From assembly GCF_000935215.1 (NCBI RefSeq), contig NZ_JXXD01000048.1, forward strand, positions 1-64,000: DNA of 64,000 bases, in the 5' to 3' direction. A program made the translations under genes and the position numbers. This document shows positions 1 to 64,000 of the stretch, piece after piece. Within the stretch, counting starts at the first letter, position 1; the number at the start of each line of letters is the position of its first letter. The notes below the pieces were generated by a model. That model searched no databases. It saw only the letters and a list, made by a program, of their open reading frames with translations, and was not told where the DNA came from. Source of the stretch: Stutzerimonas stutzeri. GTDB lineage: Bacteria; Pseudomonadota; Gammaproteobacteria; Pseudomonadales; Pseudomonadaceae.

Positions 1-1450
1 GCTGCTGTCTATCCCAGCCACCGCCGAGCGCGGCGATCAGCAGCACACTGGCGGTCAGCCGATCGCCCAGCAGGGTCAGGTTGGTGCGCTCGTTGTTCAG
101 CGCGGTGGTCTGCACCGTGGCAACGCTGAGGAAATCGACAGTGCCTGCCCGGTACTGGTTCTCGATCAGACGCAGAGACTCCTGTGCCGCCTCCAGCGCC
201 TCGCGCTGCACAACCGCCTCCTCTTCCAGCACCCGCAGCTGCACCAGGTAATCCTCCACCTCGCGGAAGCTATCGAGCACGGTCTGCCGGTAAGTGGCCA
301 CGGTCTGGTCATAACTGGCTTCGGCACGCTCCAGTTCGGCGCGCCGGCTGCCGAAGTCCAACAGTGTCAGCGCGAGTTGCGGGCCGAGCGACCAGAAACG
401 GTTGGGCACACTGAACAGGTCGCTGAAGCTGCTGTTACGGTAACCACCGCTCGCCGAAAGCGTCAGGTCCGGGTACCAGGCCGCTTCGGCAACGCCGATG
501 TTGGCATTGGCCGCCATGACCTGGCGCTCGGCTGATGCAATGTCTGGACGACGCTCCAGCAATTGTGAAGGCACGGTTAGCGGCACGCCCGGCAGCGCCG
601 GGATGTCCTCGCGCACCGCAATATCCAGCTCCGAGGGCGCAACGCCGATGAGCACGGCGATCGCATGTTCCATCTGCGCCCGCTGCCAGCGCAGGTCGAT
701 GGCCTGGGCCTGGGTGCTCTTGAGTTGCGTCTGCGCCTGGGCGACGTCGGATTTCGGCACGATGCCGGCCCGATACTGGTTCTCGGTCAGGCGCAGCGAG
801 CGTGCGTAAGCCGCGACGGTCTGGTCGAGCAGGCGTTGATGTTCGTCGATCACCCGCAGCTGCAGGTAGGTCTGCACCAGCTCGGCCTGCAGGCTCAGCC
901 GCACTGCGGCCAAATCTGCGGCGCTGGCCTGCATGCTGGCGCGGTTCGCTTCCAGATTGCGCCGCAGTCGGCCCCAGATATCCGCCTCCCAGGACGCACT
1001 CAGGCCCGCTTCGTAGCTTTCGCTGACGCCACTGCCGAACGAGCCGCCGCTGGTGTCCGAGCTACCACTGCCCTGCGCTGAACGGGTCACGCCGGCACTG
1101 CCGGAAAGGATCGGGAACAGCTGCGAGCGTGCACCGCGTACCAGTGCCCGGGCCTGACGGAACTGGGCCTCGGCCGCGGCCAGGTTCTGATTGTCGACAT
1201 TCAGCCGGGCGACCAGGGCGTCCAGCTCGGCATCGCCATAAAGCCGCCACCACGCGCCACGCTCCAGCACATCGGCCGGCGCCGCGGCTTTCCAGCCTTC
1301 GGCCTGTTTGAATTCGGTAGCCACGGGCAGCTCCGGACGTTGATAGTCCGGGCCCAGGGTACAGGCGCCCAACGACAGGGCCAGCACGGCAGCCGCGAGG
1401 GGCCGCAGGGCATGCTTCAGCGATGAGGGGCTCAGCGACGACGGATTCAT
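1..1450 (-). CDS. opmB: RND efflux outer-membrane lipoprotein, OpmB-like (3' end outside window)
   Basis: This is the outer-membrane channel of a tripartite RND drug-efflux pump (OprM/NodT family). The frame opens with ATG at 1450 and stays open to the window edge, so the C-terminus is missing. A lipoprotein signal ends in LSLGAC, with the lipidated cysteine at residue 30, followed by the family's TLGPDYQRP start. Two OEP repeats follow, each with the usual pattern of AAEAQFRQARA-type helices and a LIENQYRAGTVDFLSV-type segment. Its ATG overlaps the stop of the upstream permease by four bases (ATGA), so it is the last gene of the muxABC-opmB-type operon and is translationally coupled. The family is certain; the name OpmB rests on gene order. 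Confidence 0.93.
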   Translation of the reverse strand, partial: MNPSSLSPSSLKHALRPLAAAVLALSLGACTLGPDYQRPELPVATEFKQAEGWKAAAPADVLERGAWWRLYGDAELDALVARLNVDNQNLAAAEAQFRQARALVRGARSQLFPILSGSAGVTRSAQGSGSSDTSGGSFGSGVSESYEAGLSASWEADIWGRLRRNLEANRASMQASAADLAAVRLSLQAELVQTYLQLRVIDEHQRLLDQTVAAYARSLRLTENQYRAGIVPKSDVAQAQTQLKSTQAQAIDLRWQRAQMEHAIAVLIGVAPSELDIAVREDIPALPGVPLTVPSQLLERRPDIASAERQVMAANANIGVAEAAWYPDLTLSASGGYRNSSFSDLFSVPNRFWSLGPQLALTLLDFGSRRAELERAEASYDQTVATYRQTVLDSFREVEDYLVQLRVLEEEAVVQREALEAAQESLRLIENQYRAGTVDFLSVATVQTTALNNERTNLTLLGDRLTASVLLIAALGGGWDRQQ

Positions 1451-4400
1451 AGCGGGTTTTCCAGGGCGGCATCGGTGCGAACACCGCGCCAGCTGTTGAA
1501 ACGATGACGCAGGCGGTCCAGGTACAGATAGACCACCGGCGTGGTGTAGAGGGTCAGGATCTGGCTCAGCAGCAGACCGCCGATGATGGTCAGACCCAAC
1601 GGCTGGCGCATCTCGGCGCCCTCCGCGCCGCCGAGCAGCAGCGGCAGCGCGCCGAGAATGGCCGCCATGGTGGTCATCAGGATCGGCCGGAAACGCAGCA
1701 GGCAGGCGCGATGGATCGAATCGGCGGGCGACAGCCTGTCGTTGCGCTCGAACTGCAGCGCCAGGTCGATCATCAGGATCGCGTTCTTCTTCACCACGCC
1801 GATCAGCAGGAAGAGCCCGAGTAGCGAGATCAGGCTGAACTGGTCGCCGGTGAGGATGATCGCCAGCAGCGCGCCGACTCCGGCCGATGGCAGTGTCGAG
1901 AGAATGGTCAGCGGATGGATGTAGCTCTCGTAGAGGATGCCCAGCACGATGTAGACCAGCAGCAAGGCGCCGAGAATCATCAGTGGCTGGCCTTGCTGAG
2001 TGCTCTCGAAGGCGCTGCCGGTGCCGCCGAGGCGGCCCTGTACCTCACTCGGCATGCCGATGGCGGCGACGGCGCGCTCGATGGCCAGGGTCGCTTGATC
2101 GAGGCTGACGTCAGGCGCGAGGTCGAAATCGATGTTCTCCGCAGCGAACTGCCCGTCGTGGCTGACCCTATCCTCCTCCAGGCTGCGTTCGTAGCGGGCG
2201 AACACGGCAAGCGGCACGCGCCGGCCATCCTCTGTGATGATGTGGATCTGCTCCAGCACCTCGGGGTACTGCGCGTAGCTGGGGTCGATCTCCATCACGA
2301 CCTGGTACTGGTTGAGCGATTCGTAGATGGTGGAAATCTGCCGCTGGCTGAAGGCGTTGTTGAGCAGCGTGGTCACCGTACTCATGTCTATGCCCAGACG
2401 CTTGGCCGCATCGCGATCGATCTTCAGGCTGATCTGCTGGGCCCCCTCGCCGTCATTGGCGTCGATGCTGGTCAGTTCCGGCAGCGCCGACAGTGCCTGG
2501 GTGACCCGCGGCACCCAGGTGCGCAGGTCGTTCAGGTCGCTCGCCAACAACGTGTAGGAATAGGCCGAACTGCTCTGCCGGCCACCGCCGAACTGCAGGT
2601 CCTGATCGGCCATGAGGAACATGCGCCCGCCAGGCACCTTCGGCTGGTTCTTGCGGATGCGCTCGATGACCTTCTGCGCCGAGATCTTCCGCTCGCTCAG
2701 CGGTTTGAGGCGCACGATCATGAAAGCATTGTTGATGCCGCCCTGCCCGCCGATGAAGCCCGCCACGCTCTCCACCGCCGGATCCGCCAGCACCGCCTTG
2801 CGGAAGACTTCCATCTTCGGCTGCATGACCTGGAAGGACAGGCCGTCATCACCGCGGATAAAGCCGGTCAGCTGGCCGGTGTCCTGCTGTGGCAGGAAGG
2901 TCTTTGGCACCTGCACGTAGAGCACAACGTTCAGCGCGATGGTCGCCAGCAAGCTCAGCAGCGTGATGCGACGGTGCCGCAGTGCCCAGCTCAGCGACCG
3001 GTCGTAGTGACGCAGCAACCACTGATGGGCCTGGTGGCTCCAGCGCTGCAGACGCCCTTCCTGCGCGGGATGATGCGGTTTGAGCCAGCGCGCGCAGAGC
3101 ATCGGTGTCAGCGTCAGCGAAACCAGCAGCGAGACCAGGATCGCCGCCGCCAGGGTGATGGAAAACTCGCGGAACAGCCGCTCGACGATGCCTCCCATGT
3201 AGAGGATGGAGACGAATACCACCACCAGTGAGAGGTTCATCGACAGCAACGTGAAACCGACTTCGCGGGTGCCGACGTAGGCGGCCTTCAACGGCGGCAT
3301 GCCGTCGTCGATATGCCGGGCGATGTTCTCCAGCACCACGATGGCATCGTCCACCACCAGGCCCGCGGCCAGGATCAGCGCCATCAGCGAGAGGATGTTC
3401 AGCGAGAAGCCGAACAGGTACATCACGGCAAAGGTACCGACCAGCGACACCGGCACCGCCAGCGCCGGGATCAATGCAGTACGCAGGCTGCCGAGGAACA
3501 GGAACACCAGCACGATGACCAGCGCCACCGCGATCAGCAGCGTGCGTTCGGCCTCGTGCAGCGTGGCGCGGATCACCGGCGAGCGGTCCATGGCGATGTT
3601 CAGATCGACGCTGCCGGGCATGATCGCCTGCAGCGCCGGCAGTTCGCGGCGGATGCCCTCGATGGTTTCGATGATGTTGGCGCCGGCCTGGCGATTGACG
3701 ATCAGCAGCACGGCCTGCTCGTTGTTGAAGAAGCCGCTGTTGTAGCGGTCCTCCACCGAATCGCGCACCTTTGCGACATCGCCCAGGCGCAGCGCCGCAC
3801 CGTCCTGGTAGCGGATGATCAGCGGTGTGTAGTCGGCCGCCTCGTGCAGCTGATCGTTGGCACGAACCTGCCAGTGGCGGTCCGCGTCCTCGACCATCCC
3901 CTTGGGTCGGCGCACGTTGCCGTTGGCGATGGTCTGGCGCACTTCGTCCAGCGACACGCCGTACTGCTCCAGCTGCTGCGGCTGCAGCTCGATGCGCACG
4001 GCGGGCAGCGAGCTGCCGCCGACCTGGATCTCGCCGACGCCGGACACCTGCGACAGCTTCTGCGCCAGGATGGTCGAGCCGATGTCGTACAGCTCGGCCT
4101 TGTCCAGCACGTCCGAGGTCAGCGAGAGCACCATGATCGGTGCCTGGGACGGATTGATCTTGCGGTAGGTGGGCATGCTGCGCATGCCGCTGGGCAGCAG
4201 GTTGCGCGCGGCGTTGATGGCCGCCTGCACGTCGCGGGCGGCGCCATTGATCTCGCGGTCCAGGTCGAACTGGATGATGATCCGCGTCGAGCCCTGGCTG
4301 CTGCGACTGGTCATCTGGCTGACGCCGGCGATGCTGCCCAGCGAGCGCTCCAGTGGGGTCGCGACGCTGGAGGCCATGATCTCGGGGCTCGCGCCGGGTA

Positions 4401-4551
4401 GGCTGGCCTGCACGGTGATTACCGGGAAATCCATGTTCGGCAGCGGCGATACCGGCAGCAGGCCGAAGCTGACACCACCCAGCAACAGGATCGCCAGACT
4501 GAGCAACATGGTCGCCACGGGACGGGCGATAAAGGGTGCGGAAAGGTTCAT
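1447..4551 (-). CDS. muxC: RND efflux permease, MuxC/MdtC-like
   Basis: Inner-membrane proton-driven drug transporter of the AcrB/MdtC family, 1034 aa, which is full length. It begins MNLSAPFIARPVATMLL, the typical first transmembrane helix, and has two repeats of six helices with large periplasmic loops. The helix-4 region carries GLVVDDAIVVLENI, with the paired aspartates of the proton relay. The two-permease arrangement matches MdtBC/MuxBC pumps, which act as heteromultimers with one adaptor. It lies 28 bp after muxB and overlaps opmB by 4 bp, so it is the third gene of the operon. Related pumps export novobiocin, aztreonam, macrolides or bile salts; the substrate here is not visible from sequence. 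Confidence 0.94.
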   Translation of the reverse strand: MNLSAPFIARPVATMLLSLAILLLGGVSFGLLPVSPLPNMDFPVITVQASLPGASPEIMASSVATPLERSLGSIAGVSQMTSRSSQGSTRIIIQFDLDREINGAARDVQAAINAARNLLPSGMRSMPTYRKINPSQAPIMVLSLTSDVLDKAELYDIGSTILAQKLSQVSGVGEIQVGGSSLPAVRIELQPQQLEQYGVSLDEVRQTIANGNVRRPKGMVEDADRHWQVRANDQLHEAADYTPLIIRYQDGAALRLGDVAKVRDSVEDRYNSGFFNNEQAVLLIVNRQAGANIIETIEGIRRELPALQAIMPGSVDLNIAMDRSPVIRATLHEAERTLLIAVALVIVLVFLFLGSLRTALIPALAVPVSLVGTFAVMYLFGFSLNILSLMALILAAGLVVDDAIVVLENIARHIDDGMPPLKAAYVGTREVGFTLLSMNLSLVVVFVSILYMGGIVERLFREFSITLAAAILVSLLVSLTLTPMLCARWLKPHHPAQEGRLQRWSHQAHQWLLRHYDRSLSWALRHRRITLLSLLATIALNVVLYVQVPKTFLPQQDTGQLTGFIRGDDGLSFQVMQPKMEVFRKAVLADPAVESVAGFIGGQGGINNAFMIVRLKPLSERKISAQKVIERIRKNQPKVPGGRMFLMADQDLQFGGGRQSSSAYSYTLLASDLNDLRTWVPRVTQALSALPELTSIDANDGEGAQQISLKIDRDAAKRLGIDMSTVTTLLNNAFSQRQISTIYESLNQYQVVMEIDPSYAQYPEVLEQIHIITEDGRRVPLAVFARYERSLEEDRVSHDGQFAAENIDFDLAPDVSLDQATLAIERAVAAIGMPSEVQGRLGGTGSAFESTQQGQPLMILGALLLVYIVLGILYESYIHPLTILSTLPSAGVGALLAIILTGDQFSLISLLGLFLLIGVVKKNAILMIDLALQFERNDRLSPADSIHRACLLRFRPILMTTMAAILGALPLLLGGAEGAEMRQPLGLTIIGGLLLSQILTLYTTPVVYLYLDRLRHRFNSWRGVRTDAALENPL

Positions 4552-4579
4552 ACCCGCCCCCGCACGATCGCAGGCCGGC

Positions 4580-7500
4580 TCACGCTTGAGCCTCCGCCAG
4601 CGGCTCGCGGCGACGCCCGAAGCGATGGCCGAGGCGGTCGAAGAACAGGTAGATCACCGGTGTGGTGAACAGCGTCAGCAGCTGGCTGAGCAGCAGACCG
4701 CCGACCAGCACCAGACCGAGCGGCTGGCGCAACTCGGCACCGGAGCCGGATGCCAGCATCAGTGGAATCGCACCGAACAGCGCCGCCAGCGTGGTCATCA
4801 GGATCGGACGGAAACGCAGCAGCGCCGCGCGATAGATCGCGTCCTGCGGACTCATGCCCTGCTGCCGTTCGGCCTCCAGGGCGAAGTCGATCATCATGAT
4901 CGCGTTCTTCTTGACGATGCCGATCAGGAGGATGATGCCGATGATCGCGATCAGCCCGAGGTCGTTGCCGGTCAGCAGCAAGGCCAGCAGCGCGCCGACC
5001 GCCGCCGACGGCAAGGTGGAAAGAATGGTGACCGGGTGGATGTAGCTCTCGTAGAGCACGCCGAGCACGATGTACATGGTCACCACCGCGGCGAGGATCA
5101 GCAGCAGCGTGCTGGACAGCGAGGCGCGGAAAGCCTCGGCCGCACCCTGGAAGCGGGTCTGGATGCCGGCCGGCAGGCCGATCTGCTGCTCCACCGCCTC
5201 GATCACCTCCACCGCCTTGCCCAGCGACACGTCTTCGGCCAGGTTGAACGACAGGGTCACCGCCGGGAACTGGCCGATGTGGTTGATCAGCAGCGGCGCG
5301 TTGCGCTGTTCCAGCCGCGCCAGGCTCGACAGCCGCACCGGCGTGCCGCCCTCGCTCTGCACGAACAGTTGCTCCAGCGCCTGCGGACCGAGGCGGTTGC
5401 CCGCCTCTGCCTCCAGCACCACGCGGTACTGACTGGCCTGGGTGAAGATGGTGGAAATCTGCCGTTGGCCGAAGGCGTCGTACAGCGCATCGGTGATATC
5501 CGCGACCTGGATGCCCAGGCGCGCCGCGGCGTCGCGGTCGATGTCCAGATAGATCTGCAGGCCGCTGCTTTGCAGGTCGCTGGCCACATCGGTCAGCTCC
5601 GGCCGCTCGCGCAGCGCCTCGACCAGCCGCGGCGTCCACTCCTGCAGCAGCTCGCCGTCCGGCGTCTCGAGGCTGAACTGGAATTGCGTGCGGCTGATCC
5701 GATCCTCGATGGACAGATCCTGCACCGGCTGCAGGTACAGCTCGATACCTGGCACCTTGGCCAGCTCCGGTCGCAGCCGGTCGATGATCTGGCTGGCAGT
5801 CAGGTCTCGCTCGCCGTGGGGCTTGAGATTGATCAGCAGGCGGCCGCTGTTGAGCGTGACGTTGTCGCCATCCACGCCGATGTAGGACGACAGGCTGTCC
5901 ACCGCCGGATCGGCAAGAATCACCCGCGCCAGTGCCTGCTGCCGTTCGCTCATGGCGCGGAAGGAGATCGACTGCGGCGCCTCGCTGATGCCCTGGATCA
6001 CGCCGGTGTCCTGCACCGGGAAGAAGCCCTTGGGCACGGCGAGATAGAGCACGACGGTAAGGCCAAGCGTCGCAACCGCGACCAGAAGGGTCAGCGTCTG
6101 GTGGCGCAATACCCAGGTCAGCCAGCGCGAGTAACCGCCGATCAGGCGCTCGACCCAGTCAGGCTTGGCGTCGGCGGCCGTCTGCGGCTTGAGCAGCTTG
6201 GCGCACATCATCGGCGTCAGCGTCAGCGACACCACCAGCGAGATCAGAATCGCCACCGCCAGGGTGATGGCGAACTCGCGGAACAGCCGGCCGACGACAT
6301 CCTGCATGAACAGCAGCGGGATCAGCACGGCGATCAGCGAGAAGGTCAGCGAGATCAGCGTAAAACCGATCTGCCGTGCGCCCTTGAGCGCGGCGTTGAG
6401 CGGTGTCTCGCCCTCCTCCAGGTGCCGCGCGATGTTCTCCAGCATGACGATTGCATCGTCCACCACGAAGCCGGTGGCAATCGTCAGCGCCATCAAGGTC
6501 AGGTTGTTCAGGGAGAAACCGCAGACGTACATCACCGCGAAGGTGCCGACCAGCGACAGCGGCACGGCAATTGACGGGATCACCGTGGCCGAGAGCTTCT
6601 TGAGAAAGACGAAGGTGACCATCACCACCAGGAAGGTGGCGAGCATCAGCTCATGCTGCACATCGGTGACGGCGGCGCGGATGGTCTGGGTACGGTCGGT
6701 GAGCACCACCACATCCAGGCCGGCCGGCATGCTGGCCGTCACTTCCGGCAGCAGCGCCTGGATGCGTTCGACCACGTCGATGACATTGGCACCGGGCTGG
6801 CGCTGGACGTTGAGCAGCACCGCCTGGCTCTCGTTGGCCCAGGCCGCGAGGCGCTCGTTCTCGGCGCCGTCGATGATGTCCGCGACATCCTTAAGCCGCA
6901 GCGCGGCGCCATCCTCGTAGGTGAGGATCAGCTCGGCATATTCCTCAGGCGTCTTCAGCTGGTCGTTGGCGTCGAGCATCGACACCCGGGTCGGGCCGTC
7001 GAAGTTGCCTTTGGGCTGGTTGACGTTGGAGCTGGTGATCAGCGAGCGCACGTCGGCCAGCGAAAGGCCGTACGCGGCAAGTGCTTCCGGGTTGGTGCGG
7101 ATACGCACCGCCGGCCGCTGGCCACCGGCGATACTGACCATGCCGACGCCGTTGATCTGCGCCAGTTTCTGCGCCATGCGCGTGTCGACCAGATCATGCA
7201 GTTTGGGCAGCGGCAGCGATTCGGACGTCACGGCCAGGGTCAGCACCGGCGTGTCGGCCGGGTTAACCTTGTTGTACACCGGCGGCGCCGGCAGATCGTT
7301 GGGCAGCAGGTTGTTCGCCGCGTTGATCGCGGCCTGCACTTCCTGTTCCGCGACATCCAGCGCCACGTCCAGCGAAAAGCGCAGGGTAATCACCGAGGCG
7401 CCGCCGGAACTGGTGGATGACAGCTGCTCGAGCCCAGGCATCTGCCCGAACTGGCGCTCCAGCGGTGCGGTAACGGCGCTGGTCATGACTTCGGGGCTGG

Positions 7501-7660
7501 CACCGGGATACAGCGTCATCACACGGATCGTCGGGTAGTCCACCTGCGGCAATGCCGCCACTGGCAACAGCTTGTAGGCGATCAGTCCTGCCAGCAGGAT
7601 TGCGATCATGCTCAGCGTGGTAGCAACCGGTCGCAGGATGAACAACCGCGAGATGTTCAT
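4580..7660 (-). CDS. muxB: RND efflux permease, MuxB/MdtB-like
   Basis: Second RND permease of the pump, 1026 aa. It starts [18 protein letters not shown] and contains [14 protein letters not shown] in the helix-4 region, with the proton-relay aspartates. The C-terminal half repeats the fold and ends with the conserved [17 protein letters not shown] stretch found in MdtB and MdtC. It is paralogous to muxC, with matching order of conserved blocks throughout, as expected for the two subunits of a heteromeric pump. The ATG overlaps the adaptor gene stop by 4 bp, so translation is probably coupled. MuxB and MuxC could in principle be swapped; I follow the usual A-B-C-OMP order. Confidence 0.93.
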
Positions 7661-8898
7661 CGCTCTTCGCGCTCCGCAGCCTCACCGCCCCCGAGCACCG
7701 GATTTTCCGCAGCCTGCTCGGCCATGCGCTGGCTGCCGACGACCTCCACTTCAGCGCCATCGCGCAGTCGGTCGGTACCTTCCATCACCACCCGCTCGCC
7801 CACCTTCAAGCCGTCGAGCACCACCGTGGTCGCGCCGTTGGTAGGCCCGGCCTGCAACGTCCGTAGCTCCACCTTGTTGTCGTCGCCGACGACATAGGCG
7901 AAGGTGCCGCGCGAACCGAACTGCAGCGCCGCAGACGGAATCAACACGGCGTCACGCAGGGTCTCCACCCGCAGGCGCACGTTGACGAACTGGTTGGGGA
8001 TCAGCAGCTCCGCTTCATTGTCGAAACGCGCCTTCAGGCGCAGCGTGCCGGTAGTCGCATCAATCTGGTTATCGATGCTCTCCAGCACGCCCTCGCCAAA
8101 CTGGATCTTTTCACCGCGATCCCAAATCTGCACTGCAAGCTCATCGCCCTGGCGATAGCGCGTCAGCACCGGCAGCAACTCGCCTTCGGGCAGGGTGAAG
8201 CTGATGGACATCGGCTGGGTCTGGGTGATCACCACCAGCGGCGTGGTGTCGTTGGCAGCTACCAGATTGCCCACATCGAGCTGGCGCAGGCCGACCCGAC
8301 CATCGATGGGCGAGCGAATCTGGGTGAACTCGAGATTCAGGCGCGCCTCGTTGACCGACGCCTGATTGGCGGCCAGCGTGCCCTGGTACTGGCTGACCAG
8401 CGCTTCCTGAGTATCCAGGGTCTGCTTGGCGATGCTGTCATCGGCGTAGAGACCGCGATAACGCTCGAAATCCACTTGCGCGTTCTTCAGCTGCGCGCGG
8501 TTCTGCTGCAGGGTGCCCTCCGCCTGTTGCAGCGCGACCTTGTATGGGCGAGGGTCGATCACCGCCAGCAGATCGCCCTTCTTGACACGCTGCCCCTCTT
8601 CGAAACGCAGCTCGACCAGCTCGCCACCGACCCGGCTGCGCAGATTGACGGTATTCAACGGCGTCACGCTGCCGAGCGCCTTGTTGAAGACTTCGAACTC
8701 ACCTTGCTCCACCTTGGCCACGCGCACGGGCACAGGCCCGCCAAACGCGCCGAAGCCCGGACGCCCGCCCGGCCGCTGAGGGTTTTCCTGAGGTGCAGGC
8801 CACAGCCACCAGACCAGCAGCCCGATGGCAGCTACGGCGAGGATGATGAGCAGCCAACGAAGGCTGGAACGCGCGGAAGAAGGATGAGCCACGGTCAT
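7657..8898 (-). CDS. muxA: RND efflux periplasmic adaptor, MuxA/MdtA-like
   Basis: Membrane-fusion protein linking the RND permeases to the outer-membrane channel, 413 aa. The chosen start (ATG at 8898, MTVAHPSS) puts a single hydrophobic anchor at about residues 14-32, followed by a Pro/Gly-rich linker. The HlyD core follows: a lipoyl half-motif near [18 protein letters not shown], an alpha-helical hairpin rich in Gln and Ala, then [18 protein letters not shown] and a beta-barrel ending [13 protein letters not shown]. An upstream in-frame start at 8955 would add 19 residues before the anchor and is less likely. No strong Shine-Dalgarno is seen. It is the first gene of the four-gene operon. 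Confidence 0.92.
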
Positions 8899-9179
8899 GA
8901 ACGGGGTTCGCTTGAAAAGGAGCGTGAACCATAAGCAGTCGCGAACCGCTCGCAAAGTGCCTTTACGGCATTTTTACGTATCGGCATGTATGAAGAGCCC
9001 CAGACAGGCCGGTGCGCGTCGGAACCATGTGCCGGGTCTTAAGTCTATTTAGCGTTCTTCTCGGGCACCGGGCTGCGAGGGGAAGAGCTGTAAGCAGGCC
9101 GTGTGGTCTGCCAGCACGTCGAATCGGACATTGTCGTGTCGCTAACGGGCCATCATCGATGGCCAGCAAGGATCAAGGA

Positions 9180-10646
9180 ATGAATGTATCGCTGGTCATT
9201 CTGGCGTTGACCGTCGCCAGTTTTCTTCTCGGGTTTCTTCGCGATCTGTTCATCGCCCGCTCCTTCGGCCTCAGCTGGGAAGCGGACCTCATCTTCGTCG
9301 CTCTGATCCTGCCGCTGTTCTTCGAGAACTTTCTCGGCCTCGCCTTGCGCGACGCCATGATCCCTTACCTGCAGAAGCTGCGCAGCCAGTCGCAATCGCT
9401 GTTCGAGGCGGTCGCGCGCTGGCTTTACTGGCGCATCATGCTGCTCGGTGGCGCGGCCTGCCTGTTGATACTGCTGACCAGCTACTGGGTGCTGAACGCC
9501 CTGGCACCGGGCTGGACACCGGAACAGGTCGCCAACGGACAACTGGTCTTCTGCGTCGGCGCGCTGCTGATCGGCGTACAGGCCGCGCTGTACTGCCAGG
9601 GCGCGTTGCTCAACATGGACAACGTGTTCGTCATGCCGATGACACGAACCCTGCTGCTCAATGCCGGGGCCATCATCGGGATTCTGCTGTTCGAACCCAG
9701 CGGCATGGTGATCTTTCTCGGCATGCTTTTGCCGCAGTTGGCCCTGATCGTCGTGCAGCACCGCCGTATTCATTACCTGCGGGGAGAGGCGCAACCGCTG
9801 GAAAAAGGTCACGGCAGTCAGTTCGGCCTGGCATTCGCCCCGGTACTGATGGCCGCTGGCGCTCAGCAGGCGTGCATTTTGGCCGAGCGGATGTTCGCCT
9901 CATTCCTTGAGGAAGGCAGCATCACCATGCTGTCGTTCGCCTTCCGCATCGTCACCATCCCGCTGACGCTGTACGCGATGTCCGTGCTTTCCGTGCTCTT
10001 TCCGCAGTTCTCCTCCAGCTGGAACGAGCAGGATCACAGCGCTCATGCCGCGGTGATTCGCAAGGGGCTGCTGGCGACGTTGCTGTTCCTCGTGCCGGCC
10101 ACCGTCGTGCTTTGCTCCTTCCCGGAAGCGGTGGTCGCGGTACTGCTCGAGCGCGGCGAGTTCGGCGCCACGCAAACCCAGGCAACGGCTTCGCTGATGG
10201 TCATCTACGCGCTTGGTCTGCCGTCGATGGGGCTCGCCCTGCTCTGGGGCCGCGCCCTGCTCGCCCAGCACCAGGTTCGCCTGTTTCTGGTGATCACGCT
10301 GATCAGCTCGGCCATGACCATCGGCCTGGATGCCGCGCTTTACAAGCACTATGGCGCCGCCGGTCTGGCACTGGCCTTCTCCAGCGGTGTCACGCTGCAG
10401 GCGCTGTTCATGGGGTTGTTCGTCTATCGCGCCTCGCCCAAGGGCGCCGGTGTGGCTGTGCTCGCGCGCTGGGCCGCGACAGCAGCGGTGTTGGCCGCCG
10501 CGCTGCACTTCGTGCCTCAGCCACAAGGTTTTATCGAACTCTGCGTCTATATCGGCCTGGTGCTGATCGGTTTCGCCGCCGGCGTGACCTTGCTCGGCGA
10601 GCGCGACCTGTTCAAGCCACGCTACTGGTCCATGCGCAAGGCTTGA
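9180..10646 (+). CDS. MurJ/MviN-type lipid-linked oligosaccharide flippase
   Basis: Polytopic membrane protein of the MOP superfamily, MurJ/MviN branch, 488 aa with roughly 12-14 hydrophobic helices. These proteins flip lipid-linked glycans across the inner membrane. The region FLRDLFIARSFGLSWEADLIFVALILP matches the family N-terminus, and LLFLVPATVVLCSFPEAVVAVLLERGEF is the typical central block. I chose ATG 9180 because AAGGA at 9168-9172 lies 7 bp upstream; ATG 9159 would add seven residues. It stands alone, not beside rpsT/ribF where the housekeeping murJ usually lies in Pseudomonas, so it may be a paralogue for another glycan. No polysaccharide genes are adjacent. Confidence 0.8.
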   Translation: MNVSLVILALTVASFLLGFLRDLFIARSFGLSWEADLIFVALILPLFFENFLGLALRDAMIPYLQKLRSQSQSLFEAVARWLYWRIMLLGGAACLLILLTSYWVLNALAPGWTPEQVANGQLVFCVGALLIGVQAALYCQGALLNMDNVFVMPMTRTLLLNAGAIIGILLFEPSGMVIFLGMLLPQLALIVVQHRRIHYLRGEAQPLEKGHGSQFGLAFAPVLMAAGAQQACILAERMFASFLEEGSITMLSFAFRIVTIPLTLYAMSVLSVLFPQFSSSWNEQDHSAHAAVIRKGLLATLLFLVPATVVLCSFPEAVVAVLLERGEFGATQTQATASLMVIYALGLPSMGLALLWGRALLAQHQVRLFLVITLISSAMTIGLDAALYKHYGAAGLALAFSSGVTLQALFMGLFVYRASPKGAGVAVLARWAATAAVLAAALHFVPQPQGFIELCVYIGLVLIGFAAGVTLLGERDLFKPRYWSMRKA

Positions 10647-10708
10647 CGGCAACGCGGCGGTCCCTGAATCGCCGCTCTTTCGATCATCACCGACAACAGA
10701 AACAAAAA

Positions 10709-10740
10709 GGCCGCTGACGTCAGACAGCGGCCTCTTTGTT
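10709..10740. terminator. Bidirectional terminator between convergent genes
   Basis: GGCCGCTG (10709-10716) pairs perfectly with CAGCGGCC (10725-10732). The plus strand continues into TCTTTGTTT and the minus strand into TTTTTGTTT, so it can serve both the flippase (+) and the oxidoreductase (-). Confidence 0.85.
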
Positions 10741-10750
10741 TGAGCGTCGT

Positions 10751-11983
10751 TCAACCACCGAAGGCGAGCATTCCCATGGTGCTGATGCCAGGTGTGGTCC
10801 AGTCCGACCCTTTGCTCTCGACCTGGGTCATGCGCGGCTTGCGCTGCTCCAGCACGATATCCAGCGCGCGACTCGGCAAAATGTCGATGTCGTCGAAGGT
10901 GATGATCTGGCCAGGCTCGACGGCGCGTTTGAGCGCAGTCTTGCGCAGCAGACCGATCGGCACGTGATCCGGGTGCTCGGCCAGCTTGATCGCCTCGCCA
11001 CGGAACTGGAAACCGCCGATGCCGCGCTCGATCAGCTCACCCGGCTTCATGGCGCGCTTGGCGATGGCCGCAACGCCAAGGGTCGGTTCGGTCGAGTTGT
11101 TGAGCAGCACACCACCGCCATTCAGCACGCGGCGCACGGTCTTGCCCACTTCCAGCGAGCAGAGGTGGAACGGACGCACCAGCGTGTAGAACGGCCCGCG
11201 GCCCAGCTTGAAGTACTCGATTGCCTGCGCCTGATCCTCGTCGTGCCTGCCCACCAGGAACACGCCGCCGGCCGGGTAGCCGGAAGGAATGACGTAGTCG
11301 ACGATTGGCTGCCCTGCTCGCTCGGCCATCATGCCGAGCAGGCTGGCGCTGTCGTCCAGGTTGGTCGAGGCCAGCCCCTCCATGCCCTGACGGGTAATGG
11401 TGGCGCCCAGGCCGTTACCGATGATCACCTGCTCGATCTGCACCTTGGTGCCGTCGGTGAAGGACGTGGTCTGATCGACGCTGATCCCCTGTCGATTGGC
11501 CCAGTAGGCCATGTCTTCCGGCGACGGATCATGGTTCAGATAGCCCTTCATGTTGCCGTACACCAGCGGCTGAAAGCCCATCTGCAGCGCGTCTTCATGC
11601 AGGGCCGCAAGCGAACCTGGCTGGTCGCCTTCGGCTTCGGTGAGGAAACCCCTGCCAGCCAGGAAGGAGCCCGTGGTCACCTGCAGTTCGGCGTTGACCG
11701 TCACCACCTGCAAGCCCGCTTCGAAAGCGCGTTCAATGACTGAAGTCCCATGGAACACGTCACCGCTGCACTCGACAATCAGATCGGAATGATCGATCAG
11801 CTCATCCAGCGAGTTGGTGAGGACGTCTGCCAACGGGAAGTCAGCCATCGTTGAGAGCGGCCGGCGTGTCAGGACGCGCGAGATTTCCATGTCCGGATAG
11901 TGTTTCTTGATTAACCGCACGAAGCCGCGGGCGATCATTCCGGTTCCGGAAACACCGATTTTCTTGATCTCTGAGGTAGGCAT
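10751..11983 (-). CDS. NAD(P)-dependent oxidoreductase with C-terminal SAF domain
   Basis: Predicted cytoplasmic dehydrogenase of about 410 aa. The N-terminus, IKKIGVSGTGMIARGFVRLI, is a Rossmann nucleotide-binding fold related to homoserine dehydrogenase; the motif is GxGxxA-like rather than classic GxGxxG. The C-terminal part, KRAVEPGQIITFDDIDI, looks like a SAF domain, a fold found in sialic-acid synthase tails, altronate dehydratase and similar sugar-acid enzymes. The substrate is unknown. Start choice is uncertain: ATG 11983 places the Rossmann strand near the N-terminus, while ATG 12007 adds eight residues; neither has a strong ribosome site. It is monocistronic and converges on the flippase gene, so a shared pathway is only a guess. 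Confidence 0.72.
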   Translation of the reverse strand: MPTSEIKKIGVSGTGMIARGFVRLIKKHYPDMEISRVLTRRPLSTMADFPLADVLTNSLDELIDHSDLIVECSGDVFHGTSVIERAFEAGLQVVTVNAELQVTTGSFLAGRGFLTEAEGDQPGSLAALHEDALQMGFQPLVYGNMKGYLNHDPSPEDMAYWANRQGISVDQTTSFTDGTKVQIEQVIIGNGLGATITRQGMEGLASTNLDDSASLLGMMAERAGQPIVDYVIPSGYPAGGVFLVGRHDEDQAQAIEYFKLGRGPFYTLVRPFHLCSLEVGKTVRRVLNGGGVLLNNSTEPTLGVAAIAKRAMKPGELIERGIGGFQFRGEAIKLAEHPDHVPIGLLRKTALKRAVEPGQIITFDDIDILPSRALDIVLEQRKPRMTQVESKGSDWTTPGISTMGMLAFGG

Positions 11984-12198
11984 AAACTGAATCCATTCAA
12001 TGGGCATCAGCGCTATGACAGCAGCTGAGCGAAAAGATTTTTGAAAAGCTGCCTATTTGCCACTTTTGCAGACTTCTCCACACCCGCGACGCTGAAGCCG
12101 GGCGGCATGCCTGAAAGTAGTTGTCTCGGAGGGTTCACGCTAATTGACGACGACGGGCGGTTTCGCACCAACCGATGGATTTCTGTCGCCAGAAAACA

Positions 12199-12233
12199 AA
12201 ACGGCGAGTGCTATTAAAAGCCACTCGCCGTTT
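12199..12233 (-). terminator. Rho-independent terminator of tpx
   Basis: Perfect 12-bp stem AAACGGCGAGTG (12199-12210) with CACTCGCCGTTT (12222-12233). Read on the minus strand it runs into TTTTGTTTT, 18 bp downstream of the tpx stop. Confidence 0.88.
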
Positions 12234-12250
12234 CGTCGTAGCAAGGCAGA

Positions 12251-12751
12251 TCAGCCAAGCGAGGCGATGGCTGCCTCGTAGTTCGGTTCACTGCCGATCT
12301 CGTTGACCAGCTCGCTGTGCAGGACACGATTCTGTTCGTCGAGCACGACTACCGCGCGAGCCGCGACCCCGGCCAGCGGACCGCTGGCAATCGCTACGCC
12401 GTAATCCTTGAGGAACTCGACGCCGCGCATGGTGGACAGGTTGATGACATTCTCCAGCCCCTCGGCGCCACAGAAGCGCTTCTGCGCGAACGGCAGGTCG
12501 GCGGAGATGCACAGCACCACGGTGTTTTCCAGGGCATTGGCCTGAGCATTGAACTTGCGCACCGAGGTGGCGCAGGTCGGTGTATCGATGCTCGGGAAGA
12601 TGTTGAGAATCTTGCGCTTGCCGGCAAGGCTCGACAGCTCGACATCGGAAAGGTCAGCGCCCACCAGGCGGAACGCCTTGGCCTGCTGGCCGGCCTGGGG
12701 GAAGTCACCGGCCACTTGGATCGGTGTGCCTTTCAGGGTGATTTCAGTCAT
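12251..12751 (-). CDS. tpx: Thiol peroxidase Tpx
   Basis: Atypical 2-Cys peroxiredoxin, 166 aa, reducing hydrogen and alkyl hydroperoxides with thioredoxin. The peroxidatic cysteine is Cys60 in [15 protein letters not shown] and the resolving cysteine Cys94 in KRFCGAEG, matching the Cys60/Cys94-type pair of the family; a third cysteine is at 81. The start at 12751 is set by [10 protein letters not shown] and by GAGGAG about 9 bp upstream on the minus strand. It has its own downstream terminator and lies after the symporter terminator, so it is probably transcribed alone. Length and motifs match the family. Confidence 0.96.
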
Positions 12752-12787
12752 TTGCTTCGCTCCTCGATATGAATAGGCAATAAAAAA

Positions 12788-12815
12788 GGTCGTGGAACGC
12801 GCAGCTCCACGACCT
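12788..12815 (-). terminator. Rho-independent terminator of the alanine symporter
   Basis: AGGTCGTGGA (12788-12797) pairs with TCCACGACCT (12806-12815). On the minus strand it ends in TTTTTTA, about 75 bp past the symporter stop and just ahead of tpx. Confidence 0.85.
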
Positions 12816-12891
12816 GGATGGTCGACACGGGCTTGTTCCTGTTGCACGACCGATGCAGCGCTGGCTGGCCTGCACCGGTCGCTATCGGACA

Positions 12892-14235
12892 TCAGCTACG
12901 TGCGAAATATTCCTTGGTCAGCTTGACCACTACCGGACTCAGCAGCAACAGCGAAACCAGGTTGGGGATCGCCATCAGGCCGTTGAGGGTATCGGCCAAC
13001 AACCAGGCGAAGTCGAGCTGGGCAATGGCGCCGAACGGCACTGCCAGAACCCAGATCACGCGGAACGGCCAGATGGCTCGCGTGCCGACCAGGAACTCCC
13101 AGCACTTCTCGCCGAAATAGCTCCAGCCAAGGATTGTGGTAAAGGCGAAGACCACCAGCGCGATAGTCAGGATGATGCCACCGATACCCGGCATGGCCGA
13201 CTCGAAGGCTGCCGCGGACAGCGCCGCACCGCTTTCGCCGCTGGTCCAGACCCCGGTGCAGATGATCGCCAGGCCGGTCATCGAGCAGACGATGATGGTG
13301 TCGATGAATGTACCCAGCATGCCGATCATGCCCGAGCGCACCGAGCTGGTGGTGGTTCCGGCCGCCTGAGCGATACCAGCGGTACCAAGGCCCGCCTCGT
13401 TGGAGAAGATGCCGCGGGCAACACCGAAGCGAATCGCCGCCATGACCGCCGCGCCGGCGAAGCCACCGGTTGCGGCGATCGGCGTGAAGGCGTGGGTAAA
13501 GATCAGGTCGAATGCCGCTGGAATGGCCGAGGCATTGACGACCAGCACCACGGCCGCGGCGATCAGGTACGCCAGGCACATGAACGGTACGAGCGACGCG
13601 GCGACCACACCGATACGGCGAATACCGCCGAGAATCACCAGGCCGACGATCACCATTGTGATCAGGCCGGTCGCCCACAGCGGTACCGAGAAGGTGGTTT
13701 CCAACGCGTGGGCCATGCTGTTGACCTGCACCATGTTGCCGATGCCGAAGCCGGCCAGGCCACCGAAAATGGCGAAGGCGGTACCCAGCCAGATCCACTT
13801 CTTGCCCAGACCGTTCTTGATCGCGTACATCGGGCCGCCAACGTGCTCGCCGCGGTCGTCCTTCTCACGGTAGTGGACCGCCAGTACGACTTCGCAGTAC
13901 TTGGTGGCCATACCCACCAGCGCGGTGCACCACATCCAGAACAGCGCACCCGGCCCGCCGAGGAAGATGGCCGTGGCCACGCCTGCGATGTTGCCGGTAC
14001 CCACGGTCGCCGCCAGCGAGGTCATCAGCGCCTGGAAAGGGCTGATTTCGCCAGTGGCTTCGTCACCCTTGGTGCGTCCGCGCCACATCAGCGCAAAGCC
14101 GGTCGGGATGCGGGTCAGCGGCATGAACTTGAGGAAGATCATCAGGAACAGACCGGTACCAAGGATCAGCACCAGCATGGGTGGGCCCCAGACGAGGCCG
14201 TTGACGCTATTGACGAGGTTATTCAGAAATTCCAT
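12892..14235 (-). CDS. Sodium:alanine symporter, AGCS family
   Basis: Integral membrane Na+-coupled amino acid carrier (AlsT/DagA type), 447 aa with about 10-11 helices. It shows family blocks such as [18 protein letters not shown] near residue 75, [10 protein letters not shown], and [15 protein letters not shown] in the second half. The substrate is likely alanine or glycine. The start at 14235 has AAGG upstream on the minus strand and a TATAAG hexamer about 20 bp before the ATG, a possible -10 element. It is followed by its own terminator, then tpx. A palindrome-rich region lies 270-400 bp upstream and may belong to its control. Confidence 0.92.
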
Positions 14236-14500
14236 TCGAGCACCTTATTTCTTATAGGCGAGTTCCCTCGCGTTAGGGTCGCGCTACCGTGGAGCCGTTG
14301 AAAAACATGACGCTTGTGGCGGTGGTTTTTCAGCGACCAGGTAACGGCGATTCCGATACGCCTCTGGAGCTTGCGCTGCGCTGAGGTCCGCGAGCGCTTT
14401 GCAAGACTCGTGCTAGAGCGTTGCGCGGTTATGACCGCGACGTTCGGAAGCGTGGATGCTACCACTGCATTCGCCCATTGGGCTCGGGGCAATCGCGCCA

Positions 14501-14570
14501 GATTCGATGATCGAATCGACGCGAAAACCAGACCGAACGGTCAGACCCCGACAGCTCGACTCAGTCGAGC
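14501..14570. promoter_or_regulatory. Three adjacent perfect palindromes, candidate operators
   Basis: GATTCGAT-G-ATCGAATC at 14501-14517, GACCGAACGGTC at 14531-14542 (arms GACCG and CGGTC) and GCTCGACT-C-AGTCGAGC at 14554-14570. Their centres are about 27 and 26 bp apart. The sequences differ, so they are unlikely to be copies of one site. They could be several operators or hairpins. Confidence 0.5.
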
Positions 14571-14604
14571 CAGGAATGGCATGGAAAGCGAAATCAGCGT
14601 AGTC

Positions 14605-14652
14605 CAGTCTGGTGCGCCCGCCAGTGTGGATTGATGCAGTTTGGTGCGCCCG
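14605..14652. repeat. 16-base direct repeat with 32-bp period
   Basis: CAGTCTGGTGCGCCCG (14605-14620) and CAGTTTGGTGCGCCCG (14637-14652) differ at one base. An inverted core, GGCGCACC, lies at 14703-14710. The 32-bp period is close to three helical turns, as in tandem protein-binding sites. Confidence 0.6.
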
Positions 14653-14737
14653 ACCGATGAGAGCGCGAATGCTTCATCATGCCTCTGCGCCTCCTCGATC
14701 ACGGCGCACCAGCGGTGTTCCGGCGCCGCGCAATCGA

Positions 14738-17700
14738 TCAGAAGTCGCGGCGATAGAACAGGTCCAACGAGCTGGCCAATCCGCTGGCGGCTTCGAGGAA
14801 GATTCGCCGCGTCAGCTGATAGCGCAGCGCAATGGTATTCGACGGCTCGAACACGCCGACGCCATAGCGCAATGCCAGCCGTTCCGTCAGCCGCCCGGTA
14901 GCGACCACGCTGGTGCCAACGCCGGTGCCTTCGGTGTCCAGCTGGAAGTCTTGTATGCCCAGGCGCTGCGCCAGACCACCGGTGATGGACGAGCTACCCG
15001 CCAGGCCAAGGCCCAGCGCCGCCTGTGCCAGCAGGTTGCTGTCCTCGGTATCGGCACCCAGCGGCCGCCCCAGTACCAGATACGCCAGTGCCTGCTCCTG
15101 ACTCATGGCAGGCTCGGAAAACACGTCGATGCGTGGCTGCTCGGCGCTGCCGGTGATGCGCAGGCCGGCGATTACATTCTCCGCATCGATACGGCGAATC
15201 GCCTCGATGTTGAGGAACGGCTGGCTGATCACGCCAGTGAACAGCAACTCGGCGCGGCGGATGGTCAGTCGCTGGCCGTAGGCTCGGTATCGGCCGTTCT
15301 TCAGCTGCAGCTCGCCACGTGCATCCAGGTTGTCGCCAATGTGCAGATAGCCGGCGAGATCGGCGGTCAGGCCGAAGCCGGAGAAGCGCAGGCGGTCCTG
15401 GCCCACCTCGACATCAATGTCCATCTTCACTGCCAGCGGGGTCGCCGGCTCCTCGGCTTCGCGACCGATGATCACCGTGTCCTCGGAGACCTTGACTGTC
15501 GCCGGCGGTAGCTCGCGAACCGTGATCGCTCCTCGCGGTACTTCGACCCGACCGCTGACCGCCAGGTCTTGCCCGCTAAGCACGATGCGCAGGTCGGGCT
15601 CGACTTCCAGGTCGGCGTAAGGCTCGACCACCACCGGCAGGCGACTGCCCTTGATCGCCAGATCCAGATCCAGTTCGTTCCGCCAGTCCAGCGAGCCGGC
15701 CAGACTGCCGCGTCCCTGCTCGCCGGCACGCCAGTTGCCGTCGATGTCCAGCCGCTCACCCTCGATCAGCATGCGCACCCGCAGGTCTTCGAACGTCGTC
15801 GGCAACTCGCTGCCGGCGATCTCACCGTCACTCAACAGCAGTTGGCCGTTGAGTGACGGCTGCTGCAGGGTGCCGGCCAACTGGCCACTGCCGTTCAGTT
15901 CGCCGCGCAAACGCTCGACCATCGGCACGAACGGGCGCGCCACCGACAGATCGAGACCACTCAGGCGAAACTCGCCATCGATCGGCTTGGCCGCAGGCCG
16001 CGGATCGATCTGCAGCTGCACGTCAAGCTCGCCCAGCTCACCGCCCTGGAAACGCAGCTGGCTGTCGATCCGCTCCGGCAGCAGTCGGCTGTTCAGCGCC
16101 AAGGTCTGATAGGGAAAGTCGTGCCACTCGTCCGCATCACGAATGCGCAGCACGCCGGGGCCGGCGTCGACCCGAACCCGGCCATTGGGCCCGCCAGCGG
16201 GAAGATCCAGTTCGATATCGGCATTCAATTCGCCCTGCCAGCGGAAATCTTCTGGCAGATACTCGGCCAGGGTCTGCAGCGAGAAATCGCGCAGGCGATA
16301 GCGAATCTGCGGTTCCGGCAGCAGACGCTGGTTCTCCGCGCAGAGGCTGGCGGGCCCGGAACGCCAGCAATGCGCACCGAACTCCAGTCGGCCATCGGCG
16401 AAACGCTGCAGTGTCGCGGGCCGTTGCAGGACCCAGTCCTGCTGCTGCGCGCTGAGTTCGCCGCGCGTCAGCCGGCCAAACCAGTCCTCACCGCGCAACC
16501 CGCCATCGAAGGCCAGCGCCAGGTCGAGCAACGGACCTTGCAGCTGCAGCTCGGCCTGATGCCGTTCCGCAGTGCCTTCGGCATCGATCCGCAGTGCGCC
16601 GAGGTCCGTCTCGCCTGCGCGGATTCGCTCGGCGTTCAGCGCCAGCCGACCACGTTCCCCATCGGATAGCTGACCCTGCACGCTGAGGCGACGCAGCCGA
16701 TTGTCCTGATAAGCGAGGTTGCGACCGTTCAGCTCGATCTGCGCGTTCGGCGCCGCTGCGGTTCCCGCCAGCGTGACCTCACCGTTCACTCGCCCCCTGA
16801 GACCGGGCCACAGCTGCGCCAGGCGGCCCAGTTCCAGTTGCAGTCGACCATCCAGCGTCTGTGCCCAGGTGCCGTTGCCCTGTACGCGGTTATCGCCCAT
16901 ACGCAGGTTGATGACCGGCAGATCCCAGCGCTCGCCCTCGCCGTTGGCTTGCAGCTGCAGACGAGTGTTCTGACCGCGCAGGCGCCCGGCGAGGTCGAGG
17001 CTCGCCTCGGCCTCCAGCTGCTCGTCACGCAAGGCGCCCTGGCTTTTCAGCGAACCGCCGAGATTGCCCGGCAGTTCGGCCAGCCAGTACGCCGGATCGA
17101 GTTCGCTCAGCGTCAGGTCGGTTTTCCAGTCAATGCCCGAGGCGAAGCCGACGCTCAACGAACCCGTCGCACTGCCCTGCCCGGCTTGCAGCTGCAGTTG
17201 CGGCAGATGCACCGCTTCGAGATTGCCGCTGACCGGGCTGTTCAGTGTGAAATCCCCGGCCGGGCCGGTCATGGCCGATTCGAAATTGCCGAGATAGCTG
17301 CCGTCGTCGTACTGAATCTGCGCCTGGAGCTCGCGCAGCGTCACCGGCGGCTCTTCGATCGCCGGGTAGAGCCGTCGCCAGGGAAAATCGCGCCAGAGCA
17401 GATCGGCATTCGCTGTCAGGCCGTCCTGCCAGTCGACATCGCCACTCAGCCGCACATCGCGCTGCTGCCCCGCATCCAGCTCGAGCATCTCGATCTGCGC
17501 TCCGCTCGGACTGACGACGCCCTCCAGCGCCAGCCGCACTGCGCCGCCCTCGCCCGGCAGTTCGGTGGTACCGAGCAGCCGGTAGCCGTCCTGCAGGTTG
17601 CCACTCGCTGCCAGCTCCAGATCGTTCAGGCGCAGGGTGTCCGGCAGATCGGGCACTGGCTTGAACCCGTCGGCGTTCAGCCGGAGCGTCGCCGGCAATT

Positions 17701-18415
17701 GCTCATCGAGGGCTCGCAGCTGCCCGCTGAGGGTGCCGTCGAGATAGCCCTGGCTTTGCACCTGCACCTGCAGCTGCTCGCGCAGGGCGCCATCCACGGC
17801 GATCATCAGCGCCCACGGTTGTTCGTCCGGCGACTGCAACGCTGCCTGCCCGTCCAGCGTCAACAGCCAATCACCGCTGGGATGCAGCCGGCCAGTCACT
17901 GACAGGTCCACATCCGCCCTGCGCAGGTCGAGGCGCTGGATATCCAGGCCATCCGCACGCCAATTTGCCTGCAGATGCAGGTTTCGCACCTGCTCGCTTT
18001 CATTAAGCGTCACCCGGCCGATTTCGATGCGTTCGACTTGCAGCGCCAGCGGTAGATCGAGCTCAGGCAAGCTGAAGGGGTCCGCCGCCGGGTCAGGCTC
18101 GCTGGGCGGGAAGCTGAGGTCGATGTCGCCAGTGACCAACTCGTCGATGCACAGCGTGCGCTTTAGCAGGCACGCCGGTGACCAGGCAAGACGGGGCTGT
18201 TGCACTTCGACACGACTGCCGTCCTGCTCCCAGATCAGCCGCTCGGCCTGCCAGCGCTGGCCGAGTCGGCCCTCGAACGCTTCGACCGTCAGCCCCGGCA
18301 CCTGCCCCAGCAGCCAGCGGCTGCCGCTGGCGGTGCCGAGCAGCACGGCGGTGACGATGAGCACGAGCAATATCAGCCCAAGCAGCGTCCAGCCAAGCCC
18401 ACGCAGTACCCGCAT
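14738..18415 (-). CDS. tamB: Translocation and assembly module subunit TamB
   Basis: Large AsmA-like protein, 1225 aa, anchored in the inner membrane and spanning the periplasm. It works with TamA in outer-membrane protein assembly and, in recent models of the family, phospholipid transport. The start MRVLRGLGWTLLG at 18415 gives one N-terminal membrane helix (about residues 5-27), then a very long beta-rich region of repeated short strands, and the C-terminal DUF490/TamB domain with the typical LNIEAIRRI, LRITGSAEQPRIDVFSEPAM and LAYLVLGRPL segments. The ATG shares one base with the tamA stop (TGATG), so the two are translationally coupled. Longer in-frame starts upstream lie inside tamA and are rejected. 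Confidence 0.94.
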   Translation of the reverse strand: MRVLRGLGWTLLGLILLVLIVTAVLLGTASGSRWLLGQVPGLTVEAFEGRLGQRWQAERLIWEQDGSRVEVQQPRLAWSPACLLKRTLCIDELVTGDIDLSFPPSEPDPAADPFSLPELDLPLALQVERIEIGRVTLNESEQVRNLHLQANWRADGLDIQRLDLRRADVDLSVTGRLHPSGDWLLTLDGQAALQSPDEQPWALMIAVDGALREQLQVQVQSQGYLDGTLSGQLRALDEQLPATLRLNADGFKPVPDLPDTLRLNDLELAASGNLQDGYRLLGTTELPGEGGAVRLALEGVVSPSGAQIEMLELDAGQQRDVRLSGDVDWQDGLTANADLLWRDFPWRRLYPAIEEPPVTLRELQAQIQYDDGSYLGNFESAMTGPAGDFTLNSPVSGNLEAVHLPQLQLQAGQGSATGSLSVGFASGIDWKTDLTLSELDPAYWLAELPGNLGGSLKSQGALRDEQLEAEASLDLAGRLRGQNTRLQLQANGEGERWDLPVINLRMGDNRVQGNGTWAQTLDGRLQLELGRLAQLWPGLRGRVNGEVTLAGTAAAPNAQIELNGRNLAYQDNRLRRLSVQGQLSDGERGRLALNAERIRAGETDLGALRIDAEGTAERHQAELQLQGPLLDLALAFDGGLRGEDWFGRLTRGELSAQQQDWVLQRPATLQRFADGRLEFGAHCWRSGPASLCAENQRLLPEPQIRYRLRDFSLQTLAEYLPEDFRWQGELNADIELDLPAGGPNGRVRVDAGPGVLRIRDADEWHDFPYQTLALNSRLLPERIDSQLRFQGGELGELDVQLQIDPRPAAKPIDGEFRLSGLDLSVARPFVPMVERLRGELNGSGQLAGTLQQPSLNGQLLLSDGEIAGSELPTTFEDLRVRMLIEGERLDIDGNWRAGEQGRGSLAGSLDWRNELDLDLAIKGSRLPVVVEPYADLEVEPDLRIVLSGQDLAVSGRVEVPRGAITVRELPPATVKVSEDTVIIGREAEEPATPLAVKMDIDVEVGQDRLRFSGFGLTADLAGYLHIGDNLDARGELQLKNGRYRAYGQRLTIRRAELLFTGVISQPFLNIEAIRRIDAENVIAGLRITGSAEQPRIDVFSEPAMSQEQALAYLVLGRPLGADTEDSNLLAQAALGLGLAGSSSITGGLAQRLGIQDFQLDTEGTGVGTSVVATGRLTERLALRYGVGVFEPSNTIALRYQLTRRIFLEAASGLASSLDLFYRRDF

Positions 18416-20142
18416 CACAGCTCCGGCCCCATGGAGAAATGCAGGCGGACGCCACCGTCGCCGTCCAGCGGATGAGCGAGATCGACGCGAATCGGCCCAA
18501 CCGGCGATACCCAGCGCACACCGACGCCAACGGCACTTTTCAGCGTGGGAATTTCCAGTGAGTTGAAGGCGTTGCCCTGATCGACGAAGGTCGCGACACG
18601 CCATTTCTCGGCAATCGAATACTGATACTCGGCGCTGACCGCGAACTGATAGCGGCCGCCGATCTTGTCGCCATCGGAGTTGGTCGGTGACAGGCTCTGG
18701 TAATCGTAGCCACGCACGCTCTGATCACCACCGGCGAAATAGCGCAGTGACGGCGGCACGTTGACGTATTCATCGGTCCAGTTGCCGCCAAGCTGCACGC
18801 GACCGAGAAAGCGATGCCGCTGGGCCAGGGTGGTCAGCCCCCGCAGCTGCACGTTGGCGTGGACCAGGTCGGCATCGGAAAGCACCCCGGCCTTCGCCGC
18901 GGCCACTTCGAACTGCAGGCGATAGCCGCGGCTCGGATCGATACGGTTGTCGCTACGCAGGTAGCTGTAGGCGACGCCGGGCATGAGCAAGGTGCTGGTT
19001 CCGGAATCGTCCCCGAGGCGATATTCCTCGTGCTGCCACTTCAGCGACAGCACGCGCAACCAGCCGCTGGGCAGCTGGCTGTGCCATTCCGGCCCGACCT
19101 TGAGCAGGCGGCTGAGGCTGTCGGTGCCGGCGATCTCTTCATACTGGTAGCCGCCGACGAAGCGCAGCTTGTCGGTCAGTGGCGGGTCCAGCGGGATGTC
19201 GTACCAGAACCCGACGTTCTGCCGCGGCGCCGACAGTTCCGCCTCGGCCCCGTAGCTATGGCCTTGCAGGTTGACCCAGTGGCGTGTCCAGTCCAGTCGG
19301 ACCCGCGGGCCGACGTCGGTGGAATAACCAAGGCCGAAGCCAAAGGTGCGCGGCTTGCGCGTGGTGAGCGCGACCGAAACCGGGATGCGCTGCTGGTTGG
19401 CGCCGCTCGGGTTGGCATCGACGCGCACGCCCTCGAAATAGCCGCTCGACTGCAGCGCCTGGCTGAGTTCGGCGATCAGTTCGGAGTCGTACGGTGTATC
19501 CGTCTCGAACGGCACCATGCGCGCGAGCAGGTCGTCATCGAATGGCGAATCCCCCTCGAAGCGCACGTCGCCCAGGCGGTAGCGCGGCCCGCTGTCGAAC
19601 ACCAGCTCGACGTCGGCGACGTTCTCCCGCGGATCGACGGCCAGCCGCTGCTGGGTGAAGCGGCCATCGAAATAGCCGAAGCGCGAGGCCTGGTTGAGAA
19701 ACTGCTGCTTCACCTCTTCGTACCGTCCGTGGTTCAGCACATCGCCCTGACGCAGGGTGCGTTCGGCGACGCGAAAGCCGGAGAACTCAGCGGCAGGCCC
19801 GTCCAGCCGGACGGTGATGTTGCGCAGCTTCACCGGCTCACCGGTTCGCACACGCAACACCAGCGCGGGTTCCTCGCCCTCACGCACATCGGTGCGGATG
19901 CGGCTGCGGTAGTAACCCAGCGCTTGCAACGCCTTTTCCGCCTGACTCTGCGCGACCCGGCTGTAGCGCAGCAGCTCGCGCGCGTCACGGTCGCCCAAGT
20001 CGCCAATGTAGTTCTCGATATTTTCCCGGAGCGCCCGGTTCTCGGGCTCGATGCGAACGTCGAGTTCAGCGGCGCTGGCATGGATGCCGCTCAACATCAC
20101 GAGTGCGGCTACCAGCGGGCCGATTCGGTTCGATTTGCACAT
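18415..20142 (-). CDS. tamA: Translocation and assembly module subunit TamA
   Basis: Omp85-family outer-membrane protein, 575 aa, the usual length. The start MCKSNRIGPLV at 20142 gives a signal peptide ending near ASAAEL. Three POTRA-like domains follow (to about residue 260), then a 16-strand barrel with the conserved GGDQSVRGYDYQSL segment of lid loop 6 and a C-terminal strand ending FSMGPEL. It is the partner of TamB directly downstream with a 1-base overlap. An upstream in-frame ATG at 20229 would spoil the signal peptide. No strong Shine-Dalgarno precedes 20142. Confidence 0.94.
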   Translation of the reverse strand: MCKSNRIGPLVAALVMLSGIHASAAELDVRIEPENRALRENIENYIGDLGDRDARELLRYSRVAQSQAEKALQALGYYRSRIRTDVREGEEPALVLRVRTGEPVKLRNITVRLDGPAAEFSGFRVAERTLRQGDVLNHGRYEEVKQQFLNQASRFGYFDGRFTQQRLAVDPRENVADVELVFDSGPRYRLGDVRFEGDSPFDDDLLARMVPFETDTPYDSELIAELSQALQSSGYFEGVRVDANPSGANQQRIPVSVALTTRKPRTFGFGLGYSTDVGPRVRLDWTRHWVNLQGHSYGAEAELSAPRQNVGFWYDIPLDPPLTDKLRFVGGYQYEEIAGTDSLSRLLKVGPEWHSQLPSGWLRVLSLKWQHEEYRLGDDSGTSTLLMPGVAYSYLRSDNRIDPSRGYRLQFEVAAAKAGVLSDADLVHANVQLRGLTTLAQRHRFLGRVQLGGNWTDEYVNVPPSLRYFAGGDQSVRGYDYQSLSPTNSDGDKIGGRYQFAVSAEYQYSIAEKWRVATFVDQGNAFNSLEIPTLKSAVGVGVRWVSPVGPIRVDLAHPLDGDGGVRLHFSMGPEL

Positions 20143-20292
20143 GGCCAGCGATGCTAGCACGTGTTTCCGAGCAAGCCCGAACGTGCGGGCTAGACAGTGT
20201 GTAAGGCGATCTTGCGGCGGGGCGGGCATCGGCTGACATCGCGTGGCTTCAGACCAGTCAGACTGGCCCGCCCGGATAAAATTCGGCCACAC

Positions 20293-20928
20293 CTAACGCG
20301 CCGCTTCCATCCGCCTGGGCGCCGGATGAAAGAAGATGTGTTCGACCACCGGGCCGACGGCGATCTGGCCGATCTCCTCGTAGCCCTGCCGCTGGTAGAA
20401 GTTCAGGTAGCGTGGGTTGCCGGTATCGATCACCAGCCCCTGGGAGGTTTCATCCTCGGCGCACCACTCGTGCACCGCCTGCAGCAGCTGCTCACCATAT
20501 TGCTGCCCCTGAAACTGCGGATGCACACCGAGCAACGGCAGCAGATGCACGGCACCGGTCGGCAGACACGCCAGTACCGCCGCGTGGTAGTCCAGATAGC
20601 GCCTGGTGCAGCGGAACCCGGCGGTCAGCAGCATGCGCGCGCGCCAGGCCCAGCTTTCGGTGACATCCAGCCGCCGTTGCGGCGGCGCGATCAGCGCGAC
20701 GGCTATCAGGCGGTCGTCCAGCAACAGCCCGAGTGCTGGTTGCTGCTGCAGGAAATGCTGGTTTACCAGCTCCCGCACGGTCGCGCGCACGCGCTGCTGA
20801 TAGCCGGGCCGGTCCGCCTCGAACAGGTAGGCAAAGGTCGGTTCGTGACGGTACGCGTGATACAGCAGCGAACGGGTTTCGCGGTCATAACCACCATCGA
20901 GCGTGCGAACCTCGGCAGACATCGGCAT
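20293..20928 (-). CDS. GNAT-family N-acetyltransferase
   Basis: Predicted acetyl-CoA-dependent acyltransferase of about 211 aa. The acetyl-CoA binding block is HLLPLLGVHPQFQGQQYGEQL, with QGQQYG matching the Q/R-x-x-G-x-G/A loop, followed by LVIDTGNPRYLNFYQRQGYEEIG, the typical strand-helix of GNAT motif B. The N-terminal third, with a conserved-looking EPTFAYLF segment, is less typical and may bind the acceptor, which cannot be named. The start is ATG 20928 or 20922. It lies upstream of tamA on the same strand with a 150-bp gap, so co-transcription is possible. Confidence 0.85.
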   Translation of the reverse strand: MPMSAEVRTLDGGYDRETRSLLYHAYRHEPTFAYLFEADRPGYQQRVRATVRELVNQHFLQQQPALGLLLDDRLIAVALIAPPQRRLDVTESWAWRARMLLTAGFRCTRRYLDYHAAVLACLPTGAVHLLPLLGVHPQFQGQQYGEQLLQAVHEWCAEDETSQGLVIDTGNPRYLNFYQRQGYEEIGQIAVGPVVEHIFFHPAPRRMEAAR

Positions 20929-21181
20929 GGCAACTCTCGGCTTTTTCCAGAGGGATGCTTGCAACTTAGCAGCGCTTCGCCCGCCCCGCCACGCCGCCGG
21001 AGCACCTGCCGTTCACGCTGCTCCAAAGACAATGCCGTTGCTGTCTGTTTCAGCGCGAAACTTGGTATGCACGGCGCCGCGGCTCTAGAATCGGCATTCT
21101 TTGCCCACGACAGATCGGCATCGGCAGCGCCGCGCCGGGTGTCCTTCCCCCTTGAGCCTCAGCCAGCCTTCACGGAATCCC

Positions 21182-21994
21182 ATGAAAATCGTTTCCTTCA
21201 ATATCAATGGATTACGCGCAAGACCTCACCAGCTTTCTGCGATCATTGAAAAGCATCAGCCGGACGTCATCGGCCTTCAGGAAACCAAGGTTTCTGACGA
21301 ACAGTTTCCCCAGGCGGAGATCGAGGCGCTCGGCTACCACGTCCACTATCACGGGCAGAAAGGCCACTACGGCGTCGCCCTGCTCTCGCGCCAGGCACCA
21401 CTGGAGATCCACAAGGGCTTTCCCAGCGATGGCGAGGAGTCGCAGAAGCGCTTCATCTGGGGCCGCTTCGCCGATGCCGGTGGCCAGCAGGTAACCGTGA
21501 TGAACGGCTACTTCCCCCAGGGCGAAAGCCGCGCCCATCCGGTGAAGTTTCCCGCCAAGACCAAGTTCTACGCTGACCTGCAGGCGTTGCTCGAACAGCA
21601 GTTCCGCCCCGAGGAATCGCTCGCGCTGATGGGCGACTTCAATATCTCCCCGCAGGACTGCGACATCGGCATCGGCGAAGTGAACGCCAAGCGCTGGCTG
21701 CGCACCGGCAAATGCAGCTTCCTCCCCGAGGAGCGCGAGTGGCTCGAGCGCCTGAAGGGCTGGGGACTGCAGGACAGCTTCCGCACCCTCAACCCGGAAG
21801 TGGTCGATCGCTTCAGCTGGTTCGACTATCGCAGCCGCGGTTTCGAGGACGACCCGCGCCGCGGCCTGCGCATCGACTACATCCTGACCACCGCAGCGCT
21901 GCACCAACGCGTGATCGAGTGCGGCGTCGACTACGACATCCGCGCGATGGAGAAACCTTCCGACCACTGCCCGGTGTGGATCGAGCTGCGCTGA
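21182..21994 (+). CDS. xthA: Exodeoxyribonuclease III
   Basis: DNA-repair nuclease of the AP-endonuclease family 1, 270 aa. It cleaves abasic sites and has 3'-5' exonuclease and 3'-phosphatase activity on double-stranded DNA. Visible active-site blocks are [21 protein letters not shown] (metal-binding Glu34), [23 protein letters not shown] (catalytic Asp and Asn), LRIDYIL and [11 protein letters not shown] with the catalytic His. The start at 21182 matches the family N-terminus [11 protein letters not shown]. It stands alone upstream of the phosphate-binding fusion gene, 95 bp away. Confidence 0.96.
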
Positions 21995-22028
21995 CGACCG
22001 CTGCGCAATTCCGGCAGCGCCGCCCGCG

Positions 22029-22060
22029 CTGTCATTTATTGGTAACCGAACCGTCTTAAT
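22029..22060 (+). promoter_or_regulatory. Candidate Pho box and PhoB-type promoter
   Basis: CTGTCAT (22029-22035), a 4-bp spacer TTAT, then TGGTAAC (22040-22046), matches the two 7-mers of the PhoB box (first perfect, second 4 of 7). A -10-like CTTAAT lies at 22055-22060, 8 bp downstream, the usual spacing when the Pho box replaces -35. The gene downstream encodes a phosphate-binding-type protein, which agrees. Confidence 0.7.
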
Positions 22061-22090
22061 CTCGCGACCTTCTACAAGGAGGTCGCGAGA
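22060..22090 (+). promoter_or_regulatory. Hairpin enclosing the ribosome binding site and start
   Basis: TCTCGCGACC (22060-22069) is a perfect complement of GGTCGCGAGA (22081-22090); the last base is the A of the start ATG. The AAGGAGGT Shine-Dalgarno (22076-22083) straddles loop and stem. In RNA this would mask ribosome access; in DNA it could equally be an operator. Confidence 0.75.
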
Positions 22091-23454
22091 TGACGCCACG
22101 TGTGTTTGGACGGTTCTGGAATCGGGCACTGCCCCTGCTGCTGGTCACGCTGGGCAGCGCCTCCAGCGAAAGTTTCGCCGCCCCACCCACCCCGCCAGAC
22201 GGATCGGCCGTACTGCGCATTCACGGCTCCAACACCGTGGGTGCCAAGCTGGCACCGATGCTGGTGGCGGGCCTGTTCGAGGCCAAGAGCCTGCAGTCGG
22301 TCCGCATCGCCCCGGCCGGCAAGGAAAACGAGCAGCGCATCACTGCCCTCGACGAGCGCGGTCGGACTGTGCAGGCACTGGTCGCCGCGCATGGCACCGG
22401 TACCGGATTCGCTGGGCTAAAAGACGGTACTGCCGATCTCGCCGCTGCTTCGCGTTCGATCAAACAGAGCGAAGCGCAGAGCCTCTCCGCCCTGGGCGAC
22501 ATGCGCAGCGCCGAGAGCGAACAGGTCATCGCTATCGATGGCCTGGCGGTGATCGTCCACCCCGATAACCCGGTGCAAGCCCTCAGCGTGGAGCAGGTAG
22601 CCCGCCTGTTCGCCGGCAAGATCACCAGCTGGCGTGAGCTGGGCGGTGCGGATGTTGCCGTCGAGCTGCACGCGCGTGATGACCAGTCCGGCACCTACGA
22701 CACCTTCAAGGAGCTGGTGCTGAACAGTCAGGGGCAGGCATTGGCCACCAGCGCCGTGCGCTATGAATCCAACGACGCCCTGTCCCAGGCGGTCAGCCGC
22801 CGTAGCGGCGCCATCGGCTTCGTCGGTCTCGCCTCCGTCGGCAAGTCGAAAGCGCTGGCAATCACCGACGGCGATTCCCAGCCCATGCCGCCGAGCCAGG
22901 CGCTGGTCGCCACCGAGGACTACCCGTTGTCACGCCGGCTGTTCCTCTATGCCGATCCCCAGAAGCAGTCCGCATGGACCCGCGAGTTCCTGAGCTTTGT
23001 GCACAGCCCGGAAGGACAGGCCATCGTCGAGAAATCCGGTTACGTGGCCCAGGCCATCGCGCCGATCCGGCTGCCGCTACAAACGACGATGCCCGAGGCC
23101 TATCAGCAGCTGGCCAAGGAGGCACAGCGACTGACCGTCAACTTCCGCTTCGCCGAAGGCAGCGCGCAACTGGACAACAAGGCCCAACGCGACGTGCAGC
23201 GTTTGATCGACTATCTCAACAGCCACGACAAGCAGATGAACGCTGCGGTGCTGGTCGGCTTCGGCGACGCCCGCAACGATCCCGCGCGGACTGCATTGCT
23301 GTCCAAACTGCGCGCCATGGCGGTGCGTCGCGAACTGGCGCGTGGTGGCATACTTGTAAAGGAAATCAATGGCTTGGGCGATCAACTTCCAGTGGCATCT
23401 AACAGCGAAGCTGGCCGTATCAAGAATCGCCGCGTCGAAGTCTGGGTGTACTGA
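22090..23454 (+). CDS. Phosphate-binding (PstS-like) protein fused to OmpA peptidoglycan-binding domain
   Basis: Exported 454-aa protein with two domains. After a signal peptide (about residues 1-31, ending SFAA) comes a type-2 periplasmic binding domain of the phosphate family: LRIHGSNTVGAKLAP at the start and HARDDQSGTYDTF in the middle are PstS-like ligand-binding blocks. From about residue 345 an OmpA-C domain follows (VNFRFAEGSAQLDN, then GRIKNRRVEVWV at the end), which binds peptidoglycan. The fusion would tether a phosphate-binding protein to the cell wall. No pst permease genes are adjacent. A Pho box and a start-site hairpin precede it. It may store or scavenge phosphate rather than feed a transporter; that is inference. 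Confidence 0.87.
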   Translation: MTPRVFGRFWNRALPLLLVTLGSASSESFAAPPTPPDGSAVLRIHGSNTVGAKLAPMLVAGLFEAKSLQSVRIAPAGKENEQRITALDERGRTVQALVAAHGTGTGFAGLKDGTADLAAASRSIKQSEAQSLSALGDMRSAESEQVIAIDGLAVIVHPDNPVQALSVEQVARLFAGKITSWRELGGADVAVELHARDDQSGTYDTFKELVLNSQGQALATSAVRYESNDALSQAVSRRSGAIGFVGLASVGKSKALAITDGDSQPMPPSQALVATEDYPLSRRLFLYADPQKQSAWTREFLSFVHSPEGQAIVEKSGYVAQAIAPIRLPLQTTMPEAYQQLAKEAQRLTVNFRFAEGSAQLDNKAQRDVQRLIDYLNSHDKQMNAAVLVGFGDARNDPARTALLSKLRAMAVRRELARGGILVKEINGLGDQLPVASNSEAGRIKNRRVEVWVY

Positions 23455-23456
23455 AA

Positions 23457-23522
23457 CGAGTGCAAGATCGTATCGGCCGCCAGCCGCGGGCGTACTGTCC
23501 CGGTGCAGGCGTCGGGTTTAAG
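23457..23522 (+). promoter_or_regulatory. Candidate MtlR operator and promoter of mtlZ
   Basis: CGAGTGCAAGATCGTATCGG (23457-23476) matches 16 of 20 bases of the motif before mtlE at 25601-25620. A weak promoter TACTGT (23493-23498), 18-bp spacer, TTTAAG (23517-23522) follows at nearly the same distance as at mtlE. The operator starts 3 bp after the stop of the preceding gene. Confidence 0.6.
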
Positions 23523-23553
23523 CTCGGGCGATTTCCGCCAGCAGGAATCGTCC

Positions 23554-24486
23554 ATGTACCTCGTCTGTGGTGAAGCGCTTTTCGATGTGTTCGCGGCCTC
23601 GACCGACAGCCGCAGTCGTCTGCATCTGGAAGCCGTTGCAGGTGGCTCGCCGTTCAACGTTGCCGTCGGGCTGGCCCGGTTGGGCACGCAAGTCGCGCTG
23701 CTCGGTGGGCTCTCGCGCGATCATTTCGGTCAGCGCCTGCTAGAGCTGCTGCAGGAAGAAGGCGTTGCCACCGAACATCTCGCCATCTTCGATGCGCCGA
23801 CCACCCTGGCGATGGTCGCCATCGGCGCCGATGGCAGTCCGGTCTACAGCTTTCGCGGCGAAGGCTGTGCCGATCGCCTGTTGCATACCGAACAGCTGCA
23901 GCCGCTGCCTGCTGGGATTCGCGGCATCCATTTCGGCTCCTATTCGCTGGTGACGCCGCCGATTGCCGATACGCTGCTGGCCTTGCTGCATCGCGAGCAT
24001 GCCCAGCGCCTGATTTCACTCGATCCGAACATTCGCCTCAACGTCGAACCCAGCCTCGAACGTTGGCGCGAGCGGGTCGAGGCGTTCGCCGAACGCGCAC
24101 ACCTGATCAAGGTCAGCGACGAGGATCTGGCCCTGCTCTATCCAGGCGTTGCGCCAGCGAGCATCGCCCAGCGCTGGCTGGACCATCACGCAGAGCTGGT
24201 GGTGCTCACCCGCGGTGCCGACGGCGCACAGCTCTTCAGCCGCAAGCACGGGCAGCTGGATGTGGCCGCGCATGCGGTGACGGTGCGTGACACCGTGGGA
24301 GCCGGCGACACCTTCCAGGCCGCGTTGCTCGCCTACCTGGCCGAACAGCAGCTTGACTCGCCGCACGGGCTCGCACAAATGGGATCTGCGCAACTGCAGG
24401 CCATGCTCGCCTTCGCCAGCAGCGCCGCCGCCATCACCTGTTCCCGGCGTGGTCCGGACCTGCCCTACCGATACGAAATTGTCTGA
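23554..24486 (+). CDS. mtlZ: Fructokinase, PfkB family (MtlZ)
   Basis: Cytoplasmic sugar kinase of 310 aa that would phosphorylate the fructose made from mannitol by MtlD. PfkB signature 1 is seen as GGSPFNVAVGLARLG near residue 30 and signature 2 as VRDTVGAGDTFQAALLAYL near residue 245, with the catalytic Asp in GAGDTF. The start at 23554 has CAGGAA 8 bp upstream. In P. fluorescens the mtlZ gene closes the mtl operon; here it precedes mtlR and the transport genes. A motif shared with the mtlE promoter suggests it is still under MtlR control. Confidence 0.9.
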   Translation: MYLVCGEALFDVFAASTDSRSRLHLEAVAGGSPFNVAVGLARLGTQVALLGGLSRDHFGQRLLELLQEEGVATEHLAIFDAPTTLAMVAIGADGSPVYSFRGEGCADRLLHTEQLQPLPAGIRGIHFGSYSLVTPPIADTLLALLHREHAQRLISLDPNIRLNVEPSLERWRERVEAFAERAHLIKVSDEDLALLYPGVAPASIAQRWLDHHAELVVLTRGADGAQLFSRKHGQLDVAAHAVTVRDTVGAGDTFQAALLAYLAEQQLDSPHGLAQMGSAQLQAMLAFASSAAAITCSRRGPDLPYRYEIV

Positions 24487-24552
24487 CCGGTTTGGCCGTT
24501 GCGCCCTCAGCAGCTATAACCCTTCGTGGCCTTTCACGACAACGGACCCTGC

Positions 24553-25458
24553 ATGAGAGCGTTGAAGATTACCGACCCGTCCTACGAGCTGATGGACGAC
24601 CACCACGGCAACTCGCTGATTTATCGCGAGCACGGGTTCCCCTGCCCGCTGGTGCGCTGGCACAACCACAAGGAATACGAGCTGCATCTGATCGTCGCCA
24701 GCTCCGGCAAGGTGTTCGTCGGCGACTACGTAGGCAATTTCGGCCCGGACAGCCTGTTCCTCACCGGCCCGCACCTGCCGCACAACTGGATCAGCCAGGT
24801 CGAGGACGGCGAGGTCGTGGCCAAACGCGACATGCTGGTCAACTTCACGGACGAGATGCTCGAAGCGGGCCACGCTGTCTTCTCCGAGCTGCGGACCTTC
24901 ACGCCGATGCTCGAGCGCTCGCGCTACGGAATCGAGTTTCGCTGTCCGCAGACCATCGCCCAGGCACGCCAACTGATGCAGCAGATCGCCGACAGCCGCG
25001 GCGCCACCCGCCTCGGCTATTTCCTGATCATGCTCGAGCTGCTTGCCAGATGCGACGACTACCAGCTGCTCTCCGGCGCCACTTCGGCACAGTTGAGCGA
25101 CGAGCAGCAAGCCGACCGGACCAACATGGCGGTCAACTACATCTTCGAACACTACATGCGCGAGCTGCCCCTGGAGGAAGTCGCCAGCCATCTCGGCATG
25201 AAACCCACCTACTTCTCGCGCTTCTTCAAGCGCGCCACCGGGCGTTGCTACGTCGAGTTCGTCAACAGCCTGCGCATCAGCAAATCCTGCGAACTGCTGC
25301 TCGATCAAGACAAGCCGGTCACGGATGTCTGCTTCGAATCGGGTTTCAACAACCTGTCCAATTTCAATCGCCGCTTCCAGCAGCTCAAGGGCATGACCCC
25401 ATCGTGCTATCGACGCCTCGTCGAACAACGCCTGACCGAGCAGAACCTGGCCAGCTGA
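24553..25458 (+). CDS. mtlR: AraC-family activator of the polyol operon (MtlR)
   Basis: Transcription factor of 301 aa. An N-terminal cupin-like sensor (HNHKEYELHLI, about residues 40-55) is followed by a C-terminal double helix-turn-helix from about residue 195: LPLEEVASHLGMKPTYFSRFFK and the final VCFESGFNNLSNFNRRFQQLKGMTPS, the classic AraC tail. Its place between mtlZ and mtlE, and the known role of MtlR in Pseudomonas mannitol, sorbitol and arabitol use, support the name. The start at 24553 was chosen because the sensor domain begins directly after it; an alternative non-ATG start upstream would add nine residues. It lies 66 bp after mtlZ and may be co-transcribed. Confidence 0.9.
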   Translation: MRALKITDPSYELMDDHHGNSLIYREHGFPCPLVRWHNHKEYELHLIVASSGKVFVGDYVGNFGPDSLFLTGPHLPHNWISQVEDGEVVAKRDMLVNFTDEMLEAGHAVFSELRTFTPMLERSRYGIEFRCPQTIAQARQLMQQIADSRGATRLGYFLIMLELLARCDDYQLLSGATSAQLSDEQQADRTNMAVNYIFEHYMRELPLEEVASHLGMKPTYFSRFFKRATGRCYVEFVNSLRISKSCELLLDQDKPVTDVCFESGFNNLSNFNRRFQQLKGMTPSCYRRLVEQRLTEQNLAS

Positions 25459-25597
25459 TACGCTTCCGGCCGGCCGGCTCCAGCGCCCTGTTCCTCGCCC
25501 GCTGCTCTACTCGCGTCTTTATGATCGTGGCAAAGACTCGTTCTTGAGCCCCTGCGACAGGTCTGGACGGTGCCGCTGCGGGCAGCCCACTGCGGTC

Positions 25598-25630
25598 AAG
25601 CGAGTGCAAAAAAGTATCGAAGCGAGTGCA
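25598..25630 (+). promoter_or_regulatory. Candidate MtlR operator: direct repeat before mtlE
   Basis: AAGCGAGTGCA occurs twice, at 25598-25608 and 25620-25630, a 22-bp period that puts both copies on one face of the helix, as AraC-family dimers prefer. The block between contains GTATCG, also found before mtlZ. The second copy ends 9 bp ahead of the -35 element. Confidence 0.75.
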
Positions 25631-25639
25631 GTCACGGCT

Positions 25640-25669
25640 TTGTCGTGCGGCCACTGCCGGCGTTGTAAT
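25640..25669 (+). promoter_or_regulatory. Candidate mtlE promoter
   Basis: TTGTCG (25640-25645), 18-bp spacer, TGTAAT (25664-25669). A moderate sigma-70 match that would need an activator, consistent with the adjacent MtlR-type operator. The leader to the mtlE start would be about 80 bases. Confidence 0.55.
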
Positions 25670-25756
25670 GCCTGCCAGACGCTCGTAGCGCAGTACGCGG
25701 GTAACAACAAAAACAATAAGTGCTTCCAGGCCCTGATCTGGAAGAGGAGTCCACGA

Positions 25757-27064
25757 ATGAAAGCATTCAACTTGCTGCTCGGTACCGCCTGCATGGCCTC
25801 GATTGCGCTGGCCCAGGCCGCCGAAACCCTCACCGTTGCCACCGTCAATAACGCGGATATGATCCGCATGCAGCGCCTCTCCAAGACCTTCGAACAGCAG
25901 AATCCCGACATCAAGCTCAACTGGGTGGTGCTCGAAGAGAACGTGCTGCGCCAACGCCTGACCACCGATATCGCCACCCAGGGCGGCCAGTTCGACGTAC
26001 TGACCATCGGCATGTACGAAGCCTCGCTCTGGGGCGATAAGGGTTGGCTGGCGCCGATGAAGGACCTTCCCGAAGACTACGATCTGGATGATGTCTTCCC
26101 TTCGGTACGTGAGGGCCTTTCGGTCGACGGGACGCTCTACGCCCTGCCGTTCTATGCCGAAAGCTCGATGACCTACTACCGTACCGACCTGTTCGAACAG
26201 GCCGGTCTGGACATGCCCGAGCACCCGACCTGGACTCAGATCGCCGAGTTTGCCGAAAAGCTGCACAAGCCTGGCGAGGACCAGTACGGCATCTGCCTGC
26301 GCGGCAAGGCCGGCTGGGGCGAGAACATGGCGCTGGTCACGACGGTCGCCAATTCCTTCGGTGCGCGCTGGTTCGATGAGAAGTGGCAGCCGGAGTTCGA
26401 CGGCCCTGAATGGACCAAGGCCGCCAACTTTTATGTGGATCTGCTGAGTAAATACGGCCCACCGGGCGCCTCAAGCAACGGCTTCAACGAAAACCTGGCC
26501 CTGTTCAACAGCGGCAAGTGCGCCATGTGGGTCGATGCAACGGTCGCCGGTTCCTTCGTGACTGACGAATCTCAAAGCAAGGTCGCCGACAAGGTGGGCT
26601 TCACCTTTGCCCCGCAGGAAGACACCGACAAGGGTTCCGCCTGGCTGTACTCCTGGGCGCTGGCAATCCCGACCAGCTCGCAACAAAAGGACACCGCCAA
26701 GCAGTTCACCGCCTGGGCAACCTCCAAGGACTACGCCAAGCTCGTTGCCGAAACCGATGGCGTCACCAACGTGCCGCCGGGTACGCGCGAATCGACCTAC
26801 AACGACGAGTACATGGCCGCAGCGCCGTTCGCCAAGATCACCCTGGAGTCGCTGAAACAGGCTGATCCCGCCTCGCCGTCGGCCAAGCCGGTTCCCTATG
26901 TCGGCATCCAGCTGGTGACCATTCCGGAGTTCCAGGCAATCGGTACCCAGGTCGGCAAGATGTTCTCCGCGGCGCTAACAGGGCAGATGCCGGTCGAGCA
27001 GATGCTGACTGCAGTGCAGCAATCCACCACGCGGGAAATGAAGCGCGCCGGCTATCCCAAGTGA
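25757..27064 (+). CDS. mtlE: Polyol ABC transporter substrate-binding protein MtlE
   Basis: Periplasmic binding protein of the carbohydrate (CUT1) family, 435 aa. The N-terminus MKAFNLLLGTACMASIALAQAAETL is a clear signal peptide. Mature-domain landmarks include TVATVNNADMIRMQRL, FDVLTIGMYEASLWGDKGWL and YALPFYAESSMTYYR, typical of mannitol/sorbitol-binding members. GAGGAG lies 7-8 bp before the ATG at 25757. It is the first gene of mtlEFGKDY. A hairpin after its stop could lower read-through and keep the binding protein more abundant than the permeases. Confidence 0.93.
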   Translation: MKAFNLLLGTACMASIALAQAAETLTVATVNNADMIRMQRLSKTFEQQNPDIKLNWVVLEENVLRQRLTTDIATQGGQFDVLTIGMYEASLWGDKGWLAPMKDLPEDYDLDDVFPSVREGLSVDGTLYALPFYAESSMTYYRTDLFEQAGLDMPEHPTWTQIAEFAEKLHKPGEDQYGICLRGKAGWGENMALVTTVANSFGARWFDEKWQPEFDGPEWTKAANFYVDLLSKYGPPGASSNGFNENLALFNSGKCAMWVDATVAGSFVTDESQSKVADKVGFTFAPQEDTDKGSAWLYSWALAIPTSSQQKDTAKQFTAWATSKDYAKLVAETDGVTNVPPGTRESTYNDEYMAAAPFAKITLESLKQADPASPSAKPVPYVGIQLVTIPEFQAIGTQVGKMFSAALTGQMPVEQMLTAVQQSTTREMKRAGYPK

Positions 27065-27109
27065 GCATCCCAAGTAGGTAACCCCTTCAACCGAAGGTGA
27101 ACACCGGAC

Positions 27110-27127
27110 AGGGCTCGCCCGAGCCCT
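27110..27127 (+). terminator. Intercistronic hairpin between mtlE and mtlF
   Basis: AGGGCTC (27110-27116) pairs with GAGCCCT (27121-27127) around a GCCC loop, 46 bp after mtlE. There is no proper T-run, so it is more likely a partial attenuator or mRNA-stabilising hairpin than a full terminator. Confidence 0.55.
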
Positions 27128-27156
27128 TAAGGCCTTCTTACAGCCGGAGCACCCCC

Positions 27157-28101
27157 ATGGCCACCTCATCCGCAGCCTTGCCCAAGGCACCTGTCACCGA
27201 AACGGCAAGCGAGCCGAGCGCGCGCAAACCACGCCGCTTCGGCCCCAGCTGGTTCCTCGTCAGCCCGTCCGTTGCACTGTTGCTGCTGTGGATGCTGGTT
27301 CCGCTGTCGATGACCGTCTACTTTTCGGTGATCCGCTACAACCTGCTCTATCCCGGCGACAATGAGTTCGTCGGGCTGGAGAACTTTCACTACTTCCTGA
27401 CCGACGCCGGCTTCATGCCTGGCATGACCAACACGCTGATCCTGGTGGGCAGCGTGTTGCTGATCAGCGTTGTACTTGGCGTACTGATTTCCGCGCTGCT
27501 TGAGGCGGCGGACTTCACCGGGCGCGGGATCGTCCGCGTCATGCTGATCTCGCCGTTCTTCATCATGCCGACGGTCAGTGCGCTGGTCTGGAAGAATCTG
27601 ATCTATCACCCCGTCTCCGGCATTCTCGCCGCGGTCTGGAAATTCTTCGGTGCCCAGCCGATCGACTGGCTTGCCCAGCACCCGCTCGCCTCGATCGTGA
27701 TCATCGTGTCCTGGCAATGGTTGCCCTTTGCGATCCTGATCCTGATGACCGCCATGCAGTCCCTCGACCAGGAACAGAAGGAAGCCGCTCGTTTGGACGG
27801 CGCAGGCCCCATCGCGATCTTCTGGCATCTGACCTTGCCCCACCTGGCCCGGCCCATCGCCGTGGTGGTGATGATAGAGACCATTTTCCTGCTTTCGGTA
27901 TTCGCCGAGATCTTCACCACCACCAGCGGTGGTCCCGGCTACGCATCCACCAACCTCGCCTACCTGATCTACAACCAGGCGCTGCTGCAGTTCGATGTCG
28001 GCATGGCCTCGGCCGGCGGCCTGATTGCGGTGGTGATCGCCAACATCGCGGCGATCATCCTGGTGCGGATGCTCGGCAAGAATCTCACCGAAAAATATTG
28101 A
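27157..28101 (+). CDS. mtlF: Polyol ABC transporter permease MtlF
   Basis: Inner-membrane permease of the MalF type (CUT1), 314 aa with six expected helices. The EAA loop is EQKEAARLDGAGPIAIFWHLTLP, near residue 205, where it contacts the MtlK ATPase. The start at 27157 (MATSSAALPK) has GGAG 7 bp upstream; an in-frame ATG at 27097 lies in the hairpin leader and would add 20 polar residues. It is followed by mtlG after 10 bp. Confidence 0.92.
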   Translation: MATSSAALPKAPVTETASEPSARKPRRFGPSWFLVSPSVALLLLWMLVPLSMTVYFSVIRYNLLYPGDNEFVGLENFHYFLTDAGFMPGMTNTLILVGSVLLISVVLGVLISALLEAADFTGRGIVRVMLISPFFIMPTVSALVWKNLIYHPVSGILAAVWKFFGAQPIDWLAQHPLASIVIIVSWQWLPFAILILMTAMQSLDQEQKEAARLDGAGPIAIFWHLTLPHLARPIAVVVMIETIFLLSVFAEIFTTTSGGPGYASTNLAYLIYNQALLQFDVGMASAGGLIAVVIANIAAIILVRMLGKNLTEKY

Positions 28102-28111
28102 GGACAGACCG

Positions 28112-28945
28112 ATGCTGACGCTCAAACAAAGTCGCCGCCTCAACACCCTGGTGGTCGGGCTGTTCGCCTGGGCCGTGGCGCTGCTGCTGTTCTTCCCCAT
28201 CTTCTGGATGCTGATGACCAGCCTGAAGACCGAAATCGACGCTTTCGCCACGCCGCCGCAGTTCATCTTCACGCCTACCCTGGAAAATTACCTGCAGATC
28301 CAGGACCGCAGCGGCTACTTCAAGTACGCCTGGAACTCGGTGACCATCTCCTTCGGTGCCACAGCCCTGGGCATGCTGATTGCGATTCCTGCGGCCTACT
28401 CGATGGCCTTCTACGAGACGAAGCGCACCAAGGGCACGCTGTTGTGGATGCTCTCGACCAAGATGCTGCCGCCGGTGGGCGTACTGGTGCCGATCTACCT
28501 GCTGGCCAAGCAGTTCGGCATGCTGGACAGCCGCGCAGTGCTGATCATCATCTACACGCTGATCAACCTGCCGATTCTGGTGTGGATGATCTACACCTAC
28601 TTCAAGGACATCCCGCGCGACATCCTCGAAGCGGCGCGTATGGACGGCGCCACGCTGATGCAGGAAATGGTTCGCGTGCTGCTGCCAATCAGCAAGGGCG
28701 GGCTGGCCTCGACCATGCTGCTGTCGCTGATCCTGTGCTGGAACGAAGCCTTCTGGTCATTGAACCTGACGTCCTCCAATGCAGCCCCGCTGACCGCGCT
28801 GATCGCCTCCTACTCCAGTCCCGAAGGCCTGTTCTGGGCCAAGCTCTCGGCCGTCTCCACCCTCGCCTGCGCCCCCATCCTGATCTTCGGCTGGATCAGC
28901 CAGAAGCAGCTGGTGCGCGGCCTGTCGTTCGGCGCCGTGAAATGA
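28112..28945 (+). CDS. mtlG: Polyol ABC transporter permease MtlG
   Basis: Second inner-membrane permease, MalG type, 277 aa. The N-terminal helix FAWAVALLLFFPIFWMLMTSLKTE is typical. The EAA loop is DILEAARMDGATLMQEMVRVLLP near residue 170. It forms a heterodimer with MtlF. GAGGACAG lies about 8 bp before the ATG. It is 10 bp downstream of mtlF and 38 bp upstream of mtlK. Confidence 0.93.
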   Translation: MLTLKQSRRLNTLVVGLFAWAVALLLFFPIFWMLMTSLKTEIDAFATPPQFIFTPTLENYLQIQDRSGYFKYAWNSVTISFGATALGMLIAIPAAYSMAFYETKRTKGTLLWMLSTKMLPPVGVLVPIYLLAKQFGMLDSRAVLIIIYTLINLPILVWMIYTYFKDIPRDILEAARMDGATLMQEMVRVLLPISKGGLASTMLLSLILCWNEAFWSLNLTSSNAAPLTALIASYSSPEGLFWAKLSAVSTLACAPILIFGWISQKQLVRGLSFGAVK

Positions 28946-28983
28946 GCGCCGCCTGACAACCAAGTACAACTGAGGATTCGAAC

Positions 28984-30087
28984 ATGGCAGACCTGAAGAT
29001 CCACAACCTGAAGAAAGGCTTCGACGGCAACGACATCATCAAGGGCATAGACCTCGACATCCGCGACCGCGAATTCGTGGTCTTCGTCGGGCCCTCCGGC
29101 TGTGGCAAGTCCACTCTGCTGCGCCTGATCGCCGGGCTCGAGGAGGTCAGCAGCGGGCGGATCGAACTGGACGGGCGCGACATCACCGATGTCAGCCCGG
29201 CCAAGCGCGACCTGGCCATGGTGTTCCAGACCTACGCGCTGTATCCGCACATGACGGTGCGCAAGAACATGTCGTTCGCCCTGGATCTCGCCGGGGCGGA
29301 CAAGCAGGAGGTGGCGCGCAAGATCGAAGCCGCCGCGCGCACCCTGGAGCTGGAACCGCTGCTCGAACGCAAGCCGCGACAACTGTCCGGCGGCCAGCGC
29401 CAGCGCGTCGCCATTGGCCGCGCCATCGTGCGCAACCCCAAGGTCTTCCTGTTCGATGAGCCCCTGTCGAACCTCGATGCCGCGCTGCGCGTGCAGATGC
29501 GTCTGGAGCTGTCGCGCCTGCACCAGGAACTGCAGGCGACGATGATCTACGTGACCCATGACCAGGTCGAGGCCATAACCCTGGCCGACAAGGTGGTCGT
29601 GCTCAACGGCGGGCGAATCGAGCAGGTCGGCTCGCCCATGGAGCTTTATCACCAGCCGGCCAACCTCTTCGTCGCCGGCTTTCTCGGCACACCGAAGATG
29701 GGCTTTCTCAAGGGCCGCGCAAGCCGTGTCGAAGCCAGCGGCTGCGAAGTCGAGCTCGACGCCGGTTGCCGTCTGTTCCTGCCGGTGAGCGGCGCCACGC
29801 TGAAGACCGGCGATCCGGTCACCCTCGGCATCCGCCCGGAACACCTCAACCGTGGCAGCGAAGGCAACTGCCAGTTGACCGTGAAGGCCGACGTCAGCGA
29901 GCGGCTGGGCAGCGACACCTACTGCCACGTGGTCACCGGCAACGACGAGCAGCTGACCATGCGCATCCGCGGCGACTTCACCCCGCGCTATGGCGAGTCG
30001 CTGTCGCTGACATTGGAAGCCGACCATTGCCACCTCTTCGACAGCAATGGCGTTGCAGTCGGCCAGTCGCTGCAAAAGGCGGCCTGA
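28984..30087 (+). CDS. mtlK: Polyol ABC transporter ATP-binding protein MtlK
   Basis: ATPase of the MalK/UgpC type, 367 aa, that powers MtlFG. Walker A is GPSGCGKST (residues 36-44), the Q-loop lies in [14 protein letters not shown], the signature is [14 protein letters not shown], Walker B is [13 protein letters not shown], and the switch His is in YVTHDQVEA. The C-terminal third (from about 235) is a TOBE/OB-type regulatory domain with LGIRPEHL. In this family ATPases can serve more than one permease pair. A 105-bp gap separates it from mtlD. Confidence 0.94.
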
Positions 30088-30192
30088 CCGACCCACAGCC
30101 ACCCGATCCCTGACTTACCGGCAGATCGCTGCGCCCGCAATGGCAGCGATCCGGCCCCGGCTTTTCCACATTCAAGCCCAGCGAGGCCCGAG

Positions 30193-31671
<1,479 letters not shown>

Positions 31672-31682
31672 CGGAGTGCGGC

Positions 31683-33206
31683 ATGTTTCTCGGGATCGAT
31701 TGCGGCACCCAGGGCACCAAGGCGCTGTTGCTCGACGCCAGCAACGGGCGCGTGCTCGGCCAAGGCTCGGCCGGTCACGATCTCATCAGCGGGCCCAATG
31801 GCCGGCGCGAGCAGGACACCGAGCAGTGGACCGCCGCCTTCGCCAGCGCCACCGCCGCGGCACTGGCCGAAGCCGGGGTCGACGGCGATGCCGTGCTGGG
31901 CATTGGTGTGTCTGGACAGCAGCATGGCTTGGTTACGCTCGATGCCGCGGGCCGCGTGTTGCGCCCGGCCAAGCTCTGGTGCGACACGGAGTCGACTACG
32001 GAGAATCAGCGCCTGCTCGACTGGCTGGGCGGTGAACAGGGTTCGCTGCAGCGCCTCGGTATCGTCATCGCACCGGGCTACACGGTGTCCAAGCTGCTGT
32101 GGATGAAGGAGCAGCATCCCGCGCTGTTCGCACGGATCGCCCATATCCTGCTGCCCCACGACTACCTCAATTACTGGCTGACCGGGCGTTGCGTAAGCGA
32201 ATACGGCGACGCCTCCGGCACCGGCTATCTCGATGTGCGCAACCGGCAGTGGGCGTTCGACATCCTGCGGTATGTCGATCCCAGCGGCCGTCTGGAGGCG
32301 GCGCTGCCCGAGCTGATTGAACCCCATCAGCCGGTCGGCCGGCTACGCCCCGAACTTGCCGTCCGGCTGGGCCTGAACTCCCAGGCCATCGTGGCGAGCG
32401 GCGGTGGCGACAACATGATGGGCGCCATCGGCACCGACAACATCCGCCCCGGCGCGATCACCATGAGCCTGGGAACCTCCGGCACACTCTACGCGTTCTC
32501 CGGGGAACCTCGGATCAGTCCGCAGCCATCAGTTGCGACGTTCTGCTCGTCCAGCGGGGGCTGGCTGCCGCTGATATGCACCATGAACCTGACCAACGCC
32601 AACGCGGCGATACGCGAACTGCTGGAGCTGGACCTTGATGCGTTCAACGCGCTGGTGGCGCAGGCGCCGATCGGCTGCGAAGGCGTCACGATGCTGCCGT
32701 TTCTCAACGGCGAGCGCGTCCCCGCCCTGCCCCAGGCCAGCGCCAGCCTGCACGGCCTGACCGCCGACAACCTGAGCCGCGCCAACCTCTGCCGCGCCGT
32801 GCTCGAAGGCGTGACCTTCGGCCTGCGCTATGGGCTGGATCTGCTACGCGAAAGCGGCATTCGCGGCGAGCGGATTCAGCTCATCGGCGGCGGCGCGAAG
32901 AACCCGCTGTGGCGGCAGATCGTAGCCGACATGATGGCGACGCCGGTGGTCTGCGCCCGCCACAGCGAAGCCGCGGCGCTGGGTGGCGCGATCCAGGCGG
33001 CGTGGTGCCATGCCAGGCAGCGCGACCCCGCGGCGAGCCTCGCTGAGCTGTGCCAGCGCTGTGTCAGCCTCGACGAGACCACGGCGGTCGCGCCTGACAC
33101 CGCCGCGGTTCTGGCCTACGGGCAGGCCTATCGGCGTTATCGGCAACTGGTAGCCAGCATCTACGGTCAGCAGACAGCACCGGACCTGACGCCGGTCACC
33201 TCTTGA
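31683..33206 (+). CDS. mtlY: Xylulokinase
   Basis: FGGY-family carbohydrate kinase, 507 aa, phosphorylating D-xylulose from arabitol oxidation. The N-terminal phosphate-binding block is MFLGIDCGTQGTKALLLD, followed by VSGQQHGLVTLD (substrate loop) and the C-terminal GGGAKNPLWRQIVADMM signature. I chose ATG 31683 because GGAG lies 6 bp upstream and the family N-terminus starts there; a GTG at 31668, overlapping the mtlD stop, is also in frame. It is the last gene of the operon and is followed by a strong terminator. Confidence 0.92.
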   Translation: MFLGIDCGTQGTKALLLDASNGRVLGQGSAGHDLISGPNGRREQDTEQWTAAFASATAAALAEAGVDGDAVLGIGVSGQQHGLVTLDAAGRVLRPAKLWCDTESTTENQRLLDWLGGEQGSLQRLGIVIAPGYTVSKLLWMKEQHPALFARIAHILLPHDYLNYWLTGRCVSEYGDASGTGYLDVRNRQWAFDILRYVDPSGRLEAALPELIEPHQPVGRLRPELAVRLGLNSQAIVASGGGDNMMGAIGTDNIRPGAITMSLGTSGTLYAFSGEPRISPQPSVATFCSSSGGWLPLICTMNLTNANAAIRELLELDLDAFNALVAQAPIGCEGVTMLPFLNGERVPALPQASASLHGLTADNLSRANLCRAVLEGVTFGLRYGLDLLRESGIRGERIQLIGGGAKNPLWRQIVADMMATPVVCARHSEAAALGGAIQAAWCHARQRDPAASLAELCQRCVSLDETTAVAPDTAAVLAYGQAYRRYRQLVASIYGQQTAPDLTPVTS

Positions 33207-33244
33207 TGCGCAGCGCTCGGTCGGCAGGCAAATAGCTCATAAAA

Positions 33245-33277
33245 AAAGGCAAAGCCACGGCGTGTGGCTTTGCCTTT
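33245..33277. terminator. Strong bidirectional terminator after mtlY
   Basis: A perfect 14-bp stem: AAAGGCAAAGCCAC (33245-33258) and GTGGCTTTGCCTTT (33264-33277) with a 5-base loop. The minus strand continues into a long T-run, so it serves the acyl-CoA dehydrogenase gene best, and mtlY from the other side. Confidence 0.9.
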
Positions 33278-33300
33278 GGTCCTGCGCCTGGGACGACGCC

Positions 33301-34527
<1,227 letters not shown>

Positions 34528-34627
34528 GGGCGACAACCTTCTGGCAGGTAATGTTTTGTAGTTTTGAATGCTAGAGGAGGCCTAGTGATTTATCTAAGCT
34601 ATTTTCCTCGTGTATAAACATTCATCA

Positions 34628-34642
34628 CCGATATATGATCGG
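34628..34642. promoter_or_regulatory. Candidate LysR operator in the divergent promoter
   Basis: CCGAT-ATATG-ATCGG is a perfect 5+5 inverted repeat 32 bp before the LysR start and about 100 bp from the acyl-CoA dehydrogenase start. Its size and place suit a LysR-type autoregulatory site. Confidence 0.55.
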
Positions 34643-34673
34643 CGAATTCCGATACACGCCGGAGAGCACAACA

Positions 34674-35585
34674 ATGAACCTGAACAAGGTCGATCTGAAT
34701 CTATTCATCGTCTTCGATGCCATCTACACCGAAGCGAATCTGACACGCGCCGGGCAGATCGTCGGCATCACCCAGCCCGCCGTTTCCAACGCCCTTGCCC
34801 GCCTGCGCGAGACCTTCAACGACCCGCTGTTCGTGCGCACCGCGCAGGGCATGGTGCCGACGCCAATGGCGCAGAACATCATCGGCGCGGTGCGCAATGC
34901 GCTGCAGCTGCTGCGGGTGTCGGTGCAGGAAAGCCGGACCTTCAGCCCGGCGCAGGCGAACAAGACCTTCCGCATCAGCATGACCGACCTCACCGAGGCG
35001 GTGATGCTGCCGCCGCTGTTCCAGCGCCTGCGCCGTCTGGCACCGAACGTGAAGATCGAGAGCATGCTGGCCAAGCGTCGCGAGACGACCAAGGAACTGG
35101 CTGCCGGCCGCCTGGATTTCGCCATGGATGCACCGCTCAATACCGACCCGCAGGTGCGCCACGTCAAGCTGCTGGAAGATCGCTACATCTGCGCCATGCG
35201 CCGCGGCCACCCGCTAGCCAAGGACAAGCTGACCCTGGAGCAGTACCTGTCGCTGTCGCACATCCATATTTCCAGCCGCCGCAGCGGGCTCGGTCTGGTG
35301 GATCTGGCGTTGGGCAAGATGGGTCTGCAGCGCAAGATCGCCCTGCGCTCACAGCACTACCTGATGGCGACCCAGGTGATCGACCAGACTGACATGGCGG
35401 TGACCGTTCCCGAGCGTTTCGCCCGGCGCCACAACCTGCACCAGGTCGATCTGCCGGTGGACATCATGCCGCTGGAAACCCACATCTACTGGCATGAAAG
35501 CACCGATCAGGACCCGGCCAACCGCTGGATGCGCGAGCAGATGATCGAGATCGCGCAGCAGGTCACCGCGCAGCAGGATCTCTGA
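34674..35585 (+). CDS. LysR-family transcriptional regulator (NodD-like branch)
   Basis: Regulator of 303 aa with an N-terminal winged helix: MNLNKVDLNLFIVFDAIYTEANLTRAGQ and the recognition helix TQPAVSNALARLRETFNDPLF, close to the NodD/LeuO-like branch. The effector domain covers about residues 95-300. GGAGAG lies 8 bp before the ATG. It is divergent from the acyl-CoA dehydrogenase, with a palindrome in the shared promoter, so that gene is the likely target. The inducer is unknown. Confidence 0.9.
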   Translation: MNLNKVDLNLFIVFDAIYTEANLTRAGQIVGITQPAVSNALARLRETFNDPLFVRTAQGMVPTPMAQNIIGAVRNALQLLRVSVQESRTFSPAQANKTFRISMTDLTEAVMLPPLFQRLRRLAPNVKIESMLAKRRETTKELAAGRLDFAMDAPLNTDPQVRHVKLLEDRYICAMRRGHPLAKDKLTLEQYLSLSHIHISSRRSGLGLVDLALGKMGLQRKIALRSQHYLMATQVIDQTDMAVTVPERFARRHNLHQVDLPVDIMPLETHIYWHESTDQDPANRWMREQMIEIAQQVTAQQDL

Positions 35586-35609
35586 CGCGCTGGCGGGTGA
35601 AAGCCCGCC

Positions 35610-36629
35610 TCAGGCGCTGTCGCGCATCACCACTTCGAAGCCCACATCGATACAACGCTCGGCAGGCTGCTGACCTCGCATCAGACTCAGCAGCATCTGC
35701 GCCGCCAGCTCGCCGATTTCGCCACGCCGGGTGCGCACGGTGCTCAGCGCCGGATGCATCCAGGCCGCCGCCGGCAGGTCGTTGAAACCGGCAATCGCCA
35801 GCCGCCCCGGCACGTCGAGCCCCAGCTGATGGGCACGAAACAGCGCCCCGAGGGCCAGGTCATCGTTGTTGAAGAACACCGCGTCGATCTGCGAATGCTG
35901 CGCCAGCAGCCGATCCAGCAGCTCCGCACCAAGCCCAATGGACGACAGCTGCGGCGTCAGCAGCTCCAGCGTCGGCTCATAGCGACCGGCCTGGCGCATG
36001 GCCTGACGGTAGCCTTCGGCGCGTTGCAGGGTCCGAGGGTCGAGCTGCGCCGCGGCGAAGGCGACGTGACGGTAGCCGCGCTCAAGCAGCGTGCGGGTCA
36101 TGGCCACGCCGGCTTCCAGCTGCGAGAAGCCTACGCAGTAGTCATCCGGCCGCTCGCTCAGCTCCATCAGGGTAACCATCGGTGCGGTGTAGTTGGCCAG
36201 CACTGCACGGGCGGCATCGCTGCGCTCGAACCCGGTGATCAGCAAGCCGGCCGGCTGATGCGCCAGATAGGCACGCAGCAGTCGTTCGTCCTCTTCGGGG
36301 CGATAGTGGCTGACGCCGATCATCATTTCGTAGCCCGCCGGCATCAGCACGCGCTGGATGGCCTCGACCGTGTCGACGAACACCGCGTTGGACAGCGAAG
36401 GAATGATCACCGCGACCAGATTGGAACGCGAACTGGCCAGGCTGCGCGCCGCCGGATGCGGCACGTAGCCGAGCGCCTTGACCGCCTGCTCGACACGCTC
36501 GCGCAGCGCGTCGGAAACCAGTTCCGGTTGCGACAGCGCGCGGGATGCCGACATCAGCGAGCAGCCGGCGCTACGTGCGACATCCGAGAGGGTTACCCGC
36601 TCGGCAGAGCGGCGTCGGCGTGTGGTCAT
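35610..36629 (-). CDS. gntR: LacI-family repressor, GntR-like
   Basis: LacI-type repressor, 339 aa. The N-terminal helix-turn-helix and hinge read VTLSDVARSAGCSLMSASRALSQP and LGYVPHPAARSLASSRSN; note Leu-Met-Ser in place of the more usual Val-Ser-Thr in the recognition helix. The sugar-binding domain follows. The sequence resembles gluconate repressors, and it is the last gene on the strand of a gluconokinase/TRAP operon, 58 bp after dctP. It probably binds the GntR-like site before the fusion gene (40259-40272), giving induction by gluconate or a related acid; that is inference. Confidence 0.85.
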   Translation of the reverse strand: MTTRRRRSAERVTLSDVARSAGCSLMSASRALSQPELVSDALRERVEQAVKALGYVPHPAARSLASSRSNLVAVIIPSLSNAVFVDTVEAIQRVLMPAGYEMMIGVSHYRPEEDERLLRAYLAHQPAGLLITGFERSDAARAVLANYTAPMVTLMELSERPDDYCVGFSQLEAGVAMTRTLLERGYRHVAFAAAQLDPRTLQRAEGYRQAMRQAGRYEPTLELLTPQLSSIGLGAELLDRLLAQHSQIDAVFFNNDDLALGALFRAHQLGLDVPGRLAIAGFNDLPAAAWMHPALSTVRTRRGEIGELAAQMLLSLMRGQQPAERCIDVGFEVVMRDSA

Positions 36630-36687
36630 GCGCGTTCCATTGGTCGAAAGCGGCGGATTCTAGCAGCGGGCATTCTGGGGGCGCCTC

Positions 36688-37704
36688 CTAAGGTGCGGCC
36701 TTTTCCACTTCGGCCTGCACCTGATCGAACAGGTCCTGGCCGACCGCATCGATCACCGTCTGGATCGCCGGCTGCGCCTGTTCGCGCATGCGCTGGATCT
36801 CCTCGGGACTGACCTCGTTGATCTGCATGCCGCGCTCCTTCAGCGCCGCCAACGCCTGACTGGCCTCGCGACGGGTGTCCTCGCGCTCGGCATCGCGTGC
36901 CTTTTCCGCGGCATCCATGAGGATGCCCTGCTCGGTCGCGGACAGCCCGTCCCACCAGCGCTTGGAAACCGTGACGATCCAGGGGCTGTAGACGTGATTG
37001 GTCACGCTCAGGTACTTCTGCACCTCATAGAACTTGGACGAGAGGATGGTGTTGTAGGGGTTTTCCTGGCCGTCGACCGCCTTGGTTTCCAGCGCGGTGA
37101 ACAGCTCGGAGAACGGCAGCGGCACCGCATTGGCGCCCATGCGCTTGAAGGTGTCGATGAAAACCGGATTTGGCATCACGCGCAGCTTGATGCCCTCGAA
37201 GTCCTCGAGCTTCTCGATCGGCCGCGCACTGTTGGTCACGTTACGAAAACCGTTCTCCCAGTACACCAGCCCGACCAGGCCCTTCTCTTCGAGTTTGTCC
37301 ATCACCTGCCTGCCTACCGGGCCGTCCAGTACCTGATCGGCCTGGCGCGGATCGGTGAACAGGAACGGCGTATCCCACACCGCCATCTCCTTGCTGATGC
37401 CGACCAGCGTCGCGGTCGAGCCGACCATCATTTCCTGCGCGCCGCCGATCAGTGCGTTCTGCATCTGGTCGTCCGAGCCGAGGCTGGCCGAACCAAAGGT
37501 ACGCACTTTCAGCTTGCCGTCCGAAGCCTTGGCCACCTCTTCGGCGAGCAGTTTCACTGCCCTGCCCTGGTTACTGTCTTCGTTGAGGCCGTAGCCGAAG
37601 CGGATCATGCGCGGGCGGATGTCGTCGGCGGCGTGGACCTGACCGAGGCCGAGTGTGCTGCCGAGCAATGCGGCAGTCAGGGTGCTGATGATGAGTCGTT
37701 TCAT
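36688..37704 (-). CDS. TRAP transporter substrate-binding protein, DctP family
   Basis: Periplasmic solute-binding protein, 338 aa. The signal peptide is MKRLIISTLTAALLGSTLGLGQVHAADD. The DctP fold shows IRFGYGLNEDSNQGRAVKLLAEEV, and LRVMPNPVFIDTFKRMGANAVPLPF, which holds the Arg that binds the ligand carboxylate. This branch is typical for sugar-acid ligands; with a gluconokinase in the same operon, gluconate or a similar aldonate is the likely ligand. It follows dctM after 60 bp and precedes gntR. Confidence 0.92.
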   Translation of the reverse strand: MKRLIISTLTAALLGSTLGLGQVHAADDIRPRMIRFGYGLNEDSNQGRAVKLLAEEVAKASDGKLKVRTFGSASLGSDDQMQNALIGGAQEMMVGSTATLVGISKEMAVWDTPFLFTDPRQADQVLDGPVGRQVMDKLEEKGLVGLVYWENGFRNVTNSARPIEKLEDFEGIKLRVMPNPVFIDTFKRMGANAVPLPFSELFTALETKAVDGQENPYNTILSSKFYEVQKYLSVTNHVYSPWIVTVSKRWWDGLSATEQGILMDAAEKARDAEREDTRREASQALAALKERGMQINEVSPEEIQRMREQAQPAIQTVIDAVGQDLFDQVQAEVEKAAP

Positions 37705-37764
37705 GGAGCGGTACCTTTTTTGTTGTTGGGCTGTTGGTGTGTCGTTGGGGTTGCACGACCGGCG

Positions 37765-39042
37765 TTACCGCAGCCAGGCCAGGGGTACGGTGATGATCGA
37801 GGGCACGGCTATGAGCAGCCCGACGATCACCAGGTAGACGAGGAAGAACGGCATCACGCCGCGCACCAGGGTTTCCATGCGCAACCGGCCGATGCCGCCG
37901 ACCACGTTGAGCACGGTGCCTACCGGCGGGGTGATCAGCCCGATGGAACCGATCAGCACGAACATCACGCCGAAATACACCGGATCGATGCCGGCCTTGA
38001 TCGCGATCGGCGCCAGCACCGGACCGAGGATCAGAATGGTCGGGGTCAGGTCCAGCACCATGCCGACGGCGATCATCAGCAGCATGATGGCGACCATCAG
38101 CAGCTTGGGGTCCTGCGCCAGCGGACCGAGCATCGCCGCGATCTCGTCGGGCAGCTGGGCCAGGGTGATCATGTACGCCGATACCGTCGCCGCGGCGCAG
38201 AGAAACATCACCGACGCCGTGGTGCGGCTGGCACGCGTGAGCACCTCGACCAGCCCGGCCCAGGTCAGTTCGCGATACAGCAGGGTCGACACCGCCAGCG
38301 CGTAGACGGCGGCGACCACCGCCGCTTCGGTCGGGGTGAACAGGCCGCCACGCAGCCCGCCAACGATGATCACCGGCAGCATCAGCGCGGCGGCGCCGTC
38401 GACCAGCACGCGACGGCGTTCGGCCGCTCTGGCCTTTTCCTGTTTCGGTTCATCGATCCGCCGGGCGATCAGCGTCCAGGCGACGATCAGGCCCATGCCC
38501 ATGATCAGCCCCGGCACCATGCCGGCGAGAAACAGCTGGCTGATCGACGTGCCGGTCACCACGCCGTAGATCACGAACGGCATCGACGGCGGAATGATCG
38601 GCGCGATAATCCCGCCCGCCGCCACCAGGCCCGACGACGAACTCAACGGGTAGCCGCGCTCGCGCATCATCGGCAGCAGCAGCGTCGCCAGCGCGGCGGT
38701 ATCGGCCAACGCCGAGCCGGACATGCTGGCCAGCAGCACCGAAGCGGCAATCGCCACGTAACCCAGGCCGCCACGCTTGTGACCGAAATAGGCCTGCGCC
38801 ATGGCGATGATGCGCCGCGAGATGCCTCCGGCATTCATCAGTTCGCCAGCAAGGATGAAGAACGGCACCGCCAGCAGCGGGAAGCTGTCAGCGCCGGCCT
38901 GAAGATTCTGAGCCAGCAGCTGCACGTCCCAGAAATCCAGGTACCACATCAGCACCGAGCCGGTGAGCAGCAGCGCGAAGGCGATGGGCATGCCAAGGGT
39001 CATGAAGCCCAGCAGCGATGAAAGGAAGACGACGACGGTCAT
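37765..39042 (-). CDS. TRAP transporter large permease, DctM family
   Basis: Large membrane subunit, 425 aa with about 12 helices, that carries out Na+-coupled uptake of the DctP-bound acid. Conserved family stretches include LLTGSVLMWYLDFWD near the N-terminus, AVPFFILAGELMNAGGISRR, SGSALADTAALATLLLPMM and IIAPIIPPSMPFVIYG. It normally pairs with a separate DctQ subunit; here DctQ is the C-terminal half of the preceding gene product, whose stop is 51 bp upstream. DctM and DctP follow the fusion gene in one operon. Confidence 0.93.
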   Translation of the reverse strand: MTVVVFLSSLLGFMTLGMPIAFALLLTGSVLMWYLDFWDVQLLAQNLQAGADSFPLLAVPFFILAGELMNAGGISRRIIAMAQAYFGHKRGGLGYVAIAASVLLASMSGSALADTAALATLLLPMMRERGYPLSSSSGLVAAGGIIAPIIPPSMPFVIYGVVTGTSISQLFLAGMVPGLIMGMGLIVAWTLIARRIDEPKQEKARAAERRRVLVDGAAALMLPVIIVGGLRGGLFTPTEAAVVAAVYALAVSTLLYRELTWAGLVEVLTRASRTTASVMFLCAAATVSAYMITLAQLPDEIAAMLGPLAQDPKLLMVAIMLLMIAVGMVLDLTPTILILGPVLAPIAIKAGIDPVYFGVMFVLIGSIGLITPPVGTVLNVVGGIGRLRMETLVRGVMPFFLVYLVIVGLLIAVPSIITVPLAWLR

Positions 39043-39093
39043 ACAAGGTCCTCGGTTGGGCAGTGCCCGTATTGTTCTGAATGCGGCGTCGCT

Positions 39094-40224
39094 TCAGTCC
39101 GCGGTGACATTCGCAGCGGCGGTGGCCGATGGCTGATCACGCCGCCAGACATTGACCAGCTGCACCAGCGCCAATACCGCCAGCGCGACCATGCTGGCGG
39201 CCACGGGCAACATCGCCAGGCCCAGCGGATACCCGACTACCGGGCTGTTGATGGTCCAGCCGAACTGCATCTGGTTCCAGCCGCCCCAGGCCGCCAGGCA
39301 GCTCGCAGCTGCCACCAGCAGCCAGCTGAGGGAGTCGACGACGCGGCGGAACAGCCGCGGGAAGCGGTCGCGCAGCATGGAAAAGCTCATCAGCTCGCCG
39401 CGGCGCATGCTCGAAGCGACACCGACGAACACCAGCCAGACGAACGCCAGCCGCGACAGCTCCTCAGCGCCGGTCCAGCCAGTGCCGAAGGCATAGCGCA
39501 GCACCACGCTGGAAAACACCACGATGACCATGAAGGCCATCAACGCGGCCATCAGCCAGTCGGTCAGGCGGTCGAAGTGCTGGGCGACCGTGCCGCTGTA
39601 GATCGGCTCGTTGGTCAAAGGTGGCGCCGTGGTAGCGCTATCAAACGGACGCGAGGAAAGATCGACCCGGGTTTCAATAAGCTCATCCAGACCGGCGCCC
39701 TGCATCCAATCGACGATGTGGCGCAGAACGTCTTCGCGGGGCTGGCTGGCATCCACGGTCAATACGCCGGGTTCGCCCTCGGGTGATTCGAGGGTGGCGA
39801 ACTGGCTGTCGACCAGGGAAATAGGCATGAAATGTCCCGGCCTGCCGCCGACGCGCTGCACGGCGGTTTCGTAATCGATGGCTAGATGGGCGAAACGCAG
39901 CTCCGGAACCGCACTGCGCAGCAACTCCCGGTAGCTGCGCTTGAGCGCCGAGCAAGCCAGCACGAAGCCGCTGCCTGCCGCTAAAGTGCGCTGCATTTCA
40001 GCGATCAGCGCGTGCAGCCACTCCACGCGGTCGGCATCGGACAGCGGCGTGCCGGCACGCATGCGCGCCACGTTCTCTGCCGGGTGAAAGTTGTCCGCTT
40101 CGATGTGCGGCAGGCCGAGCGCGTCGGCTACGGCGTGGCTGGTCTCGGTCTTGCCGGAACCGCTGACGCCCATGACGACCAGCACCGGAAGCGCGGAAGC
40201 CTTTGAGGTATGCACTGAAGGCAT
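39094..40224 (-). CDS. Gluconokinase fused to TRAP small permease subunit (GntK-DctQ)
   Basis: One continuous 376-aa frame with two proteins in it. Residues 14-178 are a gluconokinase of the GntK family: P-loop GVSGSGKTE (19-27), then IEADNFHPAENVARMRAGTPLSDADR, LACSALKRSYRELLR and GHFMPISLVDSQF. Residues 179-214 form a polar linker. Residues 217-365 are a DctQ-type four-helix subunit: FDRLTDWLMAALMAFMV, VLRYAFGTGWTGAEELSRLAFVWLVFVG and a final helix near 335-358. No stop or shift interrupts it. It is the first gene of the operon with dctM, dctP and gntR. The kinase would sit at the cytoplasmic face of the transporter, so the acid could be phosphorylated on entry. A start at 40224 follows a GntR-like operator. 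Confidence 0.92.
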   Translation of the reverse strand: MPSVHTSKASALPVLVVMGVSGSGKTETSHAVADALGLPHIEADNFHPAENVARMRAGTPLSDADRVEWLHALIAEMQRTLAAGSGFVLACSALKRSYRELLRSAVPELRFAHLAIDYETAVQRVGGRPGHFMPISLVDSQFATLESPEGEPGVLTVDASQPREDVLRHIVDWMQGAGLDELIETRVDLSSRPFDSATTAPPLTNEPIYSGTVAQHFDRLTDWLMAALMAFMVIVVFSSVVLRYAFGTGWTGAEELSRLAFVWLVFVGVASSMRRGELMSFSMLRDRFPRLFRRVVDSLSWLLVAAASCLAAWGGWNQMQFGWTINSPVVGYPLGLAMLPVAASMVALAVLALVQLVNVWRRDQPSATAAANVTAD

Positions 40225-40258
40225 GCGAGGAATCCATTATTTTGCTTGTTTGGCTGGA

Positions 40259-40272
40259 TGTTAGCGCTATCA
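40259..40272. promoter_or_regulatory. Candidate GntR operator
   Basis: TGTTAGCGCTATCA is a near-palindrome around AGCGCT, 35 bp before the gntK-dctQ ATG. It resembles the ATGTTA-centred operators known for LacI-type gluconate repressors. The gntR gene ends this operon, so autoregulation is likely. Confidence 0.55.
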
Positions 40273-40400
40273 CAGGACACGATAAAACTACCGCTCGTCG
40301 ACCAATAAGTCACAAAACGGCTGCATCGAAGCGCGATCCCGTTCGACATTCGCCGTGGCACGACTACAATCGCGCCCCAGTGCAATCAAGGACACCGAGC

Positions 40401-40679
40401 ATGCCCAAAGCCATGTGCCGCCACATTCTGGTCAAGACCGAGGCCGAAGCCGCGCAGCTGAAAAAGCGCATCGCCAATGGCGAGGCGTTCGACGTGCTGG
40501 CGCGCAAGTACTCGACCTGCCCGTCCGGCAAGAAAGGTGGCGATCTCGGCGAAGTGCGCCCCGGGCAGATGGTGCGCAGCATCGATCAGGTGATCTTCAA
40601 GAAGCCGCTGCGCGAGGTGCACGGTCCGGTGAAAAGCCAGTTCGGCTACCACCTGGTGCAGGTGTTCTACCGCGACTGA
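40401..40679 (+). CDS. ppiC: Peptidyl-prolyl cis-trans isomerase, parvulin type
   Basis: Single-domain cytoplasmic parvulin, 92 aa, the length of E. coli PpiC. Conserved parvulin segments are CRHILVKTEAEA, FDVLARKYSTCPSGKKGGDLGEVRPGQM and VKSQFGYHLVQVFYRD, including the catalytic-site Cys/His residues of the family. The start at 40401 matches MPKAMCRHILVK in relatives. It converges on zapE with only 8 bp between the stops and no visible terminator. Confidence 0.95.
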   Translation: MPKAMCRHILVKTEAEAAQLKKRIANGEAFDVLARKYSTCPSGKKGGDLGEVRPGQMVRSIDQVIFKKPLREVHGPVKSQFGYHLVQVFYRD

Positions 40680-40687
40680 GTTGGCGC

Positions 40688-41797
40688 TTAGCCAAAGCGC
40701 TGCAGCTGCATTTCCCGCAGACGACTGAGCGTGCGGCGGAACGGGAATGCCAGATAGCCCTCGGTATACAGCTCGTCCAGTGCCACCTCGGCTTCGATAT
40801 AGAGCGGAATACGCCGGTCGTAGCACTCGTCCACCAGCGCGATGAGCCGGCGCACGGCATCATCCCGTGCGGCGAGCCTGGGCAGTTGGCGGTCACCCGC
40901 CTCGACCCGCGCAGCTCCATCCTCGGTGCCGCGGGCAATCCGCCCATCGCGCTGCGTACCGCCCAGCCTGGGCACGTCACTAATCAGGATCGCTGCGAAA
41001 CGATCGCACAACTCGATGAAGTCCAGCGCCGAAAACGGCTGTTCGCAGAGATCGGCGAAGCGGCACCAGAGCACCGATTCGCTACGCCGGACCACGTCGA
41101 GCAGGCGGCGGCTGAGAACCAAAGGCTCGGTGCTGACTGATCCAGCAGCAAGCGCCTCGAACGTCGCGACCAGTGCGCTGCCGCTGTCGGACTGAGCGAT
41201 CCAGTAGCGCTGTAGCGCAGCGCCGGGACGCAGGCGGTGATCGGCGCCACCATCCACATCCACCACATGCATGTGTTGCAGGATGGCGTCGATGGCCGGC
41301 AGAAAACGCTCGCGATTGAAGCCGTCGGCGTACAGCTGCTCCGGCGGCTGGTTGGAGGTGGCGACGATCACCACGCCGTGCTCGAAGAGCACCTGGAACA
41401 GGCGCCCCAGGATGATTGCGTCACCGATGTCACCGACGAACAGCTCGTCGAAGCAGAGCGCACGAATCTCTTGCGAAAGTTCTCTGGCCAGGGCCTGCAA
41501 CGGATCGGCCGTACCGTTGAGCTGGAACAGCCGGATATGCACCCAGCGCATGAAATGGTGGAAATGCTGCCGCCGCGACGGAACCGCCAGGCTTGCGTGA
41601 AACAGGTCCATCAGCCAGGTCTTGCCACGCCCGACCGGGCCCCAGAGATAGACACCAAGCGGCAGGTCCGCACCTGAAACCAGTGCCTCATGACAGGCTT
41701 GGAGCCGCGCGACAGCGCGCTGTTGAGCTGCATCGGGTACGAACCCGTCTTGCGCAATGGCCAGCTGATAACGTTCAAGGGGCGAGTCGACGTGCAT
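40688..41797 (-). CDS. zapE: Cell division ATPase ZapE (AFG1 family)
   Basis: AFG1-like AAA-type ATPase, 369 aa. In E. coli ZapE acts at the division ring under stress. Walker A is YLWGPVGRGKTWLMDLF (near residue 55), followed by FHHFMRWVHIRL and Walker B as ALCFDELFVGDIGDAI; a TSNQPPEQLYADG segment is sensor-like. The start at 41797 (MHVDSPLERYQLA) matches family N-termini; longer open frame upstream runs into the neighbouring LysR gene and is rejected. The C-terminal part contains the usual RCFADLCEQ-like block (WCRFADLCEQPFSALDF). Confidence 0.93.
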   Translation of the reverse strand: MHVDSPLERYQLAIAQDGFVPDAAQQRAVARLQACHEALVSGADLPLGVYLWGPVGRGKTWLMDLFHASLAVPSRRQHFHHFMRWVHIRLFQLNGTADPLQALARELSQEIRALCFDELFVGDIGDAIILGRLFQVLFEHGVVIVATSNQPPEQLYADGFNRERFLPAIDAILQHMHVVDVDGGADHRLRPGAALQRYWIAQSDSGSALVATFEALAAGSVSTEPLVLSRRLLDVVRRSESVLWCRFADLCEQPFSALDFIELCDRFAAILISDVPRLGGTQRDGRIARGTEDGAARVEAGDRQLPRLAARDDAVRRLIALVDECYDRRIPLYIEAEVALDELYTEGYLAFPFRRTLSRLREMQLQRFG

Positions 41798-41846
41798 GAT
41801 CGTCCGGCGCAAAAGCCGCCATGGTAGCGCACGCCTGCGCGACCGC

Positions 41847-42755
41847 TCAGCTGTGCCCGTCCTGCAGCAGTCGCTCAGCCTGGGCGCCGAGCTGCTCAAG
41901 CAGCATCGCCTGCGCCGGCAGCGGCTGCTCGTGAACACGAGTCACTGCGTAGACCGGCACGCTGATGGCCGGCTCGAGCAGACGGGTCTGCACCTCGCCG
42001 CCAGTAGCCGCCAGCGCGGTGAACGGATCGACCAGCGCCACGCCCTGTCCCGACGACACCAGCTGTCGCGCCAACTGATAAGTCTGCACCCAGGTAACCA
42101 CGCGCGGCGGCGGATCGAGTTCCTCAATGTGGCCGCGCAACAGGCTGCCCAGGGCATCGCGGGCGTCGATGCCGATCAGCGCTTTACCCGCTAAGGCCTG
42201 CAGCCGCAGCGGGCTGTGCAGTTCATCCAGCGGCCACCAGCCAGGCGGCGCGATCACGCGCATGCGTCCCTCGGCCAATAGCTGGCTGCTCAGTCCCGGA
42301 TGCTCCACCGCCTGTGACGTCAGCCCCAGATCGGCTTCACGCAGCAACAGCGCCTCGACGACTTCCGCCGTGTGCTGCGTCGCGAGCTGACAGACCGTAC
42401 GTGGAAATCGCTCGCGCCAGGCGCACAGCGCCTGTGGCAGCAGCGCCTGAGCCAAGGCCGGTGTGCAGACCAGCCGCAGTGCGCACTCCTCGCCCCGACC
42501 GAGGCTGTCTGCAAGGCGCCGCAGACTCTGCAGGTCGATGGCTAGGCGTTCGGTCTGCTGCTGCAACACGCGTGCCTCGGCGGTGGGCTGCAGCTTGCCG
42601 CGCACCCGGTCGAATAGCGCAAAACCCAGTTGCTGCTCGGCATGCTTGAGAATCTTGCTCGCAGCTGGCTGGGAGATATGCAGCAGCTCGGCGGCGGCGG
42701 TCAGGCTGCCGGTTTGCAGGATCGCCTGGAACAGTTCGATATGACGCAGCCGCAT
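41847..42755 (-). CDS. LysR-family transcriptional regulator
   Basis: Regulator of 302 aa. The winged helix begins MRLRHIELFQAILQTGSLTAAAELLHISQPAASKILKHAE, and a long effector domain follows. GGAGGG lies about 8 bp upstream of ATG 42755 on the minus strand, a strong ribosome site that fixes the start. It is divergent from the D-amino acid dehydrogenase gene, with a perfect CATAACC-GCA-GGTTATG palindrome between, so it probably controls the dadA-like/ridA/TAXI set and itself. The inducer is unknown. Confidence 0.92.
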   Translation of the reverse strand: MRLRHIELFQAILQTGSLTAAAELLHISQPAASKILKHAEQQLGFALFDRVRGKLQPTAEARVLQQQTERLAIDLQSLRRLADSLGRGEECALRLVCTPALAQALLPQALCAWRERFPRTVCQLATQHTAEVVEALLLREADLGLTSQAVEHPGLSSQLLAEGRMRVIAPPGWWPLDELHSPLRLQALAGKALIGIDARDALGSLLRGHIEELDPPPRVVTWVQTYQLARQLVSSGQGVALVDPFTALAATGGEVQTRLLEPAISVPVYAVTRVHEQPLPAQAMLLEQLGAQAERLLQDGHS

Positions 42756-42781
42756 GCATGTCCCTCCTTCAGTCGATCGAG

Positions 42782-42798
42782 CATAACCGCAGGTTATG
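42782..42798. promoter_or_regulatory. LysR operator in the divergent promoter
   Basis: CATAACC-GCA-GGTTATG is a perfect 7+7 inverted repeat of the T-N11-A class used by LysR proteins. It lies 26 bp from the LysR ATG and 86 bp from the dehydrogenase ATG. Confidence 0.7.
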
Positions 42799-42884
42799 GG
42801 AGCGCTCCATCCTTTCATTGGCTGCCCCGCTGGCCCGCTGGCCCGCGGCCTAGGCTGGGCTGATCGAGTCGGAGGAGCGGTTGC

Positions 42885-44129
42885 ATGCGGGTAGCAGTCA
42901 TCGGCGCAGGCGTCATCGGGCTTGCCACGGCCTATTCATTGGTGCGCCAGGGGCACAGCGTGGAGCTGATCGAACGGCGCGACGATGTTGCCCTGGAAAC
43001 CAGCTTCGCCAATGGCGGGCAGCTCAGCTATCGCTACGTTTCGCCCCTGGCCGATGCCGGCGTGCCGCTGCAGGCGATTGGCTGGATGCTGCGCGGAGCC
43101 GATGCCCCGTTGCGTTTCCGACCGCAGGCGAGCCTGCATCAGTGGCGCTGGTGCCTGCAGTTCCTGCTGGCATGCCGGCGCTCGGTCAATCGGCGCAACG
43201 CGGCTCATCTGCTGCGTCTGGCCCTGCACAGTCAGCAGATCCTGCACAGCTGGCGCGAGCAGGACCGGCTGGACGGCTTCGCCTGGCGCGCCAACGGCAA
43301 GCTGGTGATCTATCGCGATCAACACAGCCTGCACAAAGGCGCGGCGGCCATCGACGACGATTCCGGGCAGCGGCTGCTGGACGCCGCGCAATGCGTCGAC
43401 GTCGAGCCGGCGCTGGCGCCGTTGGCGGCATCGCTGCACGGCGGCATCTATTCGCCCGGCGACGAGGTTGCCGACTGCCATCTGTTCTGCACCGAACTGC
43501 TGCGGCGACTGCGGGCATCACCTGCGTTTCATCTGCATACCGGCCAATCGGTGAGCGCATTGCGCAGCGAAGGCAAGCGCGTCCGCGCGTTCGTGCTCGG
43601 GCGCGATGAAATCGCCGTCGACCATCTGGTAGTCGCGGCCGGCACCGGCAGCGTCGGGCTGCTTCGGCCACTGGGTATCGACCTGCCGATTTACCCGCTC
43701 AAGGGCTACAGCCTGACCGTTGGGCTGGCCGACCAGAACCGCGTGCCGCAAACCAACGTCACCGACTACGACAACAAGGTCGTCTACGCCCGCCTCGATG
43801 ACCAGCTGCGCGTCGCGGCGATGGTGGATATCGCCGGCTGGGACGCCGGGCTCGACCAGCAGCGCATCGCCACCCTGCAACGTCTGGCTCGTGCGACCTT
43901 CCCCGGCGCCGGCGACTACCAACGCGCGCGGCAATGGGCGGGGCTGCGCCCGGCGACGCCCCAGGGCACGCCTCTGCTTGGCCGCAGCGGCTTCGACAAT
44001 CTCTGGCTCAACGTCGGCCACGGCAGCCTCGGTTTCACCCTGGCCTGTGGCAGCGCCGACCTGCTCACCAGCGTAATCGGCGGATCGCCACCCGCTGTTT
44101 CTCTGGACGGCTTGAGCCTGCCCGCCTGA
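42885..44129 (+). CDS. D-amino acid dehydrogenase-like FAD oxidoreductase
   Basis: FAD-dependent DAO-family enzyme, 414 aa, close to DadA: it would oxidise a D-amino acid to the imino acid and pass electrons to the respiratory chain at the inner membrane. The N-terminal dinucleotide fold is VAVIGAGVIGLATAYSLVRQG with ELIERR, then ETSFANGGQLSYRYVSPLAD as in DadA, and near the C-terminus WAGLRPATPQGTPLLGRSGFDNLWLNVGHGSLGFTLA, the FAD-binding end motif. GGAGGAG lies 8 bp before the ATG. It is followed by a broken ridA and a TAXI binding protein. The substrate may be any D-amino acid or a related amine. Confidence 0.9.
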   Translation: MRVAVIGAGVIGLATAYSLVRQGHSVELIERRDDVALETSFANGGQLSYRYVSPLADAGVPLQAIGWMLRGADAPLRFRPQASLHQWRWCLQFLLACRRSVNRRNAAHLLRLALHSQQILHSWREQDRLDGFAWRANGKLVIYRDQHSLHKGAAAIDDDSGQRLLDAAQCVDVEPALAPLAASLHGGIYSPGDEVADCHLFCTELLRRLRASPAFHLHTGQSVSALRSEGKRVRAFVLGRDEIAVDHLVVAAGTGSVGLLRPLGIDLPIYPLKGYSLTVGLADQNRVPQTNVTDYDNKVVYARLDDQLRVAAMVDIAGWDAGLDQQRIATLQRLARATFPGAGDYQRARQWAGLRPATPQGTPLLGRSGFDNLWLNVGHGSLGFTLACGSADLLTSVIGGSPPAVSLDGLSLPA

Positions 44130-44150
44130 CCACTCAAAGAGGAAACCGAT

Positions 44151-44505
44151 ATGACCTTGCAACGCATCGTGAGCAATCCACGCATGTCCGCCGCAGTCGT
44201 TCATGCAGACGTTGTGTTCCTCGCCGGCCAGGTCCCGGACGACCGCGGCCTGGGTGCCGCCGGGACAGACCCGCGAGGTGCTGGCGAAGATCGACCGGTT
44301 GCTGGCTGCCGCTGGCTCTAGTCGCGAGCACCTGCTCAGCGCGCAGATCTGGCTGAAGGACATCAATGCCGACTTCGCCGCCATGAACGAGGTATGGATC
44401 GACTGGCTGCCAGCAGGCTGCGCACCGGCGCGGGCGACGGTGCAGGCGCGTCTGGCCTCACCCGAGGTGCTGGTCGAGATCATGGTGATCGCCGCGCGCA
44501 CCTGA
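44151..44505 (+). pseudogene. ridA: RidA-family enamine/imine deaminase, frameshifted
   Basis: The reading frame starts well (ATG 44151 after AGAGGAAACC) and gives [20 protein letters not shown] and [11 protein letters not shown], normal for the RidA family. Near 44262-44265 the frame is lost: the run GGGACAG holds one base too many (or two too few). The first frame then stops near 44330, while the second frame continues with [29 protein letters not shown] and a normal family C-terminus ending at 44505. Restoring one base gives a full protein of about 117 aa with the QTREVLAKI join. RidA hydrolyses reactive imines, the expected product of the preceding dehydrogenase. It may be a real mutation or a sequencing error. 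Confidence 0.85.
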
Positions 44506-44582
44506 CCACAGCGGTCTATCGTTCCTGCGCCGGCGACACCGCAGTGCAACTACCCAAAATACGAACAAAAGAGGGAACCGCA

Positions 44583-45563
44583 ATGAACCATCAGATCCGT
44601 ACCGGCCTGCTGGGCATCACCCTGGCCGGCGCACTCGCCGGCGCTTTGGCAAGCACCAGCGTGCTGGCGCAGGAGCGCTTCGTCACCATCGGCACCGGAG
44701 GGCAGACCGGCGTGTATTACACCGCCGGCCAGTCGGTGTGCCGCTTCCTCAATCGTGTCGAGGTGAAGCCCGCCATCAAATGCAACGCACCCTCGACCGC
44801 GGGCAGCGTGACCAACATCGTGTCGTTGCACAAAGGCGAGTACGACTTCGGCTTCATCCAGTCCGACCATCAGCACAAGGCGCTGCAGGGCCTGGCGCCC
44901 TTCGACAAGGAAGGCGCGGTCGAACTGCGCGCAGTGTTCTCATTGCAGTCGGAGATTCTCACCGTGGTCGTTCGCAACGACAGCGGCATCACCGATCTGG
45001 CCGGGCTCGAAGGCAAGCGGGTAAACATCGGCGTGCCCGGCTCGGGCAGTCGCGACACCTTCGAGGAAGTCATGCAGGCCAAGGGCTGGACGAATGCCAG
45101 CTTCGCCCTGGCCGCGGAACTCAAACCGGCGGAAATGGCTTCCGCCTTGGGTGACAACAACCTTGACGCCATCACCTATGTAGTCGGCCATCCGAGCGGT
45201 GCGATCCAGGAAGCCTTGACCAATGTAAAGGCCAGGATCATTTCGGTGCAGGGCGCAGAGATCGACAGCCTGCTGGCCAAGGCCGATTACTACAGCGCAG
45301 TGGAAATCCCCGCCGGACTCTACCCGGGCGTGGACGGCGCCATTCCGTCGATCGGCGGCAAGGCCGTGCTGGCGACCACCAGCAAGACCGACCCGGAGGT
45401 CGTCTACCAGCTGGTCAAGTCGGTGTTCGACAACCTCGACAGGTTCAAGCGCCTGCATCCGGCCTTTGCCGACCTCAAGGCCGAAGACATGATTCGCGTC
45501 GGCCTGACTGCGCCGCTGCACGAGGGCGCCGAGCGCTATTACAAGGAGAAGGGTTGGCTGTAG
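44583..45563 (+). CDS. TAXI-family TRAP transporter solute-binding protein
   Basis: Periplasmic binding protein of the TAXI branch, 326 aa. The signal peptide runs to ASTSVLAQ. The family blocks RFVTIGTGGQTGVYYTAGQSVCRFLNR, FIQSDHQHKAL and GLEGKRVNIGVPGSGSRDTFEEVM are clear. TAXI proteins feed a fused DctQM permease; none is in the window, so this is an orphan that must use a permease elsewhere. It follows the D-amino acid dehydrogenase and ridA on the same strand (77-bp gap), which suggests uptake of an amino acid or related acid. Confidence 0.9.
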   Translation: MNHQIRTGLLGITLAGALAGALASTSVLAQERFVTIGTGGQTGVYYTAGQSVCRFLNRVEVKPAIKCNAPSTAGSVTNIVSLHKGEYDFGFIQSDHQHKALQGLAPFDKEGAVELRAVFSLQSEILTVVVRNDSGITDLAGLEGKRVNIGVPGSGSRDTFEEVMQAKGWTNASFALAAELKPAEMASALGDNNLDAITYVVGHPSGAIQEALTNVKARIISVQGAEIDSLLAKADYYSAVEIPAGLYPGVDGAIPSIGGKAVLATTSKTDPEVVYQLVKSVFDNLDRFKRLHPAFADLKAEDMIRVGLTAPLHEGAERYYKEKGWL

Positions 45564-45573
45564 GACAACGAGA

Positions 45574-45597
45574 TCAGCGGGCGTCACCGCCCGCTGA
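45574..45597. terminator. Hairpin between convergent genes
   Basis: TCAGCGGGCG (45574-45583) pairs perfectly with CGCCCGCTGA (45588-45597) around a TCAC loop. It lies 11 bp after the TAXI gene and 9 bp past the receptor stop. No T-run follows on either strand, so termination strength is uncertain. Confidence 0.65.
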
Positions 45598-45605
45598 GTA
45601 CAGGC

Positions 45606-47716
45606 TCAGAGATCCACGGACAGGCTAACGCTCAGGTTGCGCGGCTCACCCGGCATGACCCAGACATTGCTGTAGGAACGCTCGTAGTAGGTCCGGTCGA
45701 AGGCGTTGTTCAGGTTCACGCCGAGGGTCAGCTTTTCCGTCGCCTTGTAGCGCGCCAGCAGGTCCACGGTCGTGTACGACGGCAACTCGAAGTCGCTATC
45801 GGCCTGCCCTGCCCGATCACCCACGTAGTTCACCGCGCCGCCAAGGGAGAGCCCGCTGAGATCGCCATCGAGGAATTCGTAGGTAGTCAGCAGGTGCCGC
45901 TGTGGCGTGGCACGTTGAGCAGCCGGCTGCCGCTGGCCAGGGTGTTATCGCGAGTCACCTTGGCATCCACGTAGGCATAGCCACCGATCACGCGAATCGC
46001 GTCGGTCAGCTGCCCGGCCAGCTGCAGGTCAATCCCGCGGCTGCGCACCTCGCCGGCGGCAATCTGAAAACCGTCGTTCGCCGGATCGCTGGTCAGCACG
46101 TTTTCCTTGGTCAGATGGAAGGCTGCGGCGGTGAGCCCCAAACGGCCATCGAACAGATCAAGTTTGACCCCTGCCTCATAACCCACGCCTTCTTCCGGAT
46201 CGAAAGTGGCGCCGCTGACGTCCGCACCGTTGTTCGGTTTGAATGACTGCGAGGCGTTGGCGAACAGCCCGACCTCCGGCATCAGCTGATAGAGCGCACC
46301 AACACGCGGCGTGACCTTTTCGTGGGTCTGCTCGGTGCGCCGGCCAGCAACCTCATTGTCCAGGCCTTGTTCGTAATGATCATAGCGGGCGCCGATGACG
46401 CCAAAGAGCTTGTCGGTAAAGCGAATCTGGTCCTGCAGATTCAGTGCGCGGCTATGCACCAGCTCATTGCGGTTAACCGTACGCGCGGGATTGAACGCCG
46501 GACGCGACGCACCGTAGACCGGGTTGTAGAGATCGATGTTGCGCAGATTGTTGGAGCGCAGCATGAATTCGCTCAAGGCGTAACGCTCGTACTCGGTGCC
46601 GATCAACAGCTGATGCTCGATCGAGCCGGTATCGAAACGCCCGCGCAGCTCCAGCTGGGTGATCGCGTCCTGCCAGTCGTAGTCGCGATAGCGCAGGTTG
46701 CGGGTCAGCGTGCGGCCGTCTGCTGCGACCTCTGCCGCTTCGGTGGCGTAGCCATCCATCCGGCCCTGCTTGTAGTGGCTGGCCAGGCGCAGCGTCCAGA
46801 CTTCGTTGAGGTCGTGTTCGAGTTCGGCCTGCAGCGTTTCGTTGTCGTTGCTGATCGGCCCATCCGAGGGTTCGCCATAGAACGCTGAGCGGGACACCTT
46901 GCCCAGGTCGCCGCCGGGTGCAACCACGCCGCGATCGAAGATCTGGCGGTTGCGCACCACTTCTGCCTGCACCAGCAGCCGCGTATCAGGGCTCAGCTCC
47001 CAGCTGAAGGACGGCGCGACGAACTGGCGCTCAGCCTCGCGGTGGTCGCGAAAACTGTTGTTGTCTTCGATGGCGATGTTCATGCGATAGAGCATGTTGC
47101 CGTCTTCATCGAGCGGCGTGTTCACATCCAGCGTAGTGCGATAGCGATCCCAGCGACCGGCGCTGAGATCGAGACGGGCAAAGCTGTCCAGCTGCGGCCG
47201 CTTGCTGACGATATTGATGGTGCCGCCCGGATCACCGCGTCCGTAAAGGCTGGCCGAAGGCCCCTTGAGCACTTCGACCCGCTCGATATTGGAAGCGTCC
47301 GGTGGGTTCATGAAGCCGCGGTTGACGCTGAAACCGTCCTTGTAGAACTCTCCGGTGGTCAGCCCGCGCACGCTGTATTCGTACATGGTCAGGCCGCCGA
47401 AATCGTTCTGCCTAGCGACGCCGCCGGCGAAATCCAGCGCCTTTTCGACGCGTGGGCTGTCCAGATCCTGCAGCACGGATGCTGGAACGACGCTGATCGA
47501 CTGAGGTATTTCCTCGATGGGCGTGTCGGTTTTCGTCGCGCTGCGCGAGCGGTTGGCACGGTAGCCCTGCACCGGTCCATCGGCGCGTTCCTGATCGGCC
47601 GTGATGATGACCGAATCCAGTACCGCCGCGTCCTCTGCCACAGCCAGCGGCGCACCCGCCAGCATCAATGCCGCTCCGCAACCCGCCCATTTCACTACCG
47701 CACTTGCGTTATTCAT
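45606..47716 (-). pseudogene. TonB-dependent siderophore-type receptor, frameshifted near the C-terminus
   Basis: Outer-membrane receptor of the siderophore class, about 703 aa if repaired. The signal peptide ends near APLAVAED; the plug follows (ETDTP-like TDTPIEEIPQSISVVPASVL, then RVEVLKGPSASLYGRGDPGGTINIVSKRP), then a 22-strand barrel. The main frame stops at 45887 after NVPRHSGTC. One missing C in GGC-ACC (45893-45898) explains this: adding it gives HSGHLLTTYEFLDGD and joins the last part, which ends FDRTYYERSYSNVWVMPGEPRNLSVSLSVDL at 45606. Loss of the last strands would prevent outer-membrane insertion. A metalloregulator-like site lies before the gene. It may be a true mutation or a sequence error. 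Confidence 0.9.
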
Positions 47717-48069
47717 GCTTTAACTCAGACACCGATGTTATATCGTAACAATGCTCTCTGTTTGGCATCCGGGTGTCAATGAAACGATTCGCATCCGCTC
47801 GAGCTCGAAGACCGCTACCGGGCGATTCCGGGTTGCCTCGTCAGCCTGTCCTTACGCCGGCCAGTGCAGCTATGCGACAATGCGCGGCTGAAGTTCGGTA
47901 GCCACCCCGCATTCATCCGGCAGCAGGCGCAAACGCCCACCGTTGTCATTCACCTCAAGAATCGCTGGATCGACCAGCTCCCTGTCGGAGCGAGCTGGAC
48001 CGCTGAGTATTGGTATCGGATCGGTATCAGCCTGATTCACGCAGCCACACGTCATTGATAGGTACGCCC
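47717..48069. other. Intergenic region between receptor and ABC-F gene
   Basis: Apart from the Zur/Fur-like palindrome at 47735-47751, no gene or RNA was recognised. Short open frames (for example 47864-48058) lack a ribosome site and any familiar sequence. It should hold the promoters of the two divergent genes. Confidence 0.5.
47735..47751. promoter_or_regulatory. Zur/Fur-like operator before the TonB receptor
   Basis: ATGTTATATCGTAACAA has inverted arms TGTTA and TAACA (47736-47750). It matches 14 of 17 positions of the gammaproteobacterial Zur pattern ATGTTATA-N-TATAACAT as I recall it, and less well a Fur box. It lies 19 bp before the start codon. Confidence 0.5.
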
Positions 48070-49659
48070 TTGATCTCCACCGCCAACATCACCATGCAGT
48101 TCGGTGCCAAGCCGCTGTTCGAAAACGTTTCCGTCAAATTCGGCGGTGGCAACCGCTACGGCCTGATCGGCGCCAATGGCTGCGGCAAGTCGACCTTCAT
48201 GAAGATTCTCGGTGGCGATCTGGAACCGTCCGCCGGCCAGGTGATGCTCGAGCCGAACGTGCGCCTGGGCAAGCTGCGCCAGGATCAGTTCGCCTACGAA
48301 GAATTCAACGTGATCGACACGGTGATCATGGGCCACGAGGAACTGTGGAAGGTCAAGGCTGAGCGCGATCGCATCTATTCGCTACCGGAAATGAGCGAAG
48401 AGGATGGTATGAAAGTCGGCGAACTCGAAGGTGAGTTCGCCGAAATGGACGGCTACACCGCAGAATCCCGTGCCGGAGAACTGCTGCTTGGCCTGGGTAT
48501 TCCGCTGGAACAGCACTTCGGCCCGATGAGCGAAGTCGCTCCCGGCTGGAAGCTGCGTGTGCTGCTGGCCCAGGCGCTGTTTTCCGATCCGGATGTGCTG
48601 CTGCTGGATGAACCGACCAACCACCTGGATATCAACACCATCCGCTGGCTGGAAACGATCCTCACGGCGCGTAACAGCACCATGATCATCATTTCCCACG
48701 ACCGCCACTTTCTGAACTCGGTCTGCACCCACATGGCGGACCTGGATTACGGCGAGCTGCGCCTGTTCCCGGGCAACTACGACGAGTACATGACCGCGGC
48801 GACCCAGTCGCGCGAGCAGCTGCTGTCGGACAACGCCAAGAAGAAGGCTCAGATCGCCGAACTGCAGACCTTCGTCAGCCGCTTCTCGGCCAACGCCTCC
48901 AAGGCCAAGCAGGCCACCAGCCGCGCCAAGCAGATCGACAAGATCCAGCTGGCCGAGGTCAAGCCGTCCAGCCGTATCAGCCCGTTCATTCGCTTCGAGC
49001 AGACCAAGAAGCTGCACCGCCAGGCAGTGACTGTCGAGCGCCTGTCCAAGAGCTTCGACGACAAGGAACTGTTCAAGAACTTCAGCTTCACCGTCGAGGC
49101 CGGCGAGCGCGTGGCGATCATCGGTCCGAACGGTATCGGCAAGACCACCCTGCTGCGCACCCTGGTTGGCGAACTGACCCCGGACAGCGGCAGCGTCAAA
49201 TGGACCGAAAGCGCCGACTACGGCTATTACGCCCAGGACCATGCCCATGACTTCGAGGATGACGTCAGTCTGTTCGACTGGATGAGCCAGTGGACTCAAG
49301 GCGGCGAGCAGCTGGTGCGTGGCACCCTCGGCCGCATGCTGTTCTCCAACGACGAGATCCTCAAGTCGGTCAAGGTCATCTCGGGTGGCGAACAGGGCCG
49401 CATGCTGTTCGGCAAGCTGATCCTGCAGAAGCCCAACGTGCTGGTGATGGACGAACCGACCAACCACCTCGACATGGAATCCATCGAGGCACTGAACCTG
49501 GCGCTGGAGAACTACCCGGGCACGCTGATCTTCGTCAGCCACGACCGTGAATTCGTCAGCTCGCTGGCGACCCGCATCATCGAGCTGTCGGAGAACGGCG
49601 TGACCGACTTCAGCGGCAGCTACGACGACTACCTGCGCAGCCAGGGCGTAATCGTCTGA
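48070..49659 (+). CDS. ybiT: ABC-F family ATPase, YbiT-like
   Basis: Cytoplasmic ABC-F protein, 529 aa, with two ATPase domains and no membrane part; this family acts on the ribosome as translation factors. Domain 1: Walker [10 protein letters not shown], degenerate signature [14 protein letters not shown], Walker [14 protein letters not shown]. Domain 2: [36 protein letters not shown] basic linker (about 240-320) lies between. I chose the TTG at 48070 because [12 protein letters not shown] is the family N-terminus and AGGT precedes it; no ATG fits, and longer starts reach into the intergenic region. Confidence 0.92.
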
Positions 49660-49680
49660 TCCTCACCCTGCCCGCGTATC

Positions 49681-49705
49681 GCAGCGCCTTCATCGAGGGC
49701 GCTGC
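49681..49705. terminator. Hairpin between ybiT and the hydrolase gene
   Basis: GCAGCGCC (49681-49688) pairs with GGCGCTGC (49698-49705), 9-base loop, between two convergent stops. No T-run. Confidence 0.5.
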
Positions 49706-49749
49706 AGATTCATAGGCAACTCCCGGTAACGCGCGGCGCGGTGCTTCAG

Positions 49750-50706
49750 CTAGGTAAAGCGCCTGCCGAGAAAGTCCAGCAGCAGCGCGTTCACCCTCCC
49801 CGCCTGCTCGTTCTGAATCCAGTGGCCGCACGGCGCCAGTTCGTGCCGTTCCAGATCCGGCACCCATTCCGGCATCTTCTTCAGCGTGTAGGCCTCGAGC
49901 TCACCAACCGGGTCATGATCGCCGATCAAAAACATGGTCGGCTGCGTGATCTTGCGCCCCTGCAGCGGCTCGGTAACCTGCCAGTTGCGTTCGAAGTTGC
50001 GATACCAGTTCAGCGCACCGCGAAAACCGTGCTCGGCGAACGTCTGCCGATACACCGCCAGATCGTCTTCTGAGCACCAGTCGGGCAACGGTCCCGGTTG
50101 CATGTCGTCCTCGAACAAGGTGCCGTCGGCAGGCTTGTTCTGCAGCAACAGGTTCCTTTCCTGGTAATACATCAACAGGCGCAGGGTACGATCAATGTCG
50201 GCATCCAGTTCACGCTCGGCGCGACCGGGCTGCTGGAAATAGAGGATGTAGTTGAATCGATCACCGCTGGCTTCGCGCATAATTTCGGTCGCGGGCCGCC
50301 GCGGTCTTCCGGCGAAGGGCACCGACATGGTCACCAGCGCGGTGACCCGCTCCGGCTCCAGCAACGCGAGATACCAGGCGACCATTGCGCCCCAGTCGTG
50401 CCCGATTAGCGCCACCTGCCGGTGACCGAAATGATCCATGGCCGCACGAACGTCCTCACACAGCGTCAGCACATCGTAGGCCGAGACGTCCACTGGCGCG
50501 CTGCTGAGCCCGTAGCCACGCATCTCGGGAACGAACACGCGATAACCAGCCGCCACCAGTGAATCGATCTGATTGCGCCAGGAATACCAACACTCGGGGA
50601 AGCCATGCAGCAGCCAAACAGGCCTGCCCTCTTCTGGTCCGGCGCTATAAAGACTGAGCGATATACCGTTCAGGTCGAGCTGGAAATGGTCCGCAGTACT
50701 GTTCAT
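49750..50706 (-). CDS. Alpha/beta hydrolase, epoxide-hydrolase-like
   Basis: Alpha/beta-fold hydrolase, 318 aa, of the soluble epoxide hydrolase class. Oxyanion block: VWLLHGFPECWYSWRNQ (HGFPE, near residue 35). Nucleophile elbow: ALIGHDWGAMVAW, where Asp replaces Ser, as in epoxide hydrolases and haloalkane dehalogenases. The catalytic His lies in ELAPCGHWIQNEQ near the end, and the acid is probably in FLIGDHDPVGE. The cap region has Tyr residues that could activate the epoxide (LLMYYQERN). The true substrate is unknown. The start codon sits at the edge of a perfect hairpin that holds the ribosome site. It lies 93 bp after uppP on the same strand. Confidence 0.88.
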   Translation of the reverse strand: MNSTADHFQLDLNGISLSLYSAGPEEGRPVWLLHGFPECWYSWRNQIDSLVAAGYRVFVPEMRGYGLSSAPVDVSAYDVLTLCEDVRAAMDHFGHRQVALIGHDWGAMVAWYLALLEPERVTALVTMSVPFAGRPRRPATEIMREASGDRFNYILYFQQPGRAERELDADIDRTLRLLMYYQERNLLLQNKPADGTLFEDDMQPGPLPDWCSEDDLAVYRQTFAEHGFRGALNWYRNFERNWQVTEPLQGRKITQPTMFLIGDHDPVGELEAYTLKKMPEWVPDLERHELAPCGHWIQNEQAGRVNALLLDFLGRRFT

Positions 50707-50730
50707 GAGGCCTCCTGACTGGAGGCCTCA
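50706..50730 (-). promoter_or_regulatory. Hairpin enclosing the hydrolase ribosome binding site
   Basis: On the minus strand TGAGGCCTCC, loop AGTCA, GGAGGCCTCA forms a perfect 10-bp stem whose last base is the A of the hydrolase ATG (50706). The AGGAGG ribosome site lies at the loop and 3' arm. Same layout as at 22060-22090. Confidence 0.75.
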
Positions 50731-50799
50731 CTATGGCAAAGCCAGGCGCGCGCGTGCGCTGTATCAGCAGGGCGAAGGCCGCGACATCCCGCCGATGGA

Positions 50800-51630
50800 T
50801 CAGCCCTGCGCGCTGGCCCAGTCGATCAGCCCGAACTGCCAGGTAGCCAGAATCAGCAGGCCGAAGCCGATCCGGTACCAGGCGAACGCCGCGTAGCTGT
50901 GATTGCCGATGAACTTGAGCAGCGCCCGCACTGCAAGCATCGCGAAGATGAACGAGGTGACGAATCCGACCGCGAACACGGCGAAATCGCCTGGCTGAAA
51001 GAGCTCGCGGTACTTGTAGCCGGAGTACACCGCCGCGCCGACCATGGTCGGCATGGCCAGAAAGAACGAGAACTCGGTAGCCGCCTTGCGCGACAGGCCG
51101 AACAGCAGGCCGCCAATGATGGTCGACCCCGACCGCGAGGTGCCGGGCACCAGTGCCAGGCACTGGGCGAAGCCGACTTTCAGTGCCAGTGCCCAGTTCA
51201 TGTCGTCGACGGTTTCGGCACGAATGATGTGATCACGCCGTTCGGCCCAGAGCATCACGACACCGCCGATCACCAGCGCGGTGGCTACGGTGATGGGGTT
51301 AAAAAGGTATTCGTGGATCAGGTCGGCAAAAGCGACACCGAGGACAACTGCAGGCATGAAGGCAATCAGCAGGTTCAAGGTGAACTTCTGCGCCTGAGAC
51401 TCCTTGGGCAGGCCAATCACTACGTCCAGGATCTTGCGCCGATACTCCCAGATCACCGCGAGAATTGCCCCGAGCTGAATGATGATGTTGAAGGCCAGCG
51501 CCCGCTCGCCACCAAAACCGATCAGGTCCGCAACAATGATCTGGTGACCGGTACTGGATACCGGCAGAAACTCGGTTACACCCTCGACCACGCCCAGAAT
51601 CAACGCCTGAATCGCAACCCAAAGATCCAT
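50800..51630 (-). CDS. uppP: Undecaprenyl-diphosphate phosphatase
   Basis: Inner-membrane phosphatase (BacA family), 276 aa, that recycles the undecaprenyl carrier for cell-wall synthesis and can give bacitracin tolerance. The two catalytic blocks are [18 protein letters not shown] (residues 14-31) and [17 protein letters not shown] (near 165-181), the family's Glu-rich and PGxSRS motifs. About eight helices are expected. The start at 51630 follows AGGGGAA on the minus strand. Length is as usual. Confidence 0.95.
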
Positions 51631-51755
51631 CTATTCCCCTAAAGCGATGCAGCCCATCGCGACTCAATGCAACCAAGGTATATGTCAGAAAGCCATCTGG
51701 CCGGCTGTTCTGACTCGTTCGAGAGAACTAAATTCCTCTGCAAACGAAACGGGGC

Positions 51756-51782
51756 TCATTTTTAGCCACGGGCGGCCGAAAA
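51756..51782 (+). promoter_or_regulatory. Candidate FliA (sigma-28) promoter of the chemoreceptor
   Basis: TCAT (51756-51759), 15-bp spacer, GCCGAAAA (51775-51782), close to the Pseudomonas FliA pattern TCAAG-N14-GCCGATA. It lies 110 bp before a methyl-accepting chemotaxis gene, a typical FliA target. Confidence 0.5.
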
Positions 51783-51892
51783 GCTATACAGGGTGCCGCG
51801 AAACGACCGCAACCAGAAGGTCGACCGCGGCGCGACAGACCCACCGATCAGCCAGAACAAAACGATAAGAAAGTCCATCAGGAGCCCTATTC

Positions 51893-53527
51893 ATGAATCT
51901 GCTGCGCAACGTTCCCATTAGCAAGCGCCTCTGGCTGATCCCCGTGGTCGCCGTCGTCATGCTGTTCATCCTCGGCATGCTGATGATTCAGCAGGTCCGG
52001 TCCGACTTGTATCGTGGCAAGCAGGAGGCAACTCGGAACATAGTCGAGGCTGCATCCGGCGTGCTCGAGTACCACCGGGCACAGGAGACCAGTGGCGCCA
52101 TGACCACGAGCGAAGCACAAAAGGCGGCCATGGAGCAGATCCGCCTGCTGCGCTACGACGGTCAGGACTATTACTGGATCAACGACCTCGGCCCGACCAT
52201 GATCATGCATCCGATGCAGCCGAAGCTGGACGGCCAGGATCTGTCGAAGATCAAGGATCCGGAAGGCAAGGAACTGTTCAACGAGATGGTCAAGATCGCC
52301 CAGCGCGAAGGTGCTGGCCTGGTCGACTACATGTGGGCCAAGCCAGGCGAAGCAGATCCGGTACCGAAGATCTCCTACGTGCAGTTGTTCAAGCCCTGGG
52401 GCTGGATCATCGGCTCGGGCATCTACGTGGACGATGTCGAACAGGAATTCTGGAACTATCTGACTCGTTTCTCCCTGATCGGCCTGTTTATCTCGGCAAT
52501 CATGGCCGTGCTGGTGGCGATCCTGATCCGCAGCATCGTGCGTCCCCTGCGCCACACCATGTCGGCGATGGCGAATATCGCCAGTGGCGAAGCCGATCTG
52601 ACGCGTACTCTGGACGTATCCGGCAACGACGAGCTGAGCATCCTTGGTCGTGACTTCAACCGCTTCACCCAGAAACTGCGTACCGTGGTCGGTCAGCTGT
52701 TCGAGACAGCCGGCGCGCTGGATCAATCCTCCCGTTCGCTGAGCCAGCTTTCCGGTCAGGCCCATGAGCAGAGCCAGCAGCAGATGCTGCAAATGGAGCA
52801 GGTCGCCACCGCCGTCAACGAAGTCACCTACGCCGTACAGGAAGTCGCGAAGAACGCCGAGCATGCCTCCAGCGAAGTCGGCAACGCCGAAAATCAGGCG
52901 GGCCAGGGTCAGCGCAATATCGAAACGAGCCTGCAGCAGATCGACGAGCTTTCCGCGACCATCGGCCAGGCCGTCGACGTGATTCAGTCGCTAGCTGATG
53001 AAACAACCAAGATCGGTTCGGTACTGGAAGTGATCGGCTCGATCGCCGAGCAGACCAACCTGCTCGCGCTCAATGCGGCGATCGAAGCTGCCCGAGCCGG
53101 TGAACAGGGCCGCGGTTTCGCCGTGGTGGCCGACGAAGTTCGTCTGCTGGCGCAGCGTACGCAGCAATCGACTGCCGAGATACATAGCATGATCGAACGC
53201 CTGCAGAAGAACTCCGGCGCTGCGGTAAACGTGATCATGGAAAGCAATCGCGCCTCCCAGCTCACCGTAGAGCAAGCCAGCCAGGCCGGCGAGAGCCTTG
53301 GCGAAATTGCCCAGGCGCTGCGCAACCTCTCAGGCCTGAACGCATCCATCGCCAGTGCCACGCTGCAACAGTCCCACGTGGTCGAGGACATCAACCAGAA
53401 CGTGACCCAGGCGGCCGGGCTGGCGCAGGAAAGCACCCTGGCTGCCGAGCAGTCCAGTGAAGCTGGTAAGCGCCTTGGCGAACTCGCCGATCAGCTGAAT
53501 CGTCTGCTGAGCCAGTTCAAGGTCTGA
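51893..53527 (+). CDS. Methyl-accepting chemotaxis protein with single-Cache sensor
   Basis: Chemoreceptor, 544 aa. Order: TM1 (about 12-32); periplasmic sCache_2-type sensor (about 35-185) with [20 protein letters not shown] and [14 protein letters not shown]2 (about 190-212); HAMP (to about 265); signalling domain with the conserved hairpin tip [19 protein letters not shown]. No C-terminal CheR-binding pentapeptide is seen; it ends LLSQFKV. The ligand is unknown; sCache_2 receptors often bind small carboxylates. GGAG lies 9 bp before the ATG. Confidence 0.94.
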
Positions 53528-53536
53528 TAAACCCTT

Positions 53537-53571
53537 TGCCTGCGGCCCGCCAGATGAGCAGGCCGCAGGCA
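53537..53571 (+). terminator. Hairpin just after the chemoreceptor gene
   Basis: TGCCTGCGGCC (53537-53547) pairs perfectly with GGCCGCAGGCA (53561-53571), starting 10 bp after the stop. There is no T-run, so it may protect mRNA rather than end transcription. Confidence 0.5.
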
Positions 53572-53639
53572 CTTCGACGAAGCAGGCGCCCCGCCCCATG
53601 CTCCATCGCGGAGCACGCCCTTAGAGATTCGATACATTT

Positions 53640-53674
53640 CCCGTCGCGACAGGTTGTCGCACGGGATTTTTTTT
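53640..53674 (+). terminator. Rho-independent terminator of the chemoreceptor gene
   Basis: CCCGTCGCGACA (53640-53651) pairs, with a small bulge, with TGTCGCACGGG ending at 53665, followed by an A and eight T residues (53667-53674). Confidence 0.75.
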
Positions 53675-53930
53675 GCGTCCCGCGCCGATTCCCTCACGCT
53701 GCGCATGGCGTCGCGAAGTTTTTCAATATTTACAGGGAGTTAGCTCAAACGTACTAAGCCGGCTTGGCCAGGCGTCAACGTTATACTTTTGGCTAATTGC
53801 AAAGCCCTTCAAATTTTTTCGAACTCGCATGTGACTCGTCAGTCCTCTGGGTACATCAACTGCAATGTAAGGCCAACGCCAACGAGCTTGGCTGCAGGTA
53901 TTTTGGGTATCACACAGAGAGACATGCCCC

Positions 53931-54200
53931 ATGCACACCCCGCTGCGTATCAATGAAGCCCTTTTGATCACCGACCGCGCGTTTAAGCCCTTCCAGTGCG
54001 TTGCCTGGACGCTGCCCGAAGGCAACGGTGAAGTCAGCATCACCGTCGTAGACCGCGACGAGGCCCGTCTGCTAGGCCGCTGCAAGATGTCCAGCAGCGT
54101 GTTCACCGATCCCGTGAAGCTCGGCGAAACCCTGGAACAGACTCGCGCGCAGCTGAGCCGCGACGGCGCGCATCTGTCGCCCTGGCACATGCCAGAGTAA
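53931..54200 (+). CDS. Hypothetical protein, 89 aa
   Basis: Not recognised. A soluble protein of 89 aa without signal or membrane helix, starting MHTPLRINEALLITD. It has a mixed composition with a beta-rich first half (QCVAWTLPEGNGEVSITVVDRD) and a charged helical second half (LGETLEQTRAQLSRDG). AGAGAG lies about 10 bp before the ATG. A clear terminator after it supports a real, singly transcribed gene. Confidence 0.7.
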   Translation: MHTPLRINEALLITDRAFKPFQCVAWTLPEGNGEVSITVVDRDEARLLGRCKMSSSVFTDPVKLGETLEQTRAQLSRDGAHLSPWHMPE

Positions 54201-54218
54201 CCATGGCTTGCAACGAAC

Positions 54219-54250
54219 AAAGGCCTGCGGCGGTGCCCCAGGCCTTTTTT
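54219..54250 (+). terminator. Rho-independent terminator of the 89-aa gene
   Basis: AAAGGCCTG (54219-54227) pairs with CAGGCCTTT (54239-54247), continuing into a T-run, 18 bp after the stop. Confidence 0.88.
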
Positions 54251-54340
54251 CATGTCCCGAATTCGGCTACGCCAACTGCTCTACTGATCCATTCGCGTGT
54301 TTGACGGTCTTAACAGCAACACGTGAAACAGGAGAAGCTC

Positions 54341-54622
54341 ATGAAAGGTGCAGAAGCGTACGTCAACGATCAATGGCAAAGCTGCGGCCTCGCCGACCTT
54401 CCGCAAGACCCCGGCGCCCATACCGTCATACTGCACTTCATCGTGCCGCGAGATGCCCAGATGCCGGGCCTGATCACGCACATAGGCGAAATCGCACAGC
54501 GGCACCTGAGCGACTTCTATGACGGTCGAGCCGTCAGCCGCAAGCCCGCAACCGGCTCGGTGGTGGGCGACGGCAGCGGTGACGGAATTAACCTGGAATT
54601 CGAGATAGCGGCCGCGCGCTGA
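54341..54622 (+). CDS. Hypothetical protein, 93 aa
   Basis: Not recognised. The start at 54341 has AGGAGAAG 3-10 bp upstream. It begins MKGAEAYVNDQWQSCGLADL and ends INLEFEIAAAR, with no signal peptide or membrane helix. The centre (HTVILHFIVPRDAQMPGL) looks like a beta strand pair followed by a helix. The next gene, a DUF421 membrane protein, follows after 74 bp on the same strand. Confidence 0.65.
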   Translation: MKGAEAYVNDQWQSCGLADLPQDPGAHTVILHFIVPRDAQMPGLITHIGEIAQRHLSDFYDGRAVSRKPATGSVVGDGSGDGINLEFEIAAAR

Positions 54623-54696
54623 CCCTGGTGGACGTCGGCGTCAGCCAAAGCCGAGCTTGAAGAAATCGCACCGAGCGCCTGGAAGGACGATTCAAG

Positions 54697-55389
54697 ATGA
54701 CCCCCTTTGACATGCAGCGCATGCTTCTGCACGAATTTCCCTTGATGTTCGTCGCCGAAGTGGCGTTGCGGGCATTGCTGGCCTTCGTCGCCGTGTTCGT
54801 CTTTCTCAAGGTCAGCGGCCGTCGCGGCATTCGCCAGCTTTCGGTGTTCGAGCTGGTGATTATCCTGACCCTCGGCTCCGCCGCGGGCGACGTTTCATTC
54901 TACGAAGACGTGCCGTTGCTGCCGGTCGCAGCGGTGTTCGCCACCCTGCTGGCGCTGTACCGCCTCACGGTGTTCTTCATGAATCGCAGCCCGCGATTCG
55001 AAGCCTGGCTCGAAGGCCGTCCCGTCACCATCATTCGCGATGGCATCTATGAGCTGCGCAGCCTCGACAGCCTGAACATTTCTGCCGATGAATTCTTCAT
55101 GGAGCTGCGCCAGCAAGGGGTCGAGCACCTCGGCCAGGTAAGGCTCGGCATTCTCGAGAACGATGGCAACGTCAGCCTGTTCTTCCATGAAGACCATGCG
55201 GTACGCCCTGGATTGTCCGTCCTCCCGCCGGAATACCGGCCGGTCTTCCGCCAGGTGCCGGCGGCCGGCATGTACGCCTGCAGCCGCTGCGGTTTTCCTC
55301 AGGCGCTGGAGAGCCAGCAAAGCCAACAATGCCCGCGGTGTTCCAATCCAACCTGGTCGAAGGCGCTTTCCACACAGAGATCGCGCTGA
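54697..55389 (+). CDS. DUF421/YetF-like membrane protein with C-terminal zinc ribbon
   Basis: Membrane protein of 230 aa. Three N-terminal helices (about 18-36, 45-65, 72-92) are followed by the DUF421 cytoplasmic domain with the typical FEAWLEGRPVTIIRDG and LNISADEFFMELRQQGV blocks. The family is widespread but poorly understood; Bacillus relatives lie in spore or stress contexts. The last 39 residues add CSRCG and CPRC (Cys195, 198, 212, 215; pattern C-x2-C-x13-C-x2-C), a zinc-ribbon-like tail that I would not expect in basic YetF. GGAAGGA precedes the start. Confidence 0.85.
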   Translation: MTPFDMQRMLLHEFPLMFVAEVALRALLAFVAVFVFLKVSGRRGIRQLSVFELVIILTLGSAAGDVSFYEDVPLLPVAAVFATLLALYRLTVFFMNRSPRFEAWLEGRPVTIIRDGIYELRSLDSLNISADEFFMELRQQGVEHLGQVRLGILENDGNVSLFFHEDHAVRPGLSVLPPEYRPVFRQVPAAGMYACSRCGFPQALESQQSQQCPRCSNPTWSKALSTQRSR

Positions 55390-55491
55390 TACACGGTCAG
55401 AACCGCCATCCTGCTGGCCGGTCAGTTGTTAGAGGCGCCGGAATTCGCTTCCTGGATACGCCTTCTCTACTCACTGCAGCAGGAGCACACC

Positions 55492-55656
55492 ATGCTTGGC
55501 GACTATTCATCGATCAACGACCACCTCGACACCGCGCGCAAACATGCCGATCAGGCTGAAACCGAAGCCAAACCCGAGCTCTATCGCGAAGCCATCGACG
55601 AGCTGGTCGCAGCCATTCGATTGCTGATGCGCAACAGCAACGAAAAGGATAGTTGA
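55492..55656 (+). CDS. Small hypothetical protein, 54 aa
   Basis: Not recognised. It starts MLGDYSSINDHLDTARKHAD at 55492, with AGGAG 7 bp upstream, and is almost entirely helical and acidic (AETEAKPELYREAIDELVAAI). No signal or membrane segment. A hairpin follows. It lies between the DUF421 gene and topoisomerase IB on the same strand and may belong to one transcript. Confidence 0.65.
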   Translation: MLGDYSSINDHLDTARKHADQAETEAKPELYREAIDELVAAIRLLMRNSNEKDS

Positions 55657-55668
55657 GCCCATCCAAAA

Positions 55669-55696
55669 GCCTCGCCGGTAGCTACTCCGGCGAGGC
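55669..55696 (+). terminator. Hairpin before topoisomerase IB
   Basis: GCCTCGCCGG (55669-55678) pairs perfectly with CCGGCGAGGC (55687-55696), 8-base loop. It lies 13 bp after the small gene and has no T-run. Confidence 0.55.
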
Positions 55697-55716
55697 CATA
55701 GCGGGAACGGTCATAC

Positions 55717-56817
55717 ATGCGCAACGACACCCTGATGGACGACCCGGTGCCCCTGGCCGAGGGCACTCGCCCTGTTCCTGCCGATGAGACCGGCGACATC
55801 GGTACGCTGCTGTGCCCAACACTGCCGCCGGACCTGCATTACGTCGATGATTCCCAGCCAGGCATCCGCCGCAGGCGACTGCGCGGCAAGTTCGTCTACT
55901 TCGAGCCGAACGGCGAGCGCATTCGCGACGAGGAGGAAATTCGTCGCATCAACAAGCTGGCGATTCCACCCGCTTATCGTGACGTATGGATATGCCCGGA
56001 TGCTCAAGGGCATCTTCAGGCGACCGGGCGCGACGCCCGTGGACGCAAGCAATACCGCTATCACACGCGTTGGAGAGAGATTCGCGACAGCGACAAGTAC
56101 GAACGAATGCTCGAGTTCGGTGAAGCCTTGCCGAAACTGCGCCGCGATCTGGAAAAACACCTGGCTAGACCCGGCATGGCGCGTGAGAAGGTCATGGCCC
56201 TGGTGGTCATGTTGCTGGAGTCGACCCTGATCCGGATCGGCAACTCGCGCTATGCGAGGGACAACCGATCCTACGGGCTGACGACCCTGCGTACGCGTCA
56301 CGTGGATGTCAAAGGAACATCGATCCGCTTCCACTTTCGAGGCAAGAGCGGCGTGGAGCACGAAGTCACCCTGCGCGACCGTCGGTTGGCCAGGCTGATG
56401 CGCAGCTGCATGGAGCTGCCGGGCCAGCAGCTGTTTCAGTACCTGGATGAAGATGGTCAGCGCCGCGCGGTCAGCTCCAACGACGTGAACCTATATCTTC
56501 GCGAAATGACCGGTCGCGACTTCACCGCCAAGGACTATCGCACCTGGGCCGGAAGCGCGCTGGCACTGGAACGGCTACGCAAGCTGGACGCATCCACGGA
56601 ATCCGTCGCCAAGCAGAATCTGGTCGAGACGGTGAAGCAGGTCGCCAGCCAGCTGGGCAACACCCCTGCGGTCTGCCGCCAGTGCTACATCCACCCGGCG
56701 ATTCTGCAAGCCTTCAGCGCAGGCGAGCTGGCTGATGTGCGCGCCGCGCGCAAACGCAAGTGGCTCAGCGCCGAAGAGGTTGCGTTGCTGGCTTTTCTCC
56801 GCAAAGCGGCGGGCTGA
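55717..56817 (+). CDS. DNA topoisomerase IB, poxvirus-like
   Basis: Type IB topoisomerase of the viral/bacterial class, 366 aa; it relaxes supercoils through a 3'-phosphotyrosyl link. The N-terminal domain contains KLAIPPAYRDVWICPDAQGHLQATGRDARGRKQYRYH, the catalytic core has RIGNSRYARDNRSYGLTTL and VDVKGTSIRFHFRGKSG, and the active-site Tyr324 lies in CRQCYIHPAI. Acting Arg and His residues sit in these blocks and in AKDYRTWAGSALA. Such enzymes are accessory in bacteria. It ends 4 bp from the convergent diguanylate cyclase gene. Confidence 0.93.
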   Translation: MRNDTLMDDPVPLAEGTRPVPADETGDIGTLLCPTLPPDLHYVDDSQPGIRRRRLRGKFVYFEPNGERIRDEEEIRRINKLAIPPAYRDVWICPDAQGHLQATGRDARGRKQYRYHTRWREIRDSDKYERMLEFGEALPKLRRDLEKHLARPGMAREKVMALVVMLLESTLIRIGNSRYARDNRSYGLTTLRTRHVDVKGTSIRFHFRGKSGVEHEVTLRDRRLARLMRSCMELPGQQLFQYLDEDGQRRAVSSNDVNLYLREMTGRDFTAKDYRTWAGSALALERLRKLDASTESVAKQNLVETVKQVASQLGNTPAVCRQCYIHPAILQAFSAGELADVRAARKRKWLSAEEVALLAFLRKAAG

Positions 56818-56821
56818 AGCG

Positions 56822-57784
56822 CTAGTGCTGATGCAGGGTGACGCGATTGCGACCGGCCGCCTTCGAGGCATAGAGCGCCGAATCGGCCCATTCGATCAGT
56901 TGCGCATGACTGTGGGTGGGGACGCTGAGGTCCGCAACACCCAGACTGATGGTGAAGCGAATGCGGTGCTGCTCGTGCTGAACCTCGCGGCTCTCTACCG
57001 CATGCCGCAAGCGTTCCGCAAAGGTCATCGCACCCTGTTTGTCGGTATCCGGTAGCAGTACCACGAACTCTTCACCGCCGTAGCGGCCAGCCACGTCCGA
57101 ATCACGCAGATTCTCGCGAATCAGCTCCGCGACCTGTTGAATCACGGTATCGCCTACCTGATGTCCATAGGTATCGTTGATCGCCTTGAAGTGGTCGATA
57201 TCGAACATGACCAAAGCCGCCTGGCTGTCATAGCGGCGATGACGGGCGTAATCCAGGCGGAGCATCTCTTCCCAGTGTCCGCGGTTGTAGAGCCCAGTCA
57301 GCCGGTCAGTGCTGGACAGGCGCTGCAACTCGGCATTCGCCGCCTGCAACTGGCGGCGGTTCACGGCGACATCGGTGACGTCATAGATGATCAGGCACAC
57401 CTGGTCGATGCTGCCGTTGACGCCCTTGAGAGGCAGCAGCGTGGTGTTCTGGTACATGAAGTCTTCCAGCCCGGTGATCGGCTGGTAGTTCTTGAAGCGC
57501 AGCAGATAAGGGCGCTGCTCCCAGATGGTGAAAGATGGCGTACCGAGGGTCATCACGCTTTCCACCTTCCGGCGGAACCAGTCTTCATCGACTTCGGGAA
57601 ACAGCGTGAAGAACGACCGATTGCGCGCATTCTCCGGCTGCAAGCCGGAACGGTTTTCCATGAAGGTGTTCCAGACCTCGACACGGTAGTCGCGGTCCAG
57701 CACGACGACGCCCACGTCGATGCTCTGGACGATCGCCAGCAACCAGTGAAGCTCGTTCAACTCGGCGGAATTGCTCATGCTCAA
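56822..57784 (-). CDS. Diguanylate cyclase with PAS sensor
   Basis: Cytoplasmic enzyme making cyclic di-GMP from GTP, 320 aa. A PAS domain (about 12-135) with VLDRDYRVEVWNTFMENRSG is joined by a short coil to a GGDEF domain (from about 150) with DRLTGLYNRGHWEEM, FDIDHFKAINDTYGHQVGD and an intact active site RYGGEEFVVLLPD. The inhibitory I-site RDSD precedes it by five residues, so feedback control is expected. Its ATG overlaps the stop of the REC-CheC gene by 4 bp (ATGA), pointing to a two-gene operon in which the response regulator may control the cyclase. Confidence 0.94.
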   Translation of the reverse strand: MSMSNSAELNELHWLLAIVQSIDVGVVVLDRDYRVEVWNTFMENRSGLQPENARNRSFFTLFPEVDEDWFRRKVESVMTLGTPSFTIWEQRPYLLRFKNYQPITGLEDFMYQNTTLLPLKGVNGSIDQVCLIIYDVTDVAVNRRQLQAANAELQRLSSTDRLTGLYNRGHWEEMLRLDYARHRRYDSQAALVMFDIDHFKAINDTYGHQVGDTVIQQVAELIRENLRDSDVAGRYGGEEFVVLLPDTDKQGAMTFAERLRHAVESREVQHEQHRIRFTISLGVADLSVPTHSHAQLIEWADSALYASKAAGRNRVTLHQH

Positions 57785-58764
57785 TCCATCAGGTGGGCAA
57801 GCTTGCGGGTCAGCAGCTCGACCGAATCTTCCGTGAACAACAGCAGCAGGTCAAAGTGGATATCGTGCCCTTCCAGGCTGTAGCTGATCTCCACCGCCAG
57901 GGTCTTCTTCCATCGGGCGCTATTGAGCCGGATCAGCTCGTCGATCGAAGCGTGCTGCCCCAGCACCTGCGGGTGCCCCTGGGAAAACACCACTTCGATC
58001 TGCTCGGCGATTCCGCTGAGGCATGCGCTGATCAGCAGGCTCGACAGATCCAGGAGCATCTCCATCTCCAGGTAGTCCTGCCGCCGCATCAGCCGCGCCA
58101 TGTCGGCCACTTCGGAGTCATGGAACAGCAGCAGCGCCTCGCCTGCGATACCGCCGCCGATGTAGCCCTGGCAGACGGCGGTCAACTTCTCGCCGCGCGC
58201 GGCATCGGCCAGCGCCATATGCAGCTCGCCGACTTCGAGAATATTTACATTGGGAATCGGCAACTGGATGAAGACACCCAGCACTCGCGCCAGGAGTGCG
58301 GCAGCCCGCCCCATGGCGATGTTAACCACCTCACGAAAGGTATCGCGAAAACCGATCTTTTCCCCGGCGACCCTAGCGATCAGAGGCGAGACATCATCCA
58401 GCAGGCCAAGGCTCGCCAGCGTCTGATGCAGGTGCACCGGATCGGCGGGCTTCTTGATGAAAGCCAGCGCGCCGAGGGCCAGGACACGGCGCACGGCCTC
58501 ATCCTGAATGTCGGCGGATATCACGATGGTCTTGCACTGCAGCCGTTCTTCGCGCAGCTGCGCGAGGACCTGATAACCATCCAGCTCGGGCATGGTGAGG
58601 TCGAGCAAGAGGACGTCGACGCCACCCTCGCGAACCTGCTCCAACGCTTCGAGGCCGGTGGCCGCCTGACTGACGTCGACCGGCCAACTGGCAGGCAGCG
58701 CTTGCAGAAGCTGCTTGCGCGCCAGCGCGGAGTCATCGCAGATCAAGAGGGAAATGGCAGACAT
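57781..58764 (-). CDS. Response regulator with C-terminal CheC-like domain
   Basis: Two-domain signalling protein, 327 aa. Residues 1-120 are a receiver: ICDDSALARKQLL, phosphorylation site Asp55 in VLLLDLTMPELDG, and FIKKPADP with the conserved Lys. From about residue 140 a CheC/CheX-type phosphatase-like domain follows (FREVVNIAMGRAAALLARVL, then LLDLSSLLISACLSGIAEQI), related to proteins that dephosphorylate CheY. The paired E-x2-N helices of CheC are only partly kept: VVNIAMG fits one and SSLLISACL lacks the Asn, so catalysis is uncertain. The diguanylate cyclase gene overlaps it by 4 bp. Confidence 0.9.
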   Translation of the reverse strand: MSAISLLICDDSALARKQLLQALPASWPVDVSQAATGLEALEQVREGGVDVLLLDLTMPELDGYQVLAQLREERLQCKTIVISADIQDEAVRRVLALGALAFIKKPADPVHLHQTLASLGLLDDVSPLIARVAGEKIGFRDTFREVVNIAMGRAAALLARVLGVFIQLPIPNVNILEVGELHMALADAARGEKLTAVCQGYIGGGIAGEALLLFHDSEVADMARLMRRQDYLEMEMLLDLSSLLISACLSGIAEQIEVVFSQGHPQVLGQHASIDELIRLNSARWKKTLAVEISYSLEGHDIHFDLLLLFTEDSVELLTRKLAHLMD

Positions 58765-58871
58765 GTGGTACGAGCTCTCGTTGCCCGATTAACCTTGGCA
58801 CGAGAGCTTATCGCAGGAAAGGCGCGCTGTGCGCACCATGAAGGCAAAATAGTGGCATTTCACCTTAAAAA

Positions 58872-58908
58872 CTGCCGAACGGCCCGGCGGTGCTGCTCCG
58901 TCGGGCTG
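58872..58908 (-). terminator. Weak terminator after nfuA
   Basis: On the minus strand AGCCCGACGG, a 7-base loop and CCGCCGGGCC form an imperfect hairpin, followed after a few bases by TTTTT, just past the nfuA stop. Confidence 0.5.
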
Positions 58909-58915
58909 TCTCGGC

Positions 58916-59500
58916 TCAGTAGTAGGCGTTCTCGCGATTGGTGTGGTCGGTCACGTCGCGCACACCCTTGAGCTCCGGAATCCGGGCCAGCAGAGTCTTC
59001 TCGATGCCTTCCTTGAGGGTGACGTCCGCCTGTCCGCAGCCCTGACAACCACCGCCGAACTGCAGCACTGCGATGCCCTCCTCGACCACATCGATCAGCG
59101 TGACCTGCCCGCCATGGCTGGCCAGGCCCGGATTGATCTCGGTCTGCAGGTAATAGTTGATGCGCTCGTTCATCGGGCTGTCTTCATTGACCATCGGCAC
59201 CTTGGCATTCGGCGCCTTGATGGTCAGCTGGCCACCCATCCGATCGGTCGCGTAGTCGACCAGTGCATCCTCGAGGAAGGGTTCGCTGGTGCCATCGATC
59301 CAGGCCGTGAAGCTCTTCAGCGCCAGTGCAATGTCGTCAGGCTTCTCCTCGCCCGGTTTGCAGTAGGCGATGCAGGTTTCAGCATACGGGGTGCCCGGCT
59401 GGGTAATGAAGATGCGAATGCCGATGCCGGTGGTGTTCTGCTTCTCGAGCAGGTCGGCCAGATAATCGTGTGCAGCTTCGGTAATGGTGATCGCGCTCAT
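58916..59500 (-). CDS. nfuA: Fe-S biogenesis protein NfuA
   Basis: Iron-sulfur carrier of 194 aa. The N-terminal half is a degenerate A-type domain ([21 protein letters not shown]), without its Cys set, and the C-terminal half a Nfu domain with the cluster-binding CxxC in [17 protein letters not shown]. NfuA delivers 4Fe-4S clusters, mainly under oxidative or iron stress. The start at 59500 follows GAGGAG on the minus strand. Length and order match E. coli NfuA. Confidence 0.96.
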
Positions 59501-59619
59501 GGGAACTCCTCGCAGGCATGCGCCGCAGTGTACGCCAAACCACTGCCGCGGTTAAGTCCTAGTATTTTAGTCGGGTTAACCGTGGTCGAGTTCCGACCGC
59601 AGCTGCCGCTCGCGACGAA

Positions 59620-61899
59620 TCAGAGATTTTCGTAGCGATTCATATCCAGTACGCCCGCTTCCAGTGGCTCGGTTTCTTCGAGATAGCGGGTCAGATCGTT
59701 GAAGTAATCCCAGAAACGCGGATGGCTGCGCCGCACGCCCCAGCGGTCGACCAGGCGCTCCAGCTGATCACTCGCCCTGACCTCCTCCAGTGCTGCGACA
59801 AATGCCGGCACCTCGGCGGCAGGCACATTGAAGAGGAAATTCGGATAGCTGCTGAGAACCCCTGGATACACCGTCAGGGTGTCCAACCTCGGCTGCCAGC
59901 GCAGCGACTCGCCGTACATGAAGGCGACGTTGCTGTGGGCGCGGTTGCGCAGCAGGCTGTATATCTCACGCCGATCGCCGTCGTACTCGATGCGCAGCAG
60001 CGTGGCTTCCGGCAGATGCTGGATCGCCGGCAAGCCTCCGGCGAGTCGGTTGGTCAGACGACTGAGCGCCTGCTCGGCGCCTTGCAGGCTCGCGGGCTGC
60101 CCTGCGCGGTAGCACTGGGTACCCTGGCAACGGTTGATCGGATCGGGGGCTGCGTTGATGCCGGCGTACCTTGCCAGCATCTCTCGAGCGAACGCGCGCT
60201 TCGGATCAGCCCTGTTCAGCGTCAGCAGCGAGGGTGTCGAATCGTCGATGGAGGTGTAGGCCAAGAGCAGCTTCAGCTGCCCACCCTGCTCGTACCAGCC
60301 ATCGAGGATGGCCTGGCGTGAGGCGGCCGGTAGCAGCCGAAGGAAGTTCAGCTCCGCGCCGTTGCGAATCAGGTCGAAGTAAAGCCGTGTCTGGCCCTGA
60401 TGGGAGACGTTGCCGAACACGTCGAAATTGACCACGAGTTGGTAGTAGGTGCGCTCGAGCAGCGGATAGTCCATCCACCAGAGCGTCTGCGGAATCTCGC
60501 CGATCAGCCCTTTGCGCACCGAGGCGCTGTCATGCTGGCGGAAGATGCTCAGCAAGGCATTGTCATTGCCGGACCAGATCTGCTTCCACTGCGCGGGCTT
60601 GCCCGCATAGGCATTCATGCGCAGCTGTTCGTAGTGGTTGCGCTTGACCCGGTAGCTCTTCCAGAACGCAAGCAGGTCGCCCATTTCATCGAACTGCCCG
60701 GGCATCGCCAGCAGCGGCGTGGTCTGTTCGCGATAGCGCCGGTCGGTAATGTACAGATCGTGCTGCGGGTCCTGGAAGAACACCCAGAAGTTGTCGCGAA
60801 TCACGTCCGTGGCGATCTGCCCGCGGCACACCGGCCCGCGGATAAAGGTGCGGACGAAATACTCGGCGTTATCCAGCATGAACTGGTACCGCGCCTCGGC
60901 AGGAATAGCCTGGAAAGTCTTGAACGGATTGGCTCTGTGATCTGCGCCGTAACCGGGGATGGCATCCACCGTCGAGTCACCGCTGAAGAACAGCGAACGG
61001 ACCCGCGCCAGCTTCGCAGCGCTGAGTGGATAGGTGATGTGCGTCTTGTGCACGATCACGTCGGTAATCGGTCGCAGGCGATAGCTGAACCGGGTACCCG
61101 GATCATCGTTCGGCCGTCGCGTCGCAATGGCGTCGACCGGCTCGCCACTGGGCGTGCGCGAACGCACCAGCTGATAGAAACGACCGCCTCCCTCCCCTTC
61201 GAAGTACAGATGCGCGATGAAAAGGTGCTCATACAACCAGCGGCCAACCAGATTGCCGCGTGCACCGGGCGTGTTGAGCAAGCGTTCCCACTCGTCGATC
61301 TGCAAGGACTCGGTCGCCGAAGGCTCGGGCGGCGAACTCGCTTCGACTGCCGCGCCCTGCTCCAGCCACCGCTGCAGGAGTGCGTACTCCGTATCGCTCA
61401 GCCCGGTTACGGCGAAAGGCATGCCACCATGCATGTTGCGCCGGGCGTAGCGGTCGAACTCATCCGGCAGCGGGCAGGTGTTTTCCCGGCCGATGCCGAT
61501 CTCCAGCGCCGACGGCAGCTTGGCATTGGGCGTCAACGGCTGGCTGCGACCGAGCTCGAGCATTCGTGCCATCAGCGCAGCCTGGTTGCTCCCGCCATCG
61601 AGTACCGAATTGAAGCCCTTGCGCCGCCACGCGGCGTCGTGATCGGCGTCGAGAAACAGGCGCGTGGGCTCCTGGGCCTTTACCCGTACGCCGTTGTAGA
61701 CCGGCAGCTTGTTCGCGCCGCGGGATGCACCCTCACCACTGCCGAGATTGAGCTGGCAGGGCGAGTCATAACAGGCGTGGCAAGCGACGCACTTGGCGGT
61801 GAATATCGGCTGGATATCACGCTGATAAGAGAGGGCTTCGGCGCGCGCAGCGGTGAACGAGAGGAATAGAAGGCAAGCGAGCCAGAAACGAAATGACAT
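59620..61899 (-). CDS. cti: Fatty acid cis/trans isomerase
   Basis: Periplasmic haem protein, 759 aa, that turns cis-unsaturated membrane fatty acids to trans and so stiffens the membrane on solvent or heat stress; known in Pseudomonas and Vibrio. A signal peptide (MSFRFWLACLLFLSFTAARAEA) precedes the cytochrome-c haem site CVACH (residues 37-41). The long remainder is the CTI domain, including ENTCPLPDEFDRYARRNMHGGMPF and YFNDLTRYLEETEPLEAG. It is divergent from metH, the usual Pseudomonas arrangement. No other gene shares its transcript here. Confidence 0.95.
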   Translation of the reverse strand: MSFRFWLACLLFLSFTAARAEALSYQRDIQPIFTAKCVACHACYDSPCQLNLGSGEGASRGANKLPVYNGVRVKAQEPTRLFLDADHDAAWRRKGFNSVLDGGSNQAALMARMLELGRSQPLTPNAKLPSALEIGIGRENTCPLPDEFDRYARRNMHGGMPFAVTGLSDTEYALLQRWLEQGAAVEASSPPEPSATESLQIDEWERLLNTPGARGNLVGRWLYEHLFIAHLYFEGEGGGRFYQLVRSRTPSGEPVDAIATRRPNDDPGTRFSYRLRPITDVIVHKTHITYPLSAAKLARVRSLFFSGDSTVDAIPGYGADHRANPFKTFQAIPAEARYQFMLDNAEYFVRTFIRGPVCRGQIATDVIRDNFWVFFQDPQHDLYITDRRYREQTTPLLAMPGQFDEMGDLLAFWKSYRVKRNHYEQLRMNAYAGKPAQWKQIWSGNDNALLSIFRQHDSASVRKGLIGEIPQTLWWMDYPLLERTYYQLVVNFDVFGNVSHQGQTRLYFDLIRNGAELNFLRLLPAASRQAILDGWYEQGGQLKLLLAYTSIDDSTPSLLTLNRADPKRAFAREMLARYAGINAAPDPINRCQGTQCYRAGQPASLQGAEQALSRLTNRLAGGLPAIQHLPEATLLRIEYDGDRREIYSLLRNRAHSNVAFMYGESLRWQPRLDTLTVYPGVLSSYPNFLFNVPAAEVPAFVAALEEVRASDQLERLVDRWGVRRSHPRFWDYFNDLTRYLEETEPLEAGVLDMNRYENL

Positions 61900-61987
61900 G
61901 CATCGAACGCCTTGAGATAAGTGCGCATTCTATTCGCCTCTGCCGGTTACGGCCAACGCCTGCCAACCTGAATAATCTTCATGCAAA

Positions 61988-62032
61988 AGCGCGAAGGCTA
62001 AAAAAGCATGCAGCTTTGCTATCATTCGCGCT
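61988..62032. promoter_or_regulatory. Inverted repeats in the cti-metH promoter
   Basis: AGCGCGAA (61988-61995) pairs with TTCGCGCT (62025-62032), and inside it AAAGC (62003-62007) with GCTTT (62013-62017) in a nested arrangement. A TATCAT hexamer at 62020-62025 may be the metH -10. It could be an operator or leader hairpin. Confidence 0.4.
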
Positions 62033-62061
62033 CTTTTGTCCCAGCTTTTCAGGTAGTCCCC

Positions 62062-64000
62062 ATGTCCACTCGCAGCTCCCGTCTTCAGGCCCTTCAGCAA
62101 GCGCTCAAAGAGCGCATCCTGATTCTCGACGGCGGCATGGGAACCATGATCCAGAGCTACAAGCTGGAAGAGGAAGACTACCGCGGCGCGCGCTTCGCCG
62201 ACTGGCCGCAAGACGTCAAAGGCAACAATGACCTCTTGCTGCTGAGCCGCCCCGATATCATCCAGGCCATTGAAAAGGCCTACCTCGACGCCGGCGCCGA
62301 CATCCTCGAAACCAACACCTTCAACGCTACCCAGGTTTCTCAGGCCGACTACGGCATGGAATCGCTGGTGTATGAGCTGAACGTCGAAGGCGCACGCCTG
62401 GCGCGTGAAATGGCCGACGCCAAGACCGCCGAAACGCCGGACCGTCCGCGCTTCGTCGCAGGCGTACTCGGCCCGACCAGCCGCACCTGCTCGATCTCCC
62501 CGGACGTCAACAACCCCGGCTATCGCAACGTCACCTTCGACCTGCTGGTGGAGAACTACGTCGAGGCCACGCGCGGCCTGATCGAGGGCGGCGCCGACCT
62601 GATCCTGATCGAAACCATCTTCGACACGCTCAATGCCAAGGCGGCCATCTTCGCCGTGCAGCAGGTGTTCGAAGACGAAGGCGTCGAACTGCCGATCATG
62701 ATCTCCGGCACCATCACCGATGCCTCCGGCCGCACCCTGTCCGGGCAGACCACCGAGGCATTCTGGAACTCGGTGCGTCACGCCAAGCCGATCTCCGTGG
62801 GCCTGAACTGCGCTCTGGGCGCCAAGGACCTGCGCCCATACCTGGAAGAGCTCTCCAGCAAGGCCGAAACCTTCGTTTCCGCGCATCCCAACGCCGGCCT
62901 GCCGAACGCCTTCGGCGAATACGATGAAAGCCCGGCGGAAATGGCCGCGGTGGTCGAGGAATTCGCCTCCTCCGGCTTTCTCAACATCATCGGCGGCTGC
63001 TGCGGTACCACGCCTGCTCACATCCAGGCGATTGCCGAGGCTGTCAGCAAATACCCGCCGCGAGCAATTCCAGACATCCCCAAGGCCTGCCGCCTGTCCG
63101 GCCTGGAGCCGTTCACCATCGACCGCAGCTCGCTGTTCGTCAACGTCGGTGAGCGCACCAACATCACCGGTTCCGCCAAGTTTGCCCGTCTGATCCGCGA
63201 GGAAAACTACACCGAGGCTTTGGAAGTCGCCCTGCAGCAGGTGGAAGCCGGCGCCCAGGTGATCGACATCAACATGGACGAGGGCATGCTGGATTCGAAG
63301 GCGGCCATGGTCACCTTCCTCAACCTGATCGCCGGCGAGCCGGACATCTCCCGCGTGCCGATCATGATCGACTCCTCCAAGTGGGAAGTGATCGAGGCGG
63401 GTCTGAAGTGCATTCAGGGCAAGGGCATCGTCAACTCGATCTCCATGAAGGAAGGCGTCGAGCAGTTCAAGCAGCAGGCCCACCTGTGCAAGCGCTACGG
63501 TGCCGCCGTGGTCGTAATGGCCTTCGACGAAGCCGGTCAGGCCGATACCGCCGCACGCAAGCGCGAGATCTGCCAGCGCAGCTACGACATTCTGGTCAAT
63601 GAAGTCGGCTTTCCGCCGGAAGACATCATCTTCGACCCGAACATCTTTGCCATCGCCACCGGCATCGAGGAACACAACAACTACGCAGTCGACTTCATCG
63701 AGGCCTGCGCTTTCATTCGCGACAACCTGCCCTACGCGCTGACCTCCGGCGGCGTATCCAACGTGTCGTTCTCCTTCCGCGGCAACAACCCGGTGCGCGA
63801 AGCGATCCACTCGGTATTCCTGTTCCATGCGATCAAGGCGGGCCTGACCATGGGCATCGTCAACGCTGGTCAGCTGGAGATCTACGACGAGATTCCCAAG
63901 GAGCTGCGCGACGCGGTCGAGGACGTGGTACTCAACCGCAGCGCCAACGGCACCGAAGGCTTGCTGGAGCTTGCTGACAAATACAAGGGCGACGGCTCCG
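62062..64000 (+). CDS. metH: Cobalamin-dependent methionine synthase MetH (3' end outside window)
   Basis: First 646 codons of B12-dependent methionine synthase, which methylates homocysteine with methyl-tetrahydrofolate. The start [15 protein letters not shown] at 62062 has AGGT upstream. The homocysteine domain (about 1-330) shows [38 protein letters not shown] and [11 protein letters not shown], whose cysteines bind zinc. The folate domain begins at about 360 with [19 protein letters not shown] and continues past [19 protein letters not shown]. The cobalamin and reactivation domains lie beyond the window. No SAH or cobalamin riboswitch was recognised in the short leader. Confidence 0.96.

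Follow-up and report, generated by a model that had tools for sequence, protein, structure and literature searches.

We report that in Stutzerimonas stutzeri a complete gluconokinase and a complete small permease subunit (DctQ) of a TRAP transporter are encoded by one uninterrupted frame, that the fusion recurs through the genus and in part of the family, and that the DNA encoding the interdomain linker carries a conserved sequence resembling an operator of the gluconate repressor GntR. In the account that we favor, to which we assign a probability of roughly 0.7, the product would be a membrane-tethered gluconokinase that doubles as the DctQ subunit of a TRAP importer for gluconate (a C6 sugar acid), GntR would bind the site within the linker, and the linker would descend from a spacer between two genes. 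The features lie in the stretch of DNA that was analysed (64 kb, hereafter the window) as follows, with the grounds for each in brackets.

40262–40271, minus strand: O1, GntR-operator-like site GATAGCGCTA upstream of the fusion gene (conservation)
39094–40224, minus strand: gntK-dctQ fusion gene, 376 aa (open reading frame, profile matches and spread among genomes)
39703–40182, minus strand: GntK/IdnK-type gluconokinase domain, residues 15–174 (TIGR01313; folds 3t61, 4eun and 1ko5)
40147–40170, minus strand: P-loop GVSGSGKT, residues 19–26 (sequence; conserved in the alignment)
39592–39693, minus strand: linker, residues 178–211 (predicted disorder; fast evolution except in the operator codons and PIY)
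39631–39644, minus strand: O2, GntR-operator-like site TTGATAGCGCTACC in the linker coding DNA, D195, S196 and A197 (conservation; footprints in PMC12195362)
39139–39591, minus strand: DctQ small TRAP permease domain, residues 212–362, four helices (PF04290, model and charges)
37765–39042, minus strand: DctM large TRAP permease (PF06808, 397.6 bits; TIGR00786, 438.9 bits)
36688–37704, minus strand: DctP solute-binding protein (PF03480; closest solved relative 7bbr, E 5.7e-102)
35610–36629, minus strand: GntR, LacI-family gluconate repressor (NF052440, 486.5 bits, cut-off 400)

Results

The fusion gene is read without an internal stop, from the minus strand, which the initial annotation left unstated. 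Its first part matches the gluconokinase model TIGR01313 over residues 15–174 at 173.8 bits, passing the curated cut-off of 113.75, and its second part matches Pfam DctQ (PF04290) over residues 232–362 at 91.8 bits (cut-off 28.3), which bears out the initial annotation that a full kinase and a full DctQ share a single frame. The P-loop that had been pointed out there is present at residues 19–26, and its residues G19, V20, S21, G22, G24 and K25 are invariant in a 20-row alignment. The fold matches for the kinase part are the solved gluconate kinases 3t61, 4eun and 1ko5, which rules out another fold for it, and the domain is predicted to catalyse the phosphorylation of gluconate. An AlphaFold2 model of the fusion from the same 20-row alignment (mean pLDDT 67.6) predicts the kinase well, a disordered linker at about 178–211, and, in a membrane part of moderate certainty, helices at 212–246, 251–274, 290–324 and 331–361, the number claimed earlier; with a pLDDT below 50 at residues 178–210 of the linker, the placement of the kinase relative to the membrane part is not interpretable. 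DctQ was absent among the 50 fold matches listed for the model, and the DctQ assignment rests on sequence and on the helices of this moderately confident model. Because the loop between helices 2 and 3 (seven lysine and arginine residues) and the stretch after helix 4 are basic, the positive-inside rule would put the kinase end in the cytoplasm, where it had been placed before; PMC5812351 agrees in calling the C-terminal part of DctQ cytoplasmic. Next to the first helix, the linker residues PIY (207–209; 39598–39606) are nearly constant in the distinct fused genes (P in 40 of 41, I and Y in all 41), with varying codons for P and Y, so that they look conserved as protein. One locus (L044) has a linker lengthened by RGGQ repeats.

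Downstream, on the same strand and in this order, follow DctM, DctP and GntR, so that DctP, DctQ and DctM, each over its cut-off (PF03480, PF04290 and PF06808), belong to one operon. The earlier statement that DctM, DctP and a repressor share the operon therefore stands. The repressor is the LacI-family GntR (NCBIfam NF052440) and lies outside the winged-helix family that is also named GntR. In the genome of the window the fusion is the only GntK match in a TIGR01313 profile search, by which a stand-alone kinase doing the work from elsewhere in that genome was rejected, and a GntP permease gave no match there. As for the substrate, DctP resembles a C6-sugar-acid binding protein in overall sequence, its closest relative among solved chains being 7bbr. 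We take 7bbr to be CxaP of the Advenella mimigardefordensis sugar-acid TRAP transporter CxaPQM. PMC11668362 describes 7BBR with bound 2-keto-3-deoxy-D-gluconate, and PMC12076931 gives xylonate, fuconate, galactonate and gluconate as CxaP substrates; CxaPQM is thus akin to the present system in the nearness of DctP to 7bbr, and its substrates include gluconate. The substrate here is probably gluconate, with the reservation that the closest binding protein of solved structure accepts several sugar acids. The best-scoring specific models are those of the 2,3-diketo-L-gulonate TRAP transporter YiaMNO, and this assignment was rejected with both subunits below cut-off (YiaN, NF011634, 524.7 against 800 bits; YiaM, NF007374, 60 against 260 bits). 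We know of no fused kinase in YiaMNO.

Several other elements were seen in and around the operon. The spacer that separates dctM from the fusion gene (39043–39093, minus strand) contains, in 39 of 41 operons, a small inverted repeat GGGC-N3/4-GCCC a short way ahead of dctM. The sequence AANAANAA, presumably a Hfq/Crc-type motif, occurs in that spacer in 15 of the 41 against 0.2 expected from shuffles, and is absent in the window. Next to the operon, at 42885–45563, lie a DAO-type FAD oxidoreductase (profile match) and, by the appearance of their sequences, a small RidA-like frame and a frame resembling TRAP binding proteins of the TAXI type. Antisense to dctM and dctP, on the plus strand (36994–39021), runs an open frame of 675 codons, probably a by-product of high G+C content.

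The fusion is present in one open frame in 45 of 56 genomes of the genus, as one full-length match in 41 and with a longer in-frame linker in four (two read as sequence and two judged from coordinates); in one further genome (G047) a frameshift within the linker separates the two halves, and ten genomes are without the fusion. It is also found in 27 of 342 other genomes of the family. Sequencing error or a chance open frame is ruled out by this recurrence, and the missed stop codon or frameshift that had been named as a ground for rejecting the fusion fails for the same reason. Carriers include S. stutzeri, S. kunmingensis, S. chloritidismutans and S. xanthomarina, as well as Pseudomonas oligotrophica, P. 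duriflava, P. segetis, P. aestuarii and P. khazarica, and all 34 loci of the named-carrier set are fused. Beyond the window and a second genome of the same genus (G055), no fusion was found in samples of the order (293 genomes, E up to 1e-40), class (369 genomes, E up to 1e-30) or phylum (398 genomes, E up to 1e-30), samples that overlap one another and the family and that rarer or more diverged fusions could escape; none was found in 200 genomes of another family (f109; E up to 1e-35). The combination of domains appears to be new as far as the open-access literature search goes, in which no gluconokinase-DctQ fusion came up in the titles and abstract openings of the best-ranked matches; the parts themselves are of known kinds. 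The split gene of G047 (locus L089, 5139–6265) is interrupted just after O2, where a TTG overlaps the stop, and may represent either a real fission or an assembly error. At least 15 genomes of the genus have a second, stand-alone GntK match of 34–42% identity besides the fusion (among them G050, G041, G025, G048, G040, G023, G055, G002, G013, G014, G046, G036, G038, G045 and G049). A mutant-fitness resource may cover the fusion gene in a Pseudomonas stutzeri strain.

From 58 fused genes that were read, we retained 41 distinct ones, differing mutually by at least 5% of nucleotides. Median dN/dS over pairs with dS of 0.2–0.8 (138 of 820; 137 for the linker) was 0.177 for the kinase, 0.180 for DctQ and 0.439 for the linker, and came out undefined for the last 14 residues. 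The kinase and DctQ are thus under similar purifying selection, and both are kept.

Within the window, TAGCGCTA occurs twice, upstream of the fusion gene at 40262–40269 and in the linker at 39633–39640. The upstream copy is present in all 41 distinct fused genes. In the linker, TAGCGCTA is found in 36 of the 41, TGATAGCGCTA in 35 and the exact TTGATAGCGCTAAC in 27; L034 retains the core with one flanking base changed, and L107, L112, L115 and L125 are without the site, two of them (L112 and L115) having no gntR found in the 11-kb stretch examined. The spacing of O1 and O2 in the 36 genes is 629–651 bp, a variation of 22 bp in which no helical-phase pattern was seen by eye. The published GntR operator consensus is AC-N1-AAG-N1-TAGCGCT in P. 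aeruginosa (PMC5902321) and AG-N2-AGCGCT-N-TCT in P. plecoglossicida (PMC12195362); O1 and O2, both of which read GATAGCGCTA in the window, agree with these in the AGCGCT core and differ from both in the outer bases. We consider TAGCGCTA, from this likeness, to correspond to the core of the GntR operator known from Pseudomonas, and O2 to be a candidate for GntR binding. In the whole genome, GATAGCGCTA has four copies, two of them at the operon, against 13 for the pattern read backwards; because the reversed control is the commoner, rarity proves nothing here, and with no genome-wide enrichment the case for an operator rests on conservation and position. The two further exact copies (G000:C76:11645 and G000:C363:17048) have no gluconate gene nearby that we recognised by eye. 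A consensus promoter scan gave, as its only match near the gene on the coding strand, one that overlaps O1 (40264–40236), in a stretch with three matches against 0.7 expected. An operator kept inside an interdomain linker is new as far as the open-access literature search goes; the initial annotation mentioned neither the operator-like linker site nor the unfused relatives described below.

The manner in which O2 is conserved bears on whether DNA or protein is the object of selection. Ser-Ala-Asn/Thr is present in the linker of 37 of the 41 genes and is preceded by Asp in 36, as would be expected if these residues were kept for the protein, as a hinge, a binding motif or a cleavage motif, and the match to an operator were coincidental. 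However, the codons are fixed as well, the four residues being written GAT AGC GCT A(A/C)C in most genes. Ala197 is GCT in 37 of the 38 genes with Ala at that position, while GCT accounts for 12% of all their Ala codons, which makes its column the most biased of 200 codon columns tested (we use only this rank, as the p-values treat related genes as independent); Ser196 is AGC in 37 of 37 and Asp195 GAT in 37 of 39. The residue before the Asp varies, yet where it is F, L, I or V (33 genes) every codon ends in TT, so that at least 33 of 41 genes share these two bases. Elsewhere the linker varies in length and sequence while O2 is fixed at synonymous sites, and the ANVTAD sequence at the DctQ end, present in that or a close form in 30 of 41 genes, by contrast uses varying codons. 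With the same palindrome standing upstream in every gene and no copies in the window other than these two, selection for a protein motif is in our estimation very improbable; O2 is conserved as DNA, because a protein motif would not fix synonymous bases.

The kinase and DctQ had been presumed to be separate proteins as a rule. Outside the family, in operons where both are neighbours, the kinase frame ends ahead of dctQ in all 20 that were inspected, a set that is not a random sample, its loci having been chosen by kinase score and partly for a dctQ already seen (25 loci, 24 from family f109 and one from f70, less five without dctQ beside the kinase). Four matches among the 200 f109 genomes span both domains with one stop codon between. 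Among 15 distinct unfused operons the dctQ start overlaps the kinase stop as ATGA in ten, follows a gap of 15–39 nt in four and is unclear in one. A GntR-like site lies upstream of gntK in 19 of the 20 operons and between gntK and dctQ in none. Comamonas endophytica carries a similar operon on plasmid NZ_CP106882.1, with a LacI regulator, a gluconokinase, a small permease 15 nt later, a large permease, a binding protein, an SDR oxidoreductase and edd, and with two GntR-like sites upstream; because this unfused operon continues into edd, it supports a sugar-acid route into the Entner-Doudoroff pathway.

A different arrangement is seen in the unfused gntK-gntP loci of Pseudomonadaceae (25 loci with the best kinase scores, of which L131 is without GntP and stands outside the 24 counted here). 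In 19 of 24, the operator pattern stands behind the kinase stop and ahead of gntP, at 4–29 nt from the stop in 18 and at 135 nt in one. Counted from where the kinase match begins, these sites fall mostly at 526–597 nt and O2 at 539–593 nt, a rough agreement. In P. plecoglossicida, gntP lies 100 bp downstream of gntK, and one of the GntR footprints falls in this gap (PMC12195362). Because the operator follows the kinase stop in gntK-gntP loci and is only upstream in the unfused TRAP operons, the linker most plausibly represents what was once a spacer between kinase and transporter genes, its stop codon lost and its operator preserved.

We infer this origin of O2 from position and sequence, the trees giving no tie. 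These were quick searches with SH-aLRT support only, in which many forks are open and, in the GntR tree, L151 drew a long-branch warning. In the kinase tree (94 rows), all 41 fused kinases join three stand-alone ones (SH-aLRT 98), and the tree does not discriminate between the gntK-gntP kinases of Pseudomonas and the TRAP-linked ones of f109 as their nearest relatives; in the GntR tree (83 rows), the 38 repressors of fused operons form one group (SH-aLRT 99). The three stand-alone kinases (L086, L087 and L088, in genomes of the genus) are nested inside the fused ones, with 64–67% identity and an intact P-loop, and are found at the corresponding position, flanked by PpiC/AFG1 and LysR; none of the three 11-kb stretches contains dctQMP, gntR or either operator. 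The loss of O1 and O2 there is what would be expected if the sites serve GntR. Because three relatives keep the kinase without adjacent dctQMP, the kinase can exist without the tether.

Discussion

TRAP carriers are ion-driven, and no feature seen in the present system ties transport to the kinase. We propose that DctP would catch gluconate in the periplasm, that DctQM would import it together with an ion, and that the kinase, which the disordered linker would keep at the cytoplasmic face, would convert it to 6-phosphogluconate. The kinase is likely to be tethered at the carrier, and imported acid might be captured faster as a consequence. The fusion would most simply have arisen once in Pseudomonadaceae, when an adjoining kinase gene and transporter gene were joined by read-through of an operator-bearing spacer like the present gntK-gntP spacer of Pseudomonas, the spacer becoming a linker and its operator function being retained. 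GntR would then bind O1 before the gene and O2 within it, about 640 bp apart, and could repress the operon through a loop or a roadblock until released by gluconate or 6-phosphogluconate, both of which are given as effectors in PMC5902321.

Alternatively, one could envision O2 as the operator of a promoter inside the linker, from which dctQMP would also be transcribed alone and an unfused DctQ made from an internal start, with the fusion as one product of two. The promoter region of gntP is indeed bound by GntR in both P. aeruginosa (PMC5902321) and P. plecoglossicida (PMC12195362), TTG at Leu203 is an in-frame start candidate in 11 of the 41 fused genes, and the split gene of L089 would start there. 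However, an equal number, 11 of 41, have no in-frame ATG, GTG or TTG in the interval of residues 178–216, a start codon downstream of O2 is missing in 17 of the 36 genes that carry the site, and a Shine-Dalgarno-like stretch accompanies only two of the 11 TTG candidates; because start codons and such stretches are so often missing, a conserved internal start of DctQ is unlikely. The promoter scan was moreover empty in the window's linker, and even for P. plecoglossicida the authors of PMC12195362 suggest that gntP may be co-transcribed with gntK, with no promoter in the gap. We thus regard an internal promoter governed by O2 as improbable.

It is possible, though we think it unlikely, that the fusion is neutral, in that a stop codon was lost, the halves work as if apart and the tether brings no benefit; O2 may be an operator under this explanation too. 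It would suit the existence of unfused gntK-dctQMP operons elsewhere (the 20 inspected and that of Comamonas), the three relatives that keep the kinase alone and the one gene that has split. Against it, 72 of 398 genomes of the family retain an open frame despite a fast-evolving linker, and a single genome shows a split among the 46 of the genus that have both halves. At the other extreme, the coupling could be far tighter than a membrane-tethered kinase beside its carrier. Gluconokinase is a dimer in E. coli. Such a dimer might pair two carriers, with gluconate handed from DctQM to the kinase before it reaches the cytoplasm, uptake dependent on phosphorylation in a secondary-transporter analogue of group translocation, and GntR, released by 6-phosphogluconate, acting through the linker DNA to control transcription within the gene itself; we hold this combination to be quite doubtful.

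The tethered importer that we favor can be set against several known systems. The unfused operons of Comamonas, f109 and f70 share with it the order gntK-dctQ-dctM-dctP, a LacI-family regulator and upstream GntR-like sites, and differ in having separate proteins, a divergent gntR and no operator between gntK and dctQ. In the gntR/gntK-gntP locus of Pseudomonas, too, a transporter gene comes next to the kinase gene on its downstream side, a GntR site stands behind the kinase gene and the GntR is of the LacI family, but its transporter is a GntP permease rather than a TRAP carrier, its kinase is unfused and its site is non-coding. Intragenic operators are known, as in lac O2 within lacZ and the internal gal operator within galE, and these likewise combine a LacI-family repressor with a second site inside coding sequence; here, however, the site is coding DNA of an interdomain linker. 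In group translocation by the PTS, of which the initial annotation was reminded, the substrate is phosphorylated in the course of transport, which depends on the phosphoryl donor; the fusion joins a separate P-loop kinase domain to a TRAP carrier, with nothing to indicate coupling in the same step.

The fusion provides a natural setting in which to test whether nutrient capture improves when a metabolic kinase is tied to a secondary carrier, and the unfused, split and kinase-only relatives are ready comparisons. The findings suggest that genes can fuse across regulatory DNA without losing regulation, the operator being kept by selection at the level of DNA and tolerated in the protein as a disordered linker. 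Fusion across an operator-bearing spacer would thus be a simple and testable route to new multi-domain proteins.
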